In this document: positions 1-32,840 of the stretch, in pieces
Position numbering within the stretch: position 1 is the first letter of the stretch
Layout: each line of letters starts with the position of its first letter
NCBI GenBank assembly: GCA_023249305.1
Contig: JAHFCU010000031.1
Coordinates: forward strand, 1-32,840
DNA length: 32,840 nucleotides
From: Gemmatimonadota bacterium
Lineage (GTDB): Bacteria > Gemmatimonadota > Gemmatimonadetes > Gemmatimonadales > Gemmatimonadaceae
Direction of reading: 5' to 3'
Notes under the pieces: generated by a model
What the model saw: the letters and a program-made list of their open reading frames with translations, nothing else
The model's database searches: none
Told to the model about the DNA's origin: nothing
Position numbers and translations under genes: made by a program

Positions 1-2
1 GG

Positions 3-305
3 GAGGGCGAGCGGCTTGCGGAAAGAATTCCGGCGTCAGCCACCATTGTCTGTTGCGATCCGGGTGGGCAGCGCATGGAATCCGCGGAGTTCGCGACGTG
101 GCTTCAGCGCCAGCGCGAGCGCGCGCGCGACGTCGTCTTCGTGATCGGCGGCGCCTATGGCCTGTCACCGGCGCTTCTCAAACGCGCGTCGCTGCGCCTC
201 GAACTCGCGCCCTGGACCTTGCCGCACGAGTTGGCGCGCGTTGTTCTGGCGGAGCAGCTCTACAGGGCGGGTACGATCGTACGGCGGGAGCCCTACCACA
301 AATGA
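3..305 (+). CDS. rlmH: RlmH, 23S rRNA pseudouridine-1915 N3-methyltransferase (3' part)
   Basis: This is the C-terminal 100 residues of a SPOUT-class methyltransferase. The frame is open to the window edge, so the true start lies outside. RlmH methylates N3 of pseudouridine 1915 in helix 69 of 23S rRNA, using S-adenosylmethionine, on the assembled 70S ribosome. Visible family marks are the FVIGGAYG glycine-rich loop that forms part of the SAM-binding knot, then TLPHELAR, then AEQLYRA, and the terminal PYHK that matches the usual PYHR/K ending. The family is about 155 residues long, so roughly one third is missing. A 139-base gap follows before bshC; I see no terminator in it. Confidence 0.9.
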   Translation, partial: EGERLAERIPASATIVCCDPGGQRMESAEFATWLQRQRERARDVVFVIGGAYGLSPALLKRASLRLELAPWTLPHELARVVLAEQLYRAGTIVRREPYHK

Positions 306-444
306 TGGCTGGCGCATTCCGGAGCCCCCCGTCAGGCGGTTAGCTTATGTCGCGACGCGGGCGAGGCGCACCGCGGCCCGGAGGCATGGAGCGCATGGAC
401 TGTAGTGGCCACATCAGGGACCGACACGAGCAGGGACGGCGCGG

Positions 445-1992
445 GTGACGCCCCCGCGCGTCGTCGCTGAACCGGTTGGCGGCGGGCCGCTGGCCCGTGC
501 CGCCGTCGAGGGCCGCACGCCGTCGGGATGGTACACGCCGCGCCCCAAGGGCGCCGCCGCGTGGCGCGCTCACGCCGAGGCCGTTCGCGACCAGACGAAA
601 GCGGCCTGGCTTAGCGCGTTGGCGCCGGCCTTCAACGCGAGCGGCGCGGCCGCGCGCCGCCTTGAATCGGTAGCGCAAGGACGTGGCGTGGTGATCACCA
701 CGGGCCAGCAGCCGGGACTCTTCGGCGGGCCCGGGTACACCTGGCTCAAAGCCCTCAGCGCGCGTGCGCTGGCCGATCGCATCGAGCAGGCAACGGGGAT
801 TCCCGCGGCCCCCGTCTTCTGGGCCGCGACCGATGACGCCGATTTTGTCGAGGCGAGTTGGACGGCGGTGGCGTTCGACGAAGAGGTGCGGCGCCTGCGT
901 ATCGAGCGCCAGGGGTTCGACGGGCAAGTGATGGCCGCGCAGCCGCTCGGCGACGTGAGCCGCCAGTTCGAGGATCTCAGCGCGGCGGCCGGCTCCGCGC
1001 CCCACCTCGACCTGCTCGAACACGCTCGTCGCGCGTATCACGCGGAGGCGACGGTCGGGGGGGCGTACGTCGAACTCCTGCGCGCGCTCTTCGAGCCGCT
1101 GGGCATCGCCGTGCTGGACGCGTGGCATCCCGCGGTTCGTGACGCGGCGCGCCCGACACTGGTCGAGGCGCTCCGTCGCGCCGCCGTCATCGATGAGGCC
1201 GTGTCGCTGCGCAGCGTCGCGATCGAACGGGCCGGCTTCCGCGCGCAGGTGGCACGCGTGCCCAAACTGTCGCTCGTGTTCCGCGTTTCGTCGAACGGCG
1301 TGAAAGAACGGGTCCCTCTTTCGCAGGCCGGCGACGTCGCCGTGCAGCCGCAGCTGGTGCTTTCGGCGAACGTGCTCCTGCGGCCGGTCGCCGAGCGCGC
1401 GATCCTCCCGACTCTCGGCTACTTCGGCGGACCAGGCGAGGTCTCGTACTTCGCGCAGGTCGGGGCGGTAGCCGAAGCGTTGGGTCATCCGGTTCCGCTG
1501 GTACTGCCGCGTTGGTCGGCGACGATCGTCGAGCCCGTAATTGACCGCATGCTCGGCCGGCTCGGCATGACGTTCGACGACATCAAGCCGCCGCATCAGG
1601 CCGAGCGCCGCGTGGGCGATCGTGCCATGCCGCCGTTCTTGCGTGACACGCTCGAAGCGTTGCGCCACGATGTGGACGTGCGGCTGAACGCGTTGCGCGA
1701 TTCAGCGGAAGGGGCCGCGATGGTGCACGCGTCCACCATCGAAGGCGCAAGGCACCAACTCAAGTTCCGCATTGACCGCTTGGAGCGGCGCTTTCGCACG
1801 GCGGCCCTGGGGGCGGAGACGGCGGCGGTGCGCGACCTTGGAAGCGTGCGCGCGGCGTTGATGCCTGAAGGCCAGCGGCAGGAACGGATACTGAATCCGC
1901 TGCCGCTGATCGCGCGGCACGGGGAATCGCTCATGGACTTGCTGCGCGCGGGCGCGGCGACGCACGCCGCCCAACTACTCGGCGGCGCGTGA
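445..1992 (+). CDS. bshC: BshC, putative bacillithiol synthase (cysteine-adding enzyme)
   Basis: BshC-family protein of 515 residues, close to the usual 500-540. BshC is thought to join L-cysteine to glucosaminyl-malate, the last step of bacillithiol synthesis in the cytoplasm. Residues 85-95 read TTGQQPGLFGG, the family's nucleotide-binding-like motif. PVFWAATDDADF follows near residue 125, matching the PVFWIAxEDHDF block. The C-terminal third is charged and helical, as expected for the coiled coil that dimerises the family. The closing RILNPLPLIARHG is also typical. The start is GTG at 445 with AGGGAC about 8 bases upstream. The stop overlaps murJ by 4 bases (GTGA). No bshA or bshB is in the window. 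Confidence 0.88.
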   Translation: MTPPRVVAEPVGGGPLARAAVEGRTPSGWYTPRPKGAAAWRAHAEAVRDQTKAAWLSALAPAFNASGAAARRLESVAQGRGVVITTGQQPGLFGGPGYTWLKALSARALADRIEQATGIPAAPVFWAATDDADFVEASWTAVAFDEEVRRLRIERQGFDGQVMAAQPLGDVSRQFEDLSAAAGSAPHLDLLEHARRAYHAEATVGGAYVELLRALFEPLGIAVLDAWHPAVRDAARPTLVEALRRAAVIDEAVSLRSVAIERAGFRAQVARVPKLSLVFRVSSNGVKERVPLSQAGDVAVQPQLVLSANVLLRPVAERAILPTLGYFGGPGEVSYFAQVGAVAEALGHPVPLVLPRWSATIVEPVIDRMLGRLGMTFDDIKPPHQAERRVGDRAMPPFLRDTLEALRHDVDVRLNALRDSAEGAAMVHASTIEGARHQLKFRIDRLERRFRTAALGAETAAVRDLGSVRAALMPEGQRQERILNPLPLIARHGESLMDLLRAGAATHAAQLLGGA

Positions 1993-3599
1993 GCGCGATG
2001 CCGGCGGGCGACCCAAAGCGCACCGGCGGCGGCGCGATGCTTGTCGCCGCGGGAATCTTGCTGAGCCGCCTCTTCGGGCTGGTGCGCAACCGCCTGCTCG
2101 GACATTTCCTCGGGACCAGCGACGCGGGCGATGCATTCAACGCCGCGATCCGCATTCCGAACATCCTGCAGAATCTGTTCGGTGAGGGCGTGCTCTCCGC
2201 GTCGTTCATCCCGACGTACAGCCGCCTGCTGGCCGAAGGGAATGACGAAGAGGCTGGCCGCGTGGCGGGTGCCATCGGCTCCTTGCTGGCGCTCACGAGC
2301 GCCGTTCTCGTGCTCATCGGCATCCAGCTCACCCCGTACGCGGTGGCGATCATCGCGCCGGGATTTGCGGGCGAAAAGCGCGAACTGACGATCCTGCTCG
2401 TGCAGGTGATGTTCCCAGGCGTCGGGCTGCTCGTACTCTCGGCATGGGCGCTCGGCGTCCTGAACTCGCACCGGCGCTTCTTCCTGCCCTATGCGTCGCC
2501 GGTCGCTATGAACATCGTGATGATCAGCGCGCTGCTGTATTTCGGACCGCGCATAGGCGGCGACGGCGAAGGGCAGGCGCGACTGGTGGTGTGGCTGGCG
2601 TGGGCTTCAGTGCTCGGCAGCGCTGCGCAGTTGCTCGTGCAGACGCCCACCGTGTGGCGCGTGGACCGGCGCATCCGCATCGGGCTCGCCACGTCGAATC
2701 CCAACGTGCGCGCCGTGCTGGGTCAGTTTGCGCCGGTATTCGTGGGGCGTGGCGTCGTGCAGATCAGCGCGTACGTAGACAATGTGCTCGCGTCGCTGGT
2801 GAGCTCCGGCGCCGTGGCCGTGCTCTCGTACGCTCAGGTCGTCACGATGTTGCCCGTCTCGCTGTTCGGCATGTCCGTGTCGGCCGCCGAGCTTCCCGCG
2901 ATGTCGGGAACGGTGGGAACTGAAGATGAAGTCGCGCGCGTGCTGCGTCGCCGGCTCTCGGACGGACTGCATCGGATCGCGTTCTATGTGGTGCCGTCCG
3001 CCATGGCGTTCCTGGCGATCGGCGACGTCATCGGCGCGACGCTATACCAGACTGGGCGATTCGGCCGCGAAGACGTCGTGTGGATGTGGGGCGTGCTGGC
3101 AGGCTCGGCGATCGGATTGCTGGCGGGTACGCTCGGGCGCCTCTACGCCTCCACGTGGTATGCGCTGCGCAATGCACGCACGCCGCTGGGCTTCGCACTG
3201 CTCCGTGTGTCGCTGACGCTTGGACTCGGCTGGGCGGCGGCGCTCTGGCTTCCCGACGCCGTCGGCATTGACCGGCGTTGGGGTGTGGCCGGCCTCACCG
3301 CGTCCGCGGGCGTGGCCGCGTGGGTCGAATACCTGCTGCTGCGACGGTCGCTCATTCCGCGTCTCGGCGACGTGGGCGTGGATCGACCGTATCAGGTGCG
3401 GTTGTGGGGTGCCGCGCTGGCCGCCGCCGTCGTCGCGTGGGGGGCGAAGCTCGTCCTCGGCGTGCAGCATCCGCTCCTGCTCGGGTGTGTCGCGATTCCG
3501 CTATATGGGCTCGCCTACCTTGGTGCGACCGCGTCGCTCTCTATTCCCGAGGCGACGGCAGTGGCGGGGCGGGTGAGGCGACTGCTCGGCGCTCGCTGA
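1989..3599 (+). CDS. murJ: MurJ, lipid II flippase
   Basis: Polytopic membrane protein of 536 residues of the MOP/MVF superfamily, close to the family length for 14 transmembrane helices. MurJ flips lipid II from the inner to the outer face of the cytoplasmic membrane for peptidoglycan synthesis. The N-terminus shows the typical LLSRLFGLVRNRLLG segment. It continues with DAFNAAIRIPNILQNLFGEG and SASFIPTYSRLL, the classic MurJ opening. Arg and Lys residues in the first helices agree with the cationic lipid II cavity. The start is taken as GTG 1989, which overlaps the bshC stop as GTGA; ATG 1998 is an alternative three codons later. A 28-base gap leads to uvrC. Confidence 0.92.
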   Translation: MSAMPAGDPKRTGGGAMLVAAGILLSRLFGLVRNRLLGHFLGTSDAGDAFNAAIRIPNILQNLFGEGVLSASFIPTYSRLLAEGNDEEAGRVAGAIGSLLALTSAVLVLIGIQLTPYAVAIIAPGFAGEKRELTILLVQVMFPGVGLLVLSAWALGVLNSHRRFFLPYASPVAMNIVMISALLYFGPRIGGDGEGQARLVVWLAWASVLGSAAQLLVQTPTVWRVDRRIRIGLATSNPNVRAVLGQFAPVFVGRGVVQISAYVDNVLASLVSSGAVAVLSYAQVVTMLPVSLFGMSVSAAELPAMSGTVGTEDEVARVLRRRLSDGLHRIAFYVVPSAMAFLAIGDVIGATLYQTGRFGREDVVWMWGVLAGSAIGLLAGTLGRLYASTWYALRNARTPLGFALLRVSLTLGLGWAAALWLPDAVGIDRRWGVAGLTASAGVAAWVEYLLLRRSLIPRLGDVGVDRPYQVRLWGAALAAAVVAWGAKLVLGVQHPLLLGCVAIPLYGLAYLGATASLSIPEATAVAGRVRRLLGAR

Positions 3600-3627
3600 C
3601 GCGCCGCTAGATTGCGGGCGAGGCCCC

Positions 3628-5550
3628 ATGCGCACCGTCCCCGACGCCATTCGCCAGAAGCTGCCGCACTTGCCCGACACGCCCGGCGTGTACTTGTGGA
3701 AGGCGGCGGACGGCACGGTGCTGTACGTCGGCAAGGCGAAGCGCCTGCGGCAGCGCGTGCGCAGCTATGTAACGGGCGACCCCGCGGAGACGTCGAAGAC
3801 TCGCGTGCTCATGGACCATGCCGCCGACCTGGCGACCATCGTCGTTTCCAGCGAAGAGCATGCGCTGATCCTCGAGCACAACCTCATCAAGGAGCATCAC
3901 CCGCGCTTCAACGTGATGCTGCGCGACGACAAGACATACCCGTACGTCAAGGTCACGGTGCACGAGCCGTACCCCCGGGTGCTGGTGACCCGCCGTGTGC
4001 TCGACGACGGCGCGCGATACTACGGTCCGTTCACCGACGTCGGCGCGATGCGTCGGGCACTCAACGTGGTGAAGCGCGTCTTCACTGTGCGCTCTTGCCG
4101 CTGGAACATGCCGGCCGAGATGCCCGAGCGTGCGTGCCTCGATTTCCACATCAGGCGCTGCAAGGGGCCATGCATAGGCGCGCAATCGCTGGCCGACTAT
4201 CGCGCGATGATTGACGAGGTGGTGGCCTTTCTCGACGGCAAACCCGATGAGGTGATGCGTCGCGTGCGGCTGCGCATGGAGGATGCGTCAACATATCTCG
4301 ACTTCGAACGCGCCGCCGAACTGCGGGATGCGTTGCGGCACCTCGAGCGCTACGAGGAGCCGGCGATCATCGTGGACGTCGGGGGGCACGATCGGGACGT
4401 CTTGGGTTTCGCCCGCGACGGCGACGACGCATGCGTCACATTGCTCAAGGTGCGCCGCGGCAAGCTGCTCGCGCGCGATCAACGATTCCTCGAGCAGGCG
4501 GAAGGCGAGAGCGATGCCGCCGTGCTCGGCGCCTATCTCGCCGGAAGCTACCGGACCACGAGTGAACGACCCGCCGAGGTGCTGTTGCCGTTCGCGCCAG
4601 AGGACTTTGATGTGCTCGAGCCGGCGTTGCATCCGACGCGCGTGTTGCTCCCGCAGCGTGGACTCAAGCGCGAACTCCTCGACCTTGCCGAGAAGAATGC
4701 GCGCCATTTGCTGGAAGAGTTCAAGCTCGCCGAGGACGAAACGGAGGAGCGCGCCGGCGACCCGGTCTACGAACTTGGCCGCGCGCTCGGCCTCGCCAAG
4801 ATCCCGCGCGCGCTCGTGTGCTTCGATAATTCAACGGCGCAAGGCAAGGATAACGTCGGCTCGATCGTCTGGTTCGAAAATGGGCGTCCGCGTCGTTCGG
4901 AATATCGCACGATGCGCGTGAAGGCGGTGGACGAGACGCACGGTCCCGATGACTTCGCCTCAATGCGTGAAGTGGTGGGTCGCTACTTCCGCCGCCGACT
5001 CGATGAAGCCAAGCCCCTGCCTGACTTGGTAGTGATTGATGGCGGGAAGGGGCAACTGAGCGCGGCGTACGAGGCGCTCGCCGCGCTCGCGCTCGACGCG
5101 CTGCCCTTGGTCTCGCTTGCCAAGCGCGAAGAGGAGGTGTTCGTCTTCGGTCGCGTCGAACCGTTGCGCCTTTCGCGCCGCTCGCCGGCGCTGCGGTTGC
5201 TGCAGCAGGCGAGAGACGAAGCCCACCGCACGGCTGTTGGGTACAACCGTAAGCGGCGAACGATCCGCACCATAACGTCTGCCCTGCTTGAGATTCCGGG
5301 CGTCGGTCCCGCCAAGAGGCGCGAACTGCTGCGCGCCTTCGGCAGCGTGGACGGCGTGCGGGCCGCCACAGTCGAACAGATTGCCTCGCTCAAGGGGTTC
5401 TCGGCAAAGTCCGCGGCGGCGCTGCGCGAGGCCCTCGCGGCGTCGGCGCCAGACCGACCGACGGACGAGCCGGTCGTTCCCGTGCCCGCGCAAGACACAG
5501 CATCGCCCGACACGCGCTTGCTGCAAGCGGAAGAGCGGGACACTCCGTAG
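3628..5550 (+). CDS. uvrC: UvrC, excinuclease ABC subunit C
   Basis: Full-length UvrC (640 residues; the family is about 590-640). With UvrA and UvrB it makes the dual incision of nucleotide excision repair. Domains in order: a GIY-YIG nuclease at residues 15-95 (PGVYLWK...LYVGKAK), which makes the 3' cut; a Cys-rich segment near 155-190 (RSCRW, RACLDFHIRRCKGPC); a UVR motif that binds UvrB near 220-255; an RNase H-like nuclease for the 5' cut; and tandem helix-hairpin-helix motifs near 555-610 (LEIPGVGPAKRRELL). Asp400 in CFDNST, the Asp of VVIDGGKGQLS and the His of DEAHRTA supply the 5' active site. The usual FDISH block reads FDNST here. An AG-rich stretch precedes the ATG. Confidence 0.96.
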   Translation: MRTVPDAIRQKLPHLPDTPGVYLWKAADGTVLYVGKAKRLRQRVRSYVTGDPAETSKTRVLMDHAADLATIVVSSEEHALILEHNLIKEHHPRFNVMLRDDKTYPYVKVTVHEPYPRVLVTRRVLDDGARYYGPFTDVGAMRRALNVVKRVFTVRSCRWNMPAEMPERACLDFHIRRCKGPCIGAQSLADYRAMIDEVVAFLDGKPDEVMRRVRLRMEDASTYLDFERAAELRDALRHLERYEEPAIIVDVGGHDRDVLGFARDGDDACVTLLKVRRGKLLARDQRFLEQAEGESDAAVLGAYLAGSYRTTSERPAEVLLPFAPEDFDVLEPALHPTRVLLPQRGLKRELLDLAEKNARHLLEEFKLAEDETEERAGDPVYELGRALGLAKIPRALVCFDNSTAQGKDNVGSIVWFENGRPRRSEYRTMRVKAVDETHGPDDFASMREVVGRYFRRRLDEAKPLPDLVVIDGGKGQLSAAYEALAALALDALPLVSLAKREEEVFVFGRVEPLRLSRRSPALRLLQQARDEAHRTAVGYNRKRRTIRTITSALLEIPGVGPAKRRELLRAFGSVDGVRAATVEQIASLKGFSAKSAAALREALAASAPDRPTDEPVVPVPAQDTASPDTRLLQAEERDTP

Positions 5551-5582
5551 TTTTCAACAGCGGCGATTCGCCCGGACGTCGG

Positions 5583-5624
5583 TCAACCGTCTACCGTCTA
5601 CCGTCCACCATCTACCGTTTGCCG
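5583..5624 (+). repeat. Heptanucleotide tandem repeat, six imperfect TCTACCG units
   Basis: Six head-to-tail 7-base units: TCAACCG, TCTACCG, TCTACCG, TCCACCA, TCTACCG, TTTGCCG. They fill the end of the uvrC-thrC gap and stop three bases before the thrC ATG at 5628, so the place where a ribosome binding site would sit is pyrimidine-rich repeat. They resemble in form the short tandemly repeated heptamers of cyanobacterial genomes. The function is unknown. Confidence 0.85.
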
Positions 5625-5627
5625 TCC

Positions 5628-6770
5628 ATGTCCTGGACTCTCCATTGCACGACTGGATGCGGTTACACCGCGCCGGGTGACAAGCTGGCGTCGCTTTGCC
5701 CGACGTGCGCGCAGCCGCTCACGGTCCGATACGACGCGCCCGTGCCCCGCGCCGCGATCAGCGGCGAGTGGTCGCTGTGGCGCTATGCGCGCGCGATGCC
5801 GATCGCCAAAGGTGAGGCGCGTGTATCGCTCGGCGAAGGAATGACGCCGCTGCTCGAGCTGCCGCACCTCGCGCGCGAGGTGGGCGTGCGAAAGCTCTGG
5901 GTGAAGGATGAGGGACAGAACCCGACCGCGAGCTTCAAGGCGCGCGGTTTGATGATGGCGGTGACCCGCGCGAAGGCGCTGGGTCTGCCCGGCGTCTGCG
6001 TGCCGACCGCGGGCAATGCGGGCATCGCGCTGGCGGCATATGCCGCGGCGGCCGCGGTGCCCGCACGCATCTACGCGCCGCGCACGACGCCGCCCCCGAT
6101 CCTCGGCAGCATTCGTGCGTACGGCGTGGAGCTCGAGTTGGTGGACGGCCACATTGGGGATGCCGGCAAGGCGACCATGCAGTTCGCGAAGGAGACGGGG
6201 TTCTTCAACGTGGCCACGGTGCGCGAGCCGTATCGCGTGGAGGGGATGAAGACAATGGGCTACGAGGTCGCCGAACAGCTCGCATGGGAACTGCCCGACG
6301 CGATCGTGTATCCCACGGGCGGTGGCGAAGGGACCATCGGCATCTGGAAGGCGATTGGCGAGATGATCGAGTGGGGTTGGCTGCCGAGCGATACCGTGAA
6401 GCCGCGAATCATCATCGCGCAGGCGGCAGGGTGCGCGCCGCTGGTGCGCGCGTTTCACGCGGGCGAAGAGAAGGCGACACCGTGGGAAAATCCCGAGACG
6501 CACGCAAGTGGACTGCGCGTGCCCGGTCCGTTTGGCGATCGCTGGACGCTGCGCACGATCCGCGAGAGCCACGGTGACGCGGAGGCGGTGGACGAGGAGG
6601 GCATCCGCGCGGGCACCTTTACGCTAGGCTCACGCGGCGGCATTGACGCGGCGCCAGAGGGCGGCTGCGCCTTGGCCGCCACGGCGCAGCTCGTGAAGAC
6701 AGCCCGGCTCTCGCCCGACGCGAGTGTTGTGGTGTTCAATACGGGCTCGGGCGCAAGCTACCGCTGGTGA
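5628..6770 (+). CDS. thrC: ThrC, threonine synthase
   Basis: PLP-dependent enzyme of 380 residues that converts O-phosphohomoserine to threonine. Lys104 in NPTASFKARG is the expected PLP lysine. Family blocks include SLGEGMTPLLELP, TAGNAGIALAAYAAAA, the TGGGEGTIG glycine loop that holds the PLP phosphate, and the terminal NTGSGASYRW. The N-terminus carries four cysteines in two pairs (C7, C11, C24, C27), a small zinc-ribbon-like element common in this shorter class of threonine synthase. ATG 5628 is preferred over an in-frame TTG at 5619, which lies inside the heptamer repeat. No Shine-Dalgarno sequence is visible. No other threonine pathway gene is nearby, so it appears to be a single-gene unit. 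Confidence 0.88.
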   Translation: MSWTLHCTTGCGYTAPGDKLASLCPTCAQPLTVRYDAPVPRAAISGEWSLWRYARAMPIAKGEARVSLGEGMTPLLELPHLAREVGVRKLWVKDEGQNPTASFKARGLMMAVTRAKALGLPGVCVPTAGNAGIALAAYAAAAAVPARIYAPRTTPPPILGSIRAYGVELELVDGHIGDAGKATMQFAKETGFFNVATVREPYRVEGMKTMGYEVAEQLAWELPDAIVYPTGGGEGTIGIWKAIGEMIEWGWLPSDTVKPRIIIAQAAGCAPLVRAFHAGEEKATPWENPETHASGLRVPGPFGDRWTLRTIRESHGDAEAVDEEGIRAGTFTLGSRGGIDAAPEGGCALAATAQLVKTARLSPDASVVVFNTGSGASYRW

Positions 6771-6791
6771 TGTGATGGAGGACATGGACTC

Positions 6792-6887
6792 AGGATTGCG
6801 ATACAAGATTGCGATCCGCGATCACGACCTGCGATGCCGCGATCGCCAATCAAGTTCCGTGATCGCGGTCCTTGATCGGGATCCGAG
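6792..6887 (+). repeat. Degenerate 6-8 base tandem repeat rich in GATC/GCGATC
   Basis: Most of the thrC-larC gap is built from drifting copies of a short unit such as GATTGCG, ATCCGCG, ATCACGA, ATCGCCA, ATCGCGG and ATCGGG. Units vary from 6 to 8 bases, with one longer interruption near 6850. The array ends about 20 bases before the larC ATG. The unit differs from the TCTACCG repeat on the other side of thrC. Confidence 0.6.
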
Positions 6888-6908
6888 TTCCATATCCTGA
6901 ATCACTCC

Positions 6909-8081
6909 ATGCGCATCGCCATCCTCGACCCCGCCTTTGGCATCGCCGGCGACATGACGCTTGGCGCGCTGCTCGCGCTCGGCCTCGACGCCGATTGGCT
7001 TCGGGGGCTGCCGGCGGCGCTTGGCCTCGACGGCGTAACGGTGCGCATCAGCGACGTGAAGCGCGGCGAAATCGCGTGCAAGAAGGTGGACTTCGACATC
7101 CCGCCGCAACCGCACGGCCGTCACCTCAAGCACATCGCGGCGATCGTTGACGCATCGTCCGCGCCGGCGACGGTGAAGCGCACCGCCATGGAGGCGTTCA
7201 CGCAACTCACGGACGTCGAGTCGACAATCCACGGCACGACCCGGGAAAAGGTCCACTTGCACGAAGTCGGGGCTGTGGACGCGATTCTCGACGTCGTCGG
7301 CGCCATCTGGGGACTCGAACGACTTGGGGTCGAGGCCGTTTACAACACGCCCGTGGCGCTCGGCGACGGGTTCGTTGACGCCGCGCACGGCCGTATGTCG
7401 GTGCCGGCACCCGCCACGTTGCGCCTGCTCGAGGGTATTCCGGTGCGAAGCGGTCCCGAGCGATCCGGGGAACTCACGACCCCGACGGGCGCGGTGCTCG
7501 TGCGCGTTCTGTCGAAAGGAACGCCGCCGGAAACGTACGCGCCCGTGTCGAGCGGCTACGGCGCGGGCACGCGTGACCCGCAGGGCCACGCCAACGCTCT
7601 GCGTATCATCCTTGCGGAAGAGACGTCTGCATTGTCGTCGGAGACGCTCGCGCTGCTCGCGTGCGACATTGACGATCTCGGCGGTGAATTCGTGGCCGGG
7701 GCTGCGGACGCCATGCGCGCGGCCGGTGCGCTCGACGTGACGCTCGTGCAGACCTTGATGAAAAAGGGACGCCCAGGTGTGCGCGTGGAGGTGCTGTGTT
7801 CCGTCGCCGACGCGGATCGTCTCGAGACGCTATTGCTCACGGAGAGTTCGTCCATCGGCGTGCGGCGCACGTTGGTCAGCCGGCGCGCACTGCCACGCCG
7901 CGAGATCAGCGTTGCGGTGGACGGCCAGACGATTCGCCTGAAGGTGGTCACCCTCCCGGACGGTTCGACGCGCTCGAAGCCTGAATGGGACGACGTACAG
8001 ACGGCGGCCCGCGCGCTTGGACGGCCGGCTCCCGAAGTAGCCGAGCGCGCCCGCCGGGCGGTGGAAACGCGCGCCCTGTGA
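6909..8081 (+). CDS. larC: LarC, nickel-pincer cofactor nickel-insertion protein
   Basis: LarC family (formerly DUF111), 390 residues. LarC is a CTP-dependent cyclometallase that inserts nickel into the pyridinium-3,5-bisthiocarboxylate mononucleotide, giving the cofactor of lactate racemase and related LarA enzymes. The N-terminus reads LDPAFGIAGDMTLGALLALG, the family opening. Residues 115-131 read VHLHEVGAVDAILDVVG, followed by GRMSVPAPATLRLLEG and ELTTPTGAVLV. The C-terminal part is the nickel/CTP-binding half. It is one continuous frame, unlike the Lactiplantibacillus gene, where the two halves are joined by programmed frameshifting. No larA, larB or larE is in the window. No clear ribosome binding site precedes the ATG. 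Confidence 0.9.
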   Translation: MRIAILDPAFGIAGDMTLGALLALGLDADWLRGLPAALGLDGVTVRISDVKRGEIACKKVDFDIPPQPHGRHLKHIAAIVDASSAPATVKRTAMEAFTQLTDVESTIHGTTREKVHLHEVGAVDAILDVVGAIWGLERLGVEAVYNTPVALGDGFVDAAHGRMSVPAPATLRLLEGIPVRSGPERSGELTTPTGAVLVRVLSKGTPPETYAPVSSGYGAGTRDPQGHANALRIILAEETSALSSETLALLACDIDDLGGEFVAGAADAMRAAGALDVTLVQTLMKKGRPGVRVEVLCSVADADRLETLLLTESSSIGVRRTLVSRRALPRREISVAVDGQTIRLKVVTLPDGSTRSKPEWDDVQTAARALGRPAPEVAERARRAVETRAL

Positions 8082-8113
8082 CTGGTGTAGAAAGGTCATA
8101 GATTTCGTGCACT

Positions 8114-8132
8114 GGCTGCCGAGGCGGCAGCC
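8114..8132 (+). other. Short perfect hairpin in the leader of the TPR gene
   Basis: GGCTGCC at 8114-8120 pairs exactly with GGCAGCC at 8126-8132. An extra G-C pair leaves a three-base loop. No T-run follows, so it is a poor intrinsic terminator for larC. It sits about 20 bases before the downstream ATG and may be a leader structure or a Rho-type stop. Confidence 0.4.
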
Positions 8133-8152
8133 CCGTACCGAGGATTCTCACG

Positions 8153-9652
8153 ATGACTGGCGTTCGCATCGCCCTTGCGACTTTGGCCGCGGCCACGATG
8201 ACCGCGCCGCTCATGGCGCAGGGCACCTGCGAGATCGAAGTGCGCAAGCCGTTCCAGCTCACCAGTGCGCAGTTGTACATCCAGAAGCACGACGCGCAGA
8301 CGAACGACCAGGACCGGGCGAAGCTGCTCAAGCAGGCGCTGCGGGTGCTGACCGACAATCCCGAGCGGATCAAGAATGAGGCGGGACGCAACTTCCTCCT
8401 CGGCGGTCTTTACGCACGCTGGTTCCAGGATCAGGGGGCGCGGCCGGTCGTGCGTGCCAAGCGCGGCGACCTCGGCTTCAGCGAGAATCCGGAGGGAGAG
8501 TTCTTCCTGCCCGCCGCAATGGACGAGGCGATGAGCGCCGTGGAACGCGAGATGCCAATGTGTGCCGACAGCACGATGCGGTATCGCAACGCCGTCTTCA
8601 GCAAGGTGTTGAACACTTCTATCGCATACTACAACGCCAAGCAGTACGACCCGGCGATCGAGTACGCCAACTTCGCGTTGCAGCTGAATCCGCGGTCGCC
8701 GCAGGTGGGGGCCGCGTATCAAGTGCTGGCGAACTCGTCGCAGGCCAAGGGCGACCTCCCGGGGGCCATCGCCAGTCTGGAGAAGGCGATCGCGAAGATG
8801 GGCACCGATGCCGCGTCAGCACCGAACCGCGTGTCCGCAATGTTCAACCTCGCCATCCTCACGCGCGACCATGCCATGAAGCAAGAAGGGGCGGTGCGTT
8901 CGACGGCGCTGCGCCGCGCCGCGGAACTCTTCAAGATGGTTACCGACGCCGCCCCGGACGGACCCAATGCCGCGACGGCTCGCGCGGCCTACGCGCGCAC
9001 GTTGCAGGATGCGGGCGACACCGTGGCCGTGGCGAATGTGTATGCGGACATGCTGGCCAGCCCCACGAAGTACACCGCGCTCCAGCTCTTCGAGGCGGGC
9101 GTGGTGCTCGCCAACGGCAAGAAGTTTGACGACGCGGCCAAGGTGTACGAAGCAGGGCTAGAAATGAATCCCTCGTATCGTGACGCGCTCTTCAACATCG
9201 CCAACGTCTACTTCGCGCTGCGCCAGCCCGAGAAGATGGCGCCGAAGGTGGAGAAGCTCCGCGCGGTGGACCCGATGAATCCCGATGTGCTCAAGCTGGT
9301 CGGCGCCGTCTGGCAGGAGCGTGGACGTCAGGCCACCGATCCGAAGGCCAAGAAGTTGGCGCAGGACTCGACCATCGCGTACGTGGAAAAAGCGGCGAAG
9401 GTGCCGGCCCGCGTGATTGTGAATCAGTTCACCGTCGCCCGCAACGGCACGGCCTCCATCAACGGAACGGTGGAGAACCTCGGCGCCGCCACGACGAACT
9501 TCACGGTGGTCTTCGAACTCTTGGACAAGGCAGGGAACGGCGTCGGCTCCGCGACGATCATTGTGGAAGCGGTCGGCGCCAAGACGGTCAGGGAGTTCAA
9601 CGTGCAGGCGACCGGGGCTTCACCTGTCGCCTGGCGCTACACAATGCGCTGA
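8153..9652 (+). CDS. Exported tetratricopeptide-repeat protein with C-terminal FxLYD-like domain
   Basis: Protein of 499 residues with a signal peptide (ALATLAAATMTAPLMAQG, cut probably after AQ near residue 23), so it is periplasmic or surface-exposed. Several TPR helices are visible. The clearest are near 160-185 (YYNAKQYDPAIEYANFALQLNP), 195-215 and 315-355 (KKFDDAAKVYEAGLEMNPS). The last 85 residues form a beta-rich domain (NGTASINGTVENLGAATTN...VFELLDKAGN) that resembles FxLYD/Ig-like adhesion modules. A GAGGA ribosome binding site at 8140-8144 lies 8 bases before the ATG. TPR domains scaffold protein complexes; no partner can be named. It appears to be a single-gene unit bounded by hairpins. 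The specific role is not recognisable. Confidence 0.82.
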   Translation: MTGVRIALATLAAATMTAPLMAQGTCEIEVRKPFQLTSAQLYIQKHDAQTNDQDRAKLLKQALRVLTDNPERIKNEAGRNFLLGGLYARWFQDQGARPVVRAKRGDLGFSENPEGEFFLPAAMDEAMSAVEREMPMCADSTMRYRNAVFSKVLNTSIAYYNAKQYDPAIEYANFALQLNPRSPQVGAAYQVLANSSQAKGDLPGAIASLEKAIAKMGTDAASAPNRVSAMFNLAILTRDHAMKQEGAVRSTALRRAAELFKMVTDAAPDGPNAATARAAYARTLQDAGDTVAVANVYADMLASPTKYTALQLFEAGVVLANGKKFDDAAKVYEAGLEMNPSYRDALFNIANVYFALRQPEKMAPKVEKLRAVDPMNPDVLKLVGAVWQERGRQATDPKAKKLAQDSTIAYVEKAAKVPARVIVNQFTVARNGTASINGTVENLGAATTNFTVVFELLDKAGNGVGSATIIVEAVGAKTVREFNVQATGASPVAWRYTMR

Positions 9653-9660
9653 GCAGTCGA

Positions 9661-9689
9661 CGGAAGTCATTAGCTATTATTGACTTCCG
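9661..9689 (+). terminator. Hairpin after the TPR gene, possible terminator
   Basis: CGGAAGTCA at 9661-9669 pairs with TGACTTCCG at 9681-9689, a perfect 9-bp stem with an 11-base AT-rich loop, 8 bases after the TPR stop codon. There is no T-run behind it. Its right arm contains the -35 box of the next promoter. Confidence 0.45.
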
Positions 9690-9708
9690 GCCTCTCGCGT
9701 GCTAATTT
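9680..9708 (+). promoter_or_regulatory. Sigma70-type promoter for the DUF512-der-apt block
   Basis: TTGACT at 9680-9685 matches the -35 consensus at five of six bases. A 17-base spacer follows, then TAATTT at 9703-9708, which keeps the first two T-A bases and the final T of the -10 box. Transcription would start near 9715 and leave a leader of about 75 bases containing the hairpin at 9739-9772. It is the only good promoter seen upstream of the nine overlapping genes. Confidence 0.5.
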
Positions 9709-9738
9709 AGTTGAGGCGTTCTAAGGGACGCGACCACG

Positions 9739-9772
9739 ACGGGGAAAGGGGCTCGAAACCCTCTTTCCCCGT
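9739..9772 (+). other. Stable leader hairpin upstream of the DUF512 gene
   Basis: ACGGGGAAAG (9739-9748) pairs with CTTTCCCCGT (9763-9772). GGG pairs with CCC inside, past one bulged T, leaving a 7-base loop (CTCGAAA). The stem is 13 bp. It ends 17 bases before the ATG at 9790 and has no T-tract, so it fits a leader/regulatory structure better than a terminator. Confidence 0.55.
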
Positions 9773-9789
9773 TGGCTTCCGAGGATCGC

Positions 9790-11094
9790 ATGGTTCGTGT
9801 TGCGCGGGTTCACGTAGAGAGCATTGCCGCGGAGCTGGGCGTCGTTCCCGGAGCGGAACTGATCTCCGTCAACGGGCGCGAGCTCGGCGATTTCCTCGAC
9901 TGGGAGTTCCTGACCGCTGAGGACACGCTGGAAGTTGAGGCGCGGCTCCCGAACGGCGATGAGGTTGTCTACGACATCGAGCGCCTGGAGGGAGTCCCCC
10001 TCGGCGTAGAGCTCGAACCCCCGAGCGTGCGGCGCTGCGCAAATAGCTGCGAGTTCTGCTTTATCGAGGGCTTGCCAAAGGGCCTCCGCAAGAATCTCTA
10101 CATTCGCGATGACGATTACCGCCTGTCATTCGCCTACGGCAACTTCGCCACGCTCTCGAACCTGAAGGAGAAGGACGAACAGCGCATCGTCGAATACCGG
10201 TTGTCGCCGCTCTACGTCTCGGTGCACGCGACGCCGTGGGAAGCGCGCAAGCTGCTCCTCAACAATCCGCGCGTGCCCGACATCAAGGAGCAACTCTGGC
10301 GGCTGGTCGAGTGCGGCATCCAGTTCCACGGACAGATGGTGGTGGTGCCGGGCCTCAATGACGGCGACGTGCTTGAGCAGACGCTGAGGGACCTCTGGGA
10401 GTTTGGAGACGCATGCCTCTCGGTGGCGCTCGTGCCGGTGGGACTCACACAGTTCTCGCACCTTTTCACCGGGCGCTCGATGGATCGCGTGTCGGCATCG
10501 TCACTCGTAGACGTCACCGAGCGCTGGGCCTCGCAGGCCGAGCGCGAGCGTAGCTTCCCGTGGGTCTACGGTTCGGACGAACTGTATCTGCTCGCCGAGC
10601 GCGAGTTGCCCGCGTTCGAGCACTATGGCGACTTCCCCCAAATCGAGAACGGTGTCGGCGCACTGCCGATGCTCCGCCATCGAGTCGAGAGCGGTCTCGA
10701 GCGACTGCCGCGGCTCGACGGCAAGCGCGTCGTGGTCGTCACGGGGAAGTCGATGGCACCGCACATGCCGGCGATGCTCGAGCAGATCGCCCAGGTGACG
10801 GGGGCGTCATTCGACCTGCGGCCGACGACCAACTCGCTGTTTGGCCCGACCGTCACAACCGCCGGCTTGCTCGTCGGCGCCGATGTCGAGCGTGCGCTCT
10901 CTGACAGCGTCGGCGCGGATCTGGCGCTCATCCCCGCCGAGTGTATCAATGAAGACGGGATCTTCCTCGACGACGTGGAGTTTGCGGCCCTGCGCGACCG
11001 AATGCCGATTCCTGTCTTCCCCTCGTACGATTTCGTGGACGTGCTGGAGCGCCACGACGAACTCGCGTCGGCCATCGCCGGTGGCCGCGCGTGA
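9790..11094 (+). CDS. DUF512-family radical SAM-like Fe-S protein with N-terminal PDZ-like domain
   Basis: Protein of 434 residues of the DUF512 family. The first 70 residues form a PDZ-like module (ESIAAELGVVPGAELISVNG). Next comes an iron-sulfur radical SAM-like core with C83, C87 and C90 in a CxxxCxxC arrangement (RRCANSCEFCF), then GLPKGLRKNLYIRDDDYRLSF, GNFATLSNL, SPLYVSVHAT and VVVPGLNDG. The C-terminal 150 residues are the DUF512 domain proper. The biochemical function is not established. Such genes often sit next to der, as here with a 4-base overlap (GTGA), which hints at a role tied to ribosome assembly or translation. ATG 9790 is preferred over an in-frame TTG at 9772 that lies in the leader hairpin. 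Confidence 0.88.
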   Translation: MVRVARVHVESIAAELGVVPGAELISVNGRELGDFLDWEFLTAEDTLEVEARLPNGDEVVYDIERLEGVPLGVELEPPSVRRCANSCEFCFIEGLPKGLRKNLYIRDDDYRLSFAYGNFATLSNLKEKDEQRIVEYRLSPLYVSVHATPWEARKLLLNNPRVPDIKEQLWRLVECGIQFHGQMVVVPGLNDGDVLEQTLRDLWEFGDACLSVALVPVGLTQFSHLFTGRSMDRVSASSLVDVTERWASQAERERSFPWVYGSDELYLLAERELPAFEHYGDFPQIENGVGALPMLRHRVESGLERLPRLDGKRVVVVTGKSMAPHMPAMLEQIAQVTGASFDLRPTTNSLFGPTVTTAGLLVGADVERALSDSVGADLALIPAECINEDGIFLDDVEFAALRDRMPIPVFPSYDFVDVLERHDELASAIAGGRA

Positions 11095-12413
11095 ACATCC
11101 CCGTTGTTGCGCTCGTCGGCCGTCCGAATGTCGGCAAGTCCGCACTGTTCAACCGGATCATCGGGCACGACCAGGCCATTGTGAGCGAAGAGGCGGGCAC
11201 GACGCGTGACCGTCACTTCGCCTTGGCGGAGTGGGCGGGGCGGAAGTTCTGGCTCGTGGACACGGGCGGCCTCACCGAGGACTCGAAGCTTCCCATGGAC
11301 CTCGAGATCCGCCGGCAGGTCGCACAGGCCATCGAGGAGGCAGATCTCCTGCTGTTTGTGGTGGACGCGAAAGTCGGCGTGCACCCCAGCGACGCTCGGG
11401 TCGGCGAACTGCTGCGCGCAGCGGGCAAGCCGTGGCTCGTCGTGGCTAACAAGGTGGACGACCCCCGCGAGACCGACTTCTACGAGTTCTATCGGCTGGG
11501 CGCCGGCGATCCGCAGCCAGTATCCGCAACCAACGGCAAGAATTCGGGCGACCTGCTCGACGTCATCGTCGAACGGATACCGCAGGCGTTGGGCGACGAG
11601 GACGCGTCGGCAATGCGTGTCGCCGTCATCGGCCGGCCGAACGTGGGCAAGTCATCGTTCGTCAACAAGCTCATCGGGGAAGAGCGACTCGTTGTGTCTG
11701 AGATTGCGGGCACGACGCGCGATTCGATTGACACGCCGTTCACTTATCACGGGCGCGATCTCATTTTCGTGGACACGGCCGGCCTCCGGCGGCAATCGAA
11801 GATGGAAGACGGCATTGAGTTCTACTCGTCGCTGCGCACGCGACGCGCGATTGACCGCGCCGACCTATGCCTGCTGCTCATTGACGCCGTCGAGGGACTG
11901 CACAACCAAGACTTGAAGATCGCGAACCTGGCGTGGGAAGCGGGGCGTTCGCTGATCATCGTCGTCAACAAATGGGACCTGAAGGACAAGGACGACAAGA
12001 CGTCGGCCAAGTTCGAAAAGGAGGCGGCCGAGAAGGCGCCATTCCTTGGCTTCGTGCCGTTCCTGTTCACGTCGGCGCTCACTGGGCAGCGGGTCACGAA
12101 GGTGCTCGACCTCATCATGCACGTCGATGCGGAGCGGCAGAAGCGCGTGCCCACGTCGCAGGTGAACGACGTCCTGCAGCAGCTGCTGGCACGGCGCCAG
12201 CCGCCGCAGTCCGCGGGATTCGAGATCAAGCTCAGTTACGCAACGCAGGTGGAGACGGCGCCGCCGACGTTTGCCGTGTTCGGCAACAACCCGGACCAGC
12301 TGCAGGAGCATTACGTGCGATATTTGCACAACGGGTTCCGCGAGGCGTGGGGCTTCGACGGCAACCCGCTCCGCATCTTGCTGCGTCGAAAGAATCCCGG
12401 GCCCCGGACATGA
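11091..12413 (+). CDS. der: Der (EngA), tandem-domain ribosome-assembly GTPase
   Basis: GTPase of 440 residues with two G domains and a C-terminal KH-like domain. It is needed for 50S subunit maturation. First G domain: GRPNVGKSAL at residues 10-19, DTGG and NKVD. Second G domain: GRPNVGKSSF from residue 181, DTAGLR and NKWD. The KH-like domain covers about 355-440 and contains the usual YATQVETAPPTFAVFGNNP segment. The length is normal. It starts with GTG overlapping the DUF512 stop and ends overlapping plsY by 4 bases (ATGA), so translation is probably coupled on both sides. Confidence 0.96.
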   Translation: MNIPVVALVGRPNVGKSALFNRIIGHDQAIVSEEAGTTRDRHFALAEWAGRKFWLVDTGGLTEDSKLPMDLEIRRQVAQAIEEADLLLFVVDAKVGVHPSDARVGELLRAAGKPWLVVANKVDDPRETDFYEFYRLGAGDPQPVSATNGKNSGDLLDVIVERIPQALGDEDASAMRVAVIGRPNVGKSSFVNKLIGEERLVVSEIAGTTRDSIDTPFTYHGRDLIFVDTAGLRRQSKMEDGIEFYSSLRTRRAIDRADLCLLLIDAVEGLHNQDLKIANLAWEAGRSLIIVVNKWDLKDKDDKTSAKFEKEAAEKAPFLGFVPFLFTSALTGQRVTKVLDLIMHVDAERQKRVPTSQVNDVLQQLLARRQPPQSAGFEIKLSYATQVETAPPTFAVFGNNPDQLQEHYVRYLHNGFREAWGFDGNPLRILLRRKNPGPRT

Positions 12414-13048
12414 ACACTGCGGCCGCGCTGATTGTCGCTTACGCTGCGGGTTCCATTCCGTCCGCGTACATCGCGGGGCGGCTGGTGAAGGGCATTGACT
12501 TGCGTACGGTTGGCTCGGGGAACCTTGGTGCAACGAACGTCTACCGTGCGCTCGGCGCGAAAGTGGCGGCCGCGGTCTTTGCCGTGGATATGCTCAAGGG
12601 GGCGCTGCCCGCTGCGCTGCTGCCCGCACTCGTACTGCCCTCAGAGGCGATCGGTACCGACCGTGCAGCGTGGTGGGCGCTTGCCTTTGGCATTGCGGCG
12701 ATCGTCGGCCATGCGAAACCGGTCTTTCTGCTATTGCGGGGCGGGGGCAAGGGCGTAGCGACCGCGGCGGGGATCTTCGCCGCGCTCGCGCCGGTGCCGC
12801 TGGTGATCGCGCTGCTCGTCTTCGCCGCGGTATTGTGGCGCACGGGCTATGTGTCGGCCGCTTCGCTCACCGCCGCGGCAGCGCTTCCGCTCCTGCTCGT
12901 GTGGAGGAATGGAATCACTTCACCGGTGACGATCGTGGCGGTGCTCATCTGCCTGTTCGTGTTCTGGTCGCATCGCACGAACATCCAGCGCCTGCGCGCC
13001 GGCACCGAACATCGCTTCCGACGCAAGCAGTCCGGGGAGGGTGCATGA
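12410..13048 (+). CDS. plsY: PlsY, acyl-phosphate:glycerol-3-phosphate acyltransferase
   Basis: Inner-membrane protein of 212 residues. It transfers the acyl chain from acyl-phosphate to glycerol 3-phosphate, giving lysophosphatidate, the first committed step of phospholipid synthesis. Three conserved blocks are visible: GSIPSAYIAGRLVKGIDLRTVGSGN followed by LGATNVYR near residues 14-48; GHAKPVFL with RGGGKGVATAAG near 98-120; and a late block ending FVFWSHRTNIQRL. Five or so hydrophobic helices are apparent. The ATG at 12410 overlaps the der stop; a much longer upstream frame runs through der and is spurious. It also overlaps gpsA by 4 bases, so the enzyme that supplies its substrate is translated directly behind it. 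Confidence 0.95.
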   Translation: MNTAAALIVAYAAGSIPSAYIAGRLVKGIDLRTVGSGNLGATNVYRALGAKVAAAVFAVDMLKGALPAALLPALVLPSEAIGTDRAAWWALAFGIAAIVGHAKPVFLLLRGGGKGVATAAGIFAALAPVPLVIALLVFAAVLWRTGYVSAASLTAAAALPLLLVWRNGITSPVTIVAVLICLFVFWSHRTNIQRLRAGTEHRFRRKQSGEGA

Positions 13049-14037
13049 AGTGCGCCGTAATCGGCGCGGGAGCCTGGGGCACCGCGCTCGCTAGCCTGCT
13101 TGCTGACAACGGGCACGACACCACGATCTGGTGCCTTGAGCCCGATGTGGCCGAGTCCATCATGCATTCCTCCGCGAACCCGCGCTTCTTGTCTGGTGCG
13201 ACGTTGAACAAGACGCTGCGCGCCACCACGGACAAGGCCACAGCGCTCGAGGGTGCCCGCGTCGTGCTCCTTGCGGCGCCGTCGCACGTGCTGCGTGAGG
13301 TCGTGTCGCACGCGCGCGCGTGGGCGGAGCCGGGGGCCACCGCGGTGGTCGCGACCAAGGGCATCGAGCGACACACGTGCGCCCTGATGACCGAGGTGGT
13401 TGAGCAGGAACTGCACGGACACGCGGTGGTGGCGCTCTCGGGGCCGAGTTTCGCCGCCGAAGTCGCGAACCGTATGCCGACGGCGGTGGTGGCCGCGTCC
13501 GCGTACGCCGAGGCGGCGACGCTCGTTCAGCAGACGTTCAGCGCGCCGCACCTCCGCGTGTATTCGAGCGATGATGTGATTGGCGTCGAACTGGGCGGGG
13601 CGCTCAAGAACGTGATGGCAGTCGCCGCCGGCATGAGTGACGGACTGGGGCTCGGTCTCAACACGCGCGCGGCGCTCATCACGCGCGGCCTCGCGGAAAT
13701 CATGCGGCTCGGACTCGCGATGGGCGCGCATCCACAGACATTCGCGGGACTCGCTGGCCTCGGCGATCTGGTGCTCACGTGCACGGGCATGCTGAGTCGC
13801 AATCGGCAGGTGGGTCTGGAAATCGGGAAGGGCGCGACGCTGCCCGAGGTGCTTGCCGGGCGAGAGACCGTGGCCGAAGGCGTGGTGACGGCGGAGAGCG
13901 CGCTTGAACTTGCCACCCAGCGCGGCGTGGAGATGCCGATCGTGGAGGCCGTGCATCGCGTGCTCTTCGAGCACCAGCCGGCGCGGACGGCGCTCGTCGA
14001 ATTAATGTCGCGCGAACTGCGCGGGGAGCGTGACTGA
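13045..14037 (+). CDS. gpsA: GpsA, NAD(P)-dependent glycerol-3-phosphate dehydrogenase
   Basis: Enzyme of 330 residues that reduces dihydroxyacetone phosphate to sn-glycerol 3-phosphate in the cytosol, feeding PlsY. GAGAWG at residues 7-12 is the Rossmann dinucleotide loop. ATKGIE, LSGPSFAAEVA and VELGGALKNVMAVAAGMSDGLG hold the substrate-binding and catalytic lysines, and the later GLGDLVLTCTGMLSRNRQVG is also conserved. GGGGAGGG just upstream makes a strong ribosome binding site. The ATG overlaps the plsY stop (ATGA), and the gene ends one base into the merR-like start (TGATG). plsY-gpsA adjacency is common and metabolically coherent. Confidence 0.96.
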   Translation: MKCAVIGAGAWGTALASLLADNGHDTTIWCLEPDVAESIMHSSANPRFLSGATLNKTLRATTDKATALEGARVVLLAAPSHVLREVVSHARAWAEPGATAVVATKGIERHTCALMTEVVEQELHGHAVVALSGPSFAAEVANRMPTAVVAASAYAEAATLVQQTFSAPHLRVYSSDDVIGVELGGALKNVMAVAAGMSDGLGLGLNTRAALITRGLAEIMRLGLAMGAHPQTFAGLAGLGDLVLTCTGMLSRNRQVGLEIGKGATLPEVLAGRETVAEGVVTAESALELATQRGVEMPIVEAVHRVLFEHQPARTALVELMSRELRGERD

Positions 14038-14405
14038 TGGCCGCCAGCCAGTCGGAACCCATCAAGGAATTCTTCAGCATTGGCGATGTGTGCGAGCTGA
14101 CGGAACTCAAGCCGCACGTGCTGCGCTACTGGGAAAGCCAGTTCAAGGGACTGAGCCCGGTGAAGAACCGGTCGGGCAACCGCGTGTACTCGCGGCGAGA
14201 GGTGGAAACCGTCATGCTCGTGAAGCACTTGCTGTACACGGAGAAGTACACCATTGAAGGTGCGCGGCAGAAGCTTGATGAGTATCGCAAGGCCGGCGGT
14301 GTGCGGCCGGCGGCTCGCACAGGCCTCGACCTCCAGACCATCCTCGCGCTTGAGGCCGAGTTGCAAGCTCTGCTCGCCACGTTGCGCGACATGAAGGACC
14401 GCTGA
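14037..14405 (+). CDS. MerR-family transcriptional regulator, small
   Basis: Protein of 122 residues with a MerR-type winged helix-turn-helix. FFSIGDVCELTELKPHVLRYWE occupies residues 12-33 (read as two adjoining halves) and NRSGNRVYSRREVETV follows near 43-58. After the DNA-binding part there is a short helical tail with a probable coiled coil (LEAELQALLATLRDM) for dimerisation. It has no cysteine pattern for metal binding and no effector domain, so the signal is unknown. It sits inside a housekeeping chain between gpsA and surE, overlapping each by one base (TGATG). Similar stand-alone MerR proteins are found before surE in other phyla, so the location may be conserved. Confidence 0.85.
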   Translation: MAASQSEPIKEFFSIGDVCELTELKPHVLRYWESQFKGLSPVKNRSGNRVYSRREVETVMLVKHLLYTEKYTIEGARQKLDEYRKAGGVRPAARTGLDLQTILALEAELQALLATLRDMKDR

Positions 14406-15166
14406 TGCGACTGCTACTGAGCAACGACGACGGCATCCTGGCGCGCGGGCTCGCCGCGCTGGAGCGCGCCGCCGCGCCCCTCGGCGAGGTGTACGTGGTG
14501 GCGCCGGATCGCGAGCAGAGCGCTACGAGCCACTCGCTGACCATGCATCATCCGCTCCGTCCGGTGCAGATCGCTGAGAACCGCTGGCAGGTGGACGGCA
14601 CGCCGACGGACTGCGTGATGCTGGCGATAGAGGCGCTGCTTCCCGCGCGGCCCGACTTCGTGCTGAGCGGCGTGAACCACGGGCCGAATATGGGCGAGGA
14701 TGTGCTGTACTCGGGCACTGTCGCCGCGGCGATGGAGGGACTCGCGCTCGGCGTGCCCGCGATCGCGTTCTCGTTTGCGGGACGCGAGCTTCGCGGCGAT
14801 GCGATACTCGACGACCATGTGAGCACTATGGAGAAGATCCTGCGCCACCTCGCGACGCTGCCGTCGTTCCCAGAGCACACGCTATTCAACGTGAACATTC
14901 CGCCCGTCAAGGCGGCCGAGCTGAAGGGGTTCCGACTCACGCGGCTCGGCCGGCGCGCCTACTCGGACTCTTTGATGCGGATGAAGGATCCCTGGGGGCG
15001 CCCGATTTACTGGATCGGCGGCGGTTCGGTGGACTGGAAGGACTCGGCCGTTGACTCAGATTTTCAGGCGATCAGCGAGGGCTTCGTGTCCATCACGCCG
15101 CTGCATCTCGACCTCACGCATCGCGACATCCTCGACCGCGCGGAGCAGTGGTGGCGGCCCCTCTGA
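14405..15166 (+). CDS. surE: SurE, 5'/3'-nucleotidase
   Basis: Metal-dependent nucleotidase of 253 residues acting on nucleoside 5'- and 3'-monophosphates, linked to stress survival. The N-terminal LLSNDDGI (D8, D9) carries the metal-binding pair. APDREQSATSHSLT follows, then DGTPTDCV and LSGVNHGPNMGEDVLYSGTVAAAMEG, all hallmarks of the family. The ATG overlaps the merR-like stop by one base. The 3' end overlaps pcm by 19 bases, the longest overlap in this block. surE-pcm pairing is widespread in bacteria. Confidence 0.95.
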   Translation: MRLLLSNDDGILARGLAALERAAAPLGEVYVVAPDREQSATSHSLTMHHPLRPVQIAENRWQVDGTPTDCVMLAIEALLPARPDFVLSGVNHGPNMGEDVLYSGTVAAAMEGLALGVPAIAFSFAGRELRGDAILDDHVSTMEKILRHLATLPSFPEHTLFNVNIPPVKAAELKGFRLTRLGRRAYSDSLMRMKDPWGRPIYWIGGGSVDWKDSAVDSDFQAISEGFVSITPLHLDLTHRDILDRAEQWWRPL

Positions 15167-15810
15167 CGCCGCAGTTTGGCGGCGCCCGCCGCCGGTTGAT
15201 CGAGGAACTGCGCGGCAAGGGAATCAGCGACCTCGCGGTACTGCGCGCGCTCGACCTGACGCCGCGCCACCAGTTCGTGCCGAGCGGCGTACGACATCGC
15301 GCGTACGAAGACGCTCCGCTACCGATTGGTAGCGGACAGACCATCAGTCAGCCCTTCGTGCACGCCTTGTACCTGCAGACGCTTCGCCTGCAGGGCACTG
15401 AGAAGGTGCTCGAGATCGGAACGGGCTCAGGGTATCAAACCGCGTTGCTCGCGCAGTTGTGCCGGCATGTCTACTCGGTAGAGCGCATCAGGCCGCTGCT
15501 TGAGACCGCGCGTGACGCCATCACTGAGTGCGGCGTGACGAATGTCTCGCTGCTGTGCGGCGACGGGACTTACGGATGGCCCGAGTTCGCGCCCTACGAT
15601 GCGATTCTCGTCGGGGCAGGGGCGCCCGAGATTCCGCAGCCGCTGGTGGAGCAGCTCGCCGTGGGGGGGCGATTGCTCGTGCCCATCGGTGGGCGAGACG
15701 ATCAGCGGTTGGTGGAGATCGCCCGCACTGCCGACGGCACTGAACAACGTGAGATTTCAGACGTGCGCTTCGTACCGCTCGTCGGGCGGCACGGATGGGA
15801 GGCGACGTGA
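15148..15810 (+). CDS. pcm: Pcm, protein-L-isoaspartate O-methyltransferase
   Basis: SAM-dependent methyltransferase of 220 residues that methylates L-isoaspartyl residues so that damaged proteins can be repaired. PRHQFVP, then PLPIGSGQTISQPFVHA is the substrate-binding region. VLEIGTGSGYQTALLA is the SAM-binding motif I, and the later AYDAILVGAGAPEIPQPL-like stretch and GGRLLVPIG complete the fold. The start is GTG 15148, with GTG 15151 as an alternative; both lie inside the end of surE. The ending RHGWEA matches the usual family end. Confidence 0.93.
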   Translation: MVAAPLTPQFGGARRRLIEELRGKGISDLAVLRALDLTPRHQFVPSGVRHRAYEDAPLPIGSGQTISQPFVHALYLQTLRLQGTEKVLEIGTGSGYQTALLAQLCRHVYSVERIRPLLETARDAITECGVTNVSLLCGDGTYGWPEFAPYDAILVGAGAPEIPQPLVEQLAVGGRLLVPIGGRDDQRLVEIARTADGTEQREISDVRFVPLVGRHGWEAT

Positions 15811-16097
15811 GCGGCGCGCTCCGCGTCGTCGAGGCACGCATTCGCGGGCGCGTGCAGGGTGTCGGCTTTCGTTGGTTCGTGGCCCGCAGTGCGCGCGCAC
15901 TGGGCGTGACGGGCTGGGTGCGGAATGCGGATGACGGCGAAGTCGAGGTGCGGGCGGCCGGAGATGCAGCGCGCGTGGGCGAGTTGCTCCAGGTGTTGCG
16001 GCGCGGACCGCCGCACGCCATGGTGCGATCGGTCGAAGTGCAGGACCTGCCAGGTACGATGGTGGACGTGAACGCCGAATTCGAGATCATCCCATGA
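15807..16097 (+). CDS. acyP: Acylphosphatase
   Basis: Small enzyme of 96 residues that hydrolyses carboxyl-phosphate bonds in acyl phosphates. GRVQGVGFRWFV is the active-site loop, with Arg22 as the phosphate-binding arginine. GWVRNADDGEVEV gives Asn40, which orients the water. The start is set at GTG 15807 because it gives a 4-base overlap with pcm (GTGA) and has GGGAGG 4 bases upstream. An in-frame ATG at 15795 would add four residues and lacks a ribosome binding site. It overlaps apt by 4 bases. Since PlsY in the same block uses acyl-phosphate, a metabolic link is possible but unproven. Confidence 0.92.
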   Translation: MSGALRVVEARIRGRVQGVGFRWFVARSARALGVTGWVRNADDGEVEVRAAGDAARVGELLQVLRRGPPHAMVRSVEVQDLPGTMVDVNAEFEIIP

Positions 16098-16648
16098 TCA
16101 CCAGACCGCCCCCGGAGGGCCGCGAGGCGCTCACGCGTGATGTGCGCGCGACCATTCGCGATGTCCCTGACTTCCCCAAGCCGGGCATCGTGTTCAAGGA
16201 CATCACCCCAATCCTCTCCGCCCCCCTCCTCTTCACCAGGGTGACCGACAGCATCGCCGTGGCCGCGATGGCGCTTCAGGTGTCGCACGTGGTGGGCATC
16301 GAGAGCCGCGGGTTCATCTTCGCGGCGCCGGTGGCGCAGAAGCTGGGCGTGGGCCTGGTTCCCGTCCGCAAGCCAGGAAAGTTGCCGCACCGCGTTGTGC
16401 GCGAGGAATACGCGCTGGAATACGGCACCGATGCGCTCGAGATGCACGAGGACGCGCTGGGCGTGGGGGCGCGCGTGCTGGTGGTGGACGATGTGCTCGC
16501 CACCGGCGGCACCGCGGCCGCCACGCGACGGCTTGTGGAGCGCGCGGGCGGTGTTGTTGCGGCGTTCTCGTTCGTGGTGGACCTTACGTTCCTGCACGGA
16601 CGCCAGCAGCTCGCCGGCTCGTCCATCGATACGATTGTCGAGTACTGA
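16094..16648 (+). CDS. apt: Apt, adenine phosphoribosyltransferase
   Basis: Type I phosphoribosyltransferase of 184 residues that makes AMP from adenine and PRPP (purine salvage, cytosol). The N-terminal RDVPDFPKPGIVFKDITPIL is the family signature. GIESRGFIFAAPVA and VPVRKPGKLPH form the base-side pocket, and VLVVDDVLATGGTAAA is the PRPP-binding loop. The ATG overlaps the acyP stop. It is the last gene of the nine-gene block. Its stop codon directly abuts the stop codon of the convergent peptidase gene, so no terminator fits between them. Confidence 0.96.
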   Translation: MITRPPPEGREALTRDVRATIRDVPDFPKPGIVFKDITPILSAPLLFTRVTDSIAVAAMALQVSHVVGIESRGFIFAAPVAQKLGVGLVPVRKPGKLPHRVVREEYALEYGTDALEMHEDALGVGARVLVVDDVLATGGTAAATRRLVERAGGVVAAFSFVVDLTFLHGRQQLAGSSIDTIVEY

Positions 16649-18007
16649 CTACTTCCTCGGGAGCATCTCCGGCAGGTCCGCCACGATGTAGGCCATCACC
16701 GCCATCGCGGCCACGCACCGCTGCATCTCGGCGGGGCTCAGTTTGTCCGGTGTGTCCGCCTGCGTATGGTGGAACCAGAAGTACTTGCTGCCGTCCACGT
16801 CGAGCCCCATCCCCGGAACGCCGTCCCGCATGAGCGGACCGATGTCCGCGCCACCGCCGTTCGGTCCAATCGTGCCAGCCTTGATGCGATCGAGCAGCGC
16901 GCCGATCTGCTTGACAATGGCACGCGCGGAATCACTCCCCGTGAAGCCGAAGCCCGACGGAGCAAACACGCCGCCGTCCGACTCGATTAGCAGGGAATGC
17001 GGCTCCTTGACGTGCGCGTCACGGTACGCCGCGCCGCCGCGTCCGCCGTTCTCCTCGTTCACCCAGCCCACGACACGGATCGTGCGGCGCGGCACGAGGC
17101 CGAGTCGCCGGAGCAACTTCACCGCCTCCCACGCGACGACGATGCCGCCGCCGTCGTCCATGGCACCGAGTCCGACGTCCCACGAATCGATGTGGCCGCC
17201 CATCGCGACGATTTCAGCCGTCTTGTCGCGACCGGTCAGTTCGCCCATGACGTTGCGGGATGGCACGTCCGGGAGCGTCTGCGCGTCCATCTGGATCGTG
17301 AGCACGATCTTCTGTCCACGATCCTGCATGCGATGGAACATCATGGCGTCTTCCATCGGAATTGCGGCGGCGGGGATGCGCATGACCGTCGAGTTGTACC
17401 GCATGGCACCGGTGTGCGGCGTGCGCATGCCGTAGGGCCCGACGGCACGAATGAGCGACGCGACCGCGCCAACCTCGGCCGCTTCCACCGCACCATTGCT
17501 GCGGTACTGCACCGTGGCGCCGTAGTTCGTGAACGGTGCGTCGAAGAGCACGATTTTCCCCTTCGCCTCAGCCGCGCGCTTGGCCAGCTCGGCGAAGTCG
17601 TTTACAACAAGCACTTCCGCCGTGACGCCACCTGCGGGAGTGCCGACCGAGCCGCCGAGCCCGAGCATCGGCACGTCGGCTTCGCGCGGCTGACGCATCG
17701 TGATGGACTCATGGCCACGCACCCAGTGCGGCACCATCGCCCGTTCGCCGCGCACGTTCGCCAGGCCGTCCTTCCTCATCTCCGCCAACATCCAGTCAAT
17801 GCCGCGCTCGAGATTCGCGCTGCCAGCGAGTCGGGGCCCGCTGTAGTCCACAAATGCCGCGAGCTTCGACCACGCGCCGTTCGAGTCGGCCAGCGCCGCG
17901 TCCATGATCTTGTTGGCGACGTCGCGGTAGCGATCGGCGAGCGGTTGCTGCTGGGCAGCGAGTGGCGCGGCGAACAGGGCGATGGGCAGAAGTCGGAGGA
18001 GTCGCAT
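16649..18007 (-). CDS. Exported M28-family zinc metallopeptidase (carboxypeptidase Q-like)
   Basis: Protein of 452 residues with a signal peptide (LLRLLPIALFAAPLAAQQQ, cut near residue 19). A PA-type insert spans about 130-260. The M28 peptidase domain shows the full co-catalytic zinc set: His272 in GGHIDSWDVG, Asp284 in AMDDGGG, Glu318/Glu319 in NEENGG (general base and bridging ligand), Asp344 in ESDGG, and His413/His414 in WFHHTQADT. This layout fits mammalian carboxypeptidase Q-like dipeptidases. The likely role is hydrolysis of peptides in the periplasm or outside the cell. The true substrate is not predictable. It diverges from the PIG-L gene across a 94-base gap, and its upstream region has no clear ribosome binding site. 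Confidence 0.92.
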   Translation of the reverse strand: MRLLRLLPIALFAAPLAAQQQPLADRYRDVANKIMDAALADSNGAWSKLAAFVDYSGPRLAGSANLERGIDWMLAEMRKDGLANVRGERAMVPHWVRGHESITMRQPREADVPMLGLGGSVGTPAGGVTAEVLVVNDFAELAKRAAEAKGKIVLFDAPFTNYGATVQYRSNGAVEAAEVGAVASLIRAVGPYGMRTPHTGAMRYNSTVMRIPAAAIPMEDAMMFHRMQDRGQKIVLTIQMDAQTLPDVPSRNVMGELTGRDKTAEIVAMGGHIDSWDVGLGAMDDGGGIVVAWEAVKLLRRLGLVPRRTIRVVGWVNEENGGRGGAAYRDAHVKEPHSLLIESDGGVFAPSGFGFTGSDSARAIVKQIGALLDRIKAGTIGPNGGGADIGPLMRDGVPGMGLDVDGSKYFWFHHTQADTPDKLSPAEMQRCVAAMAVMAYIVADLPEMLPRK

Positions 18008-18101
18008 ACCGATCGGAAGAGGGAAGTAGGAACGCTACGCGATGTGACGGCGCCACGCCATTGGCGCTAACTTCTCTGCGACGTTTCATCCGGAGTAAGT
18101 G

Positions 18102-18917
18102 ATGACGCACGGGTCCATTCGACTGCTCGCAGTGGCCGGCCTTGTGGCCACTGGCATGGGCGCGACGGCGCGGACACCAGCGCCGGCGCGCGCCGGCTCC
18201 GCGGCACAGACTCCCGCGCCACCGCGCACCATCCTCGCCATCGGCGCGCACGCCGGCGACATGGAGTTGACCACGGGGGCCGTGCTCCTCGGCGCGCACC
18301 AGCGCGGCGACCGGGTGGTGATCCTCCATTTGACGCTGGGCGAGGGCGGGAATCCAAGACTGAGTCCCGCCGAATACGGCGCGCAGAAGAAGCGCGAGGC
18401 CGAGGAGGTGGCGAAGGCCCTCGGCGCAGAGGTGATCTTCGGACCGTTCAAGGACGGCGAGATACCGAACGACGAAGCGGCGCGACGCTATGTGGCCGAC
18501 ATCATGCGCCAGGTCAAACCGACGCACGTATTCACGCACTGGAAGGAGAGCTTCCACAAGGACCACAGCATCACGAGCGCCATCGTGCAGGATGCGGTGC
18601 TGCTCGCGTCGCTGCCTGGCGTGCAACTGGCGCATGCAGCGCATCGCGGCGTTCGGGCCGTCTGGTACGCCGACAACTGGGAGGACGCGACGAACTTCAC
18701 GCCGTTCGTCTACGTAAAGGTGTCGGACCAACTTGAGGCCTGGCGCGCCGCGGTCACCAAGTACGAGTTCGCGCGCGGCGCCATCGCGGGCTTTCCGTAT
18801 GTGGACTACTACACGGCGCTCGCTACCGTCCGCGGCGCCGTCGCTTACAAAGGCAAGGCAGTCGCATTCGGTGTCGAACCCGAAGCGCGGCGACGCGTAC
18901 TCGATTCGTTGCCGTAA
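18102..18917 (+). CDS. Exported PIG-L/LmbE-family putative N-deacetylase
   Basis: Protein of 271 residues with an N-terminal signal-like segment followed by an Ala/Pro-rich linker. The LmbE-like fold starts near residue 44 (TILAIGAHAGDMEL). Family members remove N-acyl groups from GlcNAc-containing substrates using zinc. The usual HPDDE motif reads His50-Ala-Gly-Asp53-Met-Glu55, so the zinc ligands His50 and Asp53 are kept but the general-base Asp (position 52) is Gly. The third ligand lies in HKDH at 152-155. The export signal and the altered motif argue against a role as bacillithiol enzyme BshB. ATG 18102 is preferred over GTG 18099 because CGGAG at 18091-18095 is well spaced from it. It converges with dacB, with 2 bases between stops. 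Confidence 0.85.
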   Translation: MTHGSIRLLAVAGLVATGMGATARTPAPARAGSAAQTPAPPRTILAIGAHAGDMELTTGAVLLGAHQRGDRVVILHLTLGEGGNPRLSPAEYGAQKKREAEEVAKALGAEVIFGPFKDGEIPNDEAARRYVADIMRQVKPTHVFTHWKESFHKDHSITSAIVQDAVLLASLPGVQLAHAAHRGVRAVWYADNWEDATNFTPFVYVKVSDQLEAWRAAVTKYEFARGAIAGFPYVDYYTALATVRGAVAYKGKAVAFGVEPEARRRVLDSLP

Positions 18918-18919
18918 CC

Positions 18920-20452
18920 CTACTTGATCACTTCCCACGCGATGGACGCAATTTCGCCGAGCGCCTGCCCGGCGAACGTCGCGGGATCCGGTACACCGGC
19001 GAAGTTGTTCACGTAGATCGCGAAGGCAATCTGACGCCCACTCTTCGACGTGAAGTAGCCGGCGAGCCCCTTCGCGTGCACGATCGACCGCCGGTTCAGT
19101 GGATCGAACGACGAGAAAGTCCCGGTCTTCGCGTGCACCTTGCCCACCGCCGGCGCCGAAGGCTGGATGGCGGCCAACGTGCCGTCGGTGCCGAGAATCG
19201 GGAGCGCCGCCTGGAACGCCTCCGCCCACGGCTGAGCCGCGACATACTCGAGATAGCGCGTCATGAACGCCGGCGAGAAGAACGCGTCGCCGCCAGCGCC
19301 GTCTCCCTGCACGGCGCCGTCGAGATTCAGCCCTGCGGACTGCAGCCAGTCATGGGCGACGTCGAAGCCTGTTTTGCCCGCATCGCGTGCTGCCGGCCGC
19401 GCGCCGAGCACCATTGGCATCGTGCTCGCATGCAGGTTCTGGCTCGTCTTCAGGATTACACGGGACGCGGCCGCGAACGGCAGCGACACATGCTCGGCCA
19501 CCACCAGAGAATCGGCGTAGCTACGCGCGATCTGCGCATAGTCAGGAGTGCGCGAACCGAGCCGCGGAATCACGTGAATGCCGGCGTCGTTCAGCACTTC
19601 CGCGAGCACAACCTCGCCGAAGCGGCTGGGCACGGGGACGACCCAGCGCGGGTTCGTCGGAGGACCGACCGGCACTCGCCCCGAGACGACGATGGTGCGA
19701 TGGTCCTTGTCGGTGCTGTCCTCCACGGTACGCACGGCGGGCGACGTTCCTGAATCAGCCGTCGTGAGATTGGCCTGCACCGTTAGGTACGAGGTGTGCG
19801 GCGAGACGGCGACGCCCACTGGGTCACCCGCGCGCGCTCCCGGTGTCACGATGACGTCAATCACGTTGTCGTTGAGGATGAGCGGCGAGATGACCACGCG
19901 CGTGCCGAGTTCGCGCGTGCCTTCACGGAACAGCGATGCGTCCACCAGCACCTGACCCGTGGCGCCGCGGATGCCGCGGCTCGCGACCTGCTGAGCCATA
20001 TCGCGCAGCGATGTCAGCGGATCAATCGGAAGCGGTTGGCCGCCATACGAATGATCCTGGTCCACGAAGGCGTATGATCCGGCCGGGTGCTCCCACCGCG
20101 TCAGATTCGGATCGCCGGTTGCGACAAGCACGAGATCGCCCTGCACAATGCCGCTCCGCACCGGCCCGGTTCGATACACGCGCGTGCGGAACTGGTAGTC
20201 CGCCCCCAGGGTGGCAAACGCGGTGCCCGTGGTGACGATCTTCGTGGTGGAGCCCGGCACGAAGAGCCGATCACGATTGACCGCGTAGATCGTCTTCTTG
20301 GACTGGAGGTCGTAGAACTCCATGCCCCAGGTGGCGTGTGTGAACTCCGGGCGATCCATCACTTGCTGGATCCGCTTGTGCGGGGTGGGCTGGGCCGTGA
20401 GCAAGCTGGCGAACGCGAAGGCGGGGATGAGCTGGCAGAGGCGCGGCGTCAT
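18920..20452 (-). CDS. dacB: DacB/PBP4-type D-alanyl-D-alanine carboxypeptidase/endopeptidase
   Basis: Peptidase family S13 protein of 510 residues with a signal peptide (IPAFAFASLLTAQ). It trims or opens peptidoglycan cross-links in the periplasm. All three penicillin-binding motifs are present: Ser68-Thr-Thr-Lys71 (nucleophile and base), Ser336-Gln-Asn338, and Lys441-Thr-Gly443. The large insert between motifs 1 and 2 (about residues 80-330) is typical of PBP4. The usual DGSGLS block is DGAGGDAFFSPAF here. Its 5' region is the 168-base gap shared with the terminator of the cytochrome operon. Confidence 0.93.
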   Translation of the reverse strand: MTPRLCQLIPAFAFASLLTAQPTPHKRIQQVMDRPEFTHATWGMEFYDLQSKKTIYAVNRDRLFVPGSTTKIVTTGTAFATLGADYQFRTRVYRTGPVRSGIVQGDLVLVATGDPNLTRWEHPAGSYAFVDQDHSYGGQPLPIDPLTSLRDMAQQVASRGIRGATGQVLVDASLFREGTRELGTRVVISPLILNDNVIDVIVTPGARAGDPVGVAVSPHTSYLTVQANLTTADSGTSPAVRTVEDSTDKDHRTIVVSGRVPVGPPTNPRWVVPVPSRFGEVVLAEVLNDAGIHVIPRLGSRTPDYAQIARSYADSLVVAEHVSLPFAAASRVILKTSQNLHASTMPMVLGARPAARDAGKTGFDVAHDWLQSAGLNLDGAVQGDGAGGDAFFSPAFMTRYLEYVAAQPWAEAFQAALPILGTDGTLAAIQPSAPAVGKVHAKTGTFSSFDPLNRRSIVHAKGLAGYFTSKSGRQIAFAIYVNNFAGVPDPATFAGQALGEIASIAWEVIK

Positions 20453-20542
20453 TGGGTGGCCGGGTCAGGAAGTAAACGGCGCGGGCGTAGGTAACATGGT
20501 TCGCGCGGTCGCCCGCGGTGAGAGGCGGGTCCGAACGCGGCG

Positions 20543-20583
20543 AAAGAGAGAAGCCAGAATGTGCAACGGCGCACACCCTGGCT
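20543..20583 (-). terminator. Probable intrinsic terminator of the cytochrome operon
   Basis: On the minus strand AGCCAG pairs with CTGGCT (20583-20578 with 20557-20552). An inner 5-bp stem (TGTGC with GCACA) lies beyond a 2x2 internal loop. The pyrimidine-rich tract TCTCTCTTTC follows at 20551 downward. It lies 38 bases after the soluble cytochrome stop. Confidence 0.5.
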
Positions 20584-20620
20584 CCCTCATATCAGATCCG
20601 CCGAAACGGGCGCGACGACG

Positions 20621-21052
20621 TCATGGCTTGACTCTCCCTCGTGTGGCCGACCAGACGTAGGCGGCGACGATGGGCACTTCGGACTTCGCAATGCCGCCGG
20701 GGTACGCAACCATCGCCGTCCCTGGCACGCCGTGCGAAACGACGCCGATGATCGCCTTGTAGTCGCCGTTCTTCGCGTCCCGCCACGCATGCGCGAGCAG
20801 CGTGGGGGCCACTGGTCCGCCTTCGAGTTTCATGCCGTGACAGGCGAAGCACGTGCCCCTCCCATGAAAGATCGCACGGCCGGCCTCGACCATCGCCGGC
20901 GTGATGGAGCCGGTGTCGGGTTCCGCCACAGGCTGCTGTGCCGCGGCCGAGCGCGCGCTCGCCAGCGGCGCTATCGCGAACAACGCGACCGCGAGCTGCG
21001 CGACCGCGACGCAGGTCAATGCGGCGTGCGGACGCTCTAGTAGGCGAGCCAA
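20621..21052 (-). CDS. Exported monoheme class I-like cytochrome c
   Basis: Protein of 143 residues with a signal peptide (the hydrophobic core is around residues 11-35, cut near AAAQQ). One heme c site, Cys68-Phe-Ala-Cys71-His72, is followed by a likely axial Met114 in GTAMVAYPGG. It is a small periplasmic electron carrier. The start is read as TTG 21052, overlapping the end of the cytochrome-porin gene by 16 bases; no Shine-Dalgarno sequence is obvious, so expression is probably coupled to the upstream gene. In such a pair it is a natural electron acceptor from the outer-membrane cytochrome, but that is inference from position. Confidence 0.88.
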   Translation of the reverse strand: MARLLERPHAALTCVAVAQLAVALFAIAPLASARSAAAQQPVAEPDTGSITPAMVEAGRAIFHGRGTCFACHGMKLEGGPVAPTLLAHAWRDAKNGDYKAIIGVVSHGVPGTAMVAYPGGIAKSEVPIVAAYVWSATRGRVKP

Positions 21053-22434
21053 AGGAACAGGTACAGCGTGTTGTTGGCGCGGGCGTTGCGCCCGCTAACC
21101 TCGTCGTAGCTGGACGACGCACCGTTGAACCTGCTGTAGAGCGTGTACTGCGCGCCGAAGCGCGTATTCAGCCACGGGTTGTACGAGTACTCGAGCGTCG
21201 CCCCCCGCGACGTCGGGCTCCCGTTCGCACTGCCGGTCACCGACTCCGATGGATACAGCAGCGCATCCGACGACCCCGTCGTTCCGAACAAGCCGACCGT
21301 GAAGATGTGTGCCAGCGACGGGAGGTACGTGAGGTTGGCTTTGTACGCGTTCAACGAGTTGCTCAGGTTGCTCTCGGCCGGCGTGGCGGTGTGGAAAGCG
21401 GTCAAGCTCTGATTCTCCTTCACGTAGCTCGCGCGCCCGATGAGCATCCCCTTGGACGTACGCCGCTCGACCTGCGCGTCGAATCCGAGATCGCTGTAGT
21501 GATTCGTGAGGCCGCTGAAGCCGCCCGGATAGACATGCGCATCAAGGCCGAAGGAGCCCACCATCACATAGGTGTCGCCGAACGACCGTTGCAGCGCGAG
21601 ACGCCAGTACGGTGAGAGTCCGCGTGGCGTGTTGGTGGAGGTCGAGTCAGCGGGAGCTGCTGCGCCCTGCGGTGCCGACGTGTACCCGCTGACCTCGCCA
21701 TAGAGCAGGTTGTTGTACAGCGCGTAGGTGCCTACGCCGAGCACCGTCTGCGCGAGGCCGCCGTCAATCAGTGTGGACGCGACGGGATGAGGCGCCGTGC
21801 CCGCCGAGTTGAATGGGTAGCTCCAGGCCGGCAGTGTGTTCCAGACGTCCTGGACGGTCGGATTGTTATGCAGCGTCACGCCATAGAGAAGGTCCTTGTC
21901 GTGCACCATCACGTGGGAGGCATAGCGGACGTCAACATTGTCAATGCCCAATGCCTTGTCCTGTGCCGCGTACGTGAACTGGGTGAACGCGCCCATCTTG
22001 GGTGAGATCTGCGTCGCGGCAAAGAAACTGAGTTGCTGCGGGAACTCCGATGTGCCGTTGATGGTGCCCGGAATGCTCGTGGCGGTTCGCGTATGCGAAA
22101 TGATCGCCATGACCGAGAGCGGGGCAATCGGCGATAACTCGAGATTCAACCGAATGCTGTCGCCCTGGCCGTTGATCGTTGCCAGCCCGGTCATGGTATA
22201 CCCGTTCAACTTGAACAGGCGGCCGAATGCCGTGAGCTGGGGGAATCCGTTATGACAGACGCCGCAGGGAAGCTTCGTCTGGCGCGAGAAGCTGGGCACG
22301 AAGAGCTTCTTGGTCATCTTCGTGAATGCGGCGCCGGTGCGGCGCTCCGACGAGGGCGTTGGGCCCGGCTTGGCGCTGGGGACGGCATCCGCAGTGGCTG
22401 ACAGCGACAGCGCGAACAGGACGGCGACGATCAT
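21037..22434 (-). CDS. Cyc2-like fused monoheme cytochrome c-porin (outer membrane)
   Basis: Protein of 465 residues with a signal peptide and a single heme c site, Cys57-Gly-Val-Cys60-His61. The heme is preceded by FVPSFSRQTKLP (residues 45-56) and followed by FPQLTAFGRLFKLNGY. I recall the Cyc2 iron-oxidase heme motif as AxPxFARQTGxxCxxCH; PxFxRQT and CxxCH agree, while A to F, A to S and G to K differ. The remaining 390 residues are rich in alternating polar/aromatic strands and end in LYLFLWLAY, a typical last beta strand with a terminal aromatic. Cyc2 proteins have the same cytochrome-plus-barrel layout. ATG 22434 is chosen because GGAG lies 6 bases upstream; ATG 22464 is possible. The substrate is unknown. 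Confidence 0.75.
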   Translation of the reverse strand: MIVAVLFALSLSATADAVPSAKPGPTPSSERRTGAAFTKMTKKLFVPSFSRQTKLPCGVCHNGFPQLTAFGRLFKLNGYTMTGLATINGQGDSIRLNLELSPIAPLSVMAIISHTRTATSIPGTINGTSEFPQQLSFFAATQISPKMGAFTQFTYAAQDKALGIDNVDVRYASHVMVHDKDLLYGVTLHNNPTVQDVWNTLPAWSYPFNSAGTAPHPVASTLIDGGLAQTVLGVGTYALYNNLLYGEVSGYTSAPQGAAAPADSTSTNTPRGLSPYWRLALQRSFGDTYVMVGSFGLDAHVYPGGFSGLTNHYSDLGFDAQVERRTSKGMLIGRASYVKENQSLTAFHTATPAESNLSNSLNAYKANLTYLPSLAHIFTVGLFGTTGSSDALLYPSESVTGSANGSPTSRGATLEYSYNPWLNTRFGAQYTLYSRFNGASSSYDEVSGRNARANNTLYLFLWLAY

Positions 22435-22477
22435 GAGATGCTCCAGTTTTGGGGGGGCGAGCATCGAGCGTATGTGT

Positions 22478-22528
22478 ACTATAGGTGGAAGGCGCGCGCT
22501 GGCGCCACTAAGAAGCCGAAAATTCGGC
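22478..22528 (-). promoter_or_regulatory. Possible promoter region of the cytochrome operon
   Basis: On the minus strand TATAGT (22483-22478) matches the -10 consensus at five of six bases, 44 bases before the chosen start codon. No recognisable -35 box lies at the right distance. Upstream, at 22515-22528, is a 14-bp palindrome with arms GCCGAA and TTCGGC around AA, which could be a regulator site for this operon or for the divergent tRNA gene. Confidence 0.3.
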
Positions 22529-22572
22529 GGCCGCGTGGCATGTTGCAGTGGGGGCCGCTACCTTAAGTCATC

Positions 22573-22646
<74 letters not shown>

Positions 22647-22648
22647 TG

Positions 22649-22685
22649 ACGATGGGCGGCACTCGATCCGAGCGCCGCCCATCGT
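22649..22685. terminator. Long hairpin between tRNA-Arg and the ABC exporter operon
   Basis: ACGATGGGCGGC (22649-22660) pairs perfectly with GCCGCCCATCGT (22674-22685). After one mismatch, CTCG pairs with CGAG around a three-base loop. It lies 2 bases after the tRNA and 13 bases after the permease stop on the other strand, between convergent units, so it is probably a bidirectional terminator. It lacks a T-run on either side. Confidence 0.6.
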
Positions 22686-22698
22686 GCATTCGAGCAAC

Positions 22699-23838
22699 CT
22701 ACGTTGCTGTCTTATGGAACTGCTTGGTCGCGAAGCCAAGCACGCTGAAGCCGATCGCCGCCAGCCAGAGCAACTGTGGCCAGACGATGCTCCATCCGGC
22801 GCCGCGCAGGAAGATGCCGCGTACCACGATCAGGTAATGTCGAATCGGGTCGAGGTACGACAGCACCTGTACCCAGTGCGGCATGTTGTCCACGGGAAAC
22901 AGCAGCCCGCCCAGCATGATCGCAGGCATGAAAAACATGAACATGGACATGAACGCTTCCTGCTGCGTATTGCTGATCGTCGAGATCAGCAGGCCAACGC
23001 CCAGCCCGGTCAGCACGAACAGCAGGCTCGTGGCCGCGAGCACGAGATAGCTGCCCTCGAAGGGAATTCGGAACCAGAGCAGCGACACCGCGGTCACGAG
23101 CACCACGTCGAGCATGGCCACGAGCGCCGACGGAAGCGTCTTGCCAAGCATCAACTCCACCGGGCGCAGCGGGCTCACCATTAGCTGTTCTAGCGTACCG
23201 AGCTCGCGTTCGCGCACCACCGCGAGGCAGGTGAGAAGCAGCGACATCAGCATCACGATGTTGCCCATCACCGCCGGCACATTGTACGCGCGGCTCTCGA
23301 GGTTCGGGTTGTACCAGATCCGCACGGCAAAGTTCACGCCACCCGCCCGCGTCGGCACACCGGCCCGCGCTGCGATCTCTGCTCCGCGTTTGAGACCATA
23401 GCGCGCGATGATCTGCGTCGCATAGCCGAGCGCAACGTTTGCCGTGTTGGCGCTCGATCCGTCTACGAGCAGCTGCACGGACGTCGCTCGCCCGCGCGCC
23501 ACGTCGGCGGCGAAACCGCGTGGAATGTGCACGCCAATCAGCACGTTGCCGGCATCGAGCGCGCGCATCAGCGCCGAGGGGCGGTCGCCCCGCATCGCGA
23601 CATCGAAGTACCCGCTCGATGTCAGCGCGGTGGTCAGCGCCCGCGACTCGGCGCTGCCATCGGCATCGAGCAGGAACGTGCGCGCGTGTCGCACATCGGT
23701 GTTGACGGCGTAGCCGAACACCAGCAGCTGGATTATCGGCGCGCCGAACAACATGCGCCGCGACCGCGGATCCCGCAGCAGCTGCAACAGCTCCTTGCGC
23801 AGGAGTTGAACGAGCCGGAGGCCGGACGGGAGGCTCAC
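22699..23838 (-). CDS. ABC-2 type exporter permease (YbhR/YbhS-like), second subunit
   Basis: Inner-membrane protein of 379 residues with the ABC-2 membrane layout. One helix near residues 25-45 (FGAPIIQLLVFGYAVN) is followed by a large periplasmic domain to about 180, then five helices in the C-terminal half. LVQLLRKELLQLLRDPRSRR is the usual cytoplasmic lead-in, and VRERELGTLEQLMVSPLRPVE is the coupling segment before the late helices. It pairs with the neighbouring permease to form the transmembrane channel. The start is GTG 23838, overlapping the previous stop (GTGA), with a strong AAGGAG 5 bases upstream. It is the last gene of the exporter operon. Confidence 0.9.
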   Translation of the reverse strand: MSLPSGLRLVQLLRKELLQLLRDPRSRRMLFGAPIIQLLVFGYAVNTDVRHARTFLLDADGSAESRALTTALTSSGYFDVAMRGDRPSALMRALDAGNVLIGVHIPRGFAADVARGRATSVQLLVDGSSANTANVALGYATQIIARYGLKRGAEIAARAGVPTRAGGVNFAVRIWYNPNLESRAYNVPAVMGNIVMLMSLLLTCLAVVRERELGTLEQLMVSPLRPVELMLGKTLPSALVAMLDVVLVTAVSLLWFRIPFEGSYLVLAATSLLFVLTGLGVGLLISTISNTQQEAFMSMFMFFMPAIMLGGLLFPVDNMPHWVQVLSYLDPIRHYLIVVRGIFLRGAGWSIVWPQLLWLAAIGFSVLGFATKQFHKTAT

Positions 23839-24956
23839 TCGATCTCCTTGCGAAAAGCGCGAATCGCCAGCGAGAGACCGAGCACGGCGTACAGCACCAT
23901 CGCCAGCCCCTGGCCGTACAGCACCGGGATTCCGACGTCCTTGAGGAAGATCCCACGCATCACCGTGATGAAGTACCTCGCCGGCACAAGTGCCGAAATG
24001 CCCTGCAACACCGCCGGCATCATCTTGAGGTCGAAGAGCAAGCCAGACAGCAGCAGCGACGGCAGGAAGGTGCCGATCATCGCCAACTGCGTGGCCAGCA
24101 GCTGCGACTTCATGGTGGCGCTGATGAAAATGCCGAGTCCCAGCGACCCGATGAGGAACATCGTCGCCATGATGGCGAGCAGTAGCGGGTTTCCCCGAAA
24201 CGGCACGTCGAAGACGAACATCCCGATGAGAATCGCGGCCACGACATCCACGATGCCAATCCCGAGGTACGGCACGAGCTTGCCGAGGATCACCTCGGCG
24301 CGGTGCACCGGCGTCGCCGCCAGTTGCTCCATCGTGCCGCGCTCCCACTCGCGCGCCACGGTGAGGGCGGTGAGCATCGCGGAGATGATCATCATGATCA
24401 CGGCAATCAGCCCCGGCACGATCATCGGCGGACTCTCGAGCGTCTCGTTGTACCAAACGCGCGCCTCCGGCGAAATCGGTGGCGCCAGGCGCGTGGTCCT
24501 CAGCGCGATGGCGGCGGAGTAGGACGTGACGATAGCGCTCGCGTAGTTGAGCGAGATCGCCGCGGTGTTGGCGTCCGCGCCGTCAATTAAGGCCTGCATG
24601 GGCGATTGCTGTCCCGACGAGAGCCGGCGGGCGAAGCCGGGCGGGATCACGAGCGCCATGCGCACCGCGCCGCGGTCGAGGAGCAGCGGTACCTGCGACG
24701 TACTCGACAGTCGCTCGGTGATGCGGAAGCGCCCCGCCGCGACGAAGCTCCCTACGAGCTCGCGACTCTGCCGCGTGTTGTCCTGGTCGAGCACCGCCAG
24801 CTTGATGTCCTTCACGTCGAAGCTGATGATGTACCCGAAGAAGACGATCAACGCCGCGGGCATGAGGAAGGCCATCATCAGACTCCGCGTGTCACGCCGC
24901 AGCTGCGTGATTTCCTTGCGGGCGATGGCGAACAGGCGTCCGGGTCGAATGGCCAT
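23835..24956 (-). CDS. ABC-2 type exporter permease (YbhS/YbhR-like), first subunit
   Basis: Inner-membrane protein of 373 residues, similar in layout to the next gene but clearly diverged from it. The lead-in is RLFAIARKEITQLRRDTRSL, then a helix (LMPAALIVFFGYII), a periplasmic domain of about 140 residues, and five C-terminal helices. The coupling block reads TVAREWERGTMEQLAATPVHRAE. GIFLKDVG, shared in form with GIFLRGAG of the partner, is characteristic of this permease pair. The substrate is unknown; E. coli YbhFSR has been linked to cation/drug efflux. It starts 3 bases after the ATPase stop. Confidence 0.92.
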   Translation of the reverse strand: MAIRPGRLFAIARKEITQLRRDTRSLMMAFLMPAALIVFFGYIISFDVKDIKLAVLDQDNTRQSRELVGSFVAAGRFRITERLSSTSQVPLLLDRGAVRMALVIPPGFARRLSSGQQSPMQALIDGADANTAAISLNYASAIVTSYSAAIALRTTRLAPPISPEARVWYNETLESPPMIVPGLIAVIMMIISAMLTALTVAREWERGTMEQLAATPVHRAEVILGKLVPYLGIGIVDVVAAILIGMFVFDVPFRGNPLLLAIMATMFLIGSLGLGIFISATMKSQLLATQLAMIGTFLPSLLLSGLLFDLKMMPAVLQGISALVPARYFITVMRGIFLKDVGIPVLYGQGLAMVLYAVLGLSLAIRAFRKEIE

Positions 24957-24959
24957 GGC

Positions 24960-25958
24960 TTAGCCCAGCACCGCGCCGCCCTCGCGGCGTACGAGGGAAA
25001 CGAACACGTCCTCGAGCGACGGACGCACAGTCTGCATCGCGCCCGTCGTGATGCCGCGCGCCGCAAGAAACTCCGGCAGATAGGCGCGCGCTGCCGCCAC
25101 GTCGTCCACCACCACATGCAACGCGCGGCCGAACATCGCAGCCTCGATGATTCCGCGCTGGTGCTGCAGCGCCTGCGCGGCGGCGGACGCGTCGCTCGTC
25201 TCCACCTCGAGAATCGGCTCTGCCATCTTCGCGCGCAGCGCGGGCGGCCGGTCCATCGCGATGATCCGCCCGCGGTTCATCAATGCGAGGCGGTCGCAGT
25301 ACTCGGCCTCTTCCATATAGTGCGTGCTGACAAACACGGTCGTCCCTTTCGCGGTGAGCTGATAGATCAGCTCCCAGAACGCGCGCCGTGACACGGGGTC
25401 AACGCCCGACGTCGGCTCATCGAGAAAGAGCAGCGGCGGCTCATGCAGCACCGCGCACCCCAGCGCGAGCCGCTGCTTCCATCCCAACGGGAGCTGGGCC
25501 GTCATCTGCCTCCGATGCTCGGTGAGCCCCGCCATCTCGAGCACCCAGTCGCGCCGCTCGGCGAATCGCGTGCCCGTCACCTCGTACAGTCCGGCGAAGA
25601 ACGCGATGTTCTCCTCCGCCGTCAGGTCGCCATAGAGCGAGAAGAGCTGCGACATGTAGCCGATGTTGCGCTTGATCTCCTCCGACTCGGTGCGCACGTC
25701 GAAGCCGGCCACGCGTCCCTCGCCGAACGTCGGGGCGAGCAGGCCCGTGAGCATCTTGATCGTCGTCGTCTTGCCGGCGCCGTTCGGGCCGAGGAAGCCG
25801 AAGATTTCACCCTCTCGCACGCTGAAGGTCACGTGATCCACGGCCGTGAACTGGCCGAACGTACGCGTGAGTTCGCGGACCTCCACAGCAGGGCGGGGCG
25901 TACTCGCCGCCGCGGACGACTCCTCGTGAGGCATCGCGCCAACGGTCGGCGTGCTCAT
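24960..25958 (-). CDS. ABC exporter ATPase with degenerate signature motif (YbhF half-like)
   Basis: Nucleotide-binding subunit of 332 residues. Walker A is GPNGAGKT at residues 57-64, the Q-loop is YMSQLFSLYGDLT near 101-113, and Walker B is LLFLDE ending at Glu181. The switch His is in VSTHYMEEAEYCD. The ABC signature, normally LSGGQ, reads LPLGW at 156-160, a known feature of YbhF-type halves. The last 90 residues are the usual regulatory tail of ABC-2 ATPases. A 25-residue N-terminal extension precedes the domain. It overlaps the other ATPase gene by 4 bases (ATGA), so the two subunits are probably made in equal amounts. Confidence 0.93.
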   Translation of the reverse strand: MSTPTVGAMPHEESSAAASTPRPAVEVRELTRTFGQFTAVDHVTFSVREGEIFGFLGPNGAGKTTTIKMLTGLLAPTFGEGRVAGFDVRTESEEIKRNIGYMSQLFSLYGDLTAEENIAFFAGLYEVTGTRFAERRDWVLEMAGLTEHRRQMTAQLPLGWKQRLALGCAVLHEPPLLFLDEPTSGVDPVSRRAFWELIYQLTAKGTTVFVSTHYMEEAEYCDRLALMNRGRIIAMDRPPALRAKMAEPILEVETSDASAAAQALQHQRGIIEAAMFGRALHVVVDDVAAARAYLPEFLAARGITTGAMQTVRPSLEDVFVSLVRREGGAVLG

Positions 25959-26917
25959 GCAGTCCCCCGTTCGGGAGTCTGGGCGACGCGCTCGATGAAC
26001 ACATCCTCTAGCGAGGCCTCCACTTCGTGCACCTCCGCGGCCGCCAGTCCCGCCGTGGATATCGCGCGTTCAATCACGCTTCGACTGCGTCCGTCTTCGG
26101 CGACCACTACGTGGATCGTGTCTCCGAACAGCGTCGCGCGTCGAACCAGAGGCACTGCCCGCAAGACCTCTACGGCGCGCCGCGCCTCTGGAGTGCTCAC
26201 GGTCAGGATCTGCCCGCGCATCGAGTCTTGCAGCGCCTGCGGCGTGTCGAGCGCCATGATGCGGCCGCGCTCGATTAGTGCCACATGGTCGCATCGTTCG
26301 GCTTCGTCCATGTACGCCGTGGACACAAAGACCGTCACGCCCTGCGACACCATCTCCTCGAGTATCAGCCAGAGGTCGCGCCGCGAAATGGGATCCACGC
26401 CAAACGTGGGCTCGTCGAGCAGGAGAATCCGCGGCTGGTGGATCAGTGCGCAGCATAGGCCGAGCTTCTGCTTCATGCCGCCCGAGAGCTGGCCGGCGAG
26501 CCGGTCCTCGAATGGCGCGAGATTCGAGAACTGATAGAGGCGTGCCAGGCGCGCGGCGCGTTCCGTTGCCGGCACTTCGTAAAGGTCGGCGTAGAAGTCA
26601 ATGTTCTCGCGCACGGTCAGGTCGGCGTACAGCCCGAAGCGCTGAGACATGTACGCGATGTGATGCTTGACTCCTTCCGGATCACGCGCGACGCTGATGC
26701 CGTCCACGAACGCGTCACCGGTCGTCGGGCGCAGCACGCCGGCGAGCATGCGCAAGGTCGTTGTCTTTCCCGCGCCGTCGGGGCCGACCAACCCGAACAG
26801 TTCGCCCGGGGCCACCTCGAACTCCAGTCCGTTGACTGCCGTCAGCGTGCCAAATGCGCGCGTAAGGCCGCGCGCCGCGATGGCGGCAGAAGCGTCGGCG
26901 GAGCGGGCGAGGCGCAT
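25955..26917 (-). CDS. ABC exporter ATPase with canonical signature (YbhF half-like)
   Basis: Nucleotide-binding subunit of 320 residues. Walker A is GPDGAGKT at residues 45-52 (Asp in place of the usual Asn), the Q-loop is YMSQRFGLYADLT, the signature is LSGGM at 144-148, and Walker B is ILLLDE at 164-169, followed by PTFGVDP. The position of the switch His is filled by Ala in VSTAYMDEAERCD, whereas the partner ATPase has VSTHYMEEAE. So each subunit lacks a different key element. In E. coli YbhF the two domains are fused in one chain; here they are separate genes. A 48-base G-rich gap precedes it. Confidence 0.93.
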   Translation of the reverse strand: MRLARSADASAAIAARGLTRAFGTLTAVNGLEFEVAPGELFGLVGPDGAGKTTTLRMLAGVLRPTTGDAFVDGISVARDPEGVKHHIAYMSQRFGLYADLTVRENIDFYADLYEVPATERAARLARLYQFSNLAPFEDRLAGQLSGGMKQKLGLCCALIHQPRILLLDEPTFGVDPISRRDLWLILEEMVSQGVTVFVSTAYMDEAERCDHVALIERGRIMALDTPQALQDSMRGQILTVSTPEARRAVEVLRAVPLVRRATLFGDTIHVVVAEDGRSRSVIERAISTAGLAAAEVHEVEASLEDVFIERVAQTPERGTA

Positions 26918-26922
26918 CGGCT

Positions 26923-26960
26923 GGGCGGGTGCGGAGGGAAGGGTACGGGGGGTGCGGGGG
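26923..26960 (+). other. Potential G-quadruplex motif inside the exporter operon
   Basis: Six runs of three or more G lie within 38 bases (26923, 26927, 26936, 26941, 26947 and 26956) with loops of 1 to 6 bases, which satisfies the common G3+N1-7 rule. The G-rich strand is the template strand for the exporter operon. It fills the only sizeable gap in that operon, between the adaptor stop and the first ATPase start. Confidence 0.5.
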
Positions 26961-26965
26961 TCGTG

Positions 26966-27952
26966 CTACCGCTTGGCCTGCAGCGTCACGTCCGCCGGCA
27001 TCCCTGGCTTCAGCGCGATCTCCGTATCGCTGGTGATGCGCACTTTCACCGCGTACACGAGCTTCACTCGCTCCTCGGTGGTCTGCACGTTGCGCGGCGT
27101 AAACTCGGCCTCGCTGGCGATAAATGACACCGCGCCGGCGTAGGTGCGATCCCGATACGTGTCGGTGGTGATCGTCGCCGGCTCGCCAAGCGCGATCGCC
27201 CCGAGCCGATTCTCGGCAATGTAAATGCGCACCCAGCGGTCGCCGAAGTTCGCCACCGTCACGATGGGCGCTCCTGGCGCGACGATCTCACCGGGCTGCC
27301 GCTGACGCACCGTGACGACCCCATCGAACGGGGCGAGCACTACCGCGTTTGCAACTTGCGCGCCCACCTGACGCAGGAGCGCGTGCGACGCCTGCACCAT
27401 CGCGCGCTGCGAGGCAATGCGTTCGGCGCGCGGCCCCGTCTCCACGAGCCGTAGCTGCTGCGCCGCCTGCTCGCGTTGACTGCGCACCACATCGGCGGCC
27501 AGCCGCGCCTTGTCGAACGCCTCCTGCGACGCGGCGCCGCCCCGGAACAGCTGCTGCGCGCGACCGAGATCGCGCTGGGCGTCCGCCAGGCGCGCCGCCG
27601 CTGCGCTGTCGGCCTCGCGAGCCTGCGCGAGTTCTTCCACGCGCGCGCCGCGTTCCAGTTCGCTGAGTCCGGCCTGCGCCGCGGCGAGCTGCGCCGCGGC
27701 TTGCGCGTGTCGTGCGAGGAGCTCGGTGCGGTCCATCACGGCGAGCGTGTCGCCGGCGCGCACCTTATCGCCTTCGTGCACGCGAATGCTCTCAATGCGC
27801 CCCGCGGCCTGGAATCCCAATGAGGCCTCGGTGGCCTCCACCGTGCCTGACGCGGCGAGCCCATCTCCCGCACTGCGCGAGCGGAGCACGATGTAGGCAC
27901 CGACTGTTACTACGGCGATGATGACGACGACGACGATGCGGACACGCTTCAT
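26966..27952 (-). CDS. HlyD/YbhG-type periplasmic adaptor (membrane fusion protein)
   Basis: Protein of 328 residues with one N-terminal membrane anchor (VRIVVVVIIAVVTVGAYIVL). It bridges the inner-membrane ABC channel and the TolC-like duct. A biotinyl-lipoyl-like half (ASLGFQAAGRIESIRVHEGDKVRAGDTLAVMD, read in two parts) lies at about 45-85. A long alpha-helical hairpin rich in Ala/Gln/Arg spans about 90-200, the second lipoyl half (LAPFDGVVTVRQRQPGEIV) follows, and then a beta-barrel domain. ATG 27952 overlaps the TolC stop (ATGA); a longer frame starting ten codons upstream is less likely. The size matches YbhG. Confidence 0.93.
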   Translation of the reverse strand: MKRVRIVVVVIIAVVTVGAYIVLRSRSAGDGLAASGTVEATEASLGFQAAGRIESIRVHEGDKVRAGDTLAVMDRTELLARHAQAAAQLAAAQAGLSELERGARVEELAQAREADSAAAARLADAQRDLGRAQQLFRGGAASQEAFDKARLAADVVRSQREQAAQQLRLVETGPRAERIASQRAMVQASHALLRQVGAQVANAVVLAPFDGVVTVRQRQPGEIVAPGAPIVTVANFGDRWVRIYIAENRLGAIALGEPATITTDTYRDRTYAGAVSFIASEAEFTPRNVQTTEERVKLVYAVKVRITSDTEIALKPGMPADVTLQAKR

Positions 27953-29280
27953 GGCTGCGACTCCAGCGCGGTGGTGATCCACGCGCGGTTCAGTTCGCCC
28001 AGCACGCGGGCAAGTTCCACGCGCGCGGCAATCACGGCGTGGCGGGCTTGCACGAGGCCGCTGCGAGCGCGGAAGAGACTGGCTTCGGCGAGGAGGTAAT
28101 CGGTCTGCGTGCCGTCGCCGACGTCACGCGAGAGCGCGGTGATGCGGGCCACTTCGGCGGCCTGCTCGGCGGTGGCGGCGAGCGCGGCAAGCCGGGCGCG
28201 CGATGCGTCGAAGAGAGCGCGGGCGTCGTCTAGCTGCTGCTCGGCCGCCATCCGCGTGAGGCGCAGTTGCTCGCGCGCCGCGCGTGACGACGCCTCGGCT
28301 CGGCTTATTGCGCTCTCGCGCGCGCCACCTGTGAACAGTGGCCACGACATGCCAAGGCCGACCTGCCACTCCGAGAGCCAGCGCCCGGTGATGTTGCTGC
28401 GGTCAACGATCGCCGACGATGCCTGGAACTGCGGCATGCGGCTCGCCTTCGCTGCGCCCACCGAGGCGGCCGCCGCGTCGGCGCGCCGCTCCGCGACTTG
28501 GATGTCCGCGTTCGTGCCGCCGGCGCGCGCCACCGCCGCCGACTGGTCCGCGGGCGAATCGCCAGCGAGTCGCGTCAGCCCGACACCAGTCAACGCCGCG
28601 GAATGCACGGTTGCATAGTGCACGCCCATCAGTCGGGCGAGATCATGCTCCGCCACCTCGACGTTCGCTGCGCTGGCCACGCGATCGGCGGCGGCATTCG
28701 CGAACTCCGCCGCGGCGCGCAGTGTGTCGAGGCGCGCGGCCTTGCCCGCCGCCAGTCGCTCACGAGCGCGTTTCGACTCTGCCGCGAGTGCGGTTACGCG
28801 CTGATCCTCCGCCGTGAGGATGCCGCGTGTCGTGAGCACGCGCAGATACGCCGCGAGGGTGCGGGCCACCAGCTGCTGTTCGGTTGCGCCGAGGCCGGCG
28901 TCTGCCGCGTCACGTTGAGATTCGGCGGCCTTCACCCTCGATGAACGCGCGCCGAAATCGAACAGCGTATACGACGCGCCGAGCGCTGCCTGCGACACTT
29001 CGGTGTCGAAGAACGGTGGGTTGCGCAGGTCTAGCCCGTGCAGGGGCCAGACGATCATCGGCTTCTGGAACTTGCTGACGGAACCGTCGAGCGAGAGCGA
29101 CGGGAGCCACGACGCGCGGGCTTGGCCCACGTCGGCGGCGGCGACATCCACGCTGGCGCGTGCAGCGGCGACCGCCGGATGGGACGCCAGCGCACGATCG
29201 ATCGCCGCGGCGACGGTCAGCCGCGCAGTGTCTTGAGGCGGCGCCGTAAGAACGGCGGCGAGGAGCAGGATCGGAATCAT
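27949..29280 (-). CDS. TolC-family outer-membrane efflux protein
   Basis: Protein of 443 residues with a short signal peptide (IPILLLAAVLTAPPQ). It has two repeats of the outer-membrane efflux protein fold: long Ala-rich helices that form the periplasmic tunnel, and short beta segments for the barrel. LTVAAAIDRALASHPAVAAARA at the start and the matching second repeat near 235-300 are typical. It gives the exporter an exit through the outer membrane, so substrate leaves the cell entirely. E. coli ybhGFSR has no dedicated TolC gene; here it is in the operon. It overlaps tetR and the adaptor gene by 4 bases each. Confidence 0.93.
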   Translation of the reverse strand: MIPILLLAAVLTAPPQDTARLTVAAAIDRALASHPAVAAARASVDVAAADVGQARASWLPSLSLDGSVSKFQKPMIVWPLHGLDLRNPPFFDTEVSQAALGASYTLFDFGARSSRVKAAESQRDAADAGLGATEQQLVARTLAAYLRVLTTRGILTAEDQRVTALAAESKRARERLAAGKAARLDTLRAAAEFANAAADRVASAANVEVAEHDLARLMGVHYATVHSAALTGVGLTRLAGDSPADQSAAVARAGGTNADIQVAERRADAAAASVGAAKASRMPQFQASSAIVDRSNITGRWLSEWQVGLGMSWPLFTGGARESAISRAEASSRAAREQLRLTRMAAEQQLDDARALFDASRARLAALAATAEQAAEVARITALSRDVGDGTQTDYLLAEASLFRARSGLVQARHAVIAARVELARVLGELNRAWITTALESQP

Positions 29281-29888
29281 GACCGATGCCCGGGTGAGGA
29301 GGCGAGACTGCGGGTGATGGTGGTGACGACGTGCTTCACGAGCTTGCGCTGGGTGTCGGGGTCGCTGCGGTCCACGCCGGCGATATCGCGCGGAATGCGG
29401 CTCGCCATGCGCAGCAGGAAGGGCTGCGCCATGACGCTCATGGCCAGCAAGGCCGGATCGCCGTCGCGAATCGAGCCGTCGCGCTGTCCTTCGCGAACCA
29501 GCCCGATCATGGTCGCCATGTTGCGCTGCATGAGGTGCACGAGCGGTGGCGGCAACGGACGATCGGTGGCGAGTTCGCGCAGGATCATGTTCGGGGCAGG
29601 GAGGTTCTCCTCCGTCAGGACCATGGTCACGATGCGGCCAATGCGCTGGAGGGGGGCGCCGCGCTGCGCGGCGATTTCGACGAAGCGATCAGCGAAGCGT
29701 GAACCGACGCGGTCAATGACGGCGTGGAAGAGCGCTTCCTTGGAGCCGAAGTGGTACGTCACGGCGCCAAGGTTCGCCTTGGCGCGGCTCGTGATCTGCC
29801 GAATGGAGACCGCGTCGAAGGCTTCGTGCGCGAAGAGCTCGGCGGCGACCGTGAGGAGGCGTTCAGGGACTGTCTGGCGTGTATTCAT
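29277..29888 (-). CDS. TetR-family repressor of the exporter operon
   Basis: Protein of 203 residues. The N-terminal helix-turn-helix (ISRA-type TetR head) reads SIRQITSRAKANLGAVTYHFGSK across about residues 28-50 (read in two parts). The C-terminal all-helical domain would bind the inducer. It is the first gene of the operon, like CecR, which controls ybhGFSR in E. coli. The start codon lies inside a 22-base palindrome that also covers the -10 box, so the protein very likely represses its own operon. The -10 box position predicts transcription starting about 3 bases before the ATG, so the mRNA may be leaderless. Confidence 0.93.
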   Translation of the reverse strand: MNTRQTVPERLLTVAAELFAHEAFDAVSIRQITSRAKANLGAVTYHFGSKEALFHAVIDRVGSRFADRFVEIAAQRGAPLQRIGRIVTMVLTEENLPAPNMILRELATDRPLPPPLVHLMQRNMATMIGLVREGQRDGSIRDGDPALLAMSVMAQPFLLRMASRIPRDIAGVDRSDPDTQRKLVKHVVTTITRSLASSPGHRS

Positions 29889-29903
29889 ACGTATGTATGA
29901 ATA
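29882..29903. promoter_or_regulatory. Palindromic operator at the tetR start
   Basis: TATTCATAC (29882-29890) and GTATGAATA (29895-29903) are perfect 9-base inverted arms around GTAT. The site covers the tetR start codon (29886-29888) and the -10 box. Its size and symmetry fit a TetR dimer site, and it is AT-rich against a GC-rich background. Confidence 0.8.
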
Positions 29904-29926
29904 ATGCGCTGCACATCAACTGTCAA
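29898..29926 (-). promoter_or_regulatory. Promoter of the tetR-exporter operon
   Basis: On the minus strand a consensus -35 box TTGACA (29926-29921) is followed by a 17-base spacer and TATTCA (29903-29898) as the -10 box. The operator palindrome overlaps the -10 box, so repressor binding would block polymerase. Confidence 0.7.
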
Positions 29927-30075
29927 TCGCGGCCCCGGCCCAGCGTCCCGCGCGACGCGCGGCGCCGTGCCGCGCGGCAACCCTCAGGGGTGCCTGAACG
30001 CGCTCTCTGCGATTACTATTTCTAAGTTGTGCGCCACGTCGGCGCCCTGAAAAACCCAAGCCTTCAGCCCGTACG

Positions 30076-30729
30076 ATGACCAACCCCGGTGGGGCGGCTC
30101 GTCCGCCAATAGCAGCCGACCCCGATTCGTTGCTTGAGACGTTCCAGATCTACCGGAAGCAGATCACGGTCACGGCCATCGTCGTCGCGGTGGTCGTAGG
30201 CGGGACCTTCCTGTGGAAGGCCAACAAGGCGCGGCGTGAGACCCAAGCAGAGAAGGCGTTCTTCGACGCCATGACGCTGACCTCCCGTGGCGATCAAAGC
30301 GCGGCCGACGCCCTCGCGAAGGCGGCGCAGCGCTACGACGGCACCGCGGGCGGCATCCAGTCGGCGATGCTCTACGCCCAGAGCAAGTTTGATGCGGGCA
30401 AGTTCGCGGACGGCCAGAAGCTGCTCGACGGTGTCTCCTCGCCAGGCGCGTTTGCCTCGGGCATCGAGGCCCTCAAGGCGGCCGGTTATGAAAGCGAGCA
30501 GAAGTACGATCAGGCAGCGGCGCACTATCTGAAGGCGGTGGAGAAAGCGTCGCTTTCGGGCCAGAAGGACTACTTGAAGGGGGAGGCCGCCCGTGCACTG
30601 ACGAACGCGGGCAAGCGTGCAGACGCAGTGAAGCTCTGGAAGGAACTGGCTGAACGGCCGGGTTCGCCGATGGCTAGCGAGGCCAAGATCCGACTCGGCG
30701 AGTTGACGGCGACGACGGGCAAGCCATAG
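30076..30729 (+). CDS. YfgM-like membrane-anchored TPR protein
   Basis: Protein of 217 residues with a cytoplasmic N-terminus, one membrane helix near residues 32-48 (TVTAIVVAVVVGGTFLW), and a periplasmic TPR region. This is the layout of YfgM, an ancillary subunit of the SecYEG translocon that meets periplasmic chaperones. TPR-like helices are seen at about 60-85, 95-125 (SAMLYAQSKFDAGKFADGQK) and 130-200. The family assignment rests on layout and the TPR_21-like sequence, so it is probable rather than certain. It is a single gene, divergent from the exporter operon across 187 bases and closed by a good terminator. No clear ribosome binding site precedes the ATG. Confidence 0.75.
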   Translation: MTNPGGAARPPIAADPDSLLETFQIYRKQITVTAIVVAVVVGGTFLWKANKARRETQAEKAFFDAMTLTSRGDQSAADALAKAAQRYDGTAGGIQSAMLYAQSKFDAGKFADGQKLLDGVSSPGAFASGIEALKAAGYESEQKYDQAAAHYLKAVEKASLSGQKDYLKGEAARALTNAGKRADAVKLWKELAERPGSPMASEAKIRLGELTATTGKP

Positions 30730-30769
30730 AGTGCGCGCGCGCGGCTAGACTCAGCTCGCTGCATCACGG

Positions 30770-30803
30770 GGCGCGGGGCTTCGACTCCGCGCCTCTTTCT
30801 TTT
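30770..30803 (+). terminator. Intrinsic terminator of the YfgM-like gene
   Basis: GGCGCGG (30770-30776) pairs with CCGCGCC (30787-30793) around a 10-base loop. The T-rich tract TCTTTCTTTT follows directly at 30794-30803. This is the clearest Rho-independent terminator in the window. Confidence 0.85.
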
Positions 30804-31005
30804 GCCTTACAGACTCCGGGAAGAGCGGAGTGCCGAGCCGTGCTCTTCAGGCCTAGATTGATTGGAAAAGTACCCATAATATGTATTATGTAAACTAGAT
30901 GAAGTGGAGAACTCCAGGAACAGTGGACAAGGCTATCCCCTGACGCTGGAGAATCTTGCATACGCGGTGTGTCGGTGCTGTCGCTTCTCTGCCGGCAGGC
31001 AAACG
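30804..31005. other. Non-coding island between the YfgM-like gene and dapF
   Basis: No convincing gene is seen in this stretch. An 81-codon frame starting at GTG 30904 has no family features and runs into dapF. The stretch 30841-30900 is about 33% GC by hand count, far below its surroundings, and contains the dif-like site. The rest holds no repeat, tRNA or promoter that I can support. Confidence 0.6.
30869..30896 (+). other. dif: Candidate XerCD dif site (chromosome dimer resolution)
   Basis: The 28-base site splits into an 11-base left arm AGTACCCATAA (30869-30879), a 6-base centre TATGTA (30880-30885) and an 11-base right arm TTATGTAAACT (30886-30896). Compared from memory, the right arm is identical to the XerD-side arm of Bacillus subtilis dif. 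The whole site agrees at 23 of 28 positions with B. subtilis dif and 21 of 28 with E. coli dif. The arms are partly palindromic (CATAATA / TATTATG), as in known dif sites. It is intergenic, unusually AT-rich and single-copy in the window. XerC and XerD would recombine here under FtsK control to resolve chromosome dimers. Confidence 0.8.
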
Positions 31006-31032
31006 AGGGCGAGCCCTTGGATGGCCCGCCCT
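31006..31032 (-). terminator. Possible terminator of the dapF operon
   Basis: AGGGCG and CGCCCT pair across 31006-31011 and 31027-31032. An inner GCC/GGC stem lies past a single mismatch around a 7-base loop. On the minus strand it lies 25 bases after the dapF stop and is followed by a weak CGTTTG tract. Confidence 0.4.
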
Positions 31033-31057
31033 GTGAGACTCTGTGCCACCAGAACGA

Positions 31058-31888
31058 CTAGAGTTCCGCTGTCTGACCCCGGTAGACGATGCGGGCTTCG
31101 CCGCGCAGCGATGGCCATACATGGCCGTCGTCTTTCTGGCGCAGCGTAACCGTGAGCGTTTGGGCGGACCTGGTTCTAAGCCGGACGACCTGCCCCGCCA
31201 GCCCCCACGCATTCAGGAGGGTTGCGCATGCAACCGCTCCCGTGCCACAGGCCAAGGTTTCGGCCTCGACTCCACGCTCGTACGTACGCATCCCGAACTC
31301 ATCGGGGCCAAGGGGCGCGACGAAGTTCACATTGGCGCCCGCCTTGAGCCGCTTGTCGAGGCGCAGCGGCCGCCCTCGACCGACAACATCCGCCCTCGAG
31401 ACGTCATCCATCAGGATGACGAGGTGTGGCACACCGGTATTGGCGAAGCCGATGCGGCGCTCTCCTTCCTGCAGCTCGAACTTCGTTTCGAGGGTGAGCT
31501 CATGGACCGCCTGGAGATCAATTTCCGGCAGGCCGTCCCGGAAGTGCCCGGTCATCGCGCCAGCGTCGGTCTCGAAGTGGCACGTCCCGTCGCCGATAAC
31601 TCCGAGCTCTCTTGCCAGCCGAATACTGCACAGCGACGCGTTGCCGCAGAGCTCGCCTAGGCTACCATCGCGGTTGAAGTAACGTATCCTAAAGGCCTGA
31701 TACGTATCACTTTGCAGGAATACTACACCGTCTGCACCAATCCCTGTGCCCGTCGCACACAAGTTCCGAACTGAATCGGCGTTATCGAGGGCGTGGGCTA
31801 CGCCAGTGTCAGAGCGGGCATCGAAGACGATGAAGTCGTTCCCCGACCCCGACATCTTGTAGAATGGGTGTCCGTCCGGGATGCTCAT
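31058..31888 (-). CDS. dapF: DapF, diaminopimelate epimerase
   Basis: Cofactor-independent epimerase of 276 residues that converts LL- to meso-diaminopimelate for lysine and peptidoglycan. KMSGSGNDF opens the first half. The two catalytic cysteines are Cys81 in ELCGN and Cys214 in LACGTGA. The usual CGNGxRC block reads CGNASLC and the second CGTGACA reads CGTGAVA, so this is a diverged branch with the key residues kept. ATG 31888 is chosen because it overlaps the upstream stop (ATGA); a frame extending 12 codons further is less likely. One stretch of the gene (31681-31740) is 45% GC by hand count, lower than most of the window. Confidence 0.92.
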   Translation of the reverse strand: MSIPDGHPFYKMSGSGNDFIVFDARSDTGVAHALDNADSVRNLCATGTGIGADGVVFLQSDTYQAFRIRYFNRDGSLGELCGNASLCSIRLARELGVIGDGTCHFETDAGAMTGHFRDGLPEIDLQAVHELTLETKFELQEGERRIGFANTGVPHLVILMDDVSRADVVGRGRPLRLDKRLKAGANVNFVAPLGPDEFGMRTYERGVEAETLACGTGAVACATLLNAWGLAGQVVRLRTRSAQTLTVTLRQKDDGHVWPSLRGEARIVYRGQTAEL

Positions 31889-32607
31889 AGTCGCCCTGTC
31901 AGATGCCACCATCGCAGGCGCCACACCATGAAGATGGCCTCGCGCACGATGTGGCCGCTCATTTTGCTGTCGCCCACCGTGCGATCAGTGAAGACGATCG
32001 GAATCTCCTGGCCGCGGAATCCCTTGTGGAACGCACGGAACGACATCTCGATTTGGAACGCGTACCCATTCGACCGAACCTGGTCGAGGTCAATGGCCGC
32101 CAGTACGCGCCGATGAAAGCACTTGAAGCCGCCGGTGCCGTCCCAGAGCTTCATCCCCGTGACGACCCGGGCGTAGATGTTGGCGAAGTAGCTCAGCAAC
32201 AGACGCTTCATTGGCCAGTTGACGACCGTCACCCGCCCATTGAGATACCGCGAGCCGAGGACGAAATCCGACTGCTGCGCCGCGGCGAGGAACTCCGGAA
32301 GATGGCGCGGGTCGTGCGAGAAATCGGCGTCCATCTCGAAGATGTACTCGTAGTCACGCGCGAGTGCCCAGCGGAAGCCGTCACGGTACGCGGTCCCGAG
32401 TCCCATCTTCCCCGGGCGCCGCAGGAGATGCACGCGCGACTCATGTTGTCGGATTCCCTCGACGAGATCGCCAGTTCTGTCGGGCGAGTTGTCGTCCACC
32501 ACGAGAATCTCGAGGCGTGCATCCTTCTCGAGCACCTGCGCAATGAGCGTTGCGATGTTCTCACGCTCATTGTACGTCGGGATGATGATCAATGCCTGGT
32601 CAGCCAT
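31885..32607 (-). CDS. Polyprenyl-phosphate sugar synthase, GT2 family (DPM1-like)
   Basis: Glycosyltransferase of 240 residues of the dolichol-phosphate mannosyltransferase type. It would transfer a sugar from a nucleotide sugar to undecaprenyl phosphate at the inner face of the membrane. IIIPTYNERENI opens the GT-A fold. Asp38-Asp39 lie in VVDDNSPDRTG, the metal-binding Asp92-Ala-Asp94 in MDADFSHDP, then GSRYLNG and DGTGGFKCFHRRVL, the acceptor-side block. There are no C-terminal membrane helices, so it resembles the soluble DPM1/Ppm1 type. ATG 32607 is preferred for its GGGAG ribosome binding site. It overlaps the YfhO-family gene by 8 bases; YfhO-like enzymes use such lipid-linked sugars, so the two probably work together. 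Confidence 0.9.
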   Translation of the reverse strand: MADQALIIIPTYNERENIATLIAQVLEKDARLEILVVDDNSPDRTGDLVEGIRQHESRVHLLRRPGKMGLGTAYRDGFRWALARDYEYIFEMDADFSHDPRHLPEFLAAAQQSDFVLGSRYLNGRVTVVNWPMKRLLLSYFANIYARVVTGMKLWDGTGGFKCFHRRVLAAIDLDQVRSNGYAFQIEMSFRAFHKGFRGQEIPIVFTDRTVGDSKMSGHIVREAIFMVWRLRWWHLTGRL

Positions 32608-32839
32608 TGGCTCCCTGCGCGGCGCGGCGGTCAATTGCCCAGCCGAAGGCGGCGAACAGTAGGCTGAGCAGGACGGCGGCGTACGTTATGGTACGCCCCG
32701 TGGGGTACGTAGCGTTGTGGAACGCGAACTCTACGCTCGTCGCTCCCGCGCTCAGCGGCACGCCCATGAGTACGTAGTCTGTTCGATACACAGGCGCGGG
32801 TTGGCCAGCCACCGTCGCCGTCCATCCGGGATAGTAATT
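32600..32839 (-). CDS. YfhO-family membrane glycosyltransferase (3' part)
   Basis: The last 79 residues of a larger membrane protein, open to the right window edge. It starts with YYPGWTATVAGQPAPVYRTD, then GVPLSAGATSVEFAFHN, a beta-rich extracytoplasmic module typical of the YfhO C-terminus. A final membrane helix (ITYAAVLLSLLFAAFGWAI) and a basic tail follow. YfhO proteins are large GT-C type enzymes that add sugars from lipid carriers to surface polymers. The assignment rests on the C-terminal part only. Confidence 0.7.
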   Translation of the reverse strand, partial: NYYPGWTATVAGQPAPVYRTDYVLMGVPLSAGATSVEFAFHNATYPTGRTITYAAVLLSLLFAAFGWAIDRRAAQGANG

Positions 32840-32840
32840 C

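Follow-up and report, generated by a model that had tools for sequence, protein, structure and literature searches.

The window, a complete contig of 32,840 nucleotides from a Gemmatimonadota bacterium, carries two overlapping minus-strand genes between a dacB-like gene and a tRNA gene. The first (21037..22434) encodes what the open reading frame call, a 60-row alignment, AlphaFold2 and Foldseek together indicate to be a Cyc2-like fused monoheme cytochrome-porin, a protein of 465 residues with a signal-like N terminus and a single CxxCH; an alternative ATG start at 22464 would lengthen it to 475 residues and add a lysine ahead of the hydrophobic stretch. Its heme segment, VPSFSRQTKLPCGVCHNGFPQLTA (residues 46 to 69; 22228..22299, minus strand), has the CxxCH codons at 22252-22266, and the sole CxxCH of the porin lies within VPSFSRQTKLPCGVCHNGFPQL. 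An earlier description of this DNA, made by a model from the letters alone (the sequence-only reading), had reported a signal peptide, one heme and the string PSFSRQT ahead of it; the open reading frame lies where that description placed it, with a signal-like N terminus and one CxxCH, and the string is exact.

The second gene (20621..21052, minus strand, TTG start) encodes a small cytochrome c of 143 residues with one CxxCH, a probable periplasmic electron carrier. It scores over cut-off with the Pfam models Cytochrom_C and Cytochrome_CBB3, and its nearest relatives are found in the operons of near porin relatives. The overlap of 16 bp between the two genes, also claimed earlier, is correct given the TTG start, which falls at the codon for the conserved C-terminal Trp of the porin; the next possible start, a TTG at codon 12, would give an N terminus without charge. 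An annotated plasmid relative (L132) has the identical 16-bp overlap with an ATG start, and the same overlap is found in two Bacteroidota loci (L086 and L094), where a later ATG is a likely start. Downstream of the pair, and outside the unit, lies a gene that we take from its sequence to be dacB-like (PBP4-type; 18920..20452, minus strand), while a tRNA-Arg (CCT) called by ARAGORN lies on the upstream side on the opposite strand (22573..22646, plus strand). The other neighbors are presumably an ABC transporter set, and the contig contains no oxidase or quinone complex beside the pair.

With the porin, no Pfam or NCBIfam model reached cut-off (one Pfam match, at E 0.13, is at chance level), and the same was true of three other family members and three other Cyc2-like proteins, with no model for Cyc2 coming up in these scans; comparison with PDB sequences gave no match up to E 10, whether the porin was used as a single sequence or as a profile. 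An AlphaFold2 model built with 59 relatives (mean pLDDT 79.9, pTM 0.77) is an OmpF-like barrel, in which we count 16 long strands, and Foldseek against the PDB ranks OmpT, OmpU, OmpF and similar porins at the top (best E 1.8e-9; the 50 entries listed have query TM scores of 0.31-0.46). A predicted structure lacking a barrel, which the sequence-only reading had offered as grounds for abandoning its proposal, is contradicted by both programs. The arrangement it had looked for, a barrel with the heme plugged at one end, is borne out as to the barrel and not as to the heme: the heme segment (residues 43-65) is modeled at pLDDT <50, which leaves the position of the heme with low confidence. Cyc2 is itself predicted to have 16 strands and a periplasmic plug (PMC8406198), and we infer the outer-membrane location and the heme position of the window porin. 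In the alignment of the porin with 59 relatives (60 rows), C57, C60 and H61 are invariant together with 40 other positions, and the heme site is therefore not a chance occurrence. The mean column identity is 50%, the barrel being well conserved within the clade, and, apart from the CxxCH histidine, no Met or His is retained in >70% of rows except Met109, a candidate sixth heme ligand that 55 of the 60 rows keep.

Cyc2 proteins have been delimited by a single CXXCH fused to a porin, the motif AXPXFAR[Q/K][T/Y], a PXL after the CXXCH and a length of at least 365 residues (PMC8406198). By its sequence and predicted model the window protein is a single CXXCH domain fused to a β-barrel porin; it has a PXL (CHNGFPQL) and exceeds the length, at 465 residues, while the FVPSFSRQT ahead of its heme matches five of the seven fixed positions of the motif. 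The proposed likeness to Cyc2 therefore stands for the fused monoheme architecture and falls short for the strict motif. Similar departures are common among the 94 heme-bearing open reading frames of the family (the window's included, with related genomes counted several times): 17 carry AXPXFAR[QK][TY], some full-length orthologues among them, 27 carry PXFAR[QK][TY], and 66 do so when A or S is allowed. Serine replaces alanine in 39 of the 94, Y replaces F in 18 of 20 of the remaining variants, and the PXL is found in 93 of the 94 with two to five residues allowed in between. The suggestion that the deviating heme motif may point to a donor other than iron is thus lost, as deviations that recur throughout the family are uninformative about the donor. 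A strict motif filter would also miss most of the clade (67 of the 94 lack PXFAR[QK][TY]), and surveys that use one would undercount. The name Cyc2-like, as distinct from Cyc2 proper, is used here on the strength of the architecture and the near-motif, likened through the published criteria.

Scanning genome contigs with the window protein alone gave no relatives; a 14-row alignment was needed, and with it at least 562 relatives of the porin were found in named genomes, from which 78 loci were kept. These are 44-63% identical in the best segment and come, by record title, mainly from Gemmatimonadota and Bacteroidota/Ignavibacteriota. Among 60 genomes, the porin's own included, 30 match it at E 1e-3; 13 besides its own do so at >310 bits and 16 in the N-terminal part only, two of these at contig ends. 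At E 1e-30 the porin has matches in 50 of the 395 genomes of a Gemmatimonadota sample, a few of them fragments, and in 29 of its 138 genera; within the window's genus its own genome is the only one of 11 to match at that threshold. The occurrence of Cyc2 in Gemmatimonadota is not new in print, having been reported for metagenome-assembled genomes, one in Cluster 3 (PMC9671151, PMC10367259). The window's genus also has a second Cyc2-like type (IPAFARKY), and a profile comparison with an alignment of that type joined 134 N-terminal columns (probability 98.8, E 5.4e-17), which indicates a wider distribution of the cytochrome domain and first strands. Four same-genus genomes (L020, L021, L022 and L027) have a porin of the IPAFARKY type, or close to it, with a c-type cytochrome open reading frame beside or overlapping it. 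In two same-family genomes a DoxX-family gene adjoins the cytochrome-porin (L031:7892-8311 and L032:10105-10581; Pfam was run on the L031 copy).

Nine plasmid records, all from Proteobacteria, contain relatives, whose identity to P0003, a family member from genome G039, is 33-43%. When the plasmids were searched with the heme segment, the same nine family records came back, together with six weak ones at E of at least 1. In all eight of the nine records that were examined a c-type cytochrome gene is near the porin. In seven it directly follows the porin in the gene list, on the same strand, and in Paraburkholderia it is the second gene upstream; the partner cytochrome is diheme in four of the eight, and the Caballeronia plasmid also has a HiPIP upstream of the porin. 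The plasmid relatives of Acidithiobacillus ferrooxidans YQ-N3 (L127:7890-10186) and two Acidiphilium strains (L128, L134), each with a c-type cytochrome, lie near transposase genes, and the A. multivorum porin is annotated as two pieces. A published similarity network drawn at 35% identity groups Acidithiobacillus Cyc2 with homologues from Burkholderiales, Hyphomicrobiales and Acidiphilium, among others (PMC10654088); these groups also carry plasmid relatives here, a match of groups and not of sequences.

Pairing with a small cytochrome c was counted in the 59 of the 78 loci whose porin has flanks of at least 900 bp on either side. Such an open reading frame is present within 500 bp in 37 of the 59, namely in 27 of 33 loci of the Bacteroidota group, 8 of 21 from Gemmatimonadota and 2 of 5 others (groups follow record titles, that of the Bacteroidota taking in Ignavibacteriota, Chlorobiota and two "Bacterium" records), counts in which related genomes recur and for which the search seeds included cytochromes next to porins. 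Over all 78 loci the density of cytochrome c genes falls from 0.665/kb in the 500 bp next to the porin to 0.087/kb at distances of 0.5-1 kb and 0.011-0.049/kb at 1-6 kb, a >10-fold excess near the porin over the 1-6 kb range. Among the 13 Gemmatimonadota loci without the cytochrome, six (L058, L060, L061, L062, L065 and L070) have a cupredoxin within 300 bp, identified by Pfam on the L062 copy, while 16 of all 22 loci without a nearby cytochrome c have no cupredoxin within that distance either. In three loci without a close cytochrome c (L078, L093 and L116) Rieske and cytochrome b genes follow the porin, and in L087 and L104 a cytochrome c lies 590-750 bp from it on the opposite strand. Adjacent mono- or diheme cytochrome genes are also frequent beside cyc2 in Acetobacteraceae (PMC10715153). 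A periplasmic hand-over would call for just such small redox carriers, able to replace one another at a single position. The pairing thus upholds the cytochrome c as the partner in the inward electron transfer first envisaged and leaves uptake plausible, while the direction may be either. A separate arrangement, two cytochrome-porins flanking one small cytochrome c, was found in the loci most closely related to the window pair (L049, L050, L051, L057, L064, L066 and L067) and also in L092.

The pair, with its spacers, occupies 2,120 bp between dacB and tRNA-Arg (20453..22572, unstranded). Copies of dacB 76-83% identical to that of the window are present in 5 of 10 other same-genus genomes (E 1e-40), and in those five it stands 88-212 bp from tRNA-Arg(CCT) with no pair between. 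The empty site in same-genus kin suggests that the pair is probably a gained cassette; gain in the window's lineage is the simplest account, and repeated loss is also possible. The same-genus stretches of G007 and G004 have both flanks in the same order with nothing extra, those of G001 and G002 have both flanks and extra DNA beyond the tRNA, and that of G006 has the dacB side only. Two same-genus genomes carry ~1.6 kb and 6.1 kb of extra DNA behind the same tRNA-Arg (L149:6068-7677 and L151:4705-10837), and the tRNA may thus be an insertion hotspot. The GC content of the pair bears no foreign mark (0.642 vs. 0.663). A chimeric contig was ruled out as the source of the pair, the flanking genes being 66-90% identical to same-genus genomes, and a dacB-like gene near the other Cyc2-like gene in G002 and G005 proved to be a different gene, 25-26% identical.

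A porin tree of 98 rows was made by a quick method with SH-aLRT support only; ten fragmentary or duplicated loci had been removed first, as had rows that scored <250 bits or fell outside 330-560 residues. In it the window porin falls in a 13-row set (support 99), the rest of which are porins of porin-cytochrome-porin operons; the second porin of L051, cut by the contig end, is absent from the tree. Setting the protein itself aside, six of the seven best matches of the window cytochrome likewise come from such operons, and these sequence relationships suggest that the porin and cytochrome c genes have a related history. The bin to which the window belongs comprises 2.5 Mb in 83 contigs and is 78.56% complete. 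It has four COX1-family genes above cut-off and, within that completeness, no RuBisCO match. The COX1 family also holds nitric oxide reductases, and this ambiguity and the completeness of the bin leave the metabolic picture of the host weak.

Some relatives stand in wider operons, whose subunits were identified by Pfam on one representative of each. Eight Bacteroidota loci have the complete order porin, cytochrome c, cytochrome c7, molybdopterin enzyme, FeS protein and NrfD, and three more have it incomplete at the sequence end. From its subunit make-up we take this operon to be ACIII/Qrc-like. All eight complete operons fall in one 13-row clade of the porin tree and may therefore reflect a single event. 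A literature search on Cyc2 with NrfD and Ignavibacter found nothing, a result from which we do not claim that the operon is absent from print. Rieske and cytochrome b genes follow the porin on the same strand in five loci, are divergent in three and lie upstream in two Gemmatimonadota loci. Near relatives of the window pair have FeS and NrfD genes (L049) or a molybdopterin enzyme gene (L057) upstream. In several Bacteroidota loci, such as L095:1285-2700, the porin operon is preceded by genes resembling a sigma-54 response regulator, which hints at regulated expression. In L042:10304-16898 and L046:525-7137, two different cytochrome-porin types stand beside the same four-gene operon for 8-, 16- and 18/19-heme cytochromes and a heme-free protein, in which Pfam finds c7-type and MtrC/MtrF-like domains (L042 copy).

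Collectively, these data support a conduit with a single heme in the outer membrane, from which a soluble carrier in the periplasm receives electrons, a wiring that we regard as well supported. As a whole we consider it somewhat more likely than not that the pair passes electrons from a soluble reductant, most likely Fe(II), through the porin heme and the small cytochrome c to the respiratory chain. The outer membrane would house the 16-strand barrel, whose N-terminal domain, with the single heme, would lie at the mouth that opens to the periplasm. The reductant that enters from outside would be small and soluble, Fe(II) in solution being the likeliest, or else another metal such as Mn(II), and would give one electron to the heme. 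The electron would then pass to the co-encoded cytochrome c and on to the respiratory chain, where terminal oxidases would use it for energy or a bc-type or ACIII-like complex would carry the reverse flow. As the bin has no RuBisCO match, the pair would provide an additional electron source (mixotrophy), and it was probably gained as a cassette. M. ferrooxydans Cyc2 oxidizes Fe(II) in vitro, and biochemical evidence supports iron oxidation by representative proteins from each of the three Cyc2 clusters (PMC8406198); in A. ferrooxidans, cyc2 and cyc1 form an operon (PMC10654088). By this likeness Fe(II) uptake is our best guess, and we infer donor, direction and expression. Against the conduit speak the missed strict motif, the low confidence of the heme segment and the pairing of only 8 of 21 Gemmatimonadota loci.

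Flow in the opposite direction, from the quinol pool through a bc- or ACIII-like complex and the cytochrome c to a porin heme that reduces a soluble acceptor, for example chelated Fe(III), is unlikely though not negligible: the complexes near the porin in relatives could run either way, Acidiphilium plasmids carry relatives, and one relative and one other Cyc2-like protein adjoin the 8-, 16- and 18/19-heme cytochrome operons of L042 and L046. Cyc2 and Cyc1 isoforms have also been implicated in ferric iron reduction in acidithiobacilli (PMC10715153). The iron-oxidase evidence for the three Cyc2 clusters counts against export, as do the four COX1-family genes of the bin, which point to aerobic life. 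We hold it improbable that the electrons move inward from a non-iron donor for which the barrel selects, whether Mn(II), some other metal or a reductant that is a small organic compound. Among the candidates for Mn(II) lithotrophy in Manganitrophaceae is Cyc2 (PMC9040806), many carriers have record titles that do not mark iron oxidizers, and the 50% identity of the clade, barrel included, contrasts with the low porin conservation described for Cyc2 (PMC8406198); however, that conservation may simply reflect a narrower clade, and the evidence on the donor is indirect. A heme-bearing porin with a non-respiratory role, such as oxidative defense or sensing, beside an unrelated cytochrome c would suit the 22 of 59 long-flank loci with no cytochrome c within 500 bp, but it is very improbable in view of the pairing with cytochrome c, cupredoxin or HiPIP, the operons with respiratory complexes and the arrival or retention of both genes together at an otherwise conserved locus.

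Fe(II) uptake through the porin and its cytochrome c is thus the account that we prefer for the window pair. A broader proposal is more tentative, and we would put it at somewhat short of even: that the porins form a distinct cross-phylum clade with a conserved barrel, traveling as a porin-cytochrome c or porin-cytochrome c-porin cassette and built in Bacteroidota into operons with an ACIII/Qrc-like or bc-type quinone complex, and that many presumed heterotrophs would thereby possess an outer-membrane-to-quinone route that takes electrons from dissolved metals or gives them away. If Fe(II) or Mn(II) uptake is true, many supposedly heterotrophic Gemmatimonadota and Bacteroidota would be added to the bacteria that supplement their energy by oxidizing metals. 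The operons that join porin, carrier and quinone complex would offer a whole Cyc2-type route in one construct.

Comparison with Cyc2 of A. ferrooxidans and Mariprofundus ferrooxydans reveals a shared signal-like N terminus, nearby CxxCH, PXL, 16 strands, near-identical motif and length >365 residues. However, two alanines of the strict motif are F and S in the window protein, and the barrel of its clade is better conserved than described for Cyc2 at large (PMC8406198). As in the rus operon and the Cyc2-Cyc1 pairs of Acetobacteraceae, a c-type cytochrome gene directly follows the porin gene in the window, and the partners in its relatives are mono- or diheme, some with a HiPIP or copper protein. 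In contrast to the rus operon, the window pair has no rusticyanin, cox or aa3 oxidase genes and is flanked by the dacB-like gene, tRNA-Arg and ABC transporter genes, and its cytochrome has one heme where the c4-type Cyc1 has two. The Bacteroidota operons led by porin and cytochrome, with c7, molybdopterin, FeS and NrfD subunits, recall the neutrophilic iron oxidizers that have ACIII (act) and cyc2 in one genome, although the locus tags given for Ferriphaselus put cyc2 apart from act (PMC4643136) and the window contig has no genes for such a complex. Finally, MtoAB, PioAB and MtrAB likewise pass electrons through an outer-membrane barrel, but these systems use a separate multiheme cytochrome and a 26-strand barrel (PMC10654088), whereas the window protein has one fused heme and, by prediction, 16 strands.
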